From: Natrinema sp. SYSU A 869 | GTDB lineage: Archaea; Halobacteriota; Halobacteria; Halobacteriales; Natrialbaceae | Assembly (NCBI RefSeq): GCF_019879105.1 | Contig: NZ_CP082248.1 | Span: 558,001 to 622,000 of the forward strand | Length of the DNA: 64,000 nt | Direction: 5' to 3' | In this document: positions 1 through 64,000 of the stretch, piece after piece | Position numbering within the stretch: the first letter of the stretch is position 1 | How the letters are laid out: every line of letters starts with the position of its first letter | Made by a program: the position numbers and the translations under genes | The notes under the pieces: generated by a model | Told to the model about the DNA's origin: nothing | The model's database searches: none | Seen by the model: only the letters and a program-made list of their open reading frames with translations

Positions 1-342
1 GGACGTAGACGGCGAGGAAACACACGGGCGAAGGCCACAATTTGGATCCGAACGGGAGCACATTTCTACAGCCCTTCGGCCCTGGATATCTGCAGTTCAC
101 GAACCTCACTTACGCGAGATCCGTTACTGAGCCTTCTCATTCATCCACCATGGTGGATGAGTTATGGGCCGCGTTGGTCTCCTTGGAGGCGTTCACCTTG
201 TTCCCCTGTTACGGGGTCTTTGGTTGTACCTCTAACTCGATTCTTCCTGCCCCGTACGGACATTCGAATCGAATCGTCCGGTGAGTCCTCGTGACTTCGC
301 CCGCTATTGTGCTGTATGCTACCGTAGAACATAAAACTTTGC

Positions 343-585
343 TCACCGAAGTGGTGTGACACATTCCCGGCAGTAGGTGTAAAACGGATCGTTGCTGGTT
401 CCACAGGCAGGACACTCTCCGGGATCAGGCGATAGTACCGGCTCACTTGTCTTCCCCTGCTCAAACGTTCCCTGCATGAACGGTGGTGCCCCATTATTGG
501 GACTAGCCGGCTCCTGATCGGACACATTACGGTCGTCCTCCTCATTGGGCGCTCGCCAAGATGCGAGCCAGATCACGAAGAGTAC
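343..585 (-). pseudogene. C-terminal remnant of a small membrane protein with a zinc ribbon
   Basis: The minus-strand frame is open from the IS630 end at 585 down to a stop at 343. It begins with a hydrophobic stretch (VLFVIWLASW), then an acidic and proline-rich linker, then a four-cysteine zinc ribbon (CPAC followed by CREC) near the C terminus. This layout, one membrane helix followed by a C-terminal ribbon, is common in small haloarchaeal proteins. The N terminus has been cut off by the IS630 insertion, so the frame runs straight out of the element's terminal repeat. The GTG at 576 could serve as a start but falls inside the membrane segment. The function is unknown. Confidence 0.55.
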
Positions 586-596
586 TATAGTAGGAG

Positions 597-1088
597 TTAG
601 AAATAACTGCTCATTTTAGGAATAGAGAGTTGATCAAGAGCGGTATCGATCGCTGTTGTTAGCTCAGAAAGTGAGTCGAAGAATCGGTTGCTAAGAGCTG
701 ATTGCAGCTGTCTCCAGCACTCTTCGACTGGATTAAGTTCCGGTGAATACGCTGGTAACGTGACGAAGGCGAGGTCGTCACGGGCCGCCAGGTCCGTGAC
801 GGCCGACGCCTGGAAATACGGCGCTCCATCCAACACGACGATCAAGTTATCTTCGAACTCTTTGCATAATGCGAGAATGAAATGTTTCGCATGTTCGGCG
901 GTCACGTACTCTTCGAACCGAGAGAAAAAACGATCACCGTCCTCGGTGATCGCGCCCAAGAGACATGTCCAGTCGCGTTGCCCGGACAATTCGACGGCCG
1001 GCCGCGTGCCGCGCGGAAACCACGCGGCACGCGGCTCAACTTGCACGGATTTCTTGGTTTGATCGATACAGACTACTGTGGCGTCCAT
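597..1088 (-). CDS. IS630 transposase, catalytic DDE frame
   Basis: This 163-residue frame carries the DDE endonuclease core. The first Asp lies in VVCIDQTKKS, the second in VVLDGAPYFQ, and the Glu in the AYSPELNPVEECW box near residue 130. It would be expressed as a fusion with the upstream helix-turn-helix frame by frameshifting in the overlap at 1036-1088. The residue after the catalytic Glu is Cys here and Tyr in the second copy, one of only a few differences between the two elements. Confidence 0.87.
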   Translation of the reverse strand: MDATVVCIDQTKKSVQVEPRAAWFPRGTRPAVELSGQRDWTCLLGAITEDGDRFFSRFEEYVTAEHAKHFILALCKEFEDNLIVVLDGAPYFQASAVTDLAARDDLAFVTLPAYSPELNPVEECWRQLQSALSNRFFDSLSELTTAIDTALDQLSIPKMSSYF

Positions 1089-1593
1089 CTCCCGCCGCTT
1101 TTTTGAGTTCTTCGTGGAACGTCTCTTGTTCGTCAGCCTCAGCTTCAGCGGCTGTACGGCGTGGTTTTTGATAGCTCAATCTCGCTTCTTTGAGCAACCG
1201 CCGGCAACTCGGGATTGAGTAATCAACATCGTAGGTCTCGTCGAGATACTGCTGGACGAGCGCCGGCGTCCACGCCGGCGCGTTAACCCCAACTTCTTCG
1301 GGTGAGTCGTGGACAGCTTCTTCGAATTCTTGTTGCTCTTTTTCTGAGAGCTTTCGCTTTCTCCCAGATCGATGATCGTCAGTTACAGCCTGCTCAAGCG
1401 ACTCGTCGGTGTCGAGTCGCTTGAGCCAGCTATAGATCGTGCGTCGCTGAACGTCGTACCACTCGGCTAGTTCAGTCTGTGTAACGCTGTTTTTGTACGC
1501 TATTGCCGCTAAGAGCCGTTGTGTCGGCTTCTTTCCCTCCACGTTGAGAGCATCTTGCAATTCCTCGACAGAGATTTCGTCGAGATGATCCAC
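1036..1593 (-). CDS. IS630 transposase, N-terminal frame (helix-turn-helix)
   Basis: This 185-residue frame starts MDHLDEISVEEL. Residues about 30-60 form a helix-turn-helix (TQTELAEWYDVQRRTIYSWL), followed by a second winged-helix-like DNA-binding part ending in PRRTAAEAEADEQETFHEEL. It overlaps the catalytic frame by about 50 bases in another phase, the usual arrangement of two-frame IS630 elements, in which a fused transposase is made by ribosomal frameshifting. The equivalent frame in the second copy has a stop codon at codon 11, so this copy is the more likely active one. Confidence 0.85.
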   Translation of the reverse strand: MDHLDEISVEELQDALNVEGKKPTQRLLAAIAYKNSVTQTELAEWYDVQRRTIYSWLKRLDTDESLEQAVTDDHRSGRKRKLSEKEQQEFEEAVHDSPEEVGVNAPAWTPALVQQYLDETYDVDYSIPSCRRLLKEARLSYQKPRRTAAEAEADEQETFHEELKKAAGDGRHSSLYRSNQEIRAS

Positions 1594-1642
1594 TACCTTC
1601 AGAAATCATCTCTGAGTAGAAAGTTTTAACGGTTACTATAGT

Positions 1643-1772
1643 GGACTGTCCAGTAAGTTCCTACCCGGTTACGTAGCGAGTTTCACAGCAGATACAAGGG
1701 GAGTACTCCACTGACAAGAATCGCCCTCAGTCTATCAGTTCCCTAACTGGGTACGGATTTACTGGATCGTAC
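1643..1772. mobile_element. Small element with imperfect inverted ends (MITE-like)
   Basis: Two imperfect inverted repeats of about 28 bases (starting near 1643 and ending near 1772) share TCCAGTAA and TACCC-GTTA and enclose about 75 bases without a coding frame. The size of about 130 bp and the lack of coding potential suggest a non-autonomous insertion element directly abutting IS630 copy 1. No second copy was found in the window. Confidence 0.4.
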
Positions 1773-1846
1773 ACTAGTATCGGCATACGATAAGAGAAAG
1801 TAGACGTTCACGATCGTAATGGATGCCATTATAACACTACTTCTAG

Positions 1847-2110
1847 GGTTTAATCGGAGATCAGCCCGATGCTGATAAAGTTACGGTAAAGCGTCGCCTT
1901 CGGAGGGTTATACCGCCAGATGGCTACACGACTGTCACGATCAGCGATGAAACTGCAGCCAGGCTGTCCCGAGTCATGGTGCACCACGACTTGGAATCGA
2001 TGGCGATCGCCATCGATCATGCTGCTCAACTCGCACTAAATGAAGAAAGAATAATAAATGCTGAACTCGCACAACTCCTCTATCATCGGCTACAATCTGA
2101 AGAAGACTAA
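1847..2110 (+). pseudogene. Remnant of a small plasmid protein, possibly ribbon-helix-helix
   Basis: An open frame ends at the TAA at 2108 and reads ...DADKVTVKRRLRRV, then DGYTTVTISDETAARLSRVM, then a helical tail. The strand followed by two helices resembles CopG-type ribbon-helix-helix DNA binders. There is no ATG or GTG before residue 40, and a stop lies at 1844, so the 5' end is missing or shifted. An ATG in another phase at 1819 suggests a frameshift near 1850. The identity is tentative. Confidence 0.4.
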
Positions 2111-2156
2111 AAACCGCATGCCAGCGAAGTCTTACTGTAATCTTACCGTAATTAAC

Positions 2157-3580
2157 ACTATTCCTGTTTCGAGTATATGAACCCCGTCCACTACCGGCTG
2201 TTTGCCGTGATGAGCGCATGAGTACAGTAATCGACACTCCGACATCTGACGGCGGTGTGGTGGAACGTGTCGTTGATGGATTCACCTCGCTGCTCGACGA
2301 AGTCGACAGCGAGGAAATTGCCGCTCGGCACGAGATTGGCCTTCATTCAAAGCGGATCGACTTTCTCGAACACGTCAAAATCGGGCTCCGACTGGGCATC
2401 GACGATCCGAACACGCTTGAAAACCTCGCTCAACAGACCGATGTCTATGCCAATCTCGAACCGATCAGCAAGGGCTACTTCTCGAAATTGACCACGCGCC
2501 GGCCCTTCCAAGCGGTCGCCGAATTGGCGACCGCTGTTCTCGAGCAGCCATCTCTGTACCATCCTGTGGGGGTCGCTCGTAAACGGCTCGAACAACTTCG
2601 TGAACGACAGATCATCGGCTGTGACGCAACTCGTCTCCCACTCAGAACGACGCTCGTCATCGATACCGGCGACGACGAGCGTCGTTCGCCCCGAAGATTG
2701 CGGCATCGACCTCCATACTGCCGCTCGGCTCGATCCGGCCATGAAACACCCGCTCACCGCGTTCGTCACCCGAGCGAACTATCCCGAGTCGGACGCGTTT
2801 CCTGTCCTCGCCGGTGACGTCGAGATCCACGAGGACCTCGACTCAGTGATCTCCGTCTTCGACAAAGGCTACGTCCACTATAGATGGTTCGCTGACATGA
2901 AGAGCGAAGACATGGACATTGTCACGCCCTCCCAAAGAAATGCGAAACACGAAGTCGTGGATTTGCTCCACGACTTCGAACACGTTCAACCAGATGGCGA
3001 GGAAGTACGAGTTACTGACGAATATATCGAACTGGGAACCGTGGGACGGGAGTATCGGAAAGTCAGCATTATGCACGAGGATGATGACGATGAGATCTAC
3101 CTCACGACCTTGTCTCCCGATAAATTCGATACCTTAGAGATCGCGCTGATCTACGGAGTACGGTGGCTGATCAAGATCATGTTTCGCGAACTGAAACAGT
3201 ACACGAACATCCAGAAACTCCACAATACGACACTGAACGGCGTCCTCTTCGAGTTGTATTGCACGTTTCTCGCGTACATCCTCTCCCACTACTATCGACG
3301 ACAGTATCCAGTCCGCGGCGGAATGCCGCGGACGTTCCGAGTGATCCGCAACTATTGGAACCGACCACTCGGTGAGTACGGGTAGCTTCCGATGGAGCCG
3401 ACGCGTTTGCCGCCGCTCAGAGCGGCGGCTCCGGGCAACCTACCAGAGAATCCTGCGCTGCAGTCGGTCACCGCACTAACCCCGATCTCAGCAAACCATT
3501 TCTCGCTCAGATTCACTGGATGTATCGTTCTGATATCGGGGTCTACTGAGGTGACTCTAAATACTCGAAACAGGAATAGT
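2157..3580 (+). mobile_element. IS4-type insertion sequence with perfect 20-bp inverted repeats
   Basis: The ends actattcctgtttcgagtat (2157-2176) and its exact complement (3561-3580) bound a 1,424-bp element with one broken transposase gene. The size and transposase type fit the ISH8-like part of the IS4 family. No matching target duplication is visible in the flanks, so one flank may have been rearranged. Confidence 0.85.
2218..3385 (+). pseudogene. IS4-family transposase, frameshifted and catalytically altered
   Basis: The N-terminal part (from 2218) reads through a first catalytic region, GCDATRLPLR. It then shifts frame near 2690, and the rest continues to 3385. The second Asp lies in VFDKGYVHYRWF. 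The family's Y-R-E-K box is present as IYGVRWLIKIMFRELKQY, but the Glu is replaced by Lys (codon AAG at 3173-3175). Both the frameshift and the lost catalytic Glu indicate a dead transposase. The terminal repeats remain perfect, so an active relative could still move the element. Confidence 0.85.
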
Positions 3581-3702
3581 ATAGTCGAAATTCTTAGACA
3601 GGCTTTGAAACTGAGTCGATAGAGTGGCTGGTAGTGGGATAACGATCTCCCGTCTCAGAGCCAGGTATCGCTCGAGGAAGAATGCGTCTACGAGAGACTC
3701 CG

Positions 3703-4902
3703 TCAATCCGAAAGTGCCGCTAAGACGACGTCAGATCCGCGCATAAGTCGGTGTTCTAGGTAACTCCCTTCACTGTGTCCACCGCCAGTATGCCGAGACT
3801 CAGTAACCCCAAGAAATGATTGTTCTTTCAGAAGCCGGTAGACACGGTCTTGACTGAGTGGGTCACTGCCCTCAGCGTCTGCAATACTCTGATAGACTTG
3901 ATAGATCTCGTGTGTCGAGAAGGCATCGCCCCTACGATTCTCAGTGAGTTTTGCTAATGCCCGAAGGAGGTATTTGACATGAGGGGTCGAGCCCGAGACG
4001 AGTTCCTGGAACCGCTGCACTTCAGCTTTCCGCTGGCCGCGCTCGACATGTGTTTCAGTCACGTGATCATCGTTCTCGCGCTCAGCTAGTTCACCTGCCT
4101 TCTGGAGAATATTGATCGCTTTGCGTGCGTCACCGTGCTCTCGAGCTGCAAGTGCGGCGACTTTGGGGATGACACCATCTTGAAGGACACCAGATTTAAA
4201 TGCATCTCGGCGATTCTCGAGTATAGTTCGTAATTGGTCAGCATCATACGGTTGGAAGATGATGTCCTCATCTTGGAGACTGGAGTCAATACGCTCACTG
4301 AGACGGTCTCGAAACTCGATTTTGTTGCTGATAGAGATGACGCCGAGATAGCAATCTGTTTTCCCAGTTTCCTCTGCTCGTGAGAGTTGCATCAGGATAT
4401 CATCGTCTCGAAGGATATCGATCTCGTCAAGTAAAATAATACAAATATCACGCGTTTCAAGAAGATCCCAGAGATATCGATAGTATTCATTGGCACCAAT
4501 ACCCTTGTCAGGGATATCCAGTGTAGCTGAGGCTTCATTAGCAAGTTGTGTCGTTACTTCCCGAGCGACACGAGTTTCGGTATTCGCATCTGAACAATCG
4601 ACGTATGCGTGACTGAATTGAATATCATTCATGGTCGCTCGTTCTCGAGCACGTTGTGTCACATGACGTGCAACAAGTGATTTGCCGGTACCTGTTTTGC
4701 CATAGATAACGATGTTTGACGGTGGTCCGCCATCTATTGCTGGACCCAGTGCTTGTCCTACGTTTTGCAATTCAGTATCTCGGCCGACGATTCGATCCCG
4801 GTCCGGAACATGGCCAACACGGAGGAGCTCCCGTCGGGCAAAGATGTCGCCCGTTGCGAAGATATCATCGTCAGAAGCGTCATTGAGGTCACGGTTCGTC
4901 AT
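3703..4902 (-). CDS. cdc6: Orc1/Cdc6 replication initiator
   Basis: This 399-residue AAA+ ATPase of the archaeal Orc1/Cdc6 family binds origin recognition boxes and opens the replication origin. Walker A is GKTGTGKS (68-75), Walker B is IILLDEID (about 155-162), sensor 1 lies in ISISNK (about 190-194), and the C terminus holds the winged-helix DNA-binding part. The gene reads away from an intergenic region with four ORB-like repeats, the standard arrangement for a cognate origin. A TATA-like attttatg lies about 27 bases upstream of the ATG, just inside the first ORB, so the protein may regulate itself. The family is clear. Which replicon it drives is inferred. Confidence 0.93.
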   Translation of the reverse strand: MTNRDLNDASDDDIFATGDIFARRELLRVGHVPDRDRIVGRDTELQNVGQALGPAIDGGPPSNIVIYGKTGTGKSLVARHVTQRARERATMNDIQFSHAYVDCSDANTETRVAREVTTQLANEASATLDIPDKGIGANEYYRYLWDLLETRDICIILLDEIDILRDDDILMQLSRAEETGKTDCYLGVISISNKIEFRDRLSERIDSSLQDEDIIFQPYDADQLRTILENRRDAFKSGVLQDGVIPKVAALAAREHGDARKAINILQKAGELAERENDDHVTETHVERGQRKAEVQRFQELVSGSTPHVKYLLRALAKLTENRRGDAFSTHEIYQVYQSIADAEGSDPLSQDRVYRLLKEQSFLGVTESRHTGGGHSEGSYLEHRLMRGSDVVLAALSD

Positions 4903-4939
4903 ATCTAGAGTGTCTCAGTGAAGGTACATAAAATGCAGG

Positions 4940-5445
4940 AACCTAACACCGAGTGAAAATGGAGAAATTGGCCCTTTTAGATGGGTTACTCTACGAAGCA
5001 ATTAGAAGTCCGGTCAAACACCCACCCCAGACACCGAGTGAAATCAGAGTCAACTGTAGAGTTCGAAACGGAGTAAATCCCTGTAGAGAATATAAACATA
5101 AATCTTCAAAATCCTAAATCACTAGCTATCAGCTATCTCTTGGCTATATTTGTATGTATATATTGCTTATACACCTAGTTATATAATAATAGTTCAGAAT
5201 TGATGGAGTGATAGCAATCCCAAACTAGCATTTTCCGGGTAGTCTGTATGTGATTCCGCTTGGATCTCAGGGTTGCACCTGATCTGCTTTTCACTCGTTG
5301 CGAGGGGTGTGAGTGGACCAGATTGAATTCTAACTTTCGAAAGCTTCTCAGAGAATCAATCGTCTGACGAGCGTCAGACCCAGAATCTTCACTCGGTGTA
5401 TGGGGTGTGTCTCGGTTGATTTCACTCGGTGTCCGGGGTCTCTTT
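4940..5445. other. Putative replication origin with ORB-like inverted repeats
   Basis: Four copies of an ORB-like box (core ACTCGGTGT, usually with a flanking G run) lie next to cdc6. Two are on the minus strand (4946-4960 and 5022-5053) and two on the plus strand (5388-5407 and 5415-5440). The two best copies are near mirror images, GATTTCACTCGGTGTC followed by GGGG. Between them lies an AT-rich stretch (about 5085-5215) suited to unwinding. This fits known haloarchaeal origins: inverted boxes around an unwinding element beside an orc gene. Confidence 0.8.
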
Positions 5446-5609
5446 GAAGGCCGGTGTTATACCTCTGTTTCTTATTTCGTTTACAACTCTAGTCCATTGG
5501 TGTTCGGTTAAGCACTGGATCGCCTCATGAAGGCTTCAGCCACTCGTTCGCTGAGTAAGAGGCATGATTTTCTGGTTGACGGGCGTCATGAAACTTCGCT
5601 TTCGTGTTA

Positions 5610-5695
5610 CTATAGTAGCCACTGAAACGATTTACACGCTGATCGCACAGCTGTCATGCGATCAGGTGTGCAGTGACTTTCAGTGGCTACTATAT
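5610..5695. mobile_element. IS630-type MITE, hairpin element, copy 1
   Basis: An 86-bp element has inverted ends tatagtagccactgaaa (5611-5627) and tttcagtggctactata (5678-5694), with an inner palindrome around gatcgca/tgcgatc, so nearly the whole element can fold. The ctatagta tip is the same as that of the two IS630 copies, suggesting mobilisation by that transposase. A related copy is at 61333-61416. Confidence 0.7.
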
Positions 5696-5807
5696 GTGTG
5701 ATTTCCCTCTTCTGGGGTTCTTATCTAGACTTACATATGTGTAATGGCGATCCCCTCATCACCAGTGGCTAACAAATTTTGAGGGGGATCGGTAAGTACA
5801 GGGGGGT

Positions 5808-5978
5808 CTATGTATCGATAAGAGTGAAATCGGCACTACCGCAGCCAGGGCACGAATCCCAATGTAGTGGATTGGGGTCAACATCGCTTATCGCTTGCAG
5901 AACGAACCCACAGCCCCGGCATTCACTAAAATCGTTCACGTGAAAACGGCTATGCGGTCTATTTTCTTTCCTTGGCAC
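5808..5978 (-). CDS. Small two-CxxC zinc-ribbon protein
   Basis: This 56-residue protein has CRGC in the middle and CPGC near the C terminus (about 35 residues apart), the pattern of a small zinc ribbon, and ends ADFTLIDT. The most upstream in-frame start is the GTG at 5976-5978, which lies inside the terminal repeat of the adjacent MITE. A shorter start is the GTG at 5937-5939. Upstream of 5978 the frame meets a stop within two codons. The MITE therefore replaced the native 5' end, or supplies the present start. The function is unknown. Such proteins are frequent on haloarchaeal plasmids. Confidence 0.6.
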   Translation of the reverse strand: MPRKENRPHSRFHVNDFSECRGCGFVLQAISDVDPNPLHWDSCPGCGSADFTLIDT

Positions 5979-6205
5979 TGTCTAGATAAGAGAAACCGCA
6001 ATACGGAAAGGTGATGAAGTGACGGTATCGGCTGTAAAATCACCATATTGGATCTGATATAGGTGAACTCTGTTCTACGAGCAGCGATAATTCGGCTGCT
6101 TCAGCAAACTTCCCATAACCAGTGACAATCTCTGATCTCATCGGTAACGCTGCAACAGGCTCTGAAACGCTCCTATACGTCGGAATCGAGTAACTAGACA
6201 GTGCC
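5974..6205. mobile_element. IS6-ended MITE, copy 1 (232 bp)
   Basis: The element has inverted ends ggcactgtctag/ctagacagtgcc, the same tips as the IS6-type elements at 36001 and 48334, and no coding frame. An 8-bp direct repeat ctttcctt flanks it on both sides (5966-5973 and 6206-6213), marking a transposition event. Four relatives of 231-232 bp lie at 19555, 25746, 32202 and 32561. Confidence 0.85.
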
Positions 6206-6398
6206 CTTTCCTTTTATACCTCAGTGATTTGGTATCGGGAGAAAAAGCAGCGCTACATCCGCACACGTAGTTGCCGTTCAGTAGAGACGAGAAAAAGTTC
6301 AGACGAGAAAATCACCAACGATCACAAACCCACACCTTTGATCATCGTCTACTTTCATTCGCACAGCGCTTATAAATAGGACCAGCGAAAGAGACTCC

Positions 6399-6614
6399 AT
6401 GGAAAATCTCATCCAGAGTTCACAAACTCAATTAGTTACCAAGATTGTGAAGAGAGTGTCTGAAATGGAAGAAACCGATCCTCTGGACTTGCCTCCTCTC
6501 TACAACAGTATCGACCCTGAGGCGCTTAATCAACTCGCTGACTCAAATATCCGATTTGAATACACAGGATATAATATAGAAATTGAGAACGGAACAATCG
6601 CTATCGATCAATAA
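6399..6614 (+). CDS. HalOD1 output-domain protein
   Basis: This 71-residue protein shows the HalOD1 pattern: an N-terminal helix (TQLVTKIVKRVSEMEETDP), the conserved LPPLYNSIDPEALNQL box, and a C-terminal beta part (IRFEYTGYNIEIENGTIAID). HalOD1 is a haloarchaeal domain found alone or at the end of signalling proteins. Its biochemical role is not established. The gene stands alone. A TATA-like tataaata lies about 25-30 bases upstream of the ATG, which suggests a leaderless transcript. Confidence 0.8.
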   Translation: MENLIQSSQTQLVTKIVKRVSEMEETDPLDLPPLYNSIDPEALNQLADSNIRFEYTGYNIEIENGTIAIDQ

Positions 6615-6667
6615 GCATCTGTAGTGTGCGTGTGTTTCACGCTAAAATACATCTGAAGAATAGGATT

Positions 6668-7609
6668 TCAACAGAGCCGTTCGAGAGTGTCGATTAGCTC
6701 TTGGGCCGTGTTGCTAATCCGGCCAAGCCGGTCAGTGATCGCCTCGGGATTGTCACCGTTCCACGCTGCAAGGTAGAACGCTGATCCACTCATATCCAGC
6801 TCGAAGTAGCGCCCCACGACGTACGCAACGGCTTCGGCTTCCAGCTCGCGTTTCGTCCGTTCGTCGCGATCGTCAACGTCGAAGTGGAGGATCGCGTGAG
6901 CGTACTCGTGGATGAGTGTCCCAGCGAGATCCGCTTGGTTGTCTCGATCTTTCACTTCGACTCGCGGGCGCATGGTCATCGGACAGCGTTGCTTGCAGAC
7001 TCCCTTCGCTTCCCCGTAGTTCCACTCGTCGGCCGGCACAATCTGTGCATCGACGTCCAACTGCTCGGCGCTCTCGAGGAGGGCCGGCACCAGATTACTG
7101 GCATCACCATATGCTTCGGTTTCGAGATCAGGAAGTGCCTCTCCGTCGGTCTGCGAGACATCGAAGACAGCGGTGGGTTTGAACCCGACAAGCCCTTTCG
7201 ACCACTTCTCGGGCGGCGTCTCGTCGTACTCACAATCACTATTTTCGTGGTACGACGGGGAGTTTCCGCATTCGGGACACTGTTTCGTGATGATCGGTGC
7301 CCAGATCCAGATCGCACTCTCACCTTCCTGGACGTGCCGGTCGAACTCGTTTGCCCACGTGTTGTACCCTGCAACCTGGGTTGCGTGGGGACACTGCTGT
7401 TTGATCAGGAGCGTATTTCGGTACGAGTAGTCGTGGAAGTGGCTCTGTACGTCGAGCCAGGCTTTGAACTCTTCGCTGGCCGCAGCGTCGTCGACGAGGT
7501 CCACGAGGTCGTCAACCCACGTTTCGATCGTACTGTTCATCTCGTCGCTGCGCGTCTCGGTGTCGGTGAACGAGGCTGCTTGCTCTGTAGTCACTGCCAT
7601 TGGAATCAC
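6668..7609 (-). CDS. ArdC-like protein with ImmA/IrrE-type metallopeptidase motif
   Basis: This 313-residue protein begins with an ArdC-like ssDNA-binding domain (about 25-190; WLDVQSHFHDYSYRNTLLI and AGYNTWANEFDRHV) interrupted by a four-Cys zinc insertion (CPEC through DCEY). The C-terminal third has the zinc-peptidase motif HEYAHAILHF (about 235) and a trailing Glu-rich helix (ELEAEAVAYVVGRYF), as in ImmA/IrrE proteases. ArdC proteins on conjugative elements protect incoming DNA from restriction. That role is inferred. Its leader carries the hairpin element shared with three small genes at 11.2-12.2 kb, pointing to common regulation. Confidence 0.85.
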   Translation of the reverse strand: MIPMAVTTEQAASFTDTETRSDEMNSTIETWVDDLVDLVDDAAASEEFKAWLDVQSHFHDYSYRNTLLIKQQCPHATQVAGYNTWANEFDRHVQEGESAIWIWAPIITKQCPECGNSPSYHENSDCEYDETPPEKWSKGLVGFKPTAVFDVSQTDGEALPDLETEAYGDASNLVPALLESAEQLDVDAQIVPADEWNYGEAKGVCKQRCPMTMRPRVEVKDRDNQADLAGTLIHEYAHAILHFDVDDRDERTKRELEAEAVAYVVGRYFELDMSGSAFYLAAWNGDNPEAITDRLGRISNTAQELIDTLERLC

Positions 7610-7638
7610 TTGTGTTGACGCTCTCGCCTGCTCGAAAG

Positions 7639-7669
7639 CCTCACCCCTCTCTGGGGTACAACAACACCA
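7639..7669 (-). promoter_or_regulatory. Hairpin leader element 1, upstream of the ArdC-like gene
   Basis: On the minus strand it reads GTGTTGTTG, then ACCCC-agag-aGGGGT as a hairpin, then GAGG. It lies 30 bases before the ATG at 7609. The same order (TGTTGTT, hairpin, purine-rich tract) recurs at 11283, 11903 and 12191. Confidence 0.6.
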
Positions 7670-7715
7670 CTCTCGTTACACACCTGATCTCGAGTGAAAA
7701 CGGCTCACGGGGGGA

Positions 7716-7990
7716 TGAAAACACTCCGTTCATCGACGATCTCCTCGAGTCGATTCTGCGTCCGATGCTCGAAGTAACAGTTGTACGAGCAGTACCCCCA
7801 GATCTCACCAGTATCGTACTCGGCTTAGATCGGGACGATCTGCCAGAGTACACGACGATCTACAAATCGTTCGACCGGCTGAAAATGTGGGTGTGGCGGG
7901 TGTTGCTGCGCTGAAACGCGCAGCAACGCCCGCAGTCGGGCACGCAGCTCTCGACAGCACGTTCTTCGACCGCCGCTCAGCCTCCTCATA
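7716..7990 (+). pseudogene. IS5-type transposase N-terminal remnant
   Basis: The frame contains FIDDLLESILRPMLEV, then YTTIYKSFDRLKMWVWRVLL, the typical start of haloarchaeal IS5-family transposases. It stops at 7912 and continues in another phase with GHAALDSTFFDRR (about 7938-7975), which normally follows directly. The remainder of the transposase is absent. It is a truncated and frameshifted relic. Confidence 0.6.
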
Positions 7991-8425
7991 CTCAGTCGAT
8001 CACATCGGATTAGGATGAGTGTCTGCTCGGAGAAGGTGTGATATCCACCCAATCAGACAGCGAGCTAAAAGAGGAGCACCTGCTTAATTTTGTCGTCAAC
8101 AGTCTTAATAAGGAACTTTCGTTGGATCTCGGAGAGAACGTAGAGGACTTCACGGAGTGGGTAATCCACACGTTGCTGGTTCCCCTCTCATGACGCGCCG
8201 GAAGACGGAGGCAAGAGCGAAAGCGGGACGAAGATAGAACCGAAGACGGTCTGAGCGGTCCCGATCGGATCGACTTGCAGTCCCGTCGAAATCAGTCAGT
8301 CTCACTGCCGGTCGCTGATACCGATTCGCCGGCGCGGACGAGAGACCTATAACTAAATGTACTTTATTAATGTGGTCCAGAAGGTTTTAATGTATTTCAT
8401 ATAATCCATATTCTGTCACAATACA
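7991..8425. other. Degenerate spacer, no confident gene
   Basis: No complete gene is visible. On the minus strand a 42-codon open stretch (8193 down to a stop at 8065; VDYPLREVLYVLSEIQRKFL) looks coding but has no start and is not recognised. AT-rich sequence at 8355-8420 (ctttattaatg, atataatcc) probably holds the promoter of the next gene. Confidence 0.4.
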
Positions 8426-9470
8426 ATGGATAATCGAAGAACGGTTCTCGAAGGAATGAGTGCTGCAGTCAGATTCGGACTGTCTCCGACGGTCGCTGGA
8501 CGTCAATCGAGACAGGGCAATGGCTCCAAGGAGAGCACGCGGGACAGCAAACCGCTATCCAGAGAGGATTTCAAAGTCGTCGGAACGAAGAAGACGAAGA
8601 CGACCTTCGAACCGGAGAGGATCACGATCGAGACGACCTACCGGAGCCCGGATCTGAAAAAGCGATATGGGATGACACCCCCGAAAATCACGGAAAAGGA
8701 TGTAATCGATCGGTCGGAGATCCCCCCCTGAGGAGGACGAGTATCCGGAGCGTGACGTCATCGTCAATACACAGCGGTGGGAATCGAACTACGCGAGAAA
8801 AGAAGAGTGGGAACAGCTCATAGAAGACCGGAGAACGGAATCTGGGACGGAATCAGGCGGTATCGGTATCCAGCACGACCATCCGGTAGACGACCAGGGA
8901 AATTGCGGTCGAGCAGTCTGGAACTACAGGAAAGTCGGCGACAACGGGTACGACGAATCGGCCCCGATAAATCTGCTCCTCTATGGAGTGGGTATGGAAG
9001 ACGTCGAACGCGTACTCGAAGACGACCACGGGTGGGACAATCTCGAGAATTACCGGATTCCGCGCGAGGGGAAACGGTATGCTTGGGATATGGACCGCGC
9101 GGACTTCGCCGGTCCTGACAACGAACCGTACGGCGAATACGGCGGCTGGGGGACCGCAGAAGCCGGCCTCACCGGACGTCATCACGTGCGATGTTATGAA
9201 CTGGAGCCGGGGATTATCTCCGTACAGGCCCACGAAGACGGAAACTGGGATATCTGGACACAGGAACACGACGTGGTCTCCTATCAGAGTACGCGAGACA
9301 AGATGATCGATATCTTCACGAACAACTGGCCGTATCTCCGGAACACTGGATGGGTCGCCTCAGGGCCGGACGGCTGGGGTAACGACGGCGCGGACGACAA
9401 CCACGACGGAAAAGCGGTGCGACTCGAGGCAGGGTCGAATCCCCCAAAAGAAATCGACAGGAACTGTTGA
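8426..9470 (+). pseudogene. Secreted-type protein of unknown family, split at a C7 tract
   Basis: Two frames join into one protein of about 348 residues. The first 101 residues (MDNRRTVLEGMSAAV..., twin-Arg-like start) end at a stop just after a run of seven C at about 8722-8728. The next frame then reads on without interruption as EEDEYPERDVIVNTQRWESN and continues to 9470. Removing one C restores a single frame. The C-terminal half is rich in Trp, Gly and acidic residues (WGNDGADDNHDGK), typical of an exported haloarchaeal protein. The break may be phase variation, mutation or a sequencing error. The family was not recognised. Confidence 0.6.
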
Positions 9471-9758
9471 AATGATCGGTCTCCGAATTTCGGTCCGAGC
9501 CGATCGGCTGGGACTGCGCAACTCATACGCTATCCCCTCCTGTATACATTCGAACCCTGTTATCACTAATTCAGAAAATAATTATCTAATGACAATTAAC
9601 CAAACTAGATCCGATAGTCAGATGTACACGATACGGAACGCTCTCGATAGAGGTCCAGCAGTGCGATACCGTCGACCGACGAAACTGGGATCCCGTTCCA
9701 CTCAAGGGATTTCAGTGACGACCGTCGGAGAGAACGCTCCCATGGAGGTTCCGTACCG

Positions 9759-10589
9759 ATGAACCGCCCCAGTGTAACGTCGATAGCGGTCGGGACCGGT
9801 GGTGGGATTGCGAGCGCAATCGCCGTCGGAGCCCTGTTCTCGTTGTTCGACTACCACGTCGTCATGTCGGCGACCGAGTGGTGGACGCTCCTGCCAGGGG
9901 CGTTCGTGCTCGGGTTCGTGACGGTGGCGCTCTCGGTTCACACTGGGCTCGTCTCTCCCGGCGGTGGATTCTTGGCCCTCCTTGTGGCCGTAGTGTACAC
10001 CGAACTAACGACGTCCCCCCCGCGGGCGGTCGTCGAACGCGGTGACGACGTGATCGTTGATGGGTCGTTCCACGCGTTGTCCTACGCCGAGACGTGGTAC
10101 GTCTGGCTCGCACTCCTGCTCGTCGCCGGTGTCGCCGAGTTCGCGATTCGACGCGGGTACAGTCTCGAGGACGGTCGGTTGCGAAATCTCCCGACCCTCC
10201 CGCTTTCGCGAACCGACCTGTGGCTCGTCGTTGTCGGCTGTAGCGGTGCGGTCGGCCTTGCGACGATGATCCTCCTCGTTCGAGGGGTACTGTGGGAGAC
10301 CGCCTCCGGATACGGAATCGGCTTCGTCGCAGCCGCCGTCGCGACCGTAGTCCCGCTCGCGGCGTTGCTCTCCTACGGGATCGTCTCCCCGTTCGTTCTG
10401 TACGGCTGGCTCGTCATGGCCACCCTGCATACGGAAGCGTTCACAGCGCCCGATAGTGGACTCCACATCCCCATTCTCGGCGTTTCGTCGATCGGGTTCG
10501 TAATCGTCGCGGGACTCGAACTACTAGTTCGTTCCCGACTTCGGGGGTGGGACGGTGGCAGGTTCGCGAGCGCCGTCAGTCAGGAGTGA
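9759..10589 (+). CDS. Polytopic membrane protein of unknown function
   Basis: This 276-residue protein has about seven or eight hydrophobic segments (roughly 10-32, 42-60, 63-85, 115-133, 158-178, 190-215, 218-232 and 240-260) separated by short polar loops and an acidic loop at 85-110. The ATG at 9759 is preceded by ggaggtt as a ribosome-binding site. There are no charged catalytic motifs and no recognised transporter signature. Base composition is high in GC and matches typical chromosomal haloarchaeal genes rather than its AT-rich neighbours. Confidence 0.7.
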   Translation: MNRPSVTSIAVGTGGGIASAIAVGALFSLFDYHVVMSATEWWTLLPGAFVLGFVTVALSVHTGLVSPGGGFLALLVAVVYTELTTSPPRAVVERGDDVIVDGSFHALSYAETWYVWLALLLVAGVAEFAIRRGYSLEDGRLRNLPTLPLSRTDLWLVVVGCSGAVGLATMILLVRGVLWETASGYGIGFVAAAVATVVPLAALLSYGIVSPFVLYGWLVMATLHTEAFTAPDSGLHIPILGVSSIGFVIVAGLELLVRSRLRGWDGGRFASAVSQE

Positions 10590-10789
10590 CCCCTGCGCGC
10601 GGATACGCAGGGGTGCAGTGAGGGAGTGAACCGTGTTCAGTACCGTTCACCCGTCGCTGGACATCCCGGCCCGCCGACGACGGGATTCCCGTGGCCGCGG
10701 TCGACGTCTCCGAAGTCGTGGCTCTACGTCGGCCACGCCTCCGCCACCCGCCGATAGGAGTAGTCCGCACCGCGTCGTGTGTTCGCGCG

Positions 10790-10997
10790 TCATCCGTCAC
10801 CTCGCTCGAGGGACCGCAGTCGGTCGATCCGCTCCGCAGTCGGCGGATGCGTGTCGGGGAAGATATCGGTGCTGACGAGTTCCTTCGAGCCGAACGCGCG
10901 CTCCTCTAACGGGTCAAGATAGAGCGCTTCGGCACCGCCGTCGAGCTTCCGGAAGCCGCGGTCGGGGAGTTCGGGCATCGTCCTATCGATTTTCTCG
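10790..10997 (-). pseudogene. C-terminal fragment of an M48 (HtpX-like) peptidase
   Basis: About 68 codons read ALEKIDRTMPELPDRGFRKL, then GGAEALYLDPLE, then STDIFPDTHPPTAERIDRLR. The last box is the conserved C-terminal signature of HtpX-type membrane zinc proteases of the M48 family. The catalytic HExxH part is absent, and upstream the frame runs into an unrelated small gene, so this is a truncated remnant. Confidence 0.6.
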
Positions 10998-11192
10998 AGA
11001 GCGGTCGCGATCGTCCCCCTCCGGCCCGGCAATGGCGATCGACTCGCTGAGGTCCTCGTCGTCCACGTCCTCGGGCTTCGGATTGACACTCCTGCTACGC
11101 AGGAACTCCTCGAGAGTCGGCTCTGGTGGGTGGATCTCGGGCTCGGGGTGTCGCGGCTCTCCAGCGAGCCAGGCGGCGCGATCGCGGTTCAT
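10983..11192 (-). CDS. Small acidic plasmid protein
   Basis: This 69-residue protein starts MNRDRAAWLAGEPRHPEPEI and is rich in Pro, Glu and Asp, with no recognised domain. Its ATG overlaps the stop of the preceding 27-codon frame as TGATG, implying coupled translation. The ribosome-binding-like ggtgggaact lies just upstream and resembles the one before the zinc-ribbon gene at 11578. Its C-terminal end may be altered at the junction with the peptidase remnant. Confidence 0.5.
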   Translation of the reverse strand: MNRDRAAWLAGEPRHPEPEIHPPEPTLEEFLRSRSVNPKPEDVDDEDLSESIAIAGPEGDDRDRSRENR

Positions 11193-11275
11193 CAGTTCCC
11201 ACCCCCGTTTTCATGGACGGTCTTGGGGTGTTCGGTTCGCTGTGTGGTCTGTTCTTGCACTTTGGATCGTCTCAT
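11192..11275 (-). CDS. 27-residue leader peptide, translationally coupled
   Basis: ATG at 11275 follows the hairpin leader element directly (GGAGGGAAAAACA then ATG). The peptide is basic and polar (MRRSKVQEQTTQRTEHPKTV...). Its TGA stop overlaps the next ATG in a TGATG junction. The position after a shared leader and the stop-start overlap support real translation. No family is recognised. Confidence 0.45.
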   Translation of the reverse strand: MRRSKVQEQTTQRTEHPKTVHENGGGN

Positions 11276-11282
11276 TGTTTTT

Positions 11283-11312
11283 CCCTCCCCCCCCGGGGAC
11301 GAACAACACCAC
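11283..11312 (-). promoter_or_regulatory. Hairpin leader element 2
   Basis: On the minus strand it reads GTGTTGTTCGT, then CCCC directly followed by GGGGGGGG and AGGG, with the start codon eight bases later. The arms pair as CCCC/GGGG. It is the same arrangement as the elements at 7639, 11903 and 12191. Confidence 0.55.
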
Positions 11313-11338
11313 CGCGCGATGCACGTGATCCCGGCGTC

Positions 11339-11578
11339 TCACGCGCTTGGAGGACGGAACAGGCACCGCTCGCACTCGAGAAACTGCTCTCCCTCTCCAT
11401 TGAATCGTCCAATCAATACTGCTGCCTCGCAGCGGGGACACGGATCACCGTGGGTGTAGCCGCCTTTGACTGGTGGATCAGGAGTCGTGACGGTCAGCGC
11501 GCGTATGCGTGCTCTTGCGCTCGCCCGTGTGACTCTCTGTTCGTCAGTCTGAGGGGCATCCTGGGAAGAATCAGTCAC
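11339..11578 (-). CDS. Small zinc-ribbon protein
   Basis: This 79-residue protein has a basic, Arg-rich N-terminal half (RVTRASARARIRAL) and a C-terminal ribbon CPRC...CERC followed by RPPSA. The GTG at 11578 is chosen because ggtgggaaca precedes it at the right distance, as for the gene at 11192. A GTG three codons upstream is also possible. It lies 28 bases after the 11607-11894 gene and is probably in the same transcript. The function is unknown. Confidence 0.6.
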   Translation of the reverse strand: MTDSSQDAPQTDEQRVTRASARARIRALTVTTPDPPVKGGYTHGDPCPRCEAAVLIGRFNGEGEQFLECERCLFRPPSA

Positions 11579-11606
11579 TGTTCCCACCGGGCGAGTCGAA
11601 GAGGAA

Positions 11607-11894
11607 CTAGGAGCTGGCGTCCTCGCCCGTCAGCGTCAGCTGGTCGTCGGCCGTCTCCGCGAACAGCGATGTCTGGTCGGTATTGTCGCCTTCCGAGTAC
11701 CGAACTTCGACGCGGTCGTCGACGCCGAACTCGCTGGCTACGGGGCGATCGAGTCGTGCTTCGACCTCGCGATGGCTGACGTCAGCACCGAAATCCTCGA
11801 GCGAGGTCGCAACGCTTTCTTCGGTCGGTTCGAGTCCACCGTCAGCGGTGAACGCTGTCTGCTGTTGGATCGTGATCTCGGGTCGATCTGTCAT
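11607..11894 (-). CDS. Small acidic plasmid protein
   Basis: This 95-residue protein starts MTDRPEITIQQQTAFTADGG. It has an acidic helix region, then beta-rich VDDRVEVRYSEGDNTDQTSL. The ATG at 11894 is chosen over an upstream one because the shared hairpin leader element ends eight bases before it. No family is recognised. It is the head of a probable three- or four-gene unit with the zinc-ribbon and 27-residue genes downstream. Confidence 0.6.
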   Translation of the reverse strand: MTDRPEITIQQQTAFTADGGLEPTEESVATSLEDFGADVSHREVEARLDRPVASEFGVDDRVEVRYSEGDNTDQTSLFAETADDQLTLTGEDASS

Positions 11895-11902
11895 CTGTAA
11901 AA

Positions 11903-11936
11903 CCCTCCACCCCTCTCGAAGGGTGCAAACAACACT
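11903..11936 (-). promoter_or_regulatory. Hairpin leader element 3
   Basis: On the minus strand it reads GTGTTGTTTG, CACCC-ttcgaga-GGGGTG hairpin, GGAGGG, TTTTACAG, then the ATG at 11894. This is the cleanest copy: the purine tract is a good ribosome-binding site and its 5' part lies in the hairpin arm. Confidence 0.6.
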
Positions 11937-11971
11937 CCCAGCGATCGCAGGCACCGTGATCGGTGGACCAG

Positions 11972-12182
11972 TCACGACTCCTCGCGAAGTTCTTCAGCTC
12001 GCTGGGCTAGCAGTTTGAGGATCGGAAGGCGGTGTTGGTGCTGATTTTCGTAGGCGACACACGACTGAAGTGTCTCCATGTCGGTGATCGTCGCGATTCC
12101 CGCATCAATGATCCGGGGATTCGGTGACTCGAGGCGCTGTGCTGGCGTCAGTGGCTCGTCAGTCTGGTCGGTATCTGCCCTT
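11972..12182 (-). pseudogene. Small helical plasmid protein, start codon lost
   Basis: The frame reads ADTDQTDEPLTPAQRLESPN, then RIIDAGIATITDMETL, then a helical tail LKLLAQRAEELREES. By alignment with leader element 3, the start should be at 12180-12182, but the codon there is AGG rather than ATG. An in-frame stop lies just upstream, and the first ATG is at 12077-12079. Either the start is mutated or a short protein is made. The family is not named. Confidence 0.45.
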
Positions 12183-12190
12183 GTAGACTC

Positions 12191-12222
12191 CTCTCACTCC
12201 TCTGAGGAGCAAACAACACCAC
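12191..12222 (-). promoter_or_regulatory. Hairpin leader element 4
   Basis: On the minus strand it reads GTGTTGTTTG, then the perfect palindrome CTCCTCAGAGGAG, then TGAGAGGAG and TCTACA. It aligns base for base with element 3 up to the start position of the downstream frame. Confidence 0.6.
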
Positions 12223-12277
12223 CAACTGCTTACGTTGGTGTGGCATCAGTCGATCCAACGGTTAATTCTTTCTGAAA

Positions 12278-12520
12278 TTATTCAGTCTCATGGACTTCAC
12301 TATATCCGGGAGAGGTAGCCATTTGGATGATCTCGAACGTGTATTTGGTTTGTGGCTTCCACTCTGGATTAATATACTTTGCAGCAGAACTGACCACGGG
12401 ATCATCGTGCTGCCGCATTTCCTGATACAGCTCTTCTTGTGAGCGGGGCTCGATGTATTCTGATATTTTCCACCACCGATTACAGGCTGGGAACTCTCCA
12501 GGGCTCATTTCCTGAAACAC
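12278..12520 (-). CDS. Hypothetical plasmid protein
   Basis: This 80-residue frame starts MFQEMSPGEFPACNRWWKIS and contains ELYQEMRQHDDPVVSSAAKY and a beta-rich end KYTFEIIQMATSPG. It overlaps the end of the upstream 12505-12654 frame by 16 bases. GC content is lower than that of the zinc-ribbon genes nearby. No domain was recognised. Confidence 0.5.
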   Translation of the reverse strand: MFQEMSPGEFPACNRWWKISEYIEPRSQEELYQEMRQHDDPVVSSAAKYINPEWKPQTKYTFEIIQMATSPGYSEVHETE

Positions 12521-12654
12521 CCCTTTTCGACCAGGAGGGCCTCAAGACCGTGAATCACATTATCGGCAGGACGGTGAACCCTGCTATCTTCGATATAGTG
12601 TGCGTCTAAGAGTTCTTGCGGATACTCTTCATCAGAGATGTTCACGTCGTCCAT
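12505..12654 (-). CDS. Hypothetical small protein
   Basis: This 49-residue frame starts at the ATG at 12654 (MDDVNISDEEYPQELLDAHY) and ends GLEALLVEKGCFRK. An upstream ATG at 12726 would add 24 residues that look non-coding (MCIGLCVKLI). It lies between two frames on the same strand with short overlaps and is probably co-transcribed. It is not recognised. Confidence 0.4.
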   Translation of the reverse strand: MDDVNISDEEYPQELLDAHYIEDSRVHRPADNVIHGLEALLVEKGCFRK

Positions 12655-12703
12655 GACTCGTATTGAGGACTCCGAAGTGTAATTTCCTCGATAGGTGATC
12701 AAC

Positions 12704-13789
12704 TTAACACAGAGACCAATACACATACCCGAGAGACGAGTTCAACAGGTCCATTTCCATATTAGTGGTGGTTCGTGTCCCCCTCGGACTGTCAGGGTCC
12801 GGCCCGTGTCGAGGAGATTGACACCTGGTACACTCCCAGATCGGTGAGTCGGGAATTTCTGGAACTGGCACTTCATCGAAGCCACCGAATGTGTGTCGTG
12901 TCGTCTCACTGCACGATCGGCACTCCAAATTTCGACGAGTTCGCCCCTCGCGAGGAGAGTTCTCGGAGCGATTCGGTGGGGAAACATGTTCGAGGGCTAT
13001 TGCGGGAACGATCCAGGTGCGTGTTGGCTCGTCCCGTCGTGGATATTCGTCAGTCTCCCAGTTGGAACTGGTTCGCTCAACCGTGCCCCCAGCGATCAGC
13101 TGGCCGACCTCCTCGATATCAGTGATCGGTTCGCCTTCAGCGTCGAACAGCACTGGATCAAGTGTCGGTCGGTTCTCCTCGGTGTTGTCGGTTCTCTCCT
13201 CAGCAGCTATAGTGTAGTCATGGCCGGCGTTCTGGCGGATGATATCGAGCTGGCGCTGTCCTTCAGTCGTCTCGACGGCAGCGGCACCAGGCAACTGGCC
13301 CCATTCACGAGTGAAGCGCGTGACGAGCTCGCCCTCGAGATCGGCGATCACTTCGCATTCGTCGATACCGTCAATAGAAGTGGTGAAAACATCGTCAGTC
13401 AGTCCTGTGAAGACAGCTTTGGCTTTGCTAATGGCGTTGTGCTCGGTTTTCGCGTCGATGAGGACATGAATCAGTCCAGTGAGCTTGCGCTCGGTGTCAG
13501 GCTCGACCACCAGATCACCGTAGTCGAGGCTGGTCGTGAGACAGAAGTCGCACTTTGTTCGATCGTGAGTGATCTCTGTGCCACACTTGCACTGATTCTC
13601 AGCGGTGGAGCCATCCTCGTAGGATGTTGATCCAGGAGCGTCTGGATACCCCACGTGATCGGTTTCGAGCGAGTTGTTGATGCGTTCGTAGCTGCCATCG
13701 CCGACGGCTCTCGAGTCGGTCGCATCGGGGCCAATACTTCCTTCGTCTTCGGGAGCGAACTCCCAGCGGTCGTCATCGTCGTAGTTCAT
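12704..13789 (-). CDS. Large acidic plasmid protein with two zinc-binding clusters
   Basis: The protein has about 361 residues from the ATG at 13789 (MNYDDDDRWEFAPEDEG). An upstream ATG at 13897 adds 36 less typical residues. A first zinc cluster (CKCG...CDFC, about residues 68-85) is followed by an alpha/beta region (KLTGLIHVLIDAKTEHNAIS), an acidic middle and a second ribbon (CRSC...CTRC) near the end. Two ribbons flanking a mixed domain suggest nucleic-acid binding, but the family was not identified. It heads the small-gene cluster at 11.3-12.7 kb. Confidence 0.65.
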   Translation of the reverse strand: MNYDDDDRWEFAPEDEGSIGPDATDSRAVGDGSYERINNSLETDHVGYPDAPGSTSYEDGSTAENQCKCGTEITHDRTKCDFCLTTSLDYGDLVVEPDTERKLTGLIHVLIDAKTEHNAISKAKAVFTGLTDDVFTTSIDGIDECEVIADLEGELVTRFTREWGQLPGAAAVETTEGQRQLDIIRQNAGHDYTIAAEERTDNTEENRPTLDPVLFDAEGEPITDIEEVGQLIAGGTVERTSSNWETDEYPRRDEPTRTWIVPAIALEHVSPPNRSENSPREGRTRRNLECRSCSETTRHTFGGFDEVPVPEIPDSPIWECTRCQSPRHGPDPDSPRGTRTTTNMEMDLLNSSLGYVYWSLC

Positions 13790-14211
13790 GGTGTCGTGGA
13801 ACTCCTCGGTGTGTCGTCGATTTTCGCTCTTATCCCTGCCCTCGTTAATCTCCGGATAGTGGAGTGAAAGTGAAACGAGATCTTGCCAACAGATCAAAGA
13901 GCTATTCCTACATGTTGATTAATACATATTTGGGGAGTCGGACGATTGTCGACCGTTCGGCTGTAACCTGTCAGAGGCACCCTCACCCGCACTTTCCGTA
14001 CGTTTTGCTTCCCTACCGTTGAGGCAATGAGTTGACTCATCTCTCTGGTCCACAGTCACGAATGCGCTGTGCAGCGATGCGTTCGCCAAACGACGCTCCA
14101 CTCTTCTCGATCACTCGCAATCACTGAACCTACTTCGTGAGTACTAATTTACGGTTATTTCCATGCTTATTGCTAGCAGTGGGCAAAGTATTACGATTGC
14201 ACGCTATGTAG
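13790..14211. other. Intergenic region between divergent genes
   Basis: No gene is supported here. It carries the promoters of the divergent genes at 13789 (minus) and 14212 (plus), with AT-rich stretches near 13905-13930 (gttgattaatacata) and 14150-14175. Confidence 0.4.
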
Positions 14212-14505
14212 ATGTATTGGGGACACATGAGGATTGTTCAGAACGTGGTCCGCTGGTACAGACTCAACCATGGGATCGGGAAAGAGATGCTGGATAGTGG
14301 TGCTGAACTCATGCCATGTCCGTACTGTGAAAAGGGGACACCAGTCTTTCAGTCAACATATAATTCGGCAGGGCTGCCGATTTTGTTCAGTGTCTGTCTC
14401 TGGTGTGATGGATTTATTGAATTCGGTGGCGCCTCCCTGCAGCCGCACAAGCCGTATGCAACCGCACATGATCCCCAGACTGAGGAGCGGTATTCGAAGC
14501 CATAG
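14212..14505 (+). CDS. Small zinc-binding plasmid protein
   Basis: This 97-residue protein has CPYC at about 37-40 and CLWC at about 63-66, a spacing that fits one zinc site, with beta strands between. A shorter start at 14227 (MRIVQNVVRW) is possible. The downstream gene begins 23 bases after its stop on the same strand, suggesting an operon. The function is unknown. Confidence 0.6.
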   Translation: MYWGHMRIVQNVVRWYRLNHGIGKEMLDSGAELMPCPYCEKGTPVFQSTYNSAGLPILFSVCLWCDGFIEFGGASLQPHKPYATAHDPQTEERYSKP

Positions 14506-14528
14506 TTTGTTCGTTTGCCTGTAGAATT

Positions 14529-14939
14529 ATGGATGCTGTTACCGTGACTCGTGGCATGGGCACGGATGATTCGTACTCGATCGGTCTCCTTGAGCGAGAT
14601 ACAGAGAACCCGGCTGTTGGATCGTTTCCACCGACCGTGTCGTCGACTGCGTTCGATGCCGTGACCCGTGGCGATCTCATTTATTGGGGAGAATGGTCAG
14701 ATCGGGATGCTCTCGTGGTCACGAGGCACCGGTCGGTCTACGACGCCGATTCTCGGTTCACAGAGCTGGGTCAGTCTATGCTCGACAGCGACGGTGCGAC
14801 TACGCTACCGCCGCCCGTCGTGGATCGCATCGAGCAGTGGGCAGCGGAGAAGATCCATTTTGTTCGGGACGAGTCAGTACCGATGGTCTGCTTGCTTATG
14901 GCCGACGACGCGTTTCAGACGCGTCGTAATGAAGAGTAG
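14529..14939 (+). CDS. Hypothetical plasmid protein
   Basis: This 136-residue protein (MDAVTVTRGMGTDDSYSIGL) has mixed alpha/beta character, an internal FDAVTRGDLIYWGEWSDRDA box and a C-terminal MVCLLMADDAFQTRR. No domain was recognised. It follows the zinc-binding gene at 14212 closely and converges with the winged-helix frame at 14952. Confidence 0.6.
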   Translation: MDAVTVTRGMGTDDSYSIGLLERDTENPAVGSFPPTVSSTAFDAVTRGDLIYWGEWSDRDALVVTRHRSVYDADSRFTELGQSMLDSDGATTLPPPVVDRIEQWAAEKIHFVRDESVPMVCLLMADDAFQTRRNEE

Positions 14940-14951
14940 AAAGGTGAGTTG

Positions 14952-15161
14952 TTATCTCTTCTCGGCTGGAGTGGTCACCCGAAGCTCGGTATCGACCTGA
15001 TAGAGGTATCCGCGTTCGAGCAGTCGTGTGATCGTGTGTTCGGCATCCGCTCGTTCGACATCGTCCGACTCGATAACCTCGCAGTCCTCGGCTGCTTCTT
15101 TGACGGTAATCTCACTCTGTTCTTCGAAATCGTCTTGAGTCCGCGTATCGTTCGTTGATAT
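14952..15161 (-). pseudogene. Winged-helix-like small protein with ATA in place of the start codon
   Basis: A 69-codon frame reads STNDTRTQDDFEEQSEIT, then VKEAAEDCEVIESDDVERAD, then a recognition-helix-like TITRLLERGYLYQVDTELRV. The codon where Met is expected (15159-15161) is ATA. No ATG, GTG or TTG occurs between it and the upstream stop, nor a usable start downstream. Either ATA is used or the gene is silent through one G-to-A change. It diverges from the toxin-antitoxin operon. Confidence 0.5.
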
Positions 15162-15177
15162 GAGTTTCTCGCTCCAT

Positions 15178-15253
15178 TGGAGACAACCCGCTCGAGTGTG
15201 CCATCACTCGGGCATTTTACCGCACAACAATGCCCCGAGGAGCGGGTCTGTCT
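15178..15253. promoter_or_regulatory. Nested palindrome between divergent genes
   Basis: An outer repeat (gacaacccgctcg with cgaggagcgggtc) encloses an inner repeat (ctcgggcattt with aatgccccgag). The whole can form a long branched hairpin or serve as operators between the frame at 15161 and the toxin-antitoxin operon at 15342. Confidence 0.45.
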
Positions 15254-15257
15254 ACAC

Positions 15258-15314
15258 CGTTTGCTACAACGGTAACCGTATTAAGCCCATCGGTTTGGTT
15301 CAAAGCAAACGGTT
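15258..15314. promoter_or_regulatory. Putative antitoxin operator
   Basis: Inverted repeats ACCGTTTGCT (15258-15267) and AGCAAACGGT (15305-15314) lie just upstream of the antitoxin gene, with a further half-site aacggtaaccgt between. Their position over the promoter fits autoregulation by the winged-helix antitoxin. Confidence 0.5.
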
Positions 15315-15341
15315 AAGTGAGGGAGGACTATAGGTAGGAGC

Positions 15342-15680
15342 ATGAGCGAGAAACAGCCCCGAGAAGGTGGCGGGAAATACGGCGAGAAGGTGACTGAGCA
15401 GGACATCCTCAAAGCGTTTGACTCCAGCGACGACCCGTTCCTCACGACTACCGAACTTGCCGATCAACTCCCAGTCTCACGCCAGGCCGTGAGTTATCGA
15501 CTTGAGCAGATGCGCGAGAAGGGGCTCGTCGACAAGAAGAAGACTGGTGCCCGTGCTGCTGGGTGGTGGGCCAAGCTCGGCCCCCGCCTTTCCGACGAAG
15601 CCGAGCAGCGGGCCGACGCCGCTGATCCTGACAGTGCGATCTCCCACGAGGATCTGAAGACCGAGCTCGACATTGAGTGA
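15342..15680 (+). CDS. Winged-helix antitoxin or regulator
   Basis: This 112-residue protein has a helix-turn-helix at about 35-70 (PFLTTTELADQLPVSRQAVS) with a wing (GLVDKKKTGARAAGWWAKLG) and an acidic C-terminal tail that could wrap the toxin. Its stop overlaps the toxin start as GTGA, the hallmark of a coupled toxin-antitoxin operon. Inverted repeats upstream are candidate operators. Winged-helix antitoxins paired with RelE-type toxins are frequent in haloarchaea. Confidence 0.8.
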   Translation: MSEKQPREGGGKYGEKVTEQDILKAFDSSDDPFLTTTELADQLPVSRQAVSYRLEQMREKGLVDKKKTGARAAGWWAKLGPRLSDEAEQRADAADPDSAISHEDLKTELDIE

Positions 15681-15940
15681 CGACCGTGGCCGAGACTGAG
15701 TACTCGGAGCGAGCAGCTGACTGGTTGCGTGACGCCGAGTCCGACGTTCAAGAACAGGTCATGAAACGGATCGAACAGGCACAGGACTTTCCCGACCACT
15801 TTCTCGACAGACTCCGGGGGTCAGAGTACTACAAACTCCGCGCGGGTGACTACCGTGCGATCATTGACTGGCGGCGGAACAAGAACCCCGAAGTGCTATT
15901 CGTTCGGGAGATCGATCACCGGAGCAATATCTACGAGTGA
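15677..15940 (+). CDS. RelE/ParE-family toxin
   Basis: This 87-residue protein of the RelE/ParE fold starts at a GTG overlapping the antitoxin stop. Typical features are two N-terminal helices (SERAADWLRDAESDVQEQVM), then LRGSEYYKLRAGDYRAII and the C-terminal VLFVREIDHRSNIYE. The LRAGDYRAIID strand and the trailing DHRSNIYE are the family's conserved parts. RelE members cleave ribosome-bound mRNA and ParE members poison gyrase. The sequence alone does not decide between them. Confidence 0.85.
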   Translation: MTTVAETEYSERAADWLRDAESDVQEQVMKRIEQAQDFPDHFLDRLRGSEYYKLRAGDYRAIIDWRRNKNPEVLFVREIDHRSNIYE

Positions 15941-15994
15941 CTGTCTGACGCGCGTCTGACTAATCTATTTCTGAGACGGGCCGAGACGCAGCGT

Positions 15995-16249
15995 ATGGAA
16001 TCCGTCTCAACTCGTCTCGATAACGAGACGTTATGTCTCATACGTGAGACAGCCGAGGAGAGAAGCGTCAGCATGGCTGAGGTACTCCGTGAGCTAGTTG
16101 AGAAAGGACTCGAGTATACCGACCTCGAGATTGAATTAGTCGAGTACATCGAGAGAGAACAGAGTATATCCGAACGCAAGGCCCAGGCCGGGATCGTCAC
16201 ACGCGCAAAGTGGTTTGTGATCGGAATGCCAACTGAGGAGGCAGAGTAA
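15995..16249 (+). CDS. Ribbon-helix-helix protein with conserved C-terminal helix
   Basis: This 84-residue protein opens with a ribbon-helix-helix pattern (STRLDNETLCLIRETAEERS, then MAEVLRELVEKGLEY), followed by a short coiled coil and the tail ERKAQAGIVTRAKWFVIGM. The same tail (QKANAGVLTRAKWWLVGMGG) ends the larger coiled-coil protein at 34772-35137, so the two are paralogs. The tail might target membrane or partner proteins. This is inference. The next gene starts two bases after its stop. Confidence 0.7.
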   Translation: MESVSTRLDNETLCLIRETAEERSVSMAEVLRELVEKGLEYTDLEIELVEYIEREQSISERKAQAGIVTRAKWFVIGMPTEEAE

Positions 16250-16250
16250 T

Positions 16251-16394
16251 ATGCCCGAATGTGACGAGTGCGGAGGGTTCGTCACTCAAGACTTTATTCG
16301 GGTGTTCGGCATTGAAGGTGAAGTACACGGCTGCCCACACTGTATGACCAATCGAGAATTGGGCAACGGTGCTGCGACCTCAAAGATCGAGTGA
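16251..16394 (+). CDS. DUF7563-type small zinc-ribbon protein
   Basis: This 47-residue protein has CDEC near the N terminus and CPHC in the middle. The DFIRVFGIEGEVHGCPHC box matches the haloarchaeal DUF7563 family, a very small zinc ribbon of unknown role. It is probably co-transcribed with the ribbon-helix-helix gene. A frameshifted relative lies on the opposite strand at 17623-17761. Confidence 0.75.
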   Translation: MPECDECGGFVTQDFIRVFGIEGEVHGCPHCMTNRELGNGAATSKIE

Positions 16395-16690
16395 CCGACG
16401 ACTGACTACATTGACGATCTCCTTGATGAACACACGCAGACGGAGATAGGTGAGAAACTGGATTGGAGTCGGAGTAAAGTTGCTGACTACACCAAACTGT
16501 TGAATTCGATTGTCGTGCCAGTTTTGGATTTGGCCCGGAGCACCAAGAGGGACGCGCGACAGACGATGTCTCGGCCGCGATATTCGACTTCACTGAGTAC
16601 TGGTTCCGAACCTCTGGCCTCTACGACTTAGAGGGCGAATGGCAAACTCCCGATGAGGAACGTTTCCTGAACGGAGATGGGCGACGACTA
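16395..16690 (+). pseudogene. Remnant of a helix-turn-helix (ParB-like) plasmid protein
   Basis: The first frame reads YIDDLLDEHTQTEIGEKLDW, then SRSKVADYTKLLNSIV, a helix-turn-helix as in ParB-like and replication-linked plasmid proteins. After a shift near 16535, another frame continues HQEGRATDDVSAAIFDFTEY and WFRTSGLYDLEGEW. There is no start codon in context, and its end overlaps a small gene on the other strand. It is a fragment, and the assignment to ParB-like proteins is tentative. Confidence 0.5.
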
Positions 16691-16804
16691 AATTGGAGTG
16701 TCTACTTCTGGGTGGCAGTCGCCACAAACCCAGTCATGTTCCTCACTCGACGTATGCTTCCACGTCCGCTCGACCTCTTGGCCACAGTTGTCACAGCGGG
16801 GCAT
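16688..16804 (-). CDS. 38-residue zinc-ribbon protein
   Basis: The frame starts MPRCDNCGQEVERTWKHTSS and contains CDNC and, 20 residues later, CGDC, the two halves of a zinc ribbon. The complete short frame with ATG and TAG stop, and the strict cysteine spacing, support a real mini-protein of the kind common on haloarchaeal plasmids. The role is unknown. Confidence 0.6.
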   Translation of the reverse strand: MPRCDNCGQEVERTWKHTSSEEHDWVCGDCHPEVDTPI

Positions 16805-17221
16805 AGAATGATATGAGCTTAGGCTGGCAATGAAGGTGTTGCAGCCGCTGTTCGTATCGCCCCAACAAGCTCACGTTGGTGGCTGACAGGGAGGGACGAC
16901 TGAATCAAGTACCCCTCTTGCAACGCCCCTCAAGGACCGACGCTTCGAAATCTTCAAATTATGTCAGTTTGAACTGTGGGTTCTCTGTTCATCGATCCAT
17001 GGTTGACGGACCACTAGGTGATCAATCCGATTTCACTGGATTTGATGGCTCGACCATCATAGACAGTGCCCTGCATGGCGAAAACCTCCTAGCCACTAAA
17101 ATCAGATATAATTACAAGGTTTTTGACGACTGCGAACGTCTATGAACACTGTTCTCGTACCGCAATCGTGCCCCGTGGGTAACCGAACCCACCATGCACA
17201 GCCATATTGGAGGTAAAATCC

Positions 17222-17529
17222 ATGACTGTCATAGCCCGATTTGAGGTTATCCCCGTCCATGACGGGAGTTTGTCCGAAGATATTGCACAGGCCATCAATG
17301 CGCTCGATGAGTTCGATATCTCATACAAATGACCGCAACAGACACGGTCATTGAAGCCAACGAGGTTGATGAGGTATTCAAAGCAATCCAAGCGGCACAT
17401 AACGCAGTTGAGGCCGATCGAATCATCACATCCGTCGAAGTCGATGATCAAGGAAGTGATCAGCAAGCCGAGGACCGCATCAAATCCGTAGCAAGCGTGC
17501 TTGGCCGCGACCCAGAGAAGAATATGTAG
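17222..17529 (+). pseudogene. MTH1187-family thiamine-binding protein, frameshifted
   Basis: The first 36 codons (MTVIARFEVIPVHDGSLSED, then IAQAINALDEFDISYK) and the following frame from 17329 (TDTVIEANEVDEVFKAIQAA, then HNAVEADRIITSVEVDD) together make the whole of an MTH1187/YkoF-type protein of about 100 residues. The frames are joined by an ATGA overlap, and one missing A near 17329 accounts for the break. Family members bind thiamine-type ligands and form tetramers. Confidence 0.75.
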
Positions 17530-17981
17530 CGAATCAGATAATTCAGAGATGCCCTGTACAGAACGACACTGCTTCTTTTCCATTAGTCTCAAGAGATATG
17601 AGCGGTTCGTGGTTTGGAGGAGTTACGTCTGTTCTGACGATACCCCGCTACCAACCTGTAGTTCGCGGTAAGTCATACAGTTCGGACAGCCATGGACCTC
17701 ACCATCAATATCGAATAAAGTCACATGTGATGAACGCATTACAGTCACTACAGTGAGGCATATCTTAACCTTTCATTCGGGCCCCTGTATAACTGTGCTG
17801 AGAGCAGACACTTGACAAGACGTGTAGCATCAAACTAATCGAAGGCTGTATCGGAACGGCATGCTCACACTACATCCCACGTGTTGAAAGATCCTGCTCA
17901 GCCACGCGTGATCGGTTGACCATACTCAATAATGTTGAGAATACAACTTTTCTCTACTACATACATCGGAATGCGGTTGAT
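17530..17981. other. Intergenic region with a DUF7563 relic
   Basis: Apart from the broken DUF7563 gene at 17623-17761, no coding signal is seen. The stretch at 17765-17980 has no recognisable gene and ends at the IS630 terminal repeat. Confidence 0.4.
17623..17761 (-). pseudogene. DUF7563-type zinc-ribbon gene with internal deletion
   Basis: The reading starts MPHCSDCNAFITCDFIRY, then shifts, and continues IDGEVHGCPNCMTYRELQVG. Compared with the intact paralog at 16251, about 8 bases coding for VFG are missing between FIR and IDGEV. Both cysteine pairs survive, but the frame is broken. Confidence 0.6.
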
Positions 17982-18007
17982 CTAGTACCGTCCCAACCGT
18001 CGAGTGA

Positions 18008-19436
18008 CTAGTTCCCAGCCTCCTCGAGAGTCGGATAGAGCCGGTGTAGTTTCGTTCGAGCGTCCTCGTTTGTGAATTGCCAGTTGATCGTGACATCCAA
18101 CTTATTGCGCTCAGCTTCCCACGCAGCGACCTCCGACTGGAGGGTCGCTGCGTCCGAAATTCGGCGGTTAAGACACTGGGTCTGGAGCGTGCTCCAGACG
18201 AGTTCGGCCATATTCAGCCAACTTCCGTGCGTGGGCGTGTAGTAGAACTCGAAACGATCGAGATACTCGCGTGCTTTCTCGGGCGGGAAGAACCGATAGA
18301 AGGCAGCCGGATTGTGCGTGCTGAGGTTGTCCAAGACTACCCGGATGCAGATAATGGCTTAGAGAAGGTTTGAAAGCTAATTCGAGTATGGAATATAACA
18401 AGCTAAGAGATCCGTGTACCGGGTGCACGGCGATCTAAAGCTGTTTCTGTGAGATGGTATGATTTCTGGTGGTTCGCTCGACTGATGAATTTGGTGCTGA
18501 AAATAGGCAGTACATGCGCTTTGACGGGCATTTTCCCATCATCATATAAACCCGCACTCACTGTTGATACCTTGCTTGAGATCTGCCTGGAGAAGACTTC
18601 TACGCCACAAATTCTGAGCTAGCTTTCAAAGCGCGTCTGAATCATTAACTGCATCCGGGTAGTCGTCGGCAATCGTCTGCATACAGTCGATCCATTCACA
18701 GGTCCGTCGTCGTTCAGTTACGTGAATACGACACCGGCCAGTTAACGGCTCAGTTGCGAGGTGAAGCATTCGTTTCCCATTGCGTTCGTAGTGGTGATCT
18801 GTTCGAGCGACCGCTCCCGGTGACGCCGGGAGCGGGTCGCGGACGTGCTTGCGAAGTTCCTTGCTGGACTCGTCGAAACAGATGACTGGACGGGTCTCGT
18901 CGTACGGCTCTTCGTAAAGAGAAAGGATCGTTTCCATCCGATAGACGAACTCTGCGTTCTCTTTGGGTGGAATAAGCCAGTACTCAGAGCGGTGTGGCTT
19001 CAGGTCGTTTTTTTAACCGCTGTCGGACGGTTTCCTCGGAGATCGAGTCGAACTCGATCTCCTCGAGGGTAACGAGGCGGTCAGCAAGAAGCGCGTACGT
19101 CCAGCGAGTTCGGCCTTCAGGCGGCTCCGAACAGGCAAGTGCGACGAGGTGGGCTTCAGCTCGACCGTCGAGTTTCGGTTCGTAGTCTCGGTCGGGCTTG
19201 CGGCGGTGGATCGCCGCAAGCCCTCTCTCAGAGTACGCTTTGCGTGTGCGATAGGGCGTGGCGATCGAGCAATCGAGGTGCTCACAGATCGTCGGATCTG
19301 TGAGCCCCTCGTCGACCTTCAGGAGAATTTTTGCTCGGGTGATCGCTTCGGCTCTGTGTTCGCCTTTTGAGACGAACTCCCTCAGCTCGTTCCGCTCCTC
19401 GTCAGAGAGATCGACAACGTGCTTCTTTCGTCCCAT
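18008..19436 (-). pseudogene. IS630 transposase, split by a frameshift and an insertion
   Basis: The N-terminal frame (19436-18984, MGRKKHVVDLSDEERNELRE, helix-turn-helix TDPTICEHLDCSIATPYRTR) runs into an A7 tract at about 19009-19015. After a one-base shift it continues as LKPHRSEYWLIPPKE and ICFDESSKELRKHV (first Asp). A 300-bp element interrupts it after ADDYPDA. It resumes as IRVVLDNLSTHNP (second Asp) and THGSWLNMAELVWS (Glu). With the insertion removed, the catalytic core is complete. The A7 tract could be a ribosomal slippage site or a mutation. Confidence 0.8.
18350..18649. mobile_element. 300-bp non-coding element inserted in a palindrome
   Basis: Imperfect inverted ends (G-TAATG, then TTTGAAAGCTA) mark a 300-bp element inside the IS630 transposase gene. 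On each side stand exact complementary arms gactacccggatgca (18335-18349) and tgcatccgggtagtc (18650-18664), which in the intact gene would form a near-perfect palindrome. The element sits at its centre. No gene is encoded. Confidence 0.6.
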
Positions 19437-19492
19437 GTGTATAGAGACGCTCTCAAAGGAGATAACCTAGACTGTCCACGTTTGGGACGGTA

Positions 19493-19554
19493 CTAGTACC
19501 GTCCCAAGCGTAGACTGCCTAGAACATCTCCTTTCTAAAACTCGTGTCTCGTTC
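19493..19554. mobile_element. Inverted end fragment of a second IS630 copy
   Basis: This 60-base stretch repeats, in inverse orientation, the right end of the IS630 element at 19441-19496 (ctagtaccgtcccaa, then cgt-gac, then atctccttt). The two ends meet head to head at a shared ctag. The rest of the second copy is missing and a MITE begins at 19555. Confidence 0.55.
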
Positions 19555-19786
19555 GGCACTGTCTAGATAAGAGAAACCGCAATACAGGGAGGTGATGAAG
19601 TGACGATATCGATTGTAAAACTACCATCTTGGATCTGATATAGGCGGACTCTGTTCTACGAGCAGCGATAGTTCGGATGCTTCAGCAAACTTCCCATAAC
19701 CAGTGACAATTTCAGATCTCACCGGTAACGATGTAACTGGCTCTGAAACGCTCCTCTACGTCGGAATCGAGTAACTAGACAGTGCC
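19555..19786. mobile_element. IS6-ended MITE, copy 2 (232 bp)
   Basis: It has the same ends and interior as the element at 5974 (ggcactgtctagataagaga ... gtaactagacagtgcc), with a few base changes. The flanking 8-mers differ, so one flank was lost by deletion or recombination, as the truncated IS630 end on its left also suggests. Confidence 0.85.
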
Positions 19787-19820
19787 GTCACAATCGTGTT
19801 CTCATCCTTCTGGAGGACGA

Positions 19821-20033
19821 CTACGCCGCTGTCGTGGAGCCAGACAGAGACGCCGATGCCCCAATATGCCATCGACCCGGTGAGAGCGCTCTCGACGGGA
19901 GTGAGAGACTCACGTCACCGCGATCGATCGCCGCCTGCACGCCCTGGCGAAGCGCCCACACTTGCGATTCGGTGAGCGTGTCCTCGGGTGCGTCAATCTC
20001 GTCGACGTACGTCAGCAGATCTGCCACCATCAC
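19821..20033 (-). CDS. Hypothetical small protein
   Basis: This 70-residue frame (MMVADLLTYVDEIDAPEDTL, then TESQVWALRQGVQAAIDRG) has an ATG overlapping the stop of the upstream gene (TGATG). The C-terminal tail is rich in Ser and Gly and may be altered by rearrangement near the MITE. No domain was recognised. Confidence 0.45.
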   Translation of the reverse strand: MMVADLLTYVDEIDAPEDTLTESQVWALRQGVQAAIDRGDVSLSLPSRALSPGRWHIGASASLSGSTTAA

Positions 20034-20320
20034 ACCTCACCTCCGATGATCCGGTCGACCTCAGCCAGTTCACGCGCTTCAGCGGCCTCGTCCTCATATC
20101 CCACGTCAATGGCATAGCGCTCGAGGACGGTCACAGCTCCATCATCGTCCTTGGCTGCTCGTTCGACCAGCTCTTCAAGGACAGTGACGACCACACGGTC
20201 GGCGACCTGACGGCCAGCATCGGCTGCCTCGCTCTCGATGTGGCCAAGCCGCGACTCCGGATACGCATAGGTTTTCGAAGGCCTGGACTTGAGGCTTGAG
20301 CAATAGACGACATCGAACAC
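20030..20320 (-). CDS. Hypothetical acidic helical protein, 5' end uncertain
   Basis: This frame of up to 96 residues is dominated by helices (AADAGRQVADRVVVTVLEEL, then VERAAKDDDGAVTVLERYAI). The only ATG is at 20320, right at a junction with the flavoprotein fragment on the other strand, so the native N terminus may be lost. It is coupled to the downstream gene at 20033. Confidence 0.45.
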   Translation of the reverse strand: MFDVVYCSSLKSRPSKTYAYPESRLGHIESEAADAGRQVADRVVVTVLEELVERAAKDDDGAVTVLERYAIDVGYEDEAAEARELAEVDRIIGGEV

Positions 20321-20749
20321 GCGATCGCCAGTTTCAATCCGATCTACGGCCAGGGAATGTCAGCTGCCGCGCTAAAGGCACTCACGCTGCATCACGCGCT
20401 CGCGGTGGGAGGACGCACGGATCTGTCGGACCGGTTTTTCGACCGTGCCGCGACGGTCGTCGAGATCGTCTGGGAGCAGGCAATCGACGGCGACCTGCAG
20501 TACCCGGAGACCGACGGCTCCGACGGTCCGGCGTCGGCCGTCCTCGAGTGGTATCTGAACCGGCTGTTCCGTCGTGCCCACACCGATCGACGGCTCTCGG
20601 ACGCAGTGTTTCCGGTCATCTCGTTGCAACAGCCGCCGTCCACTTGGTTTCGACCACGGGTGTTCTGGCGCGTCCTCCGGACGGTCCGAAATCCCAGAAC
20701 CCACAGCTATGAAGAGTCCCATCCTCGAACCGAAGAGCACTGGACCTAA
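20300..20749 (+). pseudogene. C-terminal fragment of an FAD-dependent monooxygenase-like protein
   Basis: The frame is open from about 20300 and starts with ASFNPIYGQGMSAAALKAL. FNPxYGQGM is the FAD-contacting box near the C-terminal side of PHBH-type flavoprotein monooxygenases. The rest is a helical C-terminal domain (FFDRAATVVEIVWEQAIDGD, VLEWYLNRLFRRAHTD). The FAD-binding N terminus is absent. The truncation abuts a minus-strand gene end. Confidence 0.6.
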
Positions 20750-20864
20750 CTGGTGCACCGATTCACGGCCTCGTCGATTGCATCGCCGTCAATGTCCTCC
20801 GCTAGATTACCGAAGAGCGAAAAAGCATCATCTCGTCACCGCCAAAAGCGCGGGTTCAGCCCGC

Positions 20865-21704
20865 TTACTCTTGGACTGTGATGGTGCCCGCGTCGACTCT
20901 CTCACCGTAGTCAGTGACCAACCAGTCGACTTCCTCGCCCCCAAGGTCGTCGGTTTCGAAGGTGCCCATGACGGTTTCGGTCTCACCGGCAGCGACAGTG
21001 AAGGAACTGGATCCGGTCTCGTTGCCGAACCCAATTACTAGATCACTATCGAAATCTTCCTCAGTGTCGTTCGTGACAGAGACGATGATCTCAACGGGTT
21101 CGCCTGCGTCGACCTCCTCGGGCGCCTCGACCTCAAAGACCCCGGCGGTCTCGTCATCTTCTTCGAGTTCCACCGCTCCGTCGTCGACGACGCGATTGAC
21201 GTCGACACCGGTGGGGTAGCCGTCATCTTCTTCGCCTAACTCGTCGGCGTAGTCGAACGCCTCGTCGTCGGTCGTATCGCGGTGGGCCATCACCAGAAGC
21301 TGCCGCGATTCTTCGGGTGGGGTGTCGAATTCGATCTCGACATCGTCGTGGATGCCAGGTTCGAGGCGCTCCGAGGAACCAAGGACCGTCGTTGAGAAAA
21401 ACTCTTCCAGCGTGGGCATGGTCTCACCTTCGACTAACCAGGGATCGGGATCATGCGCTGCCGTGGGATCCTGAACGGAGACAAAGCCGCCATCCAGCAG
21501 CGTTACCGTGTCGATTACCACGCTCGTTCCGTCGGTTGCCTGATCGTTGAAGGAGACAGCGGCGCGGAGTTCGTCCTCCTCGTTTGTCTCCTGGGCGGTG
21601 ACTTTGCCGCCCGCCCCGATCAACAAGGTCCCTACCGCCGTGCTCTGGAGCACCGTTCGTCTCGATACCTTCCGTGCTATGTCGTTTGATTCGTTCTGTT
21701 GCAT
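20865..21704 (-). CDS. Tat-exported DUF7282-type protein
   Basis: This 279-residue protein has a twin-Arg signal (KVSRRTVLQSTAVGTLLIGA) cut near AQE. Residues about 47-165 match the DUF7282 pattern (AAVSFNDQATDGTSVVIDTV, GGFVSVQD, GIHDDVEIEFD). After an acidic linker, a C-terminal Ig-like domain follows (PVEIIVSVTNDTEEDFD ... AAGETETVMGTFETDDLGG). It starts six bases after the stop of the PQQ dehydrogenase frame and is probably in one operon with it. Its role at the cell surface is unknown. Confidence 0.8.
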   Translation of the reverse strand: MQQNESNDIARKVSRRTVLQSTAVGTLLIGAGGKVTAQETNEEDELRAAVSFNDQATDGTSVVIDTVTLLDGGFVSVQDPTAAHDPDPWLVEGETMPTLEEFFSTTVLGSSERLEPGIHDDVEIEFDTPPEESRQLLVMAHRDTTDDEAFDYADELGEEDDGYPTGVDVNRVVDDGAVELEEDDETAGVFEVEAPEEVDAGEPVEIIVSVTNDTEEDFDSDLVIGFGNETGSSSFTVAAGETETVMGTFETDDLGGEEVDWLVTDYGERVDAGTITVQE

Positions 21705-21709
21705 GGTCC

Positions 21710-23470
21710 TTAGGCGTCAAGTGAGTAGACGCTGATCACGTTTCCTGGCTCGGCACGTCGGCCACCTGCATTGATCATCATGTAGTGTTTTTCTTCGTGT
21801 GGATCGTGCCAAGCGATCGGCCCACTGTCCACACCCACGCCAACATCGTCGGTAACCAGACGATCGCCCGTCTCGGTATCGTACACAACAACTTCACCGT
21901 TGGAATGACCGGTGAGCGTCACACCTCCCGCCGTCGTGAGCGAGCCACTGTACGATCTGGCATCAGAGATCCAATCTTGCCACTTGACTTCGCCGGTAAC
22001 CGGATCAATGGCCGTGGTATTACCGAAATTACCACCCCACTCATCAGGTATCTCGTCTTGGTCGTATGCTTCGAGATCTTCTGGACTACGAATCCCTTCC
22101 GTCGTCATTCCGAGGTAACGCCCACCGGGTTGGTACTCCGTTTCAGTCCAGCTGAAGTGGTGAGGTTGACTAGTCCCTTTGACGATTATCGTCCGACTCT
22201 CCGGATCGTACGAGCTGGGCTCACGGTTAGTCCCTCCGCTGGTACCCGGAATGATCCACGGGGAACTTTCTAGATCGTCCTTAGGCGGCAGGGACCACAT
22301 ATTGAGGTGATCAATATATTCTTCACTCCGCTGGACGAGTTCACCGGTTTCAGCATCTACCGTGTGGACCCAGCCGGTCTTTGGCGCCCACGAAACCAGA
22401 CGTCGCTCCTCACCGTCCACTTCCGCGGTATAGACCAGCGGTGCACTCGGCGAGTCGTAGTCCCACCATTCGTGGGGTGCGTCTTGGTAGTGCCATCGGT
22501 ACTCACCCGTCTCGATATCGACCGCCACCTTGCCGCCGGAGTACTGATTCCAGCCTGGACGCGGGGTACCGTACCACGGTCCGGGGTTCGCGGACGGAAC
22601 GATCACGATCTCGTTCTCGGGATCGATAGCGCCCGCGGCCCAAGCAGTACCGCCGCCGTGCTTCCAGGACTCGCCGACCCACTGGTCCGCCGGCGTCATG
22701 TTGACTCGCCACTCAGGCTCGCCGTCGAGGTTGATCGCATCGAAGAAACCACTGACGCCGAACTCGCCGCCAAAGCTCCCCTTCATCAACTTGCCGTTGT
22801 AGATCAGCGGTGGCCACGATGAGGTCGACCCCCGCGAGCGCTCCCACTGGAGGTCCTCGTGCATCAGACCGTCGGCCGGCTCATCGCGGTAAGCACAGGC
22901 GCCGTTGTAGTACCACCGCTCCTCACCGGTATAGCGGTCAATCGCCAGAACGCCCAGGTCGAGCGTGCTCTTGTACACTGTATCACCCAATACGGCGACT
23001 CCCCGTTCGGCCGATGGACTTTCATCCGCCGTTCCCACGGCCGGGCGGTAGATATGACTCCAGAGGACGTCGCCGTTTCGGGCGTTCATCGTATAGAGGT
23101 GATCTGGTCCGAACGTGATATACATGATCGGCGGATCACCGTGCACGATGATCGGCGACCCTTGGAAATCGTGGTCTTCGGTCAGAAACTCGAACTGGTA
23201 CTCGATTTCGAGGTCATCGATGTTGTCCGGCGAGATCGCATCGCTTGGATAGTGGCGTTGGCTCTCGTATCCGCCACCCCACACAAGCCAGTTGTCCTCT
23301 CGCTCGCTCGTCTCGACGAGGTCTTCCTCGGTGATATCGACCTCGGGAATTACGGCGGTGTCGTGCTGTTCGATCTCCGATTCACCGGGCTTCTCGTCGA
23401 ACGGACCGTCACGGATGACTTCAACATCCCCAGATGACTGTCCGGTTCCTGTAGCATGCGGTTCATGTAC
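21710..23470 (-). CDS. PQQ-dependent (MoxF-type) dehydrogenase, no normal start
   Basis: This eight-bladed quinoprotein of about 586 residues oxidises alcohols or similar substrates with PQQ. Visible features are REDNWLVWGGGYESQRHY at the N-terminal side, repeated propeller tryptophan motifs (GDVLWSHIYRP, GEYRWHYQDAP), the WWDYDSPSAP box that holds the catalytic Asp in this family, and the terminal GNVISVYSLDA. The reading frame is continuous with the gene upstream, separated only by the TGA at 23471-23473. Between that stop and the conserved N terminus there is no ATG, and the first GTG is at 23284, inside the conserved domain. No signal peptide is present. Confidence 0.75.
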   Translation of the reverse strand, partial: VHEPHATGTGQSSGDVEVIRDGPFDEKPGESEIEQHDTAVIPEVDITEEDLVETSEREDNWLVWGGGYESQRHYPSDAISPDNIDDLEIEYQFEFLTEDHDFQGSPIIVHGDPPIMYITFGPDHLYTMNARNGDVLWSHIYRPAVGTADESPSAERGVAVLGDTVYKSTLDLGVLAIDRYTGEERWYYNGACAYRDEPADGLMHEDLQWERSRGSTSSWPPLIYNGKLMKGSFGGEFGVSGFFDAINLDGEPEWRVNMTPADQWVGESWKHGGGTAWAAGAIDPENEIVIVPSANPGPWYGTPRPGWNQYSGGKVAVDIETGEYRWHYQDAPHEWWDYDSPSAPLVYTAEVDGEERRLVSWAPKTGWVHTVDAETGELVQRSEEYIDHLNMWSLPPKDDLESSPWIIPGTSGGTNREPSSYDPESRTIIVKGTSQPHHFSWTETEYQPGGRYLGMTTEGIRSPEDLEAYDQDEIPDEWGGNFGNTTAIDPVTGEVKWQDWISDARSYSGSLTTAGGVTLTGHSNGEVVVYDTETGDRLVTDDVGVGVDSGPIAWHDPHEEKHYMMINAGGRRAEPGNVISVYSLDA

Positions 23471-24412
23471 TCACACCTCCTCTGCTCTGGGCTTTCGATC
23501 GTCAGCGATCCAGACGATGTCGTCCACGAGGAACTCCTGACCAATGATCATAATCGCAGTGCTCGCCGTAATCAGCGTCGTCAGATTCTCGTCGCTGATC
23601 GTCTCCTCCGCAACGCGTTCGGCCGCATCACCCAGCAGGTAGACGCCGGCGAGCATCGACTTGACATCCCAGACTGCCCGATCAATCATCTCCCCCGTGA
23701 TCAGCACCTCATTCTGCCAGATCCACCAGTCCAGCCCATCGATCCATAGCAGCGCCCCCTCCATCGCACGCTTGTGCAATGGTGAGACGTACTCGTGGAC
23801 GACACCTTCCTCGTAGCCGTCCTCCGATTCGACTGGCGGATAATCGTTCGTGGTCTCCCACCATGACAACTGGTCGCTCGTGTTCACGATATTCGTCACG
23901 AGGGCCAGTTGTTCGCCGTCAGAGAACCCGAGCTTGGACAGCGTCTCGGCCAGCGACTCCATTCTCAGTAGCTGTCTCGTAGTCTGCTTGATGTGTTCGG
24001 GTGTGAACGCCGGGAGGTTGTCCTCGGCGCTCGCGAAGAAACCGGCTTTTGAAAGATGCTCCTCGATCCGCCAGGCCGCCGGCGTCAACTCCATATACGG
24101 TGCCTCGCCGTACTCGGGAACGCCAATCTCCCGAAGGTCCGGGACCCGCTCCATCTCATCGGCAAGGTCCGACAGTTCCGCGCCAATCAGCGTCGCATCG
24201 AGAGGTTCGGACAGTTCGTCTTTGACCGTCTGACCTATCTCGGCTAACTCGTCTGTTTGTTCGCCGATCACTTCCGACTGTAGATCGGTTAAGATAGGGC
24301 GTTCCGGAACGTCGGTAGTGGGAAGCCCCAACGTTTCCCTGAATCGTTGGTGGTCGATATCGCTTACTGTTCCATGGCTATACTGCTGTTGTGGGTTGTT
24401 ACCGTATGCCAT
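23471..24412 (-). CDS. Hypothetical helical protein, in frame with the PQQ dehydrogenase
   Basis: The protein has 313 residues from the ATG at 24412 (MAYGNNPQQQYSHGTVSDID). It is mainly helical (LTDLQSEVIGEQTDELAEIG, MLAGVYLLGDAAERVAEETI), with a hydrophobic segment near the C terminus (TASTAIMIIGQEFLV). No domain was recognised. It ends in TGA at 23471, and the same frame continues directly into the PQQ dehydrogenase, so the pair may have been one fused gene or a tightly packed operon whose second start was lost. Confidence 0.6.
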   Translation of the reverse strand: MAYGNNPQQQYSHGTVSDIDHQRFRETLGLPTTDVPERPILTDLQSEVIGEQTDELAEIGQTVKDELSEPLDATLIGAELSDLADEMERVPDLREIGVPEYGEAPYMELTPAAWRIEEHLSKAGFFASAEDNLPAFTPEHIKQTTRQLLRMESLAETLSKLGFSDGEQLALVTNIVNTSDQLSWWETTNDYPPVESEDGYEEGVVHEYVSPLHKRAMEGALLWIDGLDWWIWQNEVLITGEMIDRAVWDVKSMLAGVYLLGDAAERVAEETISDENLTTLITASTAIMIIGQEFLVDDIVWIADDRKPRAEEV

Positions 24413-24439
24413 CTTCCTCCCCCAGCATCTAGCTGACAC

Positions 24440-24711
24440 GTCTTACACAATAGTAGTTTCCACATCCAATTTGTATGTACTATATTTAATACTGGAACAT
24501 GTGAATATATTTCAATTTATAACGTGAGTACTATAGAACGATCCGCACAGCGTTCCTTTCACATCATCTGGACCGAACTATCCGTTCACTACATCTGCGT
24601 ATTGAATGAAAGAGAAATCGGTGATCACCACTATATGTATGTATCTATATAGGACTAGCCATTACGGATCTATAAAACATATCTTTTTATTCATCTAAAT
24701 GATTATCGACT
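24440..24711. other. AT-rich intergenic region
   Basis: No gene is visible. It is strongly AT-rich (acatatctttttattcatc; tatatgtatgtatctatata) with probable TATA elements. It separates the minus-strand redox operon from a degraded plus-strand region. Confidence 0.4.
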
Positions 24712-25010
24712 TCAAGAATCTCGTATAGTCTCTTTCCGACAAAGCCGTCGTCGAAAGGCTCGAAGCGGCTGCAGGTGACGGACTCGACGATGTGCCGTTT
24801 GATCTGGCACTCCCCGACCCTAACCATTGGCGACGCATCGATCGCTGACTGGTGCGGATGACTGACGATGTCGACGAGGCCTGTCAGGCACAGATCAAGC
24901 TCCTCCGTGACCACCCGCTTGTTCCCGACGAGGTCAGCATACACGAATACGTGTATGAAGTCGAAAGCGACGCACTGCGGCGCCCTGGCGAACACGTGGC
25001 CTCCGTCGCC
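24712..25010 (+). pseudogene. Fragment resembling the end of a carbonic-anhydrase-like protein
   Basis: Two open pieces in one phase, separated by a stop at 24847, read LDDVPFDLALPDPNHWRRID and then MTDDVDEACQAQIKLLRDHP, followed by LVPDEVSIHEYVYEVES. The last box (HPLVPDEVSIHEYVYEVES) recalls the C-terminal part of beta-class carbonic anhydrases. No metal-binding Cys or His motif is present, so only a relic remains. The assignment is tentative. Confidence 0.35.
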
Positions 25011-25100
25011 CCAGCGGCAACGGAGCGGCGGACATGTGGCCACACGAGACGGTTGTGTGATCGGACGTTGAATTACCCACGTCGCTCAGAACGGCTCACA

Positions 25101-25180
25101 GCGGATTGTACCGGATCATATCGGATCATGCTAGATAATGTAAAATCATGTCGGATTAAATCGGATCACATCGAATCGGC
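25101..25180. repeat. Eight degenerate 10-bp tandem repeats
   Basis: Eight consecutive decamers match a TCGGATCATG consensus to different degrees: gcggattgta, ccggatcata, tcggatcatg, ctagataatg, taaaatcatg, tcggattaaa, tcggatcaca, tcgaatcggc. The period equals about one helical turn. No gene spans it. Confidence 0.6.
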
Positions 25181-25567
25181 CCTCGACCCAGACCGTCAAG
25201 ACAGTCGCGACCTGTTACCAGAACTCAGTTCCCTCGAATCCCCACGCTATGGGGGCTCTACCGACGTTAACCAACAACGGGGGCGCTCGACGGCGAGTAT
25301 TGATTACGATATTCGTTAAAACATTCACTTGTTGTGCTGGCCTGACTGTTTGTCTTATCAAACAAGCTGATTTCCCGCCGGTTTCGGGACATCAGAACGA
25401 TCAGAGCCGATCATTCACAGAAGTCAAGATATAGATCTGCTACTAATTTATATGATAGAAACTATTCATGAGGATTTTCTGCCAGTTGTAATGGTCTATA
25501 TGAAGAACTAGAGGCTATTGTCCAGTTGCTTATACTCAAGTATATACTTCTTCTGTTTCGAGCTGCC
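25181..25567. other. Spacer before the interrupted Tat gene
   Basis: No supported gene. The last 60 bases are AT-rich, with a likely promoter (agtatatacttctt at about 25539) upstream of the ATG at 25568. Confidence 0.35.
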
Positions 25568-26556
25568 ATGGACGGCAACCAACCAGATAAAGCAACTCTC
25601 GACCGGCGATCATACCTCTCTAGCAGCGTCGCTACAGTGGGTATACTCTCATTCGGAGTTGGAAATGTAAGCGCTGGCGAGGTAGAGACGAAGACGGACC
25701 AGGAAGGATCGAAACTGGATGCCACGCAGACAAATCCCGCTCGAGGACACTGTCTAGATAAGAGAAACCGCAATACAGGGAGGTGATGAAGTGACGATAC
25801 CGACTGTAAAACTACCATATTGGATCTGACATAGGCGGACTCTGTTCTATGAGCAGCGATAAGTCGGCTGCTTCAGCAAACTTCCCATAACCAGTGACAA
25901 TCACGGATCCCACCGTTACGCTGTAACAGGCTCTGAAACGCTCCTGTACGTCGCAATCGAGTAACTAGACAGTGCCCGCTCGAGAGATCGCTATTCAGCC
26001 AGGCACATCTGTCCTGTTTGAAATAGACTCAGATGTAGTGGGAGAGTCTAGTGGCGGAACACAGTGGTTTGTCGATGGAGAGCTTAACGGGCGCTCACTG
26101 GGGCCCTGGTATAGCGCGTACTACAGCCATCAAGGAGCAGAATGTTGGTACCAGACCTTCGAGTCGGAGGGAACCTATGAGGTGGCTGCAGTTGTTGACG
26201 GTGACAACAAGGACTCTCGAGCAACTTGGATGGTCCATGTGTCCCCAGATGGAGCCGCAGCACCGTCCATCGAAAAGGCCCAGCCGGCCGATAAGTCGCT
26301 TGAAATCGGTCGCGATGAAGAGACCGATCTCGAGCTAACTGTGACCGATCCCAATGGAGACCTCGACCGCGTTGTCTGGTGGCTTGGGCATGCGGACGAT
26401 ATCCTCGATGTGACCGACGTGTGTGGAAGTGAAGACACCGCATCACTATCACTTGAGAGAGTGTGTGATAGGTGCCCTATCATAGTCTGGGTAATCGGTG
26501 AAGACAGATCGATCACCCAAGAAAGATTGTGGATGATCAATGAGGCCACTGAGTAA
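25568..26556 (+). pseudogene. Tat-exported protein gene interrupted by a MITE
   Basis: The 5' part (25568-25745) encodes a twin-Arg signal (DRRSYLSSSVATVGILSFGV) and a polar linker. The 3' part (from 25985) encodes Ig/PKD-like repeats (GTSVLFEIDSDVVGESSGGT, WFVDGELNG, GTYEVAAVVDGDNKDSRATW, DLELTVTDPNGDLDRVVWWL). Removing the 231-bp MITE and one copy of its 8-bp target repeat gives a continuous 249-residue frame. The protein is of unknown function, with two beta-sandwich modules. Precise excision would restore it. Confidence 0.75.
25746..25976. mobile_element. IS6-ended MITE, copy 3 (231 bp)
   Basis: The ends are gacactgtctag (one base off the consensus) and ctagacagtgcc. It is flanked by the direct repeat cgctcgag (25738-25745 and 25977-25984). 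The interior matches the copies at 5974 and 19555. It lies inside a Tat-signal gene. Confidence 0.88.
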
Positions 26557-26606
26557 GGCGAGCAGATCTGACGCGCTCGCTTAAGCACCGTCGGGTTCTG
26601 CTGGCG

Positions 26607-26971
26607 TTGTTCTCTACTACTCTGGGTAGCCAGATCAAGATCGAGCGCCGCCGCTACGTAGTGTTGAAGTGCGGTCGGGATGAGAACACCCGACCGTGGT
26701 GGTGGGATTGCGTAGGTCCTTCCGACCGGCGCGAACGCGATGGGAGCTCCAACGCCAGTCGGACGTGGGAGCCCCGCAAGACTCTTTCCAACTTGTCACC
26801 CCCATAATCGACGAACATCGCTACAATCAGCGCTCTCTGACCGAAACCGTGAACTCGGCTGTTAAGCGCTTGCTCGGCTTCGCCGTGCAAGCGCGGTCTT
26901 GGTTCCATGAGTTCCGAGAAATTGCACTGAGGTGTGTCGTCTATAACATCAAACGAGCCGTAAAACAGTAA
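26607..26971 (+). pseudogene. IS5-type transposase C-terminal remnant
   Basis: The 3' part reads IIDEHRYNQRSLTETVNSAV, then KRLLGFAVQARSWFHEFREI and CVVYNIKRAVKQ, the usual end of IS5-family transposases (catalytic Glu region and ARSWFHEFREI box). Upstream, another phase gives KCGRDENTRPWWWD and an unclear middle. Frameshifts and a missing N terminus mark it as a relic. Confidence 0.6.
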
Positions 26972-27039
26972 ATTCCACCGCCTTATGGCGATTCAACACA
27001 GCCGTTTCGATCGAACGCTGCTCGAGCGCGTTCGCGAAG

Positions 27040-28170
27040 TCACCCGTCGTCGGCAGTCTCGTTCGCGTCGTCTCCAGTCCGATCGTCGTCAGCGCCGTCT
27101 TCGCCGGCCGTATCGGACGTTTCGCCGACGGTCTCCGGGAAGTAACCGGCCGTTCCGATGTCGACTCTCGCGAGGCTCGGGTCGGCGGCCGCCTCGTCCT
27201 CGAGGAAGGTCCCGTAGGCGAAGTTCGCGATGTACAGCGACGTCGCGGTTTCCTTGGTAGTGCCGAAGTGGACGTCCGCGGGGAAATCGAGGGGGTCGCC
27301 GCTGGTGAACGTCTCGATCTTCTGATCGTCCGTCACGCGGATGACCTCGTTCGCAGCGTTCACCGCGACGTACAGGGACCCGTCCTCGTCGATCGTCATT
27401 CCATCCGCGCCGACCAGGCCCTCGTCCTGGACGACCTGTTCTACCTGTCCGGCGCTCCCGTCGTCCGCGACCGGGACTCGCATGACCGATCCCGCGTTGA
27501 GATTGCCGACGTAGACGTCGCCGTCCGGATGGGCGGCCAGCCCGTCAGCGCCGACCGGCGTCTGGGCGTCCATATCCGGCTCGAGCGACGAATCCGAAAC
27601 CCACGGCGTGGCCTCGCCGTCGGTCGTCACGCGCCAGATCGCGCCGCCGAGGTGATCGGAGACGAGCAGCGCGTCCGACGTCGTGGGATCGGGGACGATC
27701 CCGTTCGGCATCGGTTCGTCGGGCGACAGCGACGCGATCCGCTCGGACTCGCCATCCTCCGGATCGACGCGCCAGATACCGTGCGTCTCCTGCTGGCCCG
27801 ACCCGTTCGCGGCGTAGAGCGCACCGTCGAGGACGGTAATGCCGAGTAGTAGTCCCTGATCGCCGGTCTCGAGCGTTGCGACCGACGACTGATTCCCTTC
27901 GGAATCGACGGCACGGATCTCGCCGGACGGCCCCATACTCAGGTAGACGGTACCCTGCTCGTCGACCGCGAGATTCTCCGGGAGGGCGGGCGGCTCGAAT
28001 TCGGCCACCGCCTCGAGGTCGCCCGCCGCGTCGTCTTGCAGTCCGAATGCGCCAGTGGGGAGACCCGCGAGCGCGCCCGCCGTGGCAATGCTCCCCAGAA
28101 CGGACCGTCGGGATGCACGCGCTCGAGAGGCGGTTCCGGTCGTCGTCTCAGCTGCGTTGTCAATAGTCAT
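27040..28170 (-). CDS. Tat-exported SMP-30/gluconolactonase-like beta-propeller protein
   Basis: This 376-residue protein has a Tat signal (RASRRSVLGSIATAGALAGL) followed by a six-bladed propeller of the SMP-30/LRE type, with repeated blades such as LPENLAVDEQGTVYLSMGPS, DGLAAHPDGDVYVGNLNAGS and DGMTIDEDGSLYVAVNAANE. Such enzymes hydrolyse sugar lactones or act as lactone-binding proteins outside the cell. The C terminus is acidic and of low complexity. A sugar dehydrogenase of the same pathway type is encoded at 29269, but on the other strand. Confidence 0.85.
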   Translation of the reverse strand: MTIDNAAETTTGTASRARASRRSVLGSIATAGALAGLPTGAFGLQDDAAGDLEAVAEFEPPALPENLAVDEQGTVYLSMGPSGEIRAVDSEGNQSSVATLETGDQGLLLGITVLDGALYAANGSGQQETHGIWRVDPEDGESERIASLSPDEPMPNGIVPDPTTSDALLVSDHLGGAIWRVTTDGEATPWVSDSSLEPDMDAQTPVGADGLAAHPDGDVYVGNLNAGSVMRVPVADDGSAGQVEQVVQDEGLVGADGMTIDEDGSLYVAVNAANEVIRVTDDQKIETFTSGDPLDFPADVHFGTTKETATSLYIANFAYGTFLEDEAAADPSLARVDIGTAGYFPETVGETSDTAGEDGADDDRTGDDANETADDG

Positions 28171-28366
28171 TGCTACGACGGCGGGACCGACCAGCCGATA
28201 TCGTGTAAATTACTTAATCGTTTCCCGACAAATCGGCCGGTTATTGCGAGTTTCACGGGTGACAATTCGTGTTGGTCCGTGTCCACAACTCATTATGCCG
28301 ACCCACGCTGCAGCGGTGCAGTGTGCACGGGTACCGACGGTGTCTCAGGTCGACGGGCGACGGCAC

Positions 28367-28445
28367 TCGTCTGCCGAACCGACAGCTACCGGTATCCGTC
28401 TGCCGAACCGACAGTTGCCGGCACCGCCTATCGAACCGACATCCC
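28367..28445. repeat. Two and a half direct repeats of about 30 bp
   Basis: GTCTGCCGAACCGACAG occurs at about 28369 and again 30 bases later, with a partial third unit (ATCGAACCGACA). It lies at the 3' end of the broken amphi-Trp gene. Confidence 0.45.
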
Positions 28446-28679
28446 GTCGCCTCCCGTCGGCTCCGTAAACTCGAGTTCGATCTCGAGTTCCCGCTCTCGT
28501 TGTTCGGCAAACTCGATCTCGACTTCGACGGGATCGCTGTAGTCGAAGGGGATCTCCTACTCCGACACGGAGATCGTAAACGACGATCCGGCCTCGAGCT
28601 GATCGGCGAGGTCATGAAGGAACGCCGCCGTATCCTCGTGGGAGAGGTACACCTCCTGTTCGAAGAAGCCGCTCGTGAT
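28428..28679 (-). pseudogene. Amphi-Trp domain protein with lost start and an amber stop
   Basis: The 84-codon frame reads TSGFFEQEVYLSHEDTAAFL, then HDLADQLEAGSSFTISVSE, a TAG, then EIPFDYSDPVEVEIEFAEQR and LEFTEPTGGDG. The pattern matches amphi-Trp domain proteins. The stop stands where the family has Trp (TGG to TAG), and the expected ATG at 28677-28679 is ATC. Two independent single-base lesions indicate true decay. Confidence 0.6.
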
Positions 28680-28989
28680 CGTCCGTCAGTCGCTGGTTCT
28701 GTTGTTGGGGAAGTTGACTCGGTCGCTCATAGTCCGACGGAACCGACCGGAACTCGCCGTCGGGAACGTCGTTGGGAGCACAGCCTTCTACACGACGGCG
28801 AACGTCGGGCTCATCGCGTTGCTCCATCCGATCGGGACAGGCGAGAACGTCCTGACGGTTCACTGGCTGTTTCTCGTGAGTTGCATGCTCGTCGTGACCG
28901 TCATGCTCACGCGGGGCCGCGCCACTCGGACCGGCGGTATCGTCCTGATCGGACTCTACGCCGTCTACTGGGACGTAAACTACATGTAG
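28675..28989 (+). pseudogene. C-terminal fragment of a CaCA-type cation antiporter
   Basis: About 100 codons with three hydrophobic segments contain RRNRPELAVGNVVGSTAFYT, the second conserved alpha-repeat of sodium/calcium (CaCA) exchangers, then TANVGLIALLHPI, VHWLFLVSCMLVVTVMLTRG and GIVLIGLYAVYWDVNYM. The N-terminal repeat is missing and the coding start is lost in an overlap with the broken amphi-Trp gene. Confidence 0.65.
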
Positions 28990-29268
28990 CCGACGAATGC
29001 GGTCTCGTCTCGAGTCGGTTCGCCGATGGAACTCGGTCTCGCTGGCTCGAGGAGGCAGACTCGAGGAGGACGGATCGAGAATCCGTGCGGAAAAATAGTC
29101 TTAGGACGTACTAACTGAAGATTGTCCGCTCGGCTATCGAACAAGTCGATCTTGAGCGGGGAACGATCGAGTCAGTTTATTGCGATATGTGGATACCACG
29201 CTATCCAGTACGCGGGCGGATTCGCGTTAGGAAACGTACCGTGATCCGACACGGCGTACTGGAATACT

Positions 29269-31547
29269 ATGACACGGAACGACGACGCCGAAAAGACGAT
29301 TTCAAGGCGGACTGTTCTCCAGTCATCCGCAGTACTCACGACCGCAGGCCTCGTATCCACGGTTGTGGCGCAGGAAGACGGCATCGCCAATGAGCTCGAA
29401 TTCGGCGGTCGGATAAGCGGCTGGGTCGGGCAGTCACCCGATGCCATCGCAGATGAACAGAATCCGACTCTCCAGCTGGTCCAGGGTGAAGAGTACACAC
29501 TCACCTGGGAGAACCTCGACGGCGCACCCCACAACTTCAACATCGAGACCGAAGAGGGCGACGAACAGTTCCTGTCGACGGAGATTATCTCGTCGACGGG
29601 CGAGACGCAGACAGTCGAATTCACCGCCGAAGAAGGCATGGCTGAGTACTACTGTGGTCCCCACCCGAACTCCATGCGCGGTGACATTGAATTCGTCAGC
29701 GGCGACGGCGGCAATGGCGGTGACGGAACCGATGCGGCCGGACAACTCATCGGCGACGGACCGACCGTCGGCCTCGAGACGGTCGCCGAGGGACTGACCG
29801 CGCCGCTCGGCCTCGAAACGGCCGACGAAGAGACCGATCGCCGGTTCATCGTCGACCAGACGGGCTATATTTACGTCCACAACCAGGACGGGCTGCAGGA
29901 GGAGCCGTTCCTCGACGTCTCCGATCAGCTCGTCGAGTTCATGGAGTTCGACGAACGCGGACTGCTCGGCCTCGCGTTCCACCCCGAGTTCTCGGAGAAC
30001 GGTCGGTTCTTCGTCCGCTACAGTGCACCGGCGCAGGATGACACGCCGGAGGAGTACGATCACACGTTCGTCCTCTCAGAGTTCCAGACGGCGGACGACG
30101 ACAACTCGACGGCCGATCCCGACTCCGAACGGACGATCCTCGAGATACCGGAACCGCAGTTCAATCACAACTCAGGCAATATCCTCTTCGGCCCCGACGG
30201 CTACCTCTACGTGGGAACCGGCGACGGCGGCGGCGGAAACGACGTCGGCACGGGTCACGTCGACGACTGGTACGACGAGAACGATGGCGGCAACGGTCAG
30301 GACACCGCGGAGAACCTCCTCGGAGCGATCCTGCGACTCGACGTAGACTCGGAGTCGGAGGATCAGCCGTACGGGATCCCCGACGACAATCCCCTGGTCG
30401 ATATGGACGGCCAACTCGCCGAACACTACGCCTGGGGCTTTCGAAACCCGTGGGGAATGTCCTTCACCGACGACGGCCAGCTCCTCGCCGCCGATGTCGG
30501 TCAGGAGCTCTTCGAGAGCGTCAACTACGTCCAGCCCGGCGGCAATTACAGCTGGAACGTCAAGGAGGGCACCCACTGTTTCAGCACGGATTCACCGACG
30601 GAACCGCCCGAAGAGTGTCCGGATAGTACCCCGGACGACGTCAGAGGCGGCGAACCTTTGCTCGATCCGGTAATCGAGTATCCACACGAAGTCGGGATCC
30701 TCGAGTCCGACAATGAAGGTGGTAACGGCGGCGGTGGCGATGGTGGTGATGGCGGCAATATGACCGAGACTGACGCCAACGCCACCGGCAATATGACCGA
30801 GACTGACGGTGACGGTGCCGATAACACGACCGAAGACGGCGGAACCGGCGGCGAGGGCGTCAGTGACGGCCAGATAGGCGTCTCAATCACCGGCGGTCAC
30901 CTCTATGAGGGTGGCGAGATCAGCGATCTCAAAGGAACGTACATCTTCGGCGACTGGAGCGTAGACGGCCAGGAGAGTCCCGGCACCGTCTTCCTCGCCC
31001 GGCCGCCAGACGGCTGGCAGGACGCCGGCGGTGGCGACAACTTAGAGGACATGTCCCTTGATCCGCCGACGGGCGACGGAGACGGTGGCAACGAAACGGC
31101 TGCTGGAAATGAAACGACTGCCGGCAACGAGACGGCTGCCGGCAACGAAACGACCGCTGGAAATGAAACGACCGTCGGCAACGAGACCGAGGGCGGCAAT
31201 GGAGCCGAAGGGGGAACGAACAGGAACTCGGCCAGGACGGACTGTGGCCCATCGAACAGATCCAGCTCGAGGGCGAGGCCGCAGAAAACGGCCGTCCGAC
31301 CGGATTCGTCTACGCCTTCGGCGAAGATTCCGACGGCGAGATATACGTTCTCACTACCAGTACGTCAACGGTCGAGGGCGATGGGGCGGTTCACCGGCTC
31401 GTGCCGGCCGAGAACGGTGACGGTGGCGAAATGGAAGACGAGACGGAGACCGGCGACGAAGCAGGTGTCGGTAACGAAACGACTGGCGGAAACGAGACGG
31501 CCGGCGGGAACGAAACAGCTGCCGGAAACGAAACGAGCGAGGAGTGA
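29269..31547 (+). pseudogene. Cupredoxin-PQQ sugar dehydrogenase fusion, frameshifted near the C terminus
   Basis: A Tat signal (KTISRRTVLQSSAVLTTAGL) is followed by a plastocyanin-like domain (about 40-140) with copper ligands His (GAPHNFNI), then Cys, His and Met in EYYCGPHPNSM. Next comes a soluble PQQ sugar dehydrogenase propeller (about 165-620; RGLLGLAFHPEFSENGRFFV, NHNSGNILFGPDGYLYVGTG, YAWGFRNPWGMSF). Asn-rich repeats of GNETTA type give many N-glycosylation sequons. Near 31210 one base is missing in a G run. The other frame continues NEQELGQDGLWPIEQIQLEG and GFVYAFGEDSDGEIYVL and ends in more GNET repeats at 31547. The propeller core is intact. Confidence 0.82.
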
Positions 31548-31641
31548 GCGTCGAAACTCCTGTTCTCGACGTACGGAAACGGTCTGGCGACTACCGGTCG
31601 TCGCGTCGACTCAAAAAATTTCTAACGGCGGTTCGACGGTG

Positions 31642-31740
31642 CTATTCCTCGAGCGAGAAGACGGCGATCGTGTTGCCCTCTTCGTCGACGTGATTTCCGC
31701 CCCCGCCTGGCATTGCGACGTATTGTTCCCTTTGTTCGGC
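31642..31740 (-). pseudogene. C-terminal tip of a second PQQ dehydrogenase
   Basis: About 30 codons on the minus strand read EQYVAMPGGGGNHVDEEGNT, then IAVFSLEE and TAG. This is the usual C terminus of MoxF-type quinoproteins (compare NAGGRRAEPGNVISVYSLDA in the gene at 21710). The rest of the gene is not present. Confidence 0.5.
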
Positions 31741-31923
31741 TCTGGTGAATCGCCGTACTGCGTCGGGTTTGAGTGTCTTGCTGTTTTGCGAGAGCGTCCA
31801 ACCGCTTCATCAACGCCGAATTCGTCGAGGTTGTCGTCAAAATCTTTCCAGAGTGACGCCTGGAGCGACGTGGTTTCTCACTGAAGGTCGCCGTCGTCTA
31901 GTGATTCACCAGAGCCGTTCAAT

Positions 31924-32555
31924 TCAATCGTTCTCACGACTTAGCTCGACGCTGTCGGCGGATTCAATAGAACCGTCCCAACAGTTCGGTGAGGGTGATC
32001 GTGTCGCCGGTGAATTGCTCTCGTTCCGGCCAGGAACGCCGTAATCAATGCGAACGTGTGGTGTGCTCGGCGATTCTGGCGCAGTGACGCCGTTCCAATC
32101 AACAAGGTCCACGTTCGCCATCTGGCCGGAGAACCGAAACCGCTTCACGCCAGTCTCGATCGTGCCCTCTGCTGCATGCTCCGAGACAATCGTTGCTTCC
32201 TGGCACTGTCTAGATACGAAAAACCGCAAGACTCGAAGACGGTGGCGTTGCGATGTCGACTGTAAAACCACATGGAGAATCTGATATAACGGGACTCTAT
32301 TCTACAAACGGCAGAAATTCGGCTACCTCAACACATATCTCACGAGGTGAAACAATCACTGGGATCAGCACTGAAGCCATAACAGCCGCTACAATGCCGT
32401 TCTATGCCAGAATTGCGTAACTAGACAGTGCCTGCTTCCTCGAGTGGATCGTCGTCTATCATCTCGATGGTGCCGTTGACGCTAATTTCGTAGTTCGATG
32501 GAACTCCCTTGCCAATGATTGTGATGAAACTTATCAGATTATTCTCAACTTCCAT
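31924..32555 (-). pseudogene. Beta-rich protein gene interrupted by a MITE
   Basis: From the ATG at 32555 the frame reads MEVENNLISFITIIGKGVPS, then NYEISVNGTIEMID, and is broken by the MITE at 32202. It resumes EGTIETGVKRFRFSGQMANV and ends at 31924. Removing the MITE and one 8-bp target repeat yields one 130-residue frame. The pattern (YEISVNGTIE ... GVKRFRFSGQ) resembles a C-terminal beta domain found in exported haloarchaeal proteins, so the N terminus may also have been lost to the second MITE 5 bases upstream of the ATG. Confidence 0.6.
32202..32432. mobile_element. IS6-ended MITE, copy 4 (divergent)
   Basis: Ends are ggcactgtctag and ctagacagtgcc, with flanking direct repeat tgcttcct (32194-32201 and 32433-32440). 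The interior matches the other copies only in part (aaaccgcaag, tctgatataa, ttcggctacctca), so this is an older or different subtype. It interrupts the gene at 31924-32555. Confidence 0.8.
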
Positions 32556-32560
32556 GCGTT

Positions 32561-32791
32561 GGCACTGTCTAGTTACTCGATTCCGACGTATAGAAGTGTT
32601 TCAGAGCCTGCCGCAGCATTCTCGGTGAGATCTGATATTGTCACTGCTTATGAGAAATTTGCTGAAGCAGCCGAATTATCGCTGCTCGTGGAACAGAGTC
32701 CACCTCTGTCAGATCCAATATGGTAGTTTCACAGCCGATACCGTCACTTCATCACCTCCCTTTATTGCGGTTCTCTTATCTAGACAGTGCC
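32561..32791. mobile_element. IS6-ended MITE, copy 5, inverted
   Basis: This is the reverse-oriented copy (ggcactgtctagttactcga ... ttatctagacagtgcc) of the element at 5974. No target repeat is seen. Its left end is 5 bases upstream of the start codon of the interrupted gene at 32555, so it separates that gene from its original promoter. Confidence 0.85.
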
Positions 32792-32830
32792 GAGTACGTG
32801 ACCGTGTCAAGCGGCCGAATGTGATCCCTT

Positions 32831-33105
32831 TCATACCTCGGCGTATTGGCTTTCCCATTCCCGTCGCTCCTGGATTGCTTCCTCCCCTGCGCCACTGATG
32901 GCGTAGTAGTTCGTTCGTCTGTCGGTTCGCCCTTCTCGACGAGCTCTTTGTTGACGAGCGTATCGAGATTAGGATATAGCCGGCCGTGATTGAGCTCGCT
33001 CTCATAATACTGTTCGATTTCCTCTTTAACGTCTTGGCCGGACGGTTGGTCGGCGCCGGTGATCACGTACAAGAGGTCTCGTTGGAAGCCGGTGAGGTCG
33101 TCCAT
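32831..33105 (-). pseudogene. PadR-family transcriptional regulator, frameshifted
   Basis: The N-terminal part reads MDDLTGFQRDLLYVITGADQ, then HGRLYPNLDTLVNKELVEKG, the winged helix of PadR repressors. Near 32940 the frame shifts by one base. The correct continuation is TDRRTNYYAISGAG, then EEAIQERREWESQYAEV, ending at 32831. PadR proteins usually repress stress or efflux genes. No obvious target remains nearby. Confidence 0.75.
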
Positions 33106-33714
33106 TCCATGTGAGTATTCAACGAATATGTATTTAATTTCTTTTCATGGTTGGTTCTATGTTTGTATGATATGAAAATAAAATGTGGAAGATTTTAATC
33201 TGTCGTTATCTAAACGGCTTGACCAACCTCTTCTCTGGGTCCCTTCGCGGAGAGAATCAGACCTATTCCCACGGAATACCCCAGTAGAGTCCACTACAGT
33301 TTCTCCACTTTCGAAGAAATCTGAAACATACTCTGCTTCCCAATCGTGTCGGACTTCCATTTCCCGTTTTCCCGCCGCGTCACCGAGTACACGTTTGTCC
33401 TGCTCTGTTGAACAGGGGTACGGCGTCGGGGTGGGTGTGTTATGGCCACAAATCAGAGGTTGAAGAGTAAAATCTCAGAAACCAATCTTCATTCTTGCTG
33501 CCAGGTCAGAAAAGTACGCTACCGATGCCCACTAAACGAATCGTCTCTGCTGTAGTTTTCTCTTCCTCTCTTGGTTTATAAAAGATATCTAACAGGACAG
33601 AAAGAAGTACGACCAGACTCTACCGTCGAGGCTCTAGCGCGAAGACGCCCACCGGTTCTACGAACAACGGGATGGCATGGAGCGGGCGAGTTACGTGTAC
33701 ACGAAACGGTTGCA
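33106..33714. other. Degraded spacer with a possible acetyltransferase tip
   Basis: An open minus frame (33157-33360) is not recognised. Near 33633-33714 the plus strand reads EDAHRFYEQRDGMERASYVY, which resembles the C terminus of a GNAT acetyltransferase and runs into the IS630 end at 33715. Nothing else is supported. Confidence 0.35.
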
Positions 33715-33726
33715 CTATAGTAGGAG

Positions 33727-34218
33727 TTAGAAATAACTGCTCATTTTAGGAATAGAGAGTTGATCAAGAGCGGTATCGATCGCTGTTGTTAGCTCAGAAA
33801 GTGAGTCGAAGAATCGGTTGCTAAGAGCTGATTGCAGCTGTCTCCAGTACTCTTCGACTGGATTAAGTTCCGGTGAATACGCTGGTAACGTGACGAAGGC
33901 GAGGTCGTCACGGGCCGCCAGGTCCGTGACGGCCGACGCCTGGAAATACGGCGCTCCATCCAACACGACGATCAAGTTATCTTCGAACTCTTTGCATAAT
34001 GCGAGAATGAAATGTTTCGCATGTTCGGCGGTCACGTACTCTTCGAACCGAGAGAAAAAGCGATCACCGTCCTCGGTGATCGCGCCCAAGAGACATGTCC
34101 AGTCGCGTTGCCCGGACAATTCGACGGCCGGCCGCGTGCCGCGCGGAAACCACGCGGCACGCGGCTCAACTTGCACGGATTTCTTGGTTTGATCGATACA
34201 GACTACTGTGGCGTCCAT
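33727..34218 (-). CDS. IS630 transposase, catalytic DDE frame (copy 2)
   Basis: Same as 597-1088, with Tyr in place of Cys after the catalytic Glu (NPVEEYW). The DDE residues are intact. Expression depends on frameshifting from the upstream frame, which is interrupted in this copy. Confidence 0.82.
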   Translation of the reverse strand: MDATVVCIDQTKKSVQVEPRAAWFPRGTRPAVELSGQRDWTCLLGAITEDGDRFFSRFEEYVTAEHAKHFILALCKEFEDNLIVVLDGAPYFQASAVTDLAARDDLAFVTLPAYSPELNPVEEYWRQLQSALSNRFFDSLSELTTAIDTALDQLSIPKMSSYF

Positions 34219-34723
34219 CTCCCGCCGCTTTTTTGAGTTCTTCGTGGAACGTCTCTTGTTCGTCAGCCTCAGCTTCAGCGGCTGTACGGCGTGGTTTTTG
34301 ATAGCTCAATCTCGCTTCTTTGAGCAACCGCCGGCAACTCGGGATTGAGTAATCAACATCGTAGGTCTCGTCGAGATACTGCTGGACGAGCGCCGGCGTC
34401 CACGCCGGCGCGTTAACCCCAACTTCTTCGGGTGAGTCGTGGACAGCTTCTTCGAATTCTTGTTGCTCTTTTTCTGAGAGCTTTCGCTTTCTCCCAGATC
34501 GATGATCGTCAGTTACAGCCTGCTCAAGCGACTCGTCGGTGTCGAGTCGCTTGAGCCAGCTATAGATCGTGCGTCGCTGAACGTCGTACCACTCGGCTAG
34601 TTCAGTCTGTGTAACGCTGTTTTTGTACGCTATTGCCGCTAAGAGCCGTTGTGTCGGCTTCTTTCCCTCCACGTTGAGAGCATCTTGCAATTACTCGACA
34701 GAGATTTCGTCGAGATGATCCAC
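34166..34723 (-). pseudogene. IS630 transposase, N-terminal frame with a stop (copy 2)
   Basis: It is identical in sense to 1036-1593 except that the codon at 34691-34693 is TAA instead of GAA, so translation from the native start ends after ten codons. A TTG just after the stop (34690) could allow restart of a 174-residue frame that keeps the helix-turn-helix. Confidence 0.75.
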
Positions 34724-34771
34724 TACCTTCAGAAATCATCTCTGAGTAGAAAGTTTTAACGGTTACTATAG

Positions 34772-35137
34772 CTGAGTTCAGCGAAAATTGAGGACGAGGC
34801 TGAACGGCGGGACCTAAGTAAATCCGAGGTAATTCGTGAGTGGTTCGCCGACCGCGACGAATTACAGCGTGAGTACGAGCAATTACAAAGTGAACGCGAT
34901 GAATTACAAGCCGAGTGCGACCGCTTGCGAAACGAATACGAGGAACAGATCGAGGAATTAGAGCGCGAGATCGAGCGCACCCACCGCGAGAAGCGCCTCA
35001 TCTTGGAGCAGTGCGAGGAGCACACCGAGTTGGTCAACACCGTCAAAGAGGAGCAGAGCCTCGCGAAACAGAAGGCCAACGCCGGCGTGCTCACACGGGC
35101 GAAGTGGTGGCTCGTCGGCATGGGCGGTGAGGAGTAG
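34772..35137 (+). pseudogene. Ribbon-helix-helix/coiled-coil protein truncated by IS630
   Basis: The open frame starts directly at the IS630 end and reads LSSAKIEDEAERRDLSKSEV and IREWFADRD, the two helices of a ribbon-helix-helix domain lacking its first strand. A long heptad coiled coil follows (DELQREYEQLQSERDELQAE through ERTHREKRLILEQ), then the tail QKANAGVLTRAKWWLVGMGG. The tail is shared with the small protein at 15995. About 15 N-terminal codons are lost. TTG starts inside the coiled coil could give a shorter product. Confidence 0.7.
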
Positions 35138-35600
35138 ACAGAAATATGCAGTCGAATAGAGCTTATAGAACCGAAATCTGGGGGTAAGAGCCCCGTACCG
35201 CATGTTAGCGGGCGAATCGGATGTTTCCTAATCTACTTTTGATTAATCTACAAGTCACAAGTACAAACTATAGGGTCGCCGTTGTCCCCGAAGCGCAACC
35301 GCTACCCCCAGGAAAGTCGACTGTACTCAGCTCTCGAGATGTTCCACGGGTGATTTCCTCTTGATCACTGAACGCTCCCGCTCTCTCTGTTCTAATCGAT
35401 AGACTCGACCGCCATCGTTGGTGATCGTGCTACTCGTTCAAATTAAACCGCAGAAGTACAGCGAAGAGCGTTAGCTCAAGAAGCGTCTCATATGTACGCT
35501 ACCCACTGGAGAACAGAAGCGAATTTCAGTAGAAACTGCTACAGAAATATAATTCTGATTATATTTTTTGCCCTGGAGGACCTCAGCTCTTCCGAGGACG
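35138..35600. other. Intergenic region
   Basis: No gene is supported. An AT-rich segment at 35545-35570 (aatataattctgattatatt) is a likely promoter for the membrane protein at 35601. Confidence 0.4.
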
Positions 35601-35936
35601 ATGATCCCGAACAAAGATCCGAACACGTATCGACCCGTCAAAGGACCCGGTCCACCAAACAGACCTTCTTCGTCGAGAGGCCTCGTTGGCGAACTCATCG
35701 TCGCTGCGGTGTTCGCCTTTGGTATGATCGGGTTGCTGTGGATCTGGGAGTTCGCCTCCGGGATCGGCGTCAATCCCGTCTTGGCGATACTCGCGCTCGT
35801 CGTCTCCAGCCTACTGATTCGGGCGATGTGGAGCCGTGTCCGCGAAGTCCCGTCCCATCTCCGCGTAGCCATTGTCGGCCACGGCGACGAAAGCTCCGAT
35901 CTCGACGAGCCTCCCGTCCGGTCCCGTCAGCGGTGA
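35601..35936 (+). CDS. Small two-helix membrane protein
   Basis: The protein has 111 residues from the ATG at 35601 (MIPNKDPNTYRPVKGPGPPN). After a Pro-rich N terminus there are two membrane helices (GELIVAAVFAFGMIGLLWIW and PVLAILALVVSSLLIRAMW) and an acidic cytoplasmic tail. An upstream ATG at 35568 would add eleven less likely residues. The function is unknown. Confidence 0.55.
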   Translation: MIPNKDPNTYRPVKGPGPPNRPSSSRGLVGELIVAAVFAFGMIGLLWIWEFASGIGVNPVLAILALVVSSLLIRAMWSRVREVPSHLRVAIVGHGDESSDLDEPPVRSRQR

Positions 35937-36000
35937 GCGGAACCTCGTGTTTCCGACCACGTCTGTCGATACATCGCTTTGAGCAACGACAACCATTGTT

Positions 36001-36710
36001 GGTACTGTCTAGCCAAAGAGCGAACAGTTCTTAGAGACGGATGCTATGGCCGCCCAAGAACAGTTCACCGTCTCTCTGGAACCGAATCCGCTTGAGTGTT
36101 GGGACAACGAGAGCACCGCGAGCGCCCTCAGAGCGCTCGCGGTGCGGCTTCACTCGACGGGAATTTCACTTCGTGAGACGGCCGCTGCGCTGGAGCAGTC
36201 CGGCGTGACCCGGTCACATCAGGCGGTATGGCAGTGGGTCCACCGCACTGCGGAGACCGCCCCAGACCCGCCGACGGCGAAGCCGTCGCGGGTCGCAGTC
36301 GACGAAACGGCGGTTGAAATCGGTACCGAGCAGCACTGGCTATATGCCGCGATCGACGTCGAGACGAAGCTGCTGCTCGGTACAGTCGTCTCAGAACGGC
36401 GAGGAACGGACCCAGCCGCCGAGTTTCTCGGAGACGACGTTTCTCGTGGACGATGGGCTATTTGACCGCGCTCGCGCGGTGCGATCTACGCGGTCACCTC
36501 GACTATGTCGACCGGAACGTGATCGAAAATTGGTTCCAAATGCTTGCGATGCGGATCGACCGATTTCATCAGACGTGGATGGGCGGCAGAGCCAGCGCAC
36601 AGCGCTGGCTCGCCGCCTACGTCTACTACTATAATTTCCAGCGACCAAACCAAGCGCTCAACAACCGCACGCCTGTTGAGGAGGTGCAGAATCGTTGACT
36701 AGACAGTGCC
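36001..36710 (+). mobile_element. IS6-family element, defective
   Basis: Inverted ends ggtactgtctag (36001) and ctagacagtgcc (36699-36710) bound a 710-bp element with a single transposase gene that carries an internal deletion. The same tips bound the five MITEs in this window. There is no target repeat. Confidence 0.85.
36046..36698 (+). pseudogene. IS6-family transposase with internal deletion
   Basis: The first frame (MAAQEQFTVSLEPNPLECWD, helix-turn-helix ISLRETAAALEQSGVTRSHQ, first Asp in VAVDETAVEI) breaks after AAEFLG. The second frame resumes GYLTALARCDLRGHLDYVDR with the Glu in NVIENWFQM and ends YYYNFQRPNQALNNRTPVEE. The helix around the second Asp (FLVDD) is shortened and out of frame. 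DDE transposases of this type make cointegrates. This copy is inactive. Confidence 0.8.
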
Positions 36711-36745
36711 AATATAGCAGTTATACAATTTGGTCGCTCATCTAC

Positions 36746-36989
36746 GATTTCGTATATTCGGAGACGAAGATAAGAGTAAATATTATATACCTAAATACAT
36801 GTATTATAGATTTATTTTTATTCAATCTGTTTTAAATATTGGAAGGCATAGACCAACTGTTGGGAGACTTGGTGAATTAGCAGAAAATAATTCGATTTGT
36901 ATATCTGGTGATAAGCACTTCAGTTACATACATATGGTTGTAATTCAGCATGAACTTGGATCCCATTCCTATCCCAGATATTGGGATAG
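36746..36989. repeat. AT-rich element with 3' hairpin, copy A
   Basis: It starts with a 25-base sequence found again at 38122 (gatttcgtatattcggagac and five more bases) and ends with a hairpin ctatccca-gatat-tgggatag (36969-36989). The length, 244 bases, is nearly the same as that of copy B. No stable coding frame is shared between the copies. Confidence 0.5.
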
Positions 36990-37168
36990 GAAGAGGTGGC
37001 GTTCACGATGCCAAAATAGTTCTGATGATTAACAGACTTGGAAGTAAGGGGAACGGAAGTCAAGAAGGATTATTTATATAATTTATTATTTGTAATTTCG
37101 CTAAAATCGGATCGGCATCTGATACTGGACCCGTACTCTTAAGTCACTGCTAGCAGAATGATCAGTCG

Positions 37169-37600
37169 ATGCAAACGGTTCTGGTGCCGATAAGCGAAAG
37201 CGAAGAGCAAGCGAGGCGTATCGAACGAACCGTTCACGAACATCCGTTCGATCGCGATGAGATCAAACTCGTCATTTTGAACGTATTCGAGGAGTTTGAG
37301 GTCGAGCCCGCCGAATGGATATCAATCGAGTCTGCTGACTTCTACGACGACACGTTCCCAACGGTAGCTGCAGAGGTGGCGGCAGGTCTCAAGGACGCCG
37401 GATTCGAGGTCAACGTTCGCCGCGAACATGGAGATCCAGCCGGAACCATCGTCGACGTCGCTCGGGAACTCGATGCCACGGCGATCGTCATGGCAGGCCG
37501 AAAGCGAAGTCCTGTCGGTAAGGTGCTCTTTGGCAGCGTCACACAGGCTGTTCTCCTCGATGCACGGGTTCCCGTTGTCGTCGGTACAGGTCCCGAGTGA
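37169..37600 (+). CDS. Universal stress protein (UspA family)
   Basis: This 143-residue single-domain Usp has beta strand MQTVLVPISE at the start, a helix, VILNVF, and the C-terminal nucleotide-binding box AGRKRSPVGKVLFGSVTQAV (pattern GxxxSPxGxxxxGS), which predicts ATP binding. UspA proteins act in general stress survival. The promoter region is AT-rich (tttatataatttattattt at about 37073). It lies alone between the two AT-rich repeat elements. Confidence 0.9.
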   Translation: MQTVLVPISESEEQARRIERTVHEHPFDRDEIKLVILNVFEEFEVEPAEWISIESADFYDDTFPTVAAEVAAGLKDAGFEVNVRREHGDPAGTIVDVARELDATAIVMAGRKRSPVGKVLFGSVTQAVLLDARVPVVVGTGPE

Positions 37601-38121
37601 GCCAAGTGACGCATCTCGAGCCGTCAACCTGGGAAAGTCCATGGCGACTACCGAAGGGGCGACACCGAAGAGAACAGAGTTATCTTAGATACTAGTATAG
37701 TGTAAAAGTAATTTATGCATTGGGATCGTTACACTATCTTGTATTTCATTCTATATATAACCCTTCTGTTAAGGAACCTCTCTGTTCTCCTCATAAAGCA
37801 GGAGAAAGAAACTGGCGAAACGGCGGTTAGCGGCAACAACGTACAAAAACGGCGTCACGTAGACTGAGTTACCTGAGTGGTACGACGTTCAGCGACGAAC
37901 GATTGATTATTGTTTTTCGTATAGGTGATAATACGGGATAGGGACTCTATTTTATGTGTTATCGTCCTTGTAGTGACAGAGAATCCCACGGAGCAGAAAA
38001 ACGCAGATATGCTTCCTGAGAATGTGCTGACTTGTAGAAGCAGAAGGGACCGCCTTCATTACTCGTTCTATGTTAATAATGGAAATTGATTTTGGTGGTT
38101 ATATGACCTAATAGGGCATAT
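37601..38121. other. Intergenic region without a gene
   Basis: No coding frame is supported. The sequence is moderately AT-rich, with a TATA-like stretch near 37748-37760 (ttctatatataac). Confidence 0.4.
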
Positions 38122-38360
38122 GATTTCGTATATTCGGAGACGAAGAGGAGAGTGGACATTTACCCCACATCTTTATATCCACCTTCCACTCCTAGTGAAT
38201 ATACATAGTATCTTGCAGATGTACCGACCATATGTGGATTTTCCCATAAGCAAGTGTAATTTACATACCATGATGGTTTCGATGATCGATATTTTATTAC
38301 AGTCCTATGCCTGTAATCCGGTGTGGGTTCGAACCTTGCTACGATCCCGAATATCGGGAT
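38122..38360. repeat. AT-rich element with 3' hairpin, copy B
   Basis: It begins with the same 25 bases as copy A and ends with a hairpin atcccga-ata-tcgggat (38344-38360). The TnpB relic begins about 15 bases after the hairpin, so the pair may be part of an IS200/IS605-type element. Confidence 0.5.
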
Positions 38361-38375
38361 GGGAACGAGACAGTA

Positions 38376-38694
38376 CGAAAAAGATAGTGCTGGAGCACAA
38401 GGGCGACCTGTGCGACACCCACGTCGTTCAAGTCAACCCGCGTGACACGACCAAAGAGTGTGCAAAGTGTGGTGGGAGACAGACAAACCGTTATGGGTAC
38501 GGGAACACAGTTGCCCGTCGTGTGGGTTTGAGGCGGGCAGGGATGCGAATGCATCGTACAATGTTCTTTCTCACGGTCTTCAACAGCTAGGTAAGGAACA
38601 CGCCGAAGTCACGCCCGTGGAGACTGCGACTGCTACGGACGCCGATGACGTGTCGGCAAGTCGTGTCGTTGAAACGGGAAGCCTCGGGGCTTGA
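38376..38694 (+). pseudogene. C-terminal relic of a TnpB (IS200/IS605) protein
   Basis: The frame reads KIVLEHKGDLCDTHVVQVNP, then RDTTKECAKCGG. After a shift near 38480 it reads CPSCGFEAGRDANASYNVLS, giving the four-Cys zinc finger and the third RuvC motif (RDANASYN) of TnpB. It ends in a tail typical of haloarchaeal TnpB (TATDADDVSASRVVETGSLG). The guide-binding N-terminal part and first RuvC Asp are missing. In active elements the guide RNA is made from this 3' end. Whether any remains at 38695-38770 is not known. Confidence 0.7.
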
Positions 38695-38914
38695 CTCCGA
38701 GCGGTTCACGAGAATACAAGCCGGGCTCAGTGAGCGTAAGTCCATACGAGCACGATCAGAGAATCTCTCCATCCTATTTTAAGAAGTCTGTTCAAAGGTA
38801 CATGAGGTACCATACCTTTTAACTTGAAATCAATTCAGTATTTTCTACTTCAGGTCATTTCATATCATTCTATGCTATCTACTAACAAACGAGTTGTTTG
38901 CCTTGCAGCACTGC

Positions 38915-39244
38915 TTATTCGTCAGCAGATACCAGCCGAGGACCAATCTTGGTCCCATTTTCGTTCTCACGGAGTATACTTCCAGTATCGAGTTTAACGC
39001 GATCACCAACAGTAAGATTACTCTCGAGTTGCCCAACAAAGTTCACTCCGTCTTCAAATTGAACAAGTCCAAGCAAATTTGGAGTCGAGACGCCGTCAGG
39101 CGAAACATGGACTGTCGTGATGGCGAGAATTTCTCCGGTTCCCGGGTCACGTTCGATCCAAGAGCTGTTCCCACATTCTAGACAACGTTGTTTCTCATAG
39201 AAGGTACGATTCCCACAATCAGTACACTCGTGAAGCGTAGTCAT
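38915..39244 (-). CDS. DUF35 OB-fold/zinc-ribbon protein, thiolase partner
   Basis: This 109-residue protein has an N-terminal rubredoxin-like ribbon (CTDC ... CLEC) and a C-terminal OB fold (GEILAITTVHVSPDG ... VGDRVKLDTGSIL). DUF35 proteins form complexes with thiolases or thiolase-like aldolases, bridging CoA substrates. Its ATG overlaps the stop of the thiolase by four bases (ATGA), so the two are translated together. Confidence 0.88.
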   Translation of the reverse strand: MTTLHECTDCGNRTFYEKQRCLECGNSSWIERDPGTGEILAITTVHVSPDGVSTPNLLGLVQFEDGVNFVGQLESNLTVGDRVKLDTGSILRENENGTKIGPRLVSADE

Positions 39245-40419
39245 AAGGCATCACCTTGAAGAATCGTGCAAACAGTATTATTTCCGAATCCAGCCACGTT
39301 GATCGCCAGCCCAATATCTGCGCTATCGACTGCACGGTTATTCGGTGCATCACCGCGTAATTGCCAAACGAGTTCGACAATTTGAGAAACGCCAGTCGCA
39401 CCCAGTGGATGGCCCCGTGCCTTGAGTCCACCGCCAGGATTAATCGGAAGATTTCCGTTACGGGCAGTTGTTCCGTCGGTAGTGAGTCGCCATGCCTCGC
39501 CACGCTCTGCGAGGCCAAGTTCTTCAGTCTCTAACCATTCTAGGATACTAAAGGCATCGTGGATGCATGCAACATCCAAATCGCCAGGGGTCACTTTGGC
39601 CGCTGTATAAGCAGACTTGCCTGCTTGCCGAACGCTCTCGATCATGAGCGGATCCGACCGATCCGCGACGGCGTGAGTCCCAACCGCACTCTCACAGGCT
39701 GCAACCTGTACGCCATCTCCCCCAGAAGTAATGACTGCTGCAGCGGCGCCATCACTCGTGGGACAGCAATCAAACAGACGAAGTGGAGCTGCCACGATGG
39801 GAGATTCAAGGACATCTTCGACTGTCACTTCGTTTTCAAATTGTGCATAGGGATTCTGAGCGGCATTCGCGTGATTTTTCACTGCGATTTGTGCGAGGTC
39901 TTCCCGATCGGCCTCGTATTCACGAAGGTACCGATCAGTTGCTAGCCCAGCGAACGAGGGAAGAGTTATTCCCTGTGCGTACTCTGCATCGTGAGTGATG
40001 CGGCTAATGATTTCTGTAGAAGTAGCTGTATCAGCATCCGACATTTTCTCCCCACCGACAACGAGTGCCGCGTCGGAGCGTCCTGCTCGAATTGCATCCA
40101 CTGCATCAAGGAACGCACTCGCACCGCTTGCACTCGTATTTTCAATTCGTTTAGTGTCGGCATTGGTGATCCCTATCTGTGCGGCGAGGGCGTTACCAAA
40201 CCCTGAGCGGCTATTAAACGCTTCGGCAGCTGCATTACCGACATGGAGCGAGTCGATATTCTCTGATGGAGTGGATGCGTCCTTCAGAGCCCGATCTGCA
40301 GCGACTGTGAGCAGTTCAAGGAGAGACCGTTCATCGTTCTTGGTGAACGCGGTCATACCAACACCAGCGACGCTGGGATACACTTGTGGCTGTTCTCCTA
40401 CCCGTGTCTGATTTGTCAT
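39241..40419 (-). CDS. Thiolase-family protein with Ser in place of the nucleophilic Cys
   Basis: This 392-residue protein has the thiolase fold. The box around the nucleophile reads IENTSASGASAFLDAV, so Ser96 stands where thiolases have Cys. The second half contains CIHDAFSILEWLETEELGL and the conserved GGGLKARGHPLGATGVSQ. With its DUF35 partner it resembles archaeal acetyl-CoA acetyltransferase pairs and also thiolase-like (Ltp-type) retro-aldolases, which lack the Cys. The substitution argues against simple Claisen chemistry and for the aldolase type, or a lost activity. It is the start of the catabolic island. Confidence 0.85.
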   Translation of the reverse strand: MTNQTRVGEQPQVYPSVAGVGMTAFTKNDERSLLELLTVAADRALKDASTPSENIDSLHVGNAAAEAFNSRSGFGNALAAQIGITNADTKRIENTSASGASAFLDAVDAIRAGRSDAALVVGGEKMSDADTATSTEIISRITHDAEYAQGITLPSFAGLATDRYLREYEADREDLAQIAVKNHANAAQNPYAQFENEVTVEDVLESPIVAAPLRLFDCCPTSDGAAAAVITSGGDGVQVAACESAVGTHAVADRSDPLMIESVRQAGKSAYTAAKVTPGDLDVACIHDAFSILEWLETEELGLAERGEAWRLTTDGTTARNGNLPINPGGGLKARGHPLGATGVSQIVELVWQLRGDAPNNRAVDSADIGLAINVAGFGNNTVCTILQGDAL

Positions 40420-40632
40420 CGTATACCATGGCGTATTTCCTACAGGGATTTAAGATTTTACCTTAGCAACTATTCTATTGGTTCTCGTACTACCCGTCTG
40501 CTTCTTGAAGGAGTTTCCTCCCTCTGTACTTCTGAGGAAACTCGTTCACCCACCCCATTGTTACTCAAAGTAATCGAAATGTAGAGTTAGGCACAAAAAA
40601 TCTTATTGCTATCACCCAAGATGGGTTACTGT

Positions 40633-41890
40633 ATGGTAGATAGAGACACAACTCCAGAGAAATACTAGATGGTATCACTGTGATTGACCTGACGACTTTC
40701 GTCACTGGCGGGTTTGCCACAACGATGCTCGCAAATCAGGGGGCAGACATTATCAAAGTTGAGCGGCCAGATGTTGGAGACAATAGTCGGTATTCTGGTC
40801 CCCCGTTTGTTGATACTAGCGAGTATGAAGGCGCAGGTCAATCGGCTGCAGAAGAAGGTGAATCACCCTATTTCTGGACAGTCAACTACGACAAGAAAAG
40901 TATTGAACTCAACCTTAAGTCCGCAGAGGGACTTGCAGTACTGTACGATCTCATCGAAGAGGCAGACATTATTATCGAAAACTTCCGTCCTGGAGCTGCC
41001 GAGCGGCTCGGTATCAGCTACGATGATGTTCGTAATGTTAACGACACGATCATCTATTGTTCCATTTCAGCATTCGGTGACTCAGGACCGTGGAGCCAAC
41101 GGCCGGGTTACGATTTACTTATCCAAGGCATGAGTGGGATGATGAGCGTCACTGGTCCCGAAGATGGTGATCCTGTCAAGGTTGGTCTTCCGCAGACCGA
41201 TCTTATCACGGCAATGTGGGCCGCATTCGGAATCGTCGGCGCCTTATACCGCCGTGAACTCACCGGCGAGGGCGATCGCGTCGAACTTGGAATGCTCGAC
41301 GCTTCCCTCCCTTGGCTTACCAAACAAGCTGGCAAGGCATTCGTCAGCGAGGAACCGGAACAGATGGGTACAAAGGACCCTGTTCTCGCGCCATATCAGA
41401 GTTATCCGACTGCAGACGGCTATCTGAATGTTGCTTGTGGTAATCAGAAACTCTGGGAAGAACTGTGTGACGCAATCGACCGCCCGGAACTGATTGCCGA
41501 TCCGCGATTCAAGACAAATTCTACTCGCGTTGAGCACATGGATGAGTTAGAAGAGGAACTCGCGCCAACGTTCAGTGAACACACAACCGACGAATGGGTC
41601 GAGATGCTGGCTGAAGGGAGGACCTCCCAGTGGGGCCAGTCTACGATGTTGATGAGGCATTAGAAAACAAGCAGGTGCAATCACGCGAGATGATTACAGA
41701 GATAGAACATTCTTCAGCAGGCGATATTCCGGTAATAGAACATCCACTAAACTTCACAAACGCAGATACAGGGTTCGAGGATGCACCGCCGCTGCTCGGG
41801 GAAGATACAGAAGCAGTGGTACACGACCTCGGTTATACTGACGAGCAAATTGACGAACTGCGTGAAGCCGACGCAATACCGGATCGGTGA
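40633..41890 (+). pseudogene. Family III (CaiB/BaiF) CoA-transferase with two frameshifts
   Basis: The frames together give a CoA-transferase of about 420 residues that moves CoA between carboxylic acids. The native start is probably ATG at 40633 (MVDRDTTPEKY). One base is missing at about 40667, after which LDGITVIDLTTFVTGGFATT follows. Family boxes are GADIIKVERPDVGD, YFWTVNYDKKSIELNLK, LIEEADIIIENFRPGAAERL and GYDLLIQGMSGMMSVTG. A second one-base loss near 41625 shifts to GPVYDVDEALENKQ and the C terminus. The catalytic Asp region (ISAFGDSGPW ... PGYDLL) is intact. Confidence 0.82.
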
Positions 41891-42427
41891 CCGCCATCGG
41901 AGCCGTGACCATCTCCGATAGCGGTGCATAACGTCGTTGAACTAGGCGAACGCTGTCTTCCAGTACCGCCATCTTTCCTCCGGCATTTATTTTCCAGCTC
42001 TTCTCCATATTCGAATCAGCTCTACTGATGGGGGAGGCAAAGGCAAGTAGGAAATTGGGGTATCTTATGGCTTGTAACACGTCCTCAGAGGATTCTCTCA
42101 AGCGCCACTGGGCCTGGGTTTTATACTAAGTAGGGATCTCGCTTGCTCTCTTATTCCTCATCCTAATATACGGGACGTAGTTAGCCTCTTTAGCTAACTG
42201 CGATTACGACCATATGTTTGTAATCGAACGTCTGAACAAATATAAAATGATTGACTTACGAAGACAATGAGTAAACTCATAGCAAGTAGAGGACATGAGA
42301 TGTTCATCAGAACCGGCACCTGTCGTTTCATATGGTAAAGATAGTGAAGGAGGATCCTGATCAACAGCCGTCATACGTTAGTCCGAAAAAGGAATTATTT
42401 ATATAACAGGGTATAGTATCCATCTCT
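41891..42427. other. Intergenic region with the IclR-gene promoter
   Basis: No gene is supported. A TATA-like tttatataa at about 42397-42405 lies some 25 bases before the ATG at 42428, as expected for a leaderless haloarchaeal transcript. Confidence 0.5.
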
Positions 42428-43201
42428 ATGGAAGATCAAACAAAAACACGAGCGAAGACAACACAAAGTTCACTAGAAGTCGTTGAAGCGCTACGTGAAC
42501 TTGGCGGTTCGACTTTAGAGGAGCTATCCGAACATACGGGATTTTCCACGAGTACTGTTCACAGGCATTTGGCGACGCTTCGAGATTACAACTACGTCAC
42601 TCAGGAAGATGATCTCTATCGAGTTGGCCTCCAGTTCCTTACGATGGGAGGGTATGCACAGCGTGAGATAGATGCATATCCAGCCATCAAAGAAAAGGTA
42701 GACCAGCTTGCTATTGATATGGATGAACGTGCGCAGTTTATTGTCGAAGAAAACGGTCAACGGGTATATCTTTACACCGAGGTTGGGCAGAGCGCGGTCC
42801 AGACCGGTGCGCGTATCGGAAAGCGTGGCGAACTCTACACCAGCGCTGCCGGGAAGGCAATTCTAGCGAACTTACCGGAAGAGCGTACCCACGAAATAAT
42901 CGATATGCGCGGCCTTTCCGGAGATGCTAGCAATGCCATCACTTCCAAGGAGGCGCTATTTGAGACCCTAGAAGAAATCAGAGAGCGGGGATATGCGTTC
43001 AACAGGCAGGAGACGACAGACGGAGTCCACGCGATTGGTGCCGCCGTAACAGACGCTAACGATGAGGTTCTTGGCGCACTCAGCGTTGCGGGTCCGGCTC
43101 ACCGGCTGAAGGGTGATACCTTGACTGAGGTGTTACCGGAGCAGATCTTGGGCACCGTCAATGAATTAGAACTCCATATCCAACACTCAGCTCACTCCTG
43201 A
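42428..43201 (+). CDS. IclR-family transcriptional regulator
   Basis: This 257-residue protein has an N-terminal winged helix (about 15-75; TLEELSEHTGFSTSTVHRHL) followed by the IclR effector-binding domain (GQRVYLYTEVGQSAVQTGAR, IGKRGELYTSAAGKAILANL, RGYAFNRQETTDGVHAIGAA). IclR proteins control catabolic genes in response to aromatic or organic acids. Its position between the CoA-transferase and transporter genes suggests it governs this island. Confidence 0.92.
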   Translation: MEDQTKTRAKTTQSSLEVVEALRELGGSTLEELSEHTGFSTSTVHRHLATLRDYNYVTQEDDLYRVGLQFLTMGGYAQREIDAYPAIKEKVDQLAIDMDERAQFIVEENGQRVYLYTEVGQSAVQTGARIGKRGELYTSAAGKAILANLPEERTHEIIDMRGLSGDASNAITSKEALFETLEEIRERGYAFNRQETTDGVHAIGAAVTDANDEVLGALSVAGPAHRLKGDTLTEVLPEQILGTVNELELHIQHSAHS

Positions 43202-43424
43202 TCCTCAGTAGTTTTCAGGAATACATCCGGTGATTCGTCCGTAGAGCAGGAGATACATGCCACTAATCGAAGATGACCGAATTACACTGATCAGCTATGT
43301 TGATTCCGAACATAAAAATAGGATTGTTTGTCGCCGTGACCATCATATTTTCCGATTGCCCTTGTTCTGTTATTATCGAGTGTCATAGCCACTCTACCCG
43401 TTCTGAACGCATCCGTCCCATCAG

Positions 43425-44411
43425 TTAGATACTGGGATCAATGATTATCTTTCCGAGTACACCGGAGGACATGAGTCGTTCGTGAGCTGCCGGCAGTTCG
43501 TTGAGACCGAATACACGGTCGATCTTTACCGTGAACCGACCATCAGCAAGCCGCGAGGCCACTTGGCGTAGGATCTGCGCTTGATCGTCCGTTGAAGCCG
43601 CTAGCGACATAAACCGCAGGTCAGCGTCGGCCTGCTTCGCCGTCATTGCAGGGCCAGAAGGAATCTTAATAGACGACTCTTCACCGATAATTACCACACG
43701 TCCACCTCGTGTAAGGCATTCGAGGTCGGCCTCAAGGTGTGAATCAGCGTGTGGCTCGAGCACTACATCAAGCTGCTGTCCGTCAGCGGCCTCCTTGAGA
43801 CTACTTGCCGTATCGTCAGTACGATAGTCGATGACAGCATCTGCTCCGAGTGAGCGGGCCAATGAGGCCGGCTCACCCTCTCGAGCTGTTCCGATCACGT
43901 AGCTACCTGCTTGGGCTGCGACTTGAACGGCAGCATGACCGACACCGCCAGATGCACCCTGAACTAGACAGACGTCTCCGAGCGAGAGTTCGCCGCGGTT
44001 AATTAGTGCTCGCCAGGCGGTGGCAAACGCCATTGCGGCTGCTGCTCCATCGCGGAAAGAGACCTCTTCAGGAAGGTGAGCAAGCATATCCGCTGATGAG
44101 ACTGTATACTCTGCATATGTTCCGGGCGAGAAAATTCCCAGACCAGTAGCAAATACCCGATCACCTGGTTCGAAGGTAGTGACATCCTCACCAACGTCTT
44201 CGACGACACCCGCCATGTCGGAGCCACCGACATGAGGGAGACCGGTCATCGGTGAAATATTCCCTTCACGAAGGTACGTATCGATAGGGTTGACGCTAGC
44301 TACCTCTATACGGACGAGCACCTGATCCGCAGTCGGAAGTGGTTTGTCGATATCCTCTTCGAAGGCCAATACGCTCTCGTCGCCGTGTTCATGATACCGA
44401 ACAGCTTGCAT
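43425..44411 (-). CDS. Zinc-free MDR-type quinone oxidoreductase (NADPH-dependent)
   Basis: The protein has 328 residues from the ATG at 44411 (MQAVRYHEHGDESVLAFEED). It has an N-terminal GroES-like domain (VNPIDTYLREGNISPMTGLP, VGGSDMAGVVEDVGEDV) and a Rossmann fold with GASGGVGHAAVQVAAQAG for NADPH. It lacks the Cys cluster of zinc alcohol dehydrogenases, so it belongs to the quinone oxidoreductase/zeta-crystallin type that reduces quinones or enones. An ATG at 44480 would add 23 residues without support. It diverges from the TRAP operon. Confidence 0.88.
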   Translation of the reverse strand: MQAVRYHEHGDESVLAFEEDIDKPLPTADQVLVRIEVASVNPIDTYLREGNISPMTGLPHVGGSDMAGVVEDVGEDVTTFEPGDRVFATGLGIFSPGTYAEYTVSSADMLAHLPEEVSFRDGAAAAMAFATAWRALINRGELSLGDVCLVQGASGGVGHAAVQVAAQAGSYVIGTAREGEPASLARSLGADAVIDYRTDDTASSLKEAADGQQLDVVLEPHADSHLEADLECLTRGGRVVIIGEESSIKIPSGPAMTAKQADADLRFMSLAASTDDQAQILRQVASRLADGRFTVKIDRVFGLNELPAAHERLMSSGVLGKIIIDPSI

Positions 44412-44664
44412 ACGATACGATAACATCCCTACTATCTCTAAAAGGGGTGAGGTCACGGCCCTTTTTGCCGAGAATGTCATTCATCACTGTCTTGAATGGG
44501 TTATTTGATTTACTAGGTGTCCGTCGTCAACTTCGGATACTTCTTTCAGCAGATAGAGTTCTGGTGATGATCACACTACCAAATACAGTAATACTCAATA
44601 GTGACATACCATGTGTTACCTATTACCAAAAGACTTAATATAGGATGCGTCAATGCTACTGGTA

Positions 44665-44687
44665 GTTCAGCGTAGAAGCCGCTGAAC
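44665..44687. promoter_or_regulatory. Inverted repeat at the TRAP operon promoter
   Basis: A perfect repeat GTTCAGCG-7-CGCTGAAC lies 12 bases before the ATG of the solute-binding protein and about 30 bases after a TATA-like ttaatata (44635). The position at the transcription start makes it a candidate operator, for example for the IclR regulator. A role as an mRNA hairpin is an alternative. Confidence 0.5.
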
Positions 44688-44698
44688 GGGGTTTAAAT

Positions 44699-45754
44699 AT
44701 GGTTAAGAGCACCAAGTTCAATCGGCGGTCATTCATCACGGGGACATCGTCAGCTGCAATTATCGGTCTTACTGGCTGTCTTAACAGCACGGTAGGTGGT
44801 AATGGTGGTTCAAGTGGCTGGACGTTAGGTACGTCTTCCGAAGGGTCATCCTCGTTCCGTATCGGCTCTACGTGGACTGAATACGCTAAACAGAACGATC
44901 TCCTTGACATCGAAATCGATGCAGTGGTCACGGAAGGAACAAGTGCCTCCTACCGTCGACTAGATCGAGGTGATTTCGAGATGAGCGGTACTACGACCCA
45001 GCTACTTGATACCTCACCTGATCAGGGGACCTTTGAGGAGGATTCCCTCCAAAATTTCGGCTCAATCCGACAGGTGCGTGGGTATATGGGTTTCTACAAC
45101 TTCGGCCTCTATAATGCAGACAAGGTCAGCGGCTGGGACGACCTTGAGGGGCGCTCCGTCGCAATCTCCTCAGCGGGTTCCGGAACGCGGCCACCTGTTG
45201 AGTGGCTAGTGGATCAGGAGATCGGGCTTGATAACATCGACAACCGATATATGGCGTTCGCAGATATTCCAAGTGCTTTGCGCTCAGAGCAGGTCGATGC
45301 TGCATTCACGTGGACAGTTAACAAGTCTATCCCACAGGGTTGGTTCCAGGAAATCGACGCAACAGTCAATTGGCAACCCCTTCCATTCTCTGATTCGACC
45401 ATCAGTGCGCTCAACAACGAACTTAGTTACTCCACATACGTCGAGCTTGGATCGGACACCGTCTCCCAATTTAGCGAGAACTACCAAGAAGCGATCGATT
45501 CGTTCACGCTGACGTACCTATATGTACTCAACAAGGACCGTGATCCCGACACCGTCTACGATATCGCGAAAATGACGCACGAACACGGCGAAGACCTAGT
45601 GGAGGAAGACGACGTGATGAGCTTTTTCCCCGACCCTGACTCGTTCCTCGGAACGATTCACCCAGACGTGCCTGTCCATAAGGGTGCGTACGATTACTAC
45701 AAGGAGGCTGGCCTCTGGGAAGAGTATGACCTAACTGCCCCGCCTGAAGCCTGA
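44699..45754 (+). CDS. TAXI-type TRAP transporter solute-binding lipoprotein
   Basis: This 351-residue protein has a twin-Arg signal with lipobox (NRRSFITGTSSAAIIGLTGC), so it is exported by Tat and lipid-anchored at the Cys near residue 27. The mature part is a TAXI-family periplasmic-type binding protein (GTSSEGSSSFRIGSTWTEYA, GRSVAISSAGSGTRPPVEWL, DAAFTWTVNKSIPQGWFQEI). These bind organic acids such as glutamate or 2-oxoglutarate. The exact ligand is unknown. It precedes the fused permease gene by 28 bases. Confidence 0.9.
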   Translation: MVKSTKFNRRSFITGTSSAAIIGLTGCLNSTVGGNGGSSGWTLGTSSEGSSSFRIGSTWTEYAKQNDLLDIEIDAVVTEGTSASYRRLDRGDFEMSGTTTQLLDTSPDQGTFEEDSLQNFGSIRQVRGYMGFYNFGLYNADKVSGWDDLEGRSVAISSAGSGTRPPVEWLVDQEIGLDNIDNRYMAFADIPSALRSEQVDAAFTWTVNKSIPQGWFQEIDATVNWQPLPFSDSTISALNNELSYSTYVELGSDTVSQFSENYQEAIDSFTLTYLYVLNKDRDPDTVYDIAKMTHEHGEDLVEEDDVMSFFPDPDSFLGTIHPDVPVHKGAYDYYKEAGLWEEYDLTAPPEA

Positions 45755-45782
45755 TACAGGAAGCCCCATTTCATTCAATACT

Positions 45783-47803
45783 ATGGAAAATAAAGAAAAT
45801 AGTGAGGGTACGCGGACGTTAGAAAATCTTGAACGCACAATTGATGAGAAATTCAGAGACAATTATGATAGTTCCATCTGGAGTGGTGGCCCGATAGAGA
45901 TACTTACCTATGGGTTCGCGATTATCTTCGCTGTCTACCACCTGTGGTACTCGCTCACATTTGCGATTCCACGCTCCCGCCACGGAATCATCCACCTTGG
46001 TCTGGTGCTCTCCATGTGGGGGCTCATCCAGATGCTTAGCGTTGACCGATCAACGCTGCGAGGGAAACTGGCCACGGTCGGTTATGGTCTTTACAGCGTC
46101 GCCTCGATTATCCCACTGTACGTAATCCAATCTAACTACGATAGTATCGTGGTTGCTGCCGGGATCTACAACGATATTTACCTGTATATGGGGATTCTAA
46201 TTATCGCTTTAGTGTTCATCGCACTTCTTCACATCTCCCGCCTCATTAGCGGGATTGCCCTGTTTGGGTTGGTCTACTCTTACTTCGGACCACTGATGCC
46301 AGGGATCTTGGCTCATCGTGGTCTAACACCGCGTCGTATTATTACGATGAACACCGTTGAGATGCAGGGCTTGTTCGGAACACTTCTACAGATTTCGGCA
46401 ACATGGGTCGTGATCTTCCTGCTGCTGGCCGGGCTGATGGAGAAGTACGGCGGGATGGCGACGTTCATCAAGGGTATGACTCGCTTGGCTGCACGCCGGA
46501 AGTACATCGAGATCGGACAGGTCGCTGTGGCCGCAAGCATGTTCATGGGGTCGATCAATGGCTCGACCGCCGCGAATACGGCGACGACCGGCGCGTTCAC
46601 CATTCCGCTGATGAAAGAGAACGGCTACCGGCCAAAAGTTGCAGCCGCGATCGAGGCGGTTGCATCCTGTGGCGGACAGATATTACCCCCAATTATGGGG
46701 GCAGGTGCATTCTTGATGGCGGAACTCATTGATCCCAATTACTCTGAAATCGTCCTTGGTGCCGTTGCGCCCGCACTGCTTTTCTTCTTGACAGTTGCGA
46801 TCTCGATCTCGCTGACGACCAGCCACAACGTCTCGAAAGACATCGAAACAACGGCTGATTCACGGGGCGCGATGAAGCGAGTCTTCGATATTGTCCGCCA
46901 TTACGAGTACCTCGGTATGTTCGCCGTCCTGATGTGGTGGTTAATCGGCGTCGGTGCAGATCCGATGGTCGCTGGTTTCTACAGTATCATTGTTCTGATG
47001 GGGCTGCGGCTCCTTCGCGTGGTCTCTGATATTGTACAGGGCAAGGGAGATGCCAAGCCAGAACTGAAGTTGTACCTCCGTACGACGCTTGAGGGACTCC
47101 GTCGAGGAGCGGAGGCAACGCTCGATCTCACTATTCTCCTGGCAAGTCTCGGTATCGTCATCCGGGCACTCATCGTCACTGGCTTTGCTCAACAGTTATC
47201 GTCGTATCTTGTCCTTCTATCTGGCGGCGAGGTTATCATCATGCTCTTCCTAGCGATGTTGGCAGCGATCACCTTTGGGATGGGATGTCGACAACAGCGG
47301 CCTACATGATCGTTGCCGTGCTCGTCGCCCCGTCGCTGGTCGACATTGGCGTTAACGAATTCGCTGCCCACATGTTCGTATTCTACTTCGCTATCGTCTC
47401 AAATATCACCCCACCGATCGCACTCTCGGTCATCATCGGCCAAGGTATCGCAGAATCGGACTTCTGGGAGACTGCCGTCGAGGCGCTCCGCCTTGGCTTC
47501 CCCATGTTCCTGCTCCCATTCGCGTTCTTCTATAACAACGCGTTGCTCTACCCTGGTCTAATGACAGTTGTCGCATTTCTGCTTGTGTTCGCCGGGTTCG
47601 TCGCGATTAGCATCGGTCTTACCGGCCGCGCTGGAGGGAAAATCCCGGCGTTCGTCCGGCCGGTATTCATAGCACTCGGCCTCGGCGCGATCTTCGTCCC
47701 ATCGGTTATCGGTCAGACGCTAGTCACCGCCATCATTCTCATTAGTCTGGTTTACTACCTGCGTCCTAACCAGATTAGCCGGTTCTGGGCGACCACAGGG
47801 TAA
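45783..47803 (+). pseudogene. TRAP transporter fused (DctQM) permease, one frameshift
   Basis: Together the two frames encode about 670 residues, the usual size of fused TRAP permeases with TAXI proteins, with about 16-18 membrane helices. The DctM signature is AASMFMGSINGSTAANTATT, followed by GAFTIPLMKENGYRPKVAAA and QILPPIMGAGAFLMAELI. Near 47285 one base is missing within the conserved GMGxPTTAAYxxVA box, and the second frame continues STTAAYMIVAVLVAPSLVDI to the end at 47803. The transporter would import its ligand with sodium or protons. In this sequence it is truncated before the last helices. Confidence 0.85.
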
Positions 47804-47913
47804 TCCCACTAGACTTACTCTTTTCCGTCTCTGTATTTCCCGCCGTAACTCCTCAGTCATTTGACCATCGCCTCGGCAGGTGATTTTATTATGTTGGCGA
47901 ATTATTGACCAGT

Positions 47914-48330
47914 ATGTCAGATGGGTGGCAGCGAATCCGTCCCGAGGAAAAGAACCCGCGAAGTGATAAGCCTGGCAAACGGTGGGAGCTATCTCCGAAG
48001 TTAAATATCGACGCGTTCAATCTTAACGTCGCGGTTCTCGAGCCCGATGAGCGACTTTCCCAGAATCACTTCCATTATCACGAGAACCAGGAGGAGCTGA
48101 TCTACGTCGCTGCCGGTCGTTGTCAGATTGAGGTCACTGACGATCAGTTTATCATAGAACAGAACGACGCGATACGGTTCGACGCAGGTAAGGACGGTGT
48201 CCATCTCGTCCATAATCCTTTTGACGAACTGTGTCGCATCATCGCAATCGGATGGCCGCCAGAGGGCCGGTACCCAGTAGAGAAAGTGAAAACATACGAT
48301 GAATTACTTGCAGAACGAGAAGGAGTTTAG
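47914..48330 (+). CDS. Cupin-domain protein
   Basis: The protein has 138 residues from MSDGWQRIRPEEKN. The cupin box is FHYHENQEELIYVAAGRCQI, with two His and one Glu as metal ligands. The second motif (DAIRFDAGKDGVHLVHNPFD) supplies one more His. Small single-domain cupins act as dioxygenases, isomerases or sugar binders. The island context suggests a role in the same organic-acid pathway. An IS6 element begins three bases after its stop. Confidence 0.82.
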   Translation: MSDGWQRIRPEEKNPRSDKPGKRWELSPKLNIDAFNLNVAVLEPDERLSQNHFHYHENQEELIYVAAGRCQIEVTDDQFIIEQNDAIRFDAGKDGVHLVHNPFDELCRIIAIGWPPEGRYPVEKVKTYDELLAEREGV

Positions 48331-48333
48331 TTC

Positions 48334-49133
48334 GGCACTGTCTAGTTGAGCCAATTTGAGAAGTGATCAGGTCGTTGGGTTTCTTGGACAAGATGCTCGC
48401 AGACCTGCTCAGTGCGAGCTATGAGGCGGATTTAGAAGAATTTTGGGAGAGCGAGCGGACGGCGACGCCCGTCAAGACGTTCGCCGTCCACCTCCATGAA
48501 ACAGGTCGTTCTCTCAGGGAAAAACAACAATCTTAGCCGAATTAGGCATTGAACGCTTGCATGGAGCGGTCTGGAACTGGGTTCATCGGCTGGCTGACAG
48601 CGGACGCGACCCGCCGACGTTCACGAGAGCAAAACTCTCGTGCGGCCCATCAGAACGCAAAGCGTTCTGAGGACGGCATCGCCGTCGCGGGTCGCTATCG
48701 ACGAAACCGCTGTCAAGATCAACGGCGAGTGGTCTTGGCTATATGCTGCAATAGACATCGAGACAAAGTTGATTCTTGACATTGCATTGTTTCGTCGACA
48801 TGGCACTGATCCAGCGGCTGCGTTTCTGCAGAAACTACGCGAGAAACACGATCTCTCCGAGGCTGAGTTTCTCGTCGATCAATTTGGCTATCGGACTGCC
48901 CTCTCTCGAGTCGGACTGAGCGGTCAGGTCAACTATATCAACCGAAACCTCATCGAAAAGTGGTTTCACACTCTCAAAATGCGCATCGACCGCTTCCAGA
49001 ATTCGTGGGTGGGCAGTCGGGCAAGCGTCCGCGAGTGGCTTGAACAGTTCGTGCATTACTACAACCACCAAAGACCGCATCAAGCTCTCGACGGAAACGT
49101 GCCAGTCGAGGAGGTGCAGAACTATACAGTGCC
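48334..49133 (+). mobile_element. IS6-family element, defective
   Basis: The left end ggcactgtctag (48334) is intact, and the right end ctatacagtgcc (one change) ends at 49133. It is 800 bp with a frameshifted transposase and no target repeat. It is another relative whose tips match the MITE family. Confidence 0.82.
48392..49133 (+). pseudogene. IS6-family transposase, frameshifted
   Basis: The N-terminal frame starts at about 48392 (MLADLLSASYEADLEEFWES) and breaks after HETGRSLRE. A second phase reads TILAELGIERLHGAVWNWVH (helix-turn-helix). A third, from 48640, covers the catalytic core: VAIDETAVKINGEWSWLYAA (Asp), LSEAEFLVDQFGYRTAL (Asp) and NLIEKWFHTLKMRIDRF (Glu), ending HYYNHQRPHQALDGNVPVEE. 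The core is intact but separated from its start by two shifts. Confidence 0.8.
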
Positions 49134-49336
49134 TGGAATAGGCTTTCAATAGAGCAGCTACTGAACTAGGACGGAAAATCAACTCCCCTCTATTTCTTCC
49201 TTTGTAGCGCTACCGTCTAGATAGCGTTGCCCCAAGTTTGTAATCTGATAATAGCCTCTGTCATCATCAACTCGTTCGATCAGTCCATGTTCCCTGAGTT
49301 CTGAGATCCGACGCTTGGCATGAGTAGTGCTAATAT

Positions 49337-50762
49337 CGGTAGTTCCCATCGAATCAGAAGTTAGTCGAGACTGATGAGGTTAGATTCTCAGGAAGCGTCT
49401 GAATGGGTGTATGAAGTGCCTCTACCATCCAGACACCGTTCTTACGGCCTCTGACCTTGAAACCTTAGCGCTTGATCTCCTCTCTGAGATCCCGATCCCC
49501 GGAGTCGAAGGCTGCGGCTTCGACTCCGGGATTATCCGACAGACGCTCCTCCAGGCCGCTGTCGATCAGAAATCCATCAAGGCTGTCACTGACACCACTC
49601 GTGGAACGTACTCCGATGACTACACGCTTGCCCAACTTCACACGGTCCCGCCTGCTGAACTCGAAGCAATCGCTAACCGCCTTCTCTGTCAGCAGGCGGC
49701 GATGATCCTCGGCGCTGGGCCGAGGATCATCTGCCTCGACTTCGTCGATATCCATTATCATGGCTGTCCACACGCTGAACCTGGTGTAATCTGTCACACG
49801 AAGCCTCGCGATGGCACCTCCCAGTGCCATCGCTACCTTGCTGGATTTGTTCTTTGTCGGGCCAAACCACTGGTCGTCGCAGTCACACCCGTTCGTGGTG
49901 ATGAACCGAAGAGCGACGCGGTCGAGCGAGTGCTCGACCACGTCGCGGCCCTCCCTTTGATGTCGCTGGCGTTCTTGCCGACCGTGGGTTCTACGACGGA
50001 ACGTCGATCGAGCGACTGAATGCAGTCGCATCAGTCGCTCTTCCAGTCGTGCGGCGCGGAAAACAGATGGCAGAGAAACTCGACACGACGGTGTCCTACT
50101 GGACGGAGTACGTGATGTACGAGGGGAGCGAGCGGGAACTACGCTTCCCGCTCGCGGTCTGTGTCTCCTACCAGCAGGGCAATCGAGGTAAACACGGCTT
50201 GCTCGTTCGGGCGTACGTGGCGTGCGATCTGACCGATCGCACGCCGAAAGATGTCGAAGCACTCTACCAGAAGCGCTCAGCGATCGAGACAGCTTTCCGA
50301 ACGATACGTGAAGCGCGTGCACGAACCAGCACGACTGATCCAGTCGTGCGGCTGTTGTTCGTTCTGGTGAGCTTCCTGTTGCGGAATCTCTGGGTGATCG
50401 TTCGGTGGGGCGTGCTCGCCACGCCGCAGCGCGGCGGGCGAGCACTGCCTGTCTGGTTCCGGTTCGAGGTCTTCCGCGAGTGGATTGATCACGCACTCGA
50501 CGACACGTTACGGCGGAAATGGGAAGCACCGACGAACTGTACCGGGATTCCGGCGACCTATAGCCAGCTGGACGCGGGCTGAGATCGCCCGCGTCCAGCG
50601 GCAACCCTATACCGGAGCGACGGCCTCGCATCGTGTCTGGCGCGACGGCTCTCTCACTGTCGTGAGATCGCCGTCTGAGCGTGCCGCAGGGAATCACTCG
50701 GTCTGATCTCTTTCAGTCCTTCTAAAAATCGAGTCAGCAATCAGGATCGATGGGAACTACCG
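49337..50762 (+). mobile_element. ISH3-family insertion sequence with 5-bp target repeat
   Basis: Inverted ends cggtagttcccatcga (from 49337) and tcgatgggaactaccg (to 50762) bound 1,426 bp. The direct repeat aatat lies on both sides (49332-49336 and 50763-50767), matching the 5-bp duplication known for ISH3. It encodes one frameshifted transposase. Confidence 0.9.
49411..50582 (+). pseudogene. ISH3-family transposase, one frameshift
   Basis: The first frame holds the N-terminal part with SGIIRQTLLQAAVDQKSIKA and the first Asp region CLDFVDIHYHG. Near 49955 one C is missing, and the other frame continues FDVAGVLADRGFYDGTSIER (second Asp), then PVVRRGKQMAEKLDT and the Glu region YQKRSAIETAFRTIREARAR. 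Length and motifs match ISH3 transposases (about 390 residues). Confidence 0.88.
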
Positions 50763-50836
50763 AATATTCAGATTAATGGTCTGACGAGAGCGATCGGACC
50801 CTGACATCTATATTCGTTGCCCTACAGGATGATGAA

Positions 50837-50989
50837 ATGATCCAGCTTCGTCGGTATTGTAGAAGATGCAATTGGAGAGAAGTCCGTCAGTTCACTACCT
50901 CCATTACGAAACAGGGGAGACCAGATACAGAACAAACCTCTGAGTCAACTGTGAGGTCTCTTGAAGAACTGTTTAATCAGCCGAATTAG
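50837..50989 (+). CDS. Small Cys-pair protein
   Basis: A 50-residue frame begins MIQLRRYCRRCNWREVRQFT, with one CxxC pair, and ends SLEELFNQPN. It diverges from the split winged-helix gene. The pattern (CRRC followed by a helix) is like the first half of a zinc ribbon. It may be complete or a fragment. Confidence 0.4.
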   Translation: MIQLRRYCRRCNWREVRQFTTSITKQGRPDTEQTSESTVRSLEELFNQPN

Positions 50990-51366
50990 CTTCTGACCAA
51001 TTTCTACCATTTCTACTAACTGACTGGATTGGGGCTTACTATTTTGAACACCACGCTAGGCGGTTATCAACGAACGAAGCCGAATCAATTCGATTTCGGC
51101 TGACAGCTCTTTCTCTTGAAGTTAGGAATCAGTAGGATCCAAGCAATTGAGAGTGACGTTGCTAACATCAGACGGCCGACAGTAGTTGAGACTGGTCCTC
51201 TCAATGCATATGGCGTGACCGGATAGGGTTCTCTCAGAGAGATCAGGGTGGATCGACTGTTCAGTAGGTGTGCGAGTTTACCATTGGGACTCAACTTCGA
51301 TACAGATTCTGTTCCAAAACTACACTAGAAACAAAGCGCGAACGTATGGATGAATGCTCCGTCAGA
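50990..51366. other. Intergenic region
   Basis: No convincing gene. A minus frame at 51085-51294 encodes 69 residues with one hydrophobic stretch (VGRLMLATSLSIAWILLIPN), but it has no family and no clear start signal. Confidence 0.35.
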
Positions 51367-52446
51367 TTAAGTCTTCATTCCATGACCCGTGAGTGGCATC
51401 ACCACGTCTGCATCTTGCCCAAGTGTTCCACGGTCTCGGTACGTGGCAAGTGCTGCAGGCGCGATCGCTGAGGTCGATTCCACGTAGAACCCGTGCCTGT
51501 GGAGCCGAGTTAACTCCGTTTGCACAGCTTCCTCCGTAATCGCAATCGCATCACCGTCGGTTGCAGCAATCGCATCCAGGAGCTGTTGTTTTCGCGTCGG
51601 CTCCCGTATCTGAATGCCGTCTGCTACGTCATTTTCACCCTCGGGAACCTCATGGAGTTCGCTCGCAATCGGAGCATAGCCTGCGGCTTGTGCGCCGAGT
51701 AGCCGTGGCACTGAATCGATCCACCCTGCTTCAGATAACGCCTTGAAACCCCGGTACACCCCCAAAAACAGGGTTCCATGACCGAGGGGCATCACGACCG
51801 CATCGGGGACGTTCCAGTCACGTTGGAGCGCGACTTCGTACGCGAACGTCGCAGTTCCTGCAAAGAACGCTGGACTCCATGAATGACTCGCGTACCACGC
51901 ATCGCCCGATTCGACTGCCTCGATGCATGCTTCAGTCACGGCTTGGCGTCCGCCTTCGATTCGAACAGGCGCCGCACCAGCCCGTTCGATTGCTCGGAGC
52001 TTCGACTCCTTCACCGATGCTGGGACGTAAATCTCCGCATCAATACCTGCTTGGGCTGCGTAGGTTGCGATGGCAGCTCCAGCGTTCCCCGATGAATCTT
52101 CTACGACTCGATCTGCGCCACACGCTATCGCGTGGCTAATAGTCGTGGTTGCACCCCGATCCTTGAAGCTACCCGTTGGGGAGACGTATTCGAGCTTGAA
52201 CTGAGCATCCCACGTCGATGATGGAATCAACGGTGTCATTCCTTCGCCGAGCGAGGGACCTTTTTCGACGGGAATGAACATATCAAACGACCAGAGGCCA
52301 TCTCGTGTGTCGAACTGACCGGGGTCTGGCCGCTCGTAGTCTGGAAGCGGTTGGGAAGCAAAGTCGAGGACACCGCCACACTCACACCGCCACTGATCAT
52401 CGTATGTCCGGTCACACGAGGAACAGATGAGTTCTGGCCTAGTCAT
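51367..52446 (-). CDS. Threonine synthase-like PLP enzyme
   Basis: The protein has 359 residues from the ATG at 52446 (MTRPELICSSCDRTYDDQWR). A start at 52719 would add 91 unsupported residues. An N-terminal zinc finger (C8, C11, C21, C23) precedes the fold-type II PLP domain: GSFKDRGATT with the PLP Lys95, the phosphate loop DSSGNAGAAIATYAAQAG, and a C-terminal VMPLTGHGMKT. Archaeal threonine synthases share this layout and convert phosphohomoserine to threonine. Other fold-II lyases are possible. It is divergent from the asparaginase gene. Confidence 0.85.
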   Translation of the reverse strand: MTRPELICSSCDRTYDDQWRCECGGVLDFASQPLPDYERPDPGQFDTRDGLWSFDMFIPVEKGPSLGEGMTPLIPSSTWDAQFKLEYVSPTGSFKDRGATTTISHAIACGADRVVEDSSGNAGAAIATYAAQAGIDAEIYVPASVKESKLRAIERAGAAPVRIEGGRQAVTEACIEAVESGDAWYASHSWSPAFFAGTATFAYEVALQRDWNVPDAVVMPLGHGTLFLGVYRGFKALSEAGWIDSVPRLLGAQAAGYAPIASELHEVPEGENDVADGIQIREPTRKQQLLDAIAATDGDAIAITEEAVQTELTRLHRHGFYVESTSAIAPAALATYRDRGTLGQDADVVMPLTGHGMKT

Positions 52447-52718
52447 TTTCTCTCTCTCTGTCAGCATGAGTAATATGAACACCGAAAGCGGTAGAGGGAT
52501 GTCTTGACCGAATACGTAGTACACGGCGACGGAAACTATGTCGACGAAGGAAGACAAGTCAAGGGATGAGAATCCCAAACGATGGTCGTACGGTGGTTCT
52601 TGTCCCGTGTAGCGGCTCTGATAGAAATCTGACGAACTGACCTTGCCTTCCCAGCTACGTCGCGAAAAAAGCCAATGAGAGGAGAGAATATTAGAGTCTC
52701 GCGTCGAAACCCCCGTCA

Positions 52719-53678
52719 ATGTCAGTAATTGTCATTTCTACAGGAGGGACAATAGCTTCAACCAAGGGATCTGGTGGTGGAGCTAGCCCTGAACTGACCG
52801 GTGATGACCTCGTCACAAACGTCCCAGGGCTGAGCGATGATATCGAGTTGACTACATACGACTTCTCGAATATTCCCAGTCCGCATTTCTCGGTCAACCA
52901 GATGCACAAGCTCAGCGAGCTGATAGCCGATTATGACCGTGACGATACAGTGGATGGTATCGTGATCACTCAGGGAACAGACACCCTCGAAGAGGTAGCG
53001 TACTTCGTTGACCTCTGTTACGATGGCGATACGCCAGTCGTATTCACGGGCGCAATGCGGAACCCATCGCTGGCGAGTCCCGATGGCCCTGCTAATCTTC
53101 TCATAGCTATTCGAACCGCGACGAGCGATGGTGCTCGTGGACGTGGCGTATTGGTCGCCTTCAATGATCAGGTTCACGCAGCCAAACTCGTCACAAAGAC
53201 CCACTCGATGAGACTCGATACGTTCCGGTCGCCCGAACTGGGACCACTCGCCGTTCATGATGAAGAAACGATTCGATGGCGAGCCAGTGTCGATTCGACT
53301 CCAACAATCGACATCGCTCCGGAGACGCTAACGAACGAGGTCGCTGCCCTCACAGTGACGGTAGATATGCCCCCTTCGCAAATCCCTGAACCGGACGATT
53401 TCGAGTCAGTAGTACTGGCAACTACCGGTGCGGGCCACATTCCAACAGGGATTATCTCCCCTCTGGAAGAACTCGCACGAGAAGACGTCCCGCTTGTAGC
53501 CACTACGCGTTGCCTGGAAGGGAGACTCGCCACGTCAACCTACAATTACCGTGGTAGTGAGCAGACACTAGTGGGCTTGGGCTGTTACTTCAGCGATCGG
53601 AATCTGCAGAAAACAAGAATCGCGACGATTGTGGCGCTCGCTGGCCGCAGCCTCGAGACCATGTTCGATCGTCCCTGA
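52719..53678 (+). CDS. L-asparaginase
   Basis: This 319-residue member of the asparaginase/glutaminase family hydrolyses asparagine to aspartate and ammonia. The two catalytic boxes are visible: STGGTIAST with Thr11, and VDGIVITQGTDTLEEVAYFV with the Thr87-Asp88 pair, then VVFTGAMRNPS. The size is that of the cytoplasmic type. No signal peptide is present. It diverges from the threonine synthase-like gene 273 bases away, suggesting linked amino-acid use. Confidence 0.92.
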   Translation: MSVIVISTGGTIASTKGSGGGASPELTGDDLVTNVPGLSDDIELTTYDFSNIPSPHFSVNQMHKLSELIADYDRDDTVDGIVITQGTDTLEEVAYFVDLCYDGDTPVVFTGAMRNPSLASPDGPANLLIAIRTATSDGARGRGVLVAFNDQVHAAKLVTKTHSMRLDTFRSPELGPLAVHDEETIRWRASVDSTPTIDIAPETLTNEVAALTVTVDMPPSQIPEPDDFESVVLATTGAGHIPTGIISPLEELAREDVPLVATTRCLEGRLATSTYNYRGSEQTLVGLGCYFSDRNLQKTRIATIVALAGRSLETMFDRP

Positions 53679-53728
53679 CGGCAGTGACGATTCGGTGGCG
53701 ACGGGACTGAATTCCTTCGTTGCTGTTA

Positions 53729-54060
53729 GACCTTCCCTCTCGCCTGCACCTCCCATAGCTCTTCGACCTGGTCGTCTCGGACGCCGATGATGAGATCATG
53801 GAGGTTGATCGTCGTGCAGACGGGGGGACAGTGAACTCCAGCCGGTCGCCCACTTCGAACGGCTCGTCCAAGTTGCTGGTGTCGATCCACCCATGTTCCA
53901 CACTGGCGTTGGCGTATTCGATATCGTCGCGGTCTTCGGGACCGGTATTTGCGGTTTGTCTAACGAGAACGTCTTGCTCCTCCGTCGACGACGAGCCGGT
54001 CGTCGTCCGGCACGCAGAAGACCGTAGTGACAACCGTCGCTGCGCAGTCGTCCTTCGAAA
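53729..54060 (-). pseudogene. C-terminal remnant of a D-amino-acid PLP enzyme (DSD1 type)
   Basis: In three phases the minus strand reads CAATVVTTVFCVPDDDRLVV and DGGAR, then NASVEHGWIDTSNLDEPFEV and GDRLEF, then CTTINLHDLIIGVRDDQVEE and LWEVQARGKV. These are the C-terminal boxes of D-threonine aldolase/D-serine dehydratase proteins, in which the His and Cys of HxCTTxN bind zinc. At least two frameshifts occur, and the PLP-binding barrel is missing. Confidence 0.6.
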
Positions 54061-54230
54061 CCATCTTTTTCCACCACGGGGTCCCTCGCTCGCTCCGTTC
54101 ACTACTGGAACCACTCGACGCAAAAACATTGGTGAAAATCCCGGACGACTCGCTCCTCGCGGTCGCTCGCTCGGCGGATGCACTGGCGTTCGGTCGTTCA
54201 CCTGTACTGATCGGTTGGACGGATTCTTGA

Positions 54231-55925
54231 GTGTGTCGTGGCCAGTATCTCGTAATGACTACGGTTCATGAGTCTCGCCGAGCTGTCTTTCGACGAATCG
54301 CACGACGGTCGCACGCTGACTGGCCAGTATACGATTCAACACCACTGTACGACCGAACCTCGCTTGCCGGGTTGGAATCGGACGTTCGCATCGTCTCGGG
54401 AATCTGGTTCAAACACGACACTCACGACTCAGTTGAGCAGTTCGTCTGCTCGCTCCCGTTAGCCTACTTCCGGTTCGAGGCCCACGACCGCTATGCGAAT
54501 GCAAGACGCTACAAGATGGATGCGCTTTTTCGGGTGTTCGTTCTGAAGGAACTCTACGGATGGGATAACGAGACGGCACTCGTTGAGTACCTCAATTGTC
54601 GTCCAGAACTCTGTGAGCAATTAGACCTGGAGGCAGTACCGGACCAATCGACGCTGTGGCGCAGCTGGCACAACCGATTCACTGCCGAGCTTCGCAGTAC
54701 AGTCGAGACAGCTGCGCGGACCATCCTCATCAAAGCCCAGAACGCGGGTGTCGCTGTTCCGCGCGAACCAGAACGGCACCTTCCATCTCACGACGAAGAG
54801 GACGAACCACACCCAGACGATCAAGCTGTCCTCAACGAAGCGGCACCGATTACGGACCACGTCAGCCGCGTCGTCTTCCCAGCGTTCTCATTGGATCGTG
54901 GTGAGGGCTGTGAAATCCACCAGAACGCCTTCTGGGATTTACAGACGTATCTCGGACTTCGCGAGAGACTGGCTGCGAACGAAGGGGCTCGCAGTTTCGT
55001 CTATGAATCGACGCGTGACCGGACACCGCTGGGGCACGCCCATCGCGAGCACATCCGCGACCTCTCGATTCCACAGGTCCGAGAGATTACCAGCAGGCCA
55101 TCAATCGGCTCCTGAACGAAGTTGCGGAGACAGAGCAGTTCTTCCGAGCTGGGATCGTCGCCATCGACATTACCGAAGGTGACCCCTTCCCCGGTGATCG
55201 AACGGGCCACGAGGATGAGATCATCGGCACGAAGGAGAACACCGACGAGTACGCCTACCAGTGGGCTACTGTCCAGTTGGTCGGCAATGCGGTTCCAATT
55301 GTGCTGGATGCTCGTCCAGTTCGGAGGGGTGAGTCACGCAAAGAGATCGTCGAAGACTTGCTGGACTCTACCGAGGAACTGGTCCACGTCGATAACGTCC
55401 TGATGGACCGGGAGTTCGATAGCCAGCACGTCCTGGAGATGATCAGCCAGCGCGGGCTGTCGTATGTCGTCCCGAAACGGATGCAGACCAGCGAGAAAGC
55501 TCAGGCAAAGCGGTTGCTCCAACACGGCCAAGACTGGTACGAGACCGACCGAAAGCTCCACCTCGGAACAACGAGTGGCACTCAACGACGCTGATCTACC
55601 GGCGCAAAGAGAACGCTGAGCACGACGACCACCGACAGTACTCCGTGTTTATGACCAATACCGTGAGCGGATTTCTCACTGATACGGGTATCGGTGGGAA
55701 ATCGAGAGCGGCTACAGGTCGATCAAGCGATTCATGGCCGCGACGATGTCGAAGAATTTCGGGCTGCGATTCTTCTACTTCGCGTTCGCCTGCCTGCTGT
55801 ACTCGATCTGGAGAGCCGTCGATTTGCTCGTGCAGGTCGAGTTGACTGACGAGTACGAGCATTCGCCGATTGTGACAGCGGATAATACGCTTACACTCTT
55901 GAAGAAGGAGACGGGAATCGGATAG
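54231..55925 (+). pseudogene. IS4-like transposase with several frameshifts
   Basis: Frames along the plus strand combine into one transposase of about 550 residues: SVEQFVCSLPLAYFRFEAHD and RYKMDALFRVFVLKELYGWD, LLNEVAETEQFFRAGIVAID with the first Asp, then LVHVDNVLMDREFDSQHVLE, then a terminal YRWEIESGYRSIKRFMAATM, which gives the Y-R-E-K box. Breaks lie near 54350, 55085, 55590 and 55670. The insertion sequence ends were not identified. The element is inactive. Confidence 0.7.
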
Positions 55926-56300
55926 ACAGCCGCTCAGCCCGGCCAAATGCCTGTTTTTGAGTGGTAACACTGGGTGTACTCTCGAAAAATCTCCGAAACA
56001 GTTGAGCAGTCAACAAGAATGGTGTTCTCAGAGGCGCCCTAAGTCTGATTCCGTGACGAAATTCGGCTGAAACCACGCATCACAGGCCCGCTAAACCCCC
56101 TGTAGTCTCAACTTCCCACGGCCGAAGATTGATATAGCGCTATTCAGTTTACGCCACTTTCGTAACATCCGTATTCTCCTGGTATCTGTACTCTCATAGT
56201 CTGAAACTATAATCGAAGCAACGCCAATATTACACGGTGCATTAGTCCAATAATGTACGGTGGTTTTACTAGCCACCGAGCCCTCTGGTAAGACAAGTCG
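55926..56300. other. Intergenic region upstream of the integrase
   Basis: No gene is seen. Possible attachment site or promoter sequence for the integrase at 56301 lies here, but no clear repeat pair or tRNA end was found. Confidence 0.35.
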
Positions 56301-57419
56301 ATGGAAACCAGCAATTCCGGCGCTTCAACAGGGGGAACAGCCCTCGAGAACGCCCTCGCGGAGTGCCTCGAATCAAAGTCTGGCAACTACGCCGAGAACG
56401 TAGAGCGCGTCGTCGGCCAGTGGATCTCCTACTGTGCCGATCGGGACGTACGCACGCTCGAGGACGTATCGAAACGAACGATGGGACAGTACGCCGCCTA
56501 CCTCTCACGGCGTGTCGACGCCGGCCAGTCCGACGACGTCGACAGCGGGATCGCTGCGTCGACCGCATGGACATATTACAATCAAGTCTCGGCGTTCCTC
56601 TCGTGGGCCGTCAAGTGGGACTATCTCGCGGAGAACCCTGCAGAGAAAGCCGCTGCGAAAGACGAACTTCCTGACCGATCCTCGAGTACCAGTGGTGAGC
56701 AACAGTTCTGGCAGCCCGAACAGCGCCGGGCGATCGTGACCTACGTCGACGAGCGAGCACGCGAGGCGATCGACGCTGACGGCATGGATGCATTCGAGGA
56801 AGTCCGTGATCGAGCGCTCGTGACGATGCTTGCCTACTCCGGCGTCCGTGGAGCCGAAGTGCTCGCGGACTCTCGTGACGATCGCCGCAATGGCCTTCGG
56901 TGGCACAGCGTCGACCTCGAGAACGGTGTGATAACCGTCCTCGGGAAGAGCCAGCAGAAAGAGGAGACGGCACTTCCAAAACAGGCGGTCGAACCACTTC
57001 GACGGCTCAAGACGCTACTCGACCCACCCGCCGACGGCTGGCCGGTCTTTCCGTCCCGGCACCCGCCGTCGCTGTACGCGGTGATCGACGACGCTGGACA
57101 TGACAAGCCCGACGGGAACCCGTGGGGATACGTCCTCGAGACAGACATCGAACCGTCATCAATGAGTACGTCCGGCGCTCGCACGCTGCTGAAGCGCCTA
57201 TCCGACGAGGCTAACGTACCGGGGCTCAACGAGGACGACTATCTCACGCTACATGGAGCACGCCGCGGCGTCGGTGAAAAACTCTATCGTGAGCGCGGGG
57301 CCGCCGCTGCACAACGGACATTGCGCCACGCAGACCCACAGACAACGAGTGAAATGTACTCTCACATCGAAGCGAGCGAGCTGGCCGAAGATAATACGGA
57401 AGTGTTCGACGGGGAGTGA
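56301..57419 (+). CDS. Tyrosine recombinase/integrase
   Basis: This 372-residue protein has an N-terminal SAM-like DNA-binding domain (about 15-125; YAENVERVVGQWISYCADRD, TYYNQVSAFLSWAVKWDYLA) and a catalytic domain with Arg183 (AYSGVRGAEVL), His318-x-x-Arg321 (LTLHGARRGVGEKLY), His343 and Tyr353 (LRHADPQTTSEMYSH). All active-site residues are present, so it could integrate or resolve plasmids. Neighbouring transposase relics and AT-rich genes to its right suggest it marks an integration boundary. Confidence 0.92.
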   Translation: METSNSGASTGGTALENALAECLESKSGNYAENVERVVGQWISYCADRDVRTLEDVSKRTMGQYAAYLSRRVDAGQSDDVDSGIAASTAWTYYNQVSAFLSWAVKWDYLAENPAEKAAAKDELPDRSSSTSGEQQFWQPEQRRAIVTYVDERAREAIDADGMDAFEEVRDRALVTMLAYSGVRGAEVLADSRDDRRNGLRWHSVDLENGVITVLGKSQQKEETALPKQAVEPLRRLKTLLDPPADGWPVFPSRHPPSLYAVIDDAGHDKPDGNPWGYVLETDIEPSSMSTSGARTLLKRLSDEANVPGLNEDDYLTLHGARRGVGEKLYRERGAAAAQRTLRHADPQTTSEMYSHIEASELAEDNTEVFDGE

Positions 57420-58172
57420 AAGGTACGGCCTACGACTTTTGCAGCAATTTCGTCCAATGGTAATTATGTGTAAACCGACTATCTTCGTCTAAAATACCAC
57501 GAAAACGACCTCCCTATTAGGATGAGACGAACTATCTCGTCCTGATGGAGATCCTGGAAGAGTACGCTGAACGAAATACCGACGGCTCTCCGGACCTTGA
57601 GGACCTCGTCCGTCTGTCGGGCGAGCCCCACTCTGTCAGGGCGATCCAAATGCGAGATGGGAATTGCCTCCTCCTTATTCCCTCCACAGACATAGCTCGA
57701 TAAGCCGCCGTAGTCACGCGGTTTGTCTCCTAACTAAAGACAGATGAACGAGCCATAGGTGAAGTTTCGAAACAGTGTAAGAACCAGTGGATGTGGTCAG
57801 AGTCTGGATTACAATCGCTTTTTTGCTGAATCTGGTACAGTATGCCGAGCCCGAGCAGTTCGCGGCGTTCGCCGACGAACTGCTCAAGCGGTCAGCAAAA
57901 ACAGTCATCACAATAGAGGTGTCAGTTGAGGCTACTAGAGGCGAACCCTAAACAACCTTGAGACGGGATCAAGAAACTGCCGGTGGATGGGTAACTGGGA
58001 TCGCTTGCCGTAGCATGGTATCAGTGTATCTGAACACGGCGGAACGGATTCGAACGAGTCATATCAGCTAGTCTTTGTGACTTCCCCGGAGTTTCTTAGT
58101 GTTAGTTCGGGAACTATTCGTCGTTCAGTAGTCTCGAAATTTGGTAAAGAAGTGGTATTTAGCGTTCGATCA
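57420..58172. other. Region with only small uncertain frames
   Basis: The 52-codon frame at 57545-57703 (MEILEEYAERNTDGSPDLED, then SGEPHSVRAIQMRDGN) and an open stretch at 57793-57951 (LVQYAEPEQFAAFADELLKR) may be gene fragments. Neither is recognised. The remainder shows no coding signal. Confidence 0.4.
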
Positions 58173-59276
58173 CTAAGACCAGTACATCCTGATATTCTGA
58201 CTGGGTGACTCTTTTTCTAAAGGCATTCCATCGTGTGAAGCCAGAGTTTCGAATGTAGCTTCTAAGTCTTGATTACAGTATGTTGTATCGCTAGAGTCCT
58301 CCGTACCAGTTGTAACTGCTGATTGATTTAACCGAACTGTATTCTCCCTCAAATCACCTGAAATATCAAAATGAATCTTAACATAATCTTCATCATCATC
58401 ACTTTTATTGTCGATGTCTAAATTTGAAGAAGTAGTAGAACTGGACACGCCAACATTCACTACCTCATCGCTTGATAAGCCAAGAGAAATTGACTGTGTA
58501 TTTGATCCGATACTGTTTGGAGGGCCATAATCACTAATTTCGTCGTAAGTGGATCCATTGAAATCAACATCTATGATAGCTTTGTTAGTAAGCCATGGGT
58601 ACAGCCCTGTGTTATAGGGACGTAGCGTAAGCTCTGTATTAAGACCCTGATTCCCAAGATCATTTGGATCCTGTTTCCACTTTGATTCCCAGCTTAGATC
58701 ATTTCCATCATCAGTAGTGATTAGGCTATCGCTCTCGGCCTGCTTATCCCAATCCCCCCAGATCTTTTCATCCTGAGATGTTTGCACCTCGTTAGTGGAT
58801 AAGGATTGTGTCTCAGTACCATTTCCAACGTCCTCAGCATGCTCTCCAGCTGCTCTATGTAAGGTTTGCTCTGGAGAATTGTCCCTTTGAGACTCAGTTC
58901 CTACGACTCCGCTTTCCTGAGACTCAGTTCCTACGACTCTGCTTTCTTTATAGATACCCGTCCATTCTATAGGTGTACCATCAACGATATCAAAATTATA
59001 AGCTAAGATATTGTCTTTATCACTGTACCCCTGTACTTGCATACCAGGAACGGCCTCGGCCTGTGCATACAAATTACTGTCTTCTACGATCTCTTGTTTT
59101 CGTTCCTGAATTTCTGCTGGTGACACTGGGTCTGATGTATCCCGCCGTATCCTCAGACTACTTGCCGACTCGGTTCCCGTGCGTCGGCGCCGTTGACCAG
59201 CTGCAACGCCCGTAGTTATTAGTGCTGCTACTGCTGTACCACTTGTCTGAAGTAGTCGCCTTCTTGTTGGCTTCAT
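58173..59276 (-). CDS. Tat-exported protein of unknown function, AT-rich
   Basis: This 367-residue protein has a twin-Arg signal (PTRRRLLQTSGTAVAALITT). The mature part is rich in Ser, Asn, Asp and Gln, with an internal duplication (SRVVGTESQE / SGVVGTESQR) near residue 100. The C-terminal half looks beta-rich (GLNTELTLRPYNTGLYPWLT, NKAIIDVDFNGSTYDEISDY). Codons are AT-rich, unlike the GC-rich genes of the window, which suggests transfer from another source. It is not recognised. Confidence 0.7.
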   Translation of the reverse strand: MKPTRRRLLQTSGTAVAALITTGVAAGQRRRRTGTESASSLRIRRDTSDPVSPAEIQERKQEIVEDSNLYAQAEAVPGMQVQGYSDKDNILAYNFDIVDGTPIEWTGIYKESRVVGTESQESGVVGTESQRDNSPEQTLHRAAGEHAEDVGNGTETQSLSTNEVQTSQDEKIWGDWDKQAESDSLITTDDGNDLSWESKWKQDPNDLGNQGLNTELTLRPYNTGLYPWLTNKAIIDVDFNGSTYDEISDYGPPNSIGSNTQSISLGLSSDEVVNVGVSSSTTSSNLDIDNKSDDDEDYVKIHFDISGDLRENTVRLNQSAVTTGTEDSSDTTYCNQDLEATFETLASHDGMPLEKESPSQNIRMYWS

Positions 59277-60027
59277 AGCATCTCCAATTTAAATTTCCTC
59301 TCAAATAAACCTTATCCTCAAAGAGAATATTGGGATAATAACTAATTCAAAAGTATTGAGTGAAAAATCGCTTATTAAAGGTACTTAGATGGGGATTTTA
59401 AGCTGATCTGAAAACCATCAATACCCAATCAGTGATGATACAACTACTTTCCAATGACGATGTGAAATTTACCGCTTTTGAATGTGCAGTGTTCAGATCA
59501 GAGTCAAAAATATTTGTCTTGAGTTAAACCTCAGGATTCGGTTTTGTAGCGGTAGCGAGCCTCTCTTGGAGTATTGGTCGTTATTGGTGGATCTTCTGAG
59601 CGTCGTCGATCAACCGTTCCAACAACGGTGGCGAAGAGTAGCCAAGGTGTTCACCGAGTTTGTGAAGGATGAGCTGGGCGTGCGACCGAAAGGTCGCCGG
59701 TCGGTCAGTCACTCCGACAAGGTGGCTGAGAGGAGAGCACTTGGTGTCGCTCGCCTGCGGCAAGCCGCAGAACTCGCGTTCTAGCCCTAAAATCGCGTGT
59801 TGGACGCCACTCAACGCATCTTGCTTTGCGAATCAAGGGTTGTGGCACAGAATTCGAAAGAGTTCTACTCGGATTTTATCCGATTCCTCCAAAGCTCGTT
59901 TGTGGGCGCTCTACATCCCAAGACGTGGAATCATTCGCTTCTCAAATTGTTTCAGTGAACCGAAGTCGAAACAGATACCGATCGGATCCAGTTGTTCAGT
60001 TTTGCATGAAATAATCTCATCTAAACA
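59277..60027. other. Mostly non-coding region
   Basis: A GC-rich minus frame at 59581-59814 (MSGVQHAILGLEREFCGLPQ ... LGEHLGYSSPPLLERLIDD) looks coding, but its start and family are uncertain and it may be a fragment. No other gene is supported. Confidence 0.35.
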
Positions 60028-61279
60028 TTATATAGATAGACCCAATTTATCTCGGAAATAATATGCTACACCAAGTGCGACTCCAATACTTCCAATAATA
60101 GACAACTCCAATGAATGTTCTATGACTGATCGGGACTGACCGGGTGAGATACTATACAGGCTCCCATCCGTACTACCAATATACACAGAGTTATTTGTAA
60201 TTGCTGGTGAAGATTTAACCCGTGGACCTATAGATAATTCGCCCTCTTTTCCCCCACTTTTTTCATTAAGAACATACAAAGCGCCATCTTCACTAGCTAC
60301 ATATACATAATTCTGAGTCACAACAGGAGACGATGTTATGTATAGTCCGGTTTCAAAAGACCATCTTTTCTTTCCCTCACTATTCGACAATGCATAAATT
60401 TTGAATCATGACTAGCAGCAAAAACAGTTTCATTTGTTACCGCAGGTGATGCAGTAACCCAGTGACCAGTCTCATATTGCCATATTTGTCTACCTGTATT
60501 ATCTACAGCATACACATTTCCATCGTTACTACCAAAAAATACCGTATCATCGAGTATCGCTGGATCTGATTCAATAGCACCTTTTGTTTCAAATGTCCAT
60601 TTTCAGAACCGTCTGATTTAGAAAGGGCGTATAATTTTCCGTCACTCGAACCGACATAAATGGTGTTTTGACCAACTGCAGGTGTCGTTTCCGTAGGCAC
60701 CTCTTTTTGTGTCCAGATTAAATCTCCATCAGATTTGTTAAAAACATAGAGACCACTTTCCCCGAATGTAATATATATTCGTTTATCTTCCGTTGTTATT
60801 GAGGAGGTATCTGTAGTTCCTTTGTTCCAAGGCTGTTTATCCCACTTCACTTCACCAGTCTCTGAATCTAACGCATAGACCTGCCCAGCCTTATTTGCTA
60901 CAAAAACGGTGTCGTCAATAATAGCTGGAGAAGAGGCTATTGTCTCCCCACTATTGAGTGACCATTTCTCCGTCCCTGTTCTCTTGTTTATAGCATATAA
61001 TTTACCATCATCGCTGCCTACAAAAACAGTATTATCAGCCACAACAGGAGAACTCCTCACATGGTCATTTGCTTGATAAGTCCAATCTATGCCAATATCT
61101 GTTTGCAGATTTAATGAAGAATCTGCATACCCACTATTCCTTGAATTACCTCCGAATTCAGGCCATGCTTTTGCATTATAGCCGGTAGTATTTCCTGAAA
61201 TAGCTGGAAGAATAAACACACCTGCCGAGACACTACTGGCTGTTCTCAAAAACTCTCGTCGACCCTGTACTCGGACCAT
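60028..61279 (-). pseudogene. Tat-exported PQQ-like beta-propeller protein with two one-base losses
   Basis: The gene encodes a Tat signal (QGRREFLRTASSVSAGVFIL) and eight propeller repeats such as SSPVVADNTVFVGSDDGKLY, ASPAIIDDTVFVANKAGQVY and TSSPVVTQNYVYVASEDGAL, ending with a membrane helix (IIGSIGVALGVAYYF). Two runs of A have lost one base each: near 60602 (GSEKWTFETKG is broken) and near 60395 (HDSKIYALSNSEG is broken). Corrected, it is one protein of about 417 residues anchored by its C terminus. Its composition is as AT-rich as that of the gene at 58173. Confidence 0.8.
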
Positions 61280-61332
61280 AATTGTCTACAAAACAACAGC
61301 ATTTATATGCCTTCTGATAGAGATTGATAGAC

Positions 61333-61416
61333 TCTAGTAACAACTGAAACGATTTACACGCCGATCGCATAGCCGTTGTGCGATCGGATGTGCATTGACT
61401 TTCAGTGGCTACTATA
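61333..61416. mobile_element. IS630-type MITE, hairpin element, copy 2
   Basis: It matches the element at 5610-5695 (aactgaaacgatttacacg, gatcgca/tgcgatc inner palindrome, tttcagtggctactatag end). The left tip is changed (ctagtaaca). It sits between the propeller gene and an IS630 remnant. Confidence 0.65.
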
Positions 61417-61447
61417 GTTCATATCCTGAGAGCACGTAGTAGAGGCG

Positions 61448-61800
61448 ATGACTACGTGGGAAACAAGCTGTCCGGTGTGGATGAGGAGCAATTCGTCAGA
61501 ACTGCGCACGGAAACGGATGCGAAGGCAGCTAAACGCCTCATGTGCGCTGTGTTGTATTCTCAGGTAAAATCTCCCGCAAAGACCGAACAGCTACTCGGG
61601 TTCCCTGAACAGACGATCTACGACTGGCTCGATGTCGTCGCCGAGCGCGACCTCCCACGTCCCGAGCAATCCACTCGACTTACTGACGAACAGTGGACAG
61701 AGCTGACGGCGACGCGGCCAGCGTCGCCGTCTGAAGCTGGTTACGACGACTCCACGTGGACGCCCGCACTCGTGCGTGAGCACACTTCATACAGCTATAG
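61448..61800 (+). pseudogene. IS630-type transposase N-terminal remnant
   Basis: The frame contains DAKAAKRLMCAVLYSQVKSP, then KTEQLLGFPEQTIYDWLDVV (helix-turn-helix) and DDSTWTPALVREHTSYSYS, the same WTPALV box as in the IS630 copy at 585. It stops where another MITE begins at 61795. The catalytic part is absent. Confidence 0.6.
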
Positions 61801-61907
61801 TAGAATTTGGAAGTCTTTGTAGTGGCACCGCCGAAGATTGGCGTGTCTCGTTGTCTCTCGAAGATCTGGTGAGAGGTGTGAGTAGACACTTCTGGAGATT
61901 ACTATAA
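61795..61907. mobile_element. Small element with ctatagta ends
   Basis: ctatagtagaatttggaagt (61795) and an inverted counterpart ending tactataa (61900-61907) bound 113 bp without coding capacity. The tips match IS630 copies 1 and 2. It has cut the transposase remnant on its left. Confidence 0.5.
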
Positions 61908-62289
61908 CTGGTACTGTTTATATTGTATTAACAGCATGAGAGTACAGGTAGTGATTAAAACAGGACCTCCGTTTCATGTGCTTCACTGGAGTTCTGCGTG
62001 CGGAGGTGGGGGGTGGGCGCTGTAATTCTTTGGCGCTGTCGCCTTGGGGACACCCGCCAAGGGGTCGTTCGCGCGAAGCGCGAAACGACCCTGCAGGCGT
62101 TGCGGTGCGATCGCGGTGCCGACCCCGCCCTTAAGGCGCGGACTACAATCAGATTTGTCTAATCAGGGCTATTATTCAAACTGAATTGCAGAAAACAGCA
62201 AAAACGAGAGTATTGCCACTATGCGGGCCGGTTCACCGATCCGTGACTGCGCTGACGAACCCGGTTTCAGTCCCGCCACTGGGTGTCTT
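61908..62289. other. GC-rich non-coding island with strong hairpins
   Basis: In an otherwise AT-rich area, 61995-62150 is GC-rich, with a hairpin GGTCGTT-CGCG / CGCG-AAACGACC (62063-62090) and a second weaker one (ccttggggacacccgccaagg). No frame is supported. It could be a structured RNA, a transfer or replication site, or remnant sequence. Confidence 0.4.
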
Positions 62290-63055
62290 CTAGGTCAGCT
62301 CGACGCCACACAACGCGGTCGGGTCGTTCCCTGACCGCGACCACTTCTTAAGGGCTTCACTGGCGATCGTCCTGACGTTCTCGAAGCTATCGGCCTTCAA
62401 CCGGGAAAGGATCGTATCGATCCGCATTCGTCGAGGCTCGCCCTGGTCGTCGAACTTAAGGTCGGTGCCGTTCTTCGCGAGCCACTCCTGAAAGGGAGAG
62501 GACTCGGCGACGTGATCGGCCAAGCCATGATGTGCTGCACCCGATCGGCGTAGCTCTCGATCGCGTACTCGGCGGACTCGACGAGCGCTCGTAATTCCTC
62601 GCGGTGCTTCCAAGCTCGAAACGACACGTCGCCTTGATCCAGCTCGAGAATCTCGCCAAAGTCGTTGATCGTGCGGTAGATCGTCGCGGGATGCTTCCCA
62701 GCTGGTCGGCGAGATCGTCGACGGTCGCACCGCCTCAGTCACAACCGTCTCGGACACGTCGCGAGCGGTCTCGCCCATCTCTCGCAGCGTCGTCATCAAC
62801 AGGTGGTCCGTCTTCGCCTCGAGGCGCGGTGTTGGATCCTCGTACAGTTCGACCAGCTCGTCTCGAGCGACAGCGTCGAAGTGGTCGTCTGCGGCGTAGA
62901 CGCTGCTTCCGTCGGGACCAAGCGGGATGTCTTCCCAGTTCAGCGCGTTCAACAGCGTCTCCTTGATCTACTCGGTCACCTCGTGGCGATCGGCCCATGC
63001 CCATGCCTCGTTGTCGTTCATCGACTTATTCACCAGAACCTTCTCCTTCGGATGA
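62290..63055 (-). pseudogene. DUF7845-type plasmid protein, truncated, with stop and frameshifts
   Basis: The minus strand reads MNDNEAWAWADRHEVTE, a TAG at 62968-62970, then IKETLLNALNWEDIPLGPDG, YAADDHFDAVARDELVELYE and TDHLLMTTLREMGETARDVS. After a shift the winged helix lies in another phase (WKHREELRALVESAEYAIES). The end, RMRIDTILSRLKADSFENVR, returns to the first phase. The pattern is that of large haloarchaeal DUF7845 plasmid proteins. Only the C-terminal third remains. Confidence 0.6.
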
Positions 63056-63122
63056 TACGATGGGGACTCATATCGGTAATGGGCTATGGAAATATTTATT
63101 TATTCCAACTACTAAATCGATG

Positions 63123-63395
63123 ATGTTAGGTATGGGATCAAATGGAATACTAGGTAACATACTCAATACGATAACTGTAGGCCAGACCGCCGACGCGTGG
63201 TTTCTCAGACAGATGACCAGCCCCAATACGTCTGGACTGGCCTACAAAACGGTGACTGGGCTGATAGCCCATTGCGATATCATCCGTCGTGGGAGCAACT
63301 CCACGTGGGATGGATTACTCGAATCAGCGACTGAGATCGTTGATCTCGAGACGCTGCTGGGAACACGACGTCCAAATATCCACCATTATGAGTGA
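63123..63395 (+). CDS. Hypothetical protein, first gene of a membrane operon
   Basis: The protein has 90 residues from the ATG at 63123 (MLGMGSNGILGNILNTITVG). Longer starts exist but are AT-rich and unlikely. A hydrophobic-to-amphipathic N-terminal helix is followed by MTSPNTSGLAYKTVTGLIAH. The stop overlaps the next gene by eight bases. No family is recognised. Confidence 0.5.
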   Translation: MLGMGSNGILGNILNTITVGQTADAWFLRQMTSPNTSGLAYKTVTGLIAHCDIIRRGSNSTWDGLLESATEIVDLETLLGTRRPNIHHYE

Positions 63396-63855
63396 TAATT
63401 CACCTCGTGAGTCATCCGAATCGGTCACCAAATGCCCTCATTCGGTATTCAGTTTCTCGACCCAGACTCGCCGGTTGTTCGGCCAGATTAGGTCAACAAT
63501 CCAGCCACTGGCAGTGTGGCTCGTGTTTTTGATCGTCATCTCTGGGTCAGTAGCTGCGCAGTCGGAGGTCGGAGATGTCTACTGTGGGACCGGTGTCGAG
63601 ACTGGAATCGGGATCGTCTTTGGTGCCGTTGCTGGTCTCGGGCTTCCTGCAACCGGATTCTACGTTGGTCGGTCCGGTCTTTCGTACATGCGTGCTGGTG
63701 GGAATCCAGAGAAGAAGAACCAGGCCAAGGAGAGGCTCGTGATGTCAGGAATCGGGTTCGGGATCATCGTCCTCGCCCTGATCTCACCAGAACTTATCGA
63801 CAAGGTCGGCAGTCAGATGGGATTTGGCTTCTCAGACTGTGTGCGGCCGTTCTAA
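63388..63855 (+). CDS. Three-helix membrane protein of a probable transfer operon
   Basis: This 155-residue protein has a polar N terminus, then membrane segments PLAVWLVFLIVISGSVAAQ, GIGIVFGAVAGLGLPATGFY and MSGIGFGIIVLALISPELI, with a conserved-looking RAGGNPEKKNQAKERL loop. The second and third helices with a short charged loop resemble VirB2/TrbC-type pilin precursors, common next to haloarchaeal conjugation genes. This is inference. It overlaps the preceding gene and is followed by a signal-peptide gene. Confidence 0.6.
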   Translation: MSDNSPRESSESVTKCPHSVFSFSTQTRRLFGQIRSTIQPLAVWLVFLIVISGSVAAQSEVGDVYCGTGVETGIGIVFGAVAGLGLPATGFYVGRSGLSYMRAGGNPEKKNQAKERLVMSGIGFGIIVLALISPELIDKVGSQMGFGFSDCVRPF

Positions 63856-63885
63856 TCCACTAAACGGAGCATTTGACTGAAACCA

Positions 63886-64000
63886 ATGACCACGCCACGT
63901 GTGATCGTCATCGCCCTTACGCTCCTCGCTGCGAGCGGGGGCATTGTTTGCCTGACTGCAGGAGCCTCTGCAGCTGAGCCAAACTCGAGTACGGTGATTC
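63886..64000 (+). CDS. Secreted protein, N-terminal part
   Basis: The ATG at 63886 opens a frame with a typical Sec signal peptide (TPRVIVIALTLLAASGGIVC, then LTAGASAAEPNSS). The gene runs off the window after 38 codons. It lies 30 bases after the membrane-protein gene and is probably part of the same operon. Confidence 0.6.
   Translation, partial: MTTPRVIVIALTLLAASGGIVCLTAGASAAEPNSSTVI

Follow-up and report, generated by a model that had tools for sequence, protein, structure and literature searches.

The minus strand of the window (the whole 64-kb stretch of DNA analyzed here) carries similar short leaders ahead of four plasmid genes, which raises the question of what such a repeated element does and whether it works as DNA or as RNA. 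All four copies named in the original prediction were found on reading the sequence. The element comprises a box (GUUNNUYG), a C-rich arm 1, a G-rich arm 2 (GAGGGGUG, also GAGGGGTG), and a G-rich arm 3, and long leaders add an arm 4 downstream. Arm 1 can pair with either arm 2 or arm 3, and arm 3 is also complementary to arm 4. The single hairpin first described is an incomplete account of what proved to be three alternative helices (1:2, 1:3, and 3:4) and two leader classes. The copies and the genes that follow them are listed below, with bit scores from covariance model R1.

12186-12222, minus strand: leader copy 1 (25.2 bits; sequence reading), with prefix GTGGT, box GTTGTTTG (12217-12210), C-arm CTCCTC (12209-12204), G-arm 1 GAGGAG (12202-12197), and G-arm 2/SD tract GAGGAG (12193-12188)
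11972-12181, minus strand: small gene of a 73-aa protein family, 3' of copy 1, with homologues at loci L018, L019, and L047
11899-11936, minus strand: leader copy 2 (28.9 bits, the top match of the window; computed folds), with box GTTGTTTG (11933-11926), C-arm CACCCTT, G-arm 1 AGGGGTG, and G-arm 2 with SD GGAGGGT
11607-11894, minus strand: gene for a conserved 95-aa plasmid protein of unassigned function, 3' of copy 2
11278-11312, minus strand: leader copy 3 (18.7 bits; computed fold), with box GTTGTTCG (11307-11300), hairpin CCCC/GGGG, tract GGGGAGGG, and ATG at 11274
11191-11274, minus strand: 27-codon open reading frame 3' of copy 3, conserved as MRRSK(V/A)QEQ... in L019
7617-7670, minus strand: leader copy 4, long class (20.8 bits), with box GTTGTTGT (7665-7658), helix 1:2 CCCC/GGGG, and helix 3:4 formed by GCTTTCG (7639-7633) and CGAGAGC (7626-7620)
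6671-7600, minus strand: ArdC-like gene, 3' of copy 4, with weak ArdcN and Peptidase_M78 domains

The consensus proposed at the outset, GTGTTGTT(T/C)G, describes three of these copies; the ArdC copy reads GTGTTGTTGTA. The computed fold of copy 1 pairs the C-arm with G-arm 2, copy 2 has its start codon at +39 and belongs to the short class, and the whole-leader fold of copy 4 (-25.6 kcal/mol) forms both helices. The similar spacing to the start codon that had been claimed is a deduction for copy 1 (at 12,212) because its gene begins with AGG where the homologues have ATG (compare CACAATGGCAGAT in L019). With this AGG start and the 27 codons behind the copy at 11,302, the three genes described as small are partly degenerate, and the L019 counterpart of the 27-codon frame likewise ends after 27 aa. 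A Pfam search with the 95-aa protein gave no match, and its AlphaFold model is poor (pLDDT 63). The ArdcN (E 0.0026) and Peptidase_M78 (E 0.0013) matches of the ArdC-like protein are both below Pfam's cut-off.

Sites for GTGTTGTT in the window are exactly the four copies, compared with 1.55 expected. Four sites were also reached in 6 of 100 shuffled windows, so that the bare 8-mer is weak evidence by itself, and its enrichment was dropped as such. Enrichment of a 10-mer was present, but that 10-mer is common in all haloarchaeal genomes. The four copies are also the four top R1 matches of the window; the model was built mostly from other copies yet includes close relatives of these four. The pattern is far above chance, owing to its recurrence elsewhere.

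A contig search with the 95-aa gene identified 70 homologous loci in other Halobacteria, whose leaders come in two flavors with the order of parts unchanged. The first, GTGGTGTTGTT-N-CACCCT-CGAG-AGGGRTGGAGGGTTTCACAG-ATG, is found in Natrinema, Natrialba, Saliphagus, and Natronococcus; the second, in the remaining genomes, has GTTTTTCG (or GTTTGTCG, GTCTGTCG, or GTTTATCG) and arms such as GAGCCTC...GAGGCTC. Many other genes at these loci are also preceded by the element. A covariance model made from 36 copies gave 452 matches in 1.14 Mb at E values up to 1, and nhmmer gave 406 matches on one strand and 4 on the opposite strand in the 70 related loci and the window, with the loci oriented to place the seed gene on the plus strand (the window copies themselves lie on the minus strand). 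The ArdC homologues, which occur in 58 of 97 Halobacteria genomes, were sampled by protein alone and their leaders were inspected afterwards, which avoids circularity. The element was present in all 30 sampled ArdC loci, 28 to 56 nt upstream of the protein match, and 79 of the 80 element matches at these loci were on the strand of the gene. The expected recurrence beyond the window, ahead of ardC-like and zinc-ribbon genes, was borne out and extends to many further plasmid genes. The family is far larger than first noted, has hundreds of copies across a class, is linked to mobile replicons, and is placed as if for initiation.

Covariance model matches precede more than 20 gene families, unrelated to one another, on haloarchaeal plasmids. 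The downstream open reading frames form 41 clusters, 21 of them with two or more members, and include ArdC-like, DUF6166, DUF6610, DUF6735, and TFB-type zinc-ribbon proteins, SWIM-type and other small proteins, one TnpB gene, and the 95-aa and 73-aa families of the window. The element-bearing gene clusters are largely collinear across plasmids. Integron-like cassette sites (attC) were considered and rejected, as gene order is kept between plasmids.

Matches to the covariance model were found in 107 of 145 Halobacteria genomes, with a maximum of 35 copies per genome; in the same phylum outside Halobacteria, 7 of about 101 genomes had one to four weak matches each. In the genome of the window, all 32 matches (E up to 0.15) fall on the replicons of 891 kb and 881 kb, and the third contig, which makes up the remaining 3.9 Mb, had none at the same threshold. 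The 165-kb plasmid NZ_CP101455 carries 22 copies on a single strand in one 36-kb block (114-150 kb), and the other ~115 kb searched gave one chance-level match (E 0.92). Plasmid pHS2 of Halobacterium salinarum R1 carries 10-11 copies. Copies occur in both orientations on the C2 replicon, each matching the strand of its gene cluster, and the box differs between replicon groups inside one genome (GTGTTGTT versus GTTTTTCG). Strict patterns found no element in viral sequences; looser patterns gave three weakly scoring matches, of which the one inspected was repetitive, coding-like sequence, and a distant homologue of the 95-aa protein, of viral origin, lacked a good element.

Coevolution of the arms was assessed in 122 nonredundant copies by comparing each copy's own arms with arms exchanged between copies. 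Complementarity was specific for 3:4 (p=2.5e-12), for 1:2 (p=1e-4), and for 1:3 (p=3e-8), the last a pairing that belonged to model R1, whose matches seeded the HMM that collected the copies. The control pairings 1:4 and 2:4 were not significant in the same copies. The compensatory changes that had been predicted for the stem are thus supported. In the short class, 1:3 is strong (rank 0.84, p=2e-5) and 3:4 is absent; in the long class, 3:4 is strong (rank 0.79) and 1:3 is modest (p=0.0015). Covariation in alignment A4 was 0.35 for the 1:3 helix compared with 0.07 to 0.16 for slid helices. RNAalifold applied to 25 ArdC leaders returned one small hairpin without covariation support. Neither the box nor the upstream sequence was significant as a pairing partner in swap-type tests, and neither a general upstream hairpin nor pairing of the box was retained. 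The box thus appears to be single-stranded, and its conservation in the absence of any pairing partner found is consistent with the earlier suggestion that it binds a factor.

When G-U pairs were allowed, coevolution of 3:4 was evident on the sense strand (Z 1.37) and hardly on the antisense strand (Z 0.41; p=1.8e-6), which is direct sequence evidence that helix 3:4 forms in the mRNA. Because this mRNA helix has its 5' arm inside the element, transcription is unlikely to begin downstream of the hairpin in the long class. The same test was strand-neutral for 1:2 and 1:3, for which RNA and DNA are indistinguishable. The two helices that share arm 1 have similar computed stabilities, lying within 3 kcal/mol of each other in about half of the leaders under standard parameters at 37 C, which are not those of molar KCl.

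The position of the element points to initiation of translation. Start codons lie at +32 to +41 in the short class and at +47 to +79 in the long class, and the last arm ends at a median of 7 nt and 11 nt, respectively, before the start codon, despite the differing leader lengths. A GGAGG-type 5-nt SD, 4 to 16 nt before the start codon, is found within arm 3 in 22 of 25 short leaders, where this arm shows compensatory 1:3 pairing with the upstream anti-SD arm; the claim that a hairpin arm overlaps the ribosome-binding tract holds for this class. An SD complementary to the 16S 3' end is present in a minority of the 81 long leaders, most of which have no clear SD. Of 181 copies with a recognizable upstream open reading frame, 97 are no more than 40 nt past its stop codon, and many copies are found only 10 to 20 nt past a stop. 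Upstream of the box there is no AT peak or TATA signal, and TATA-like words occur in fewer than 4% of copies.

Haloarchaea are textbook cases of leaderless, overlap-coupled translation. In Haloferax, most transcripts lack a leader, a distal gene of an operon usually overlaps its predecessor, and SD motifs in 5' untranslated regions have been shown to be unused (PMC3986360); coupling in Haloferax is nearly abolished by a gap of ~20 nt (PMC10666635). In the NZ_CP101455 cluster, most element-bearing neighbors are separated by gaps of about 49 to 170 nt, unlike the overlap or gap of less than ~20 nt that marks termination-reinitiation. Gene tables of this cluster read by hand showed that no same-strand neighbors less than ~40 nt apart have an element and that most in-cluster gaps of at least 49 nt hold one.

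Taken together, the sequence comparisons make it probable (at roughly 0.62) that the element acts in cis, as an mRNA leader of haloarchaeal mobile replicons, and governs how translation of the following gene is initiated. In short leaders, arm 3 carries the SD GGAGG, so that 1:3 would hide it and 1:2 would free it; in long leaders, helix 3:4 ends ~11 nt before the start codon. Element-bearing genes would need their own initiation because the stop-and-restart coupling of haloarchaeal operons does not bridge gaps of this length, and each cistron would receive its own ribosome entry point from its leader. The element would thus be an intercistronic translation-initiation leader, with a box that may be read by a protein or by the ribosome, possibly switched via alternative pairing. 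Most likely, such leaders would set the translation level of individual genes in long plasmid operons. They would constitute a second mode of initiation in haloarchaea, where SD motifs in 5' untranslated regions were reported to be unused, would let plasmids control a whole gene set via one RNA element, and would mark long uncharacterized plasmid clusters (ArdC, TFB, DUF6166, DUF6610, and DUF6735) as one expression unit. It is more doubtful that haloarchaeal plasmids and integrated elements have a translation regulon of their own in common, in which one structured RNA entry element, read by a factor of theirs, stands before nearly every gene of the long operons and makes translation of these genes independent of that of the leaderless coupled host mRNAs, and perhaps different in kind.

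A stronger form of the initiation leader, compatible with it and tentatively entertained here, is a regulatory switch in which an RNA-binding protein or small RNA encoded by the plasmid would attach to the box and arm 1 and shift the leader between 1:3 and 1:2 (with 3:4), such that one trans signal could activate dozens of plasmid genes, for example after entry into a new cell. A box that is conserved yet unpaired, mutually exclusive helices that both coevolve at similar computed stability, and the divergence of GTGTTGTT and GTTTTTCG boxes within one genome, as would fit a replicon-encoded partner, are in line with such a switch. However, constitutive use explains the same data, 1:3 has modest support in long leaders, and no regulator or complementary small RNA was found. 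Archaeal Lsm proteins bind U-rich RNA, and a U-rich box beside hairpins between cistrons could also be recognized by a nuclease or by Lsm/SmAP1 in order to cut or protect long plasmid transcripts. This role is unlikely, since the constant spacing to the start codon and the location of the SD in arm 3 both indicate initiation; the central positions of the box are not always U, and the SmAP1 work, in the parts covered here, shows no such motif (PMC10134880).

Control at the level of DNA, with the box as an unusual promoter or operator for plasmid TFB/TBP and the inverted repeats as protein-binding sites, would accommodate the plasmid TFB and TBP genes within these clusters, the strand-neutral behavior of 1:3 and 1:2, and TATA-like box variants such as GTTTATCG. 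It is nevertheless improbable: the arms change freely in sequence but still pair, unlike in an operator, helix 3:4 shares arm 3 and is a sense-strand RNA helix, an upstream TATA or AT peak is absent, and many copies closely follow a stop codon. Even the presence of ArdC-bearing clusters on large plasmids typed MPF_T and the uniform strand inside each cluster lend very little credence to a single-stranded DNA element for conjugative entry, like the ssDNA promoters of leading regions, since a promoter duplex would require stems longer than the 5 to 8 bp present here, 3:4 shows sense-strand G-U coevolution, and copies track the strand of the gene cluster and not one replicon strand (both signs on C2).

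The leader family preferred here is apparently undescribed, as had been supposed. No Rfam 15 family matched, the only match being one to Guanidine-III that was at chance level (17.3 of 36 bits) and lay outside the elements, and the full-text literature searched, from which most subscription journals are absent, so that absence is not proof, describes no such element. Structured leaders that hide an SD are a known kind; we know of none that recurs ahead of most genes in a plasmid cluster across a whole archaeal class. Like the SD-sequestering leaders of bacteria (riboswitches, thermometers, and ribosomal protein leaders), the element has an SD-hiding hairpin, alternative pairing, and fixed start spacing, but it recurs ahead of more than 20 unrelated families, usually in an intercistronic position and on the mobile replicons of a single archaeal class, and has a conserved U-rich box and no known ligand. 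It shares with trp-type attenuators (1:2, 2:3, 3:4 logic) overlapping segments that have mutually exclusive partners; in the element, however, arm 1 is the one common to 2 and 3, and there is no leader peptide. On reading the leaders, no U-run was found after arm 4, and helix 3:4 is therefore not a transcription terminator. The ssDNA promoters of conjugative leading regions are hairpins repeated ahead of anti-restriction genes, as is the element, which differs in acting at the RNA level and in having short stems, a location inside gene clusters, and the orientation of the gene strand. Finally, the SD-like purine tract before distal genes is shared with intercistronic SD motifs and termination-reinitiation in haloarchaea (PMC3986360, PMC6728339, PMC10666635), but the host genes overlap or nearly do so, whereas the gaps before element-bearing genes are long and filled by the element itself.

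Adjoining ardC-like (antirestriction) and TFB-like (zinc-ribbon transcription factor type) genes recur as dispersed pairs across C1 and C2, two replicons of the window's genome (loci L107, L108, L110, and L111), each with a leader element of its own, and some of the copies are broken. In the small gene after the first leader (minus strand, 12186 to 12222), AGG stands at 12179 to 12181 where homologues have ATG, and the gene may be a recent pseudogene or may use another start. Fragments occupy 10790 to 11192, downstream of the third leader (minus strand, 11278 to 11312), and the end of the ORF at 10790 to 11089 resembles, judged by eye only, the C-terminus of M48-type peptidases.

In a family of genes encoding 272-aa SWIM-like proteins, the inverted repeat TTAACCAACA...TGTTGGTTAA lies immediately 5' of the box or close by, and it is also found close to some other elements. 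The repeat may serve these units as an operator at the DNA level or as a component of their promoter.

Sites of the inverted repeat (locus-internal coordinates)
L112, 1750-1812
L074, 9255-9298
L069, 12600-12640
L078, 5870-5930

The element also lies 65 nt upstream of the annotated start of a gene for TnpB, a family of RNA-guided nucleases (L089, 1547-2853).
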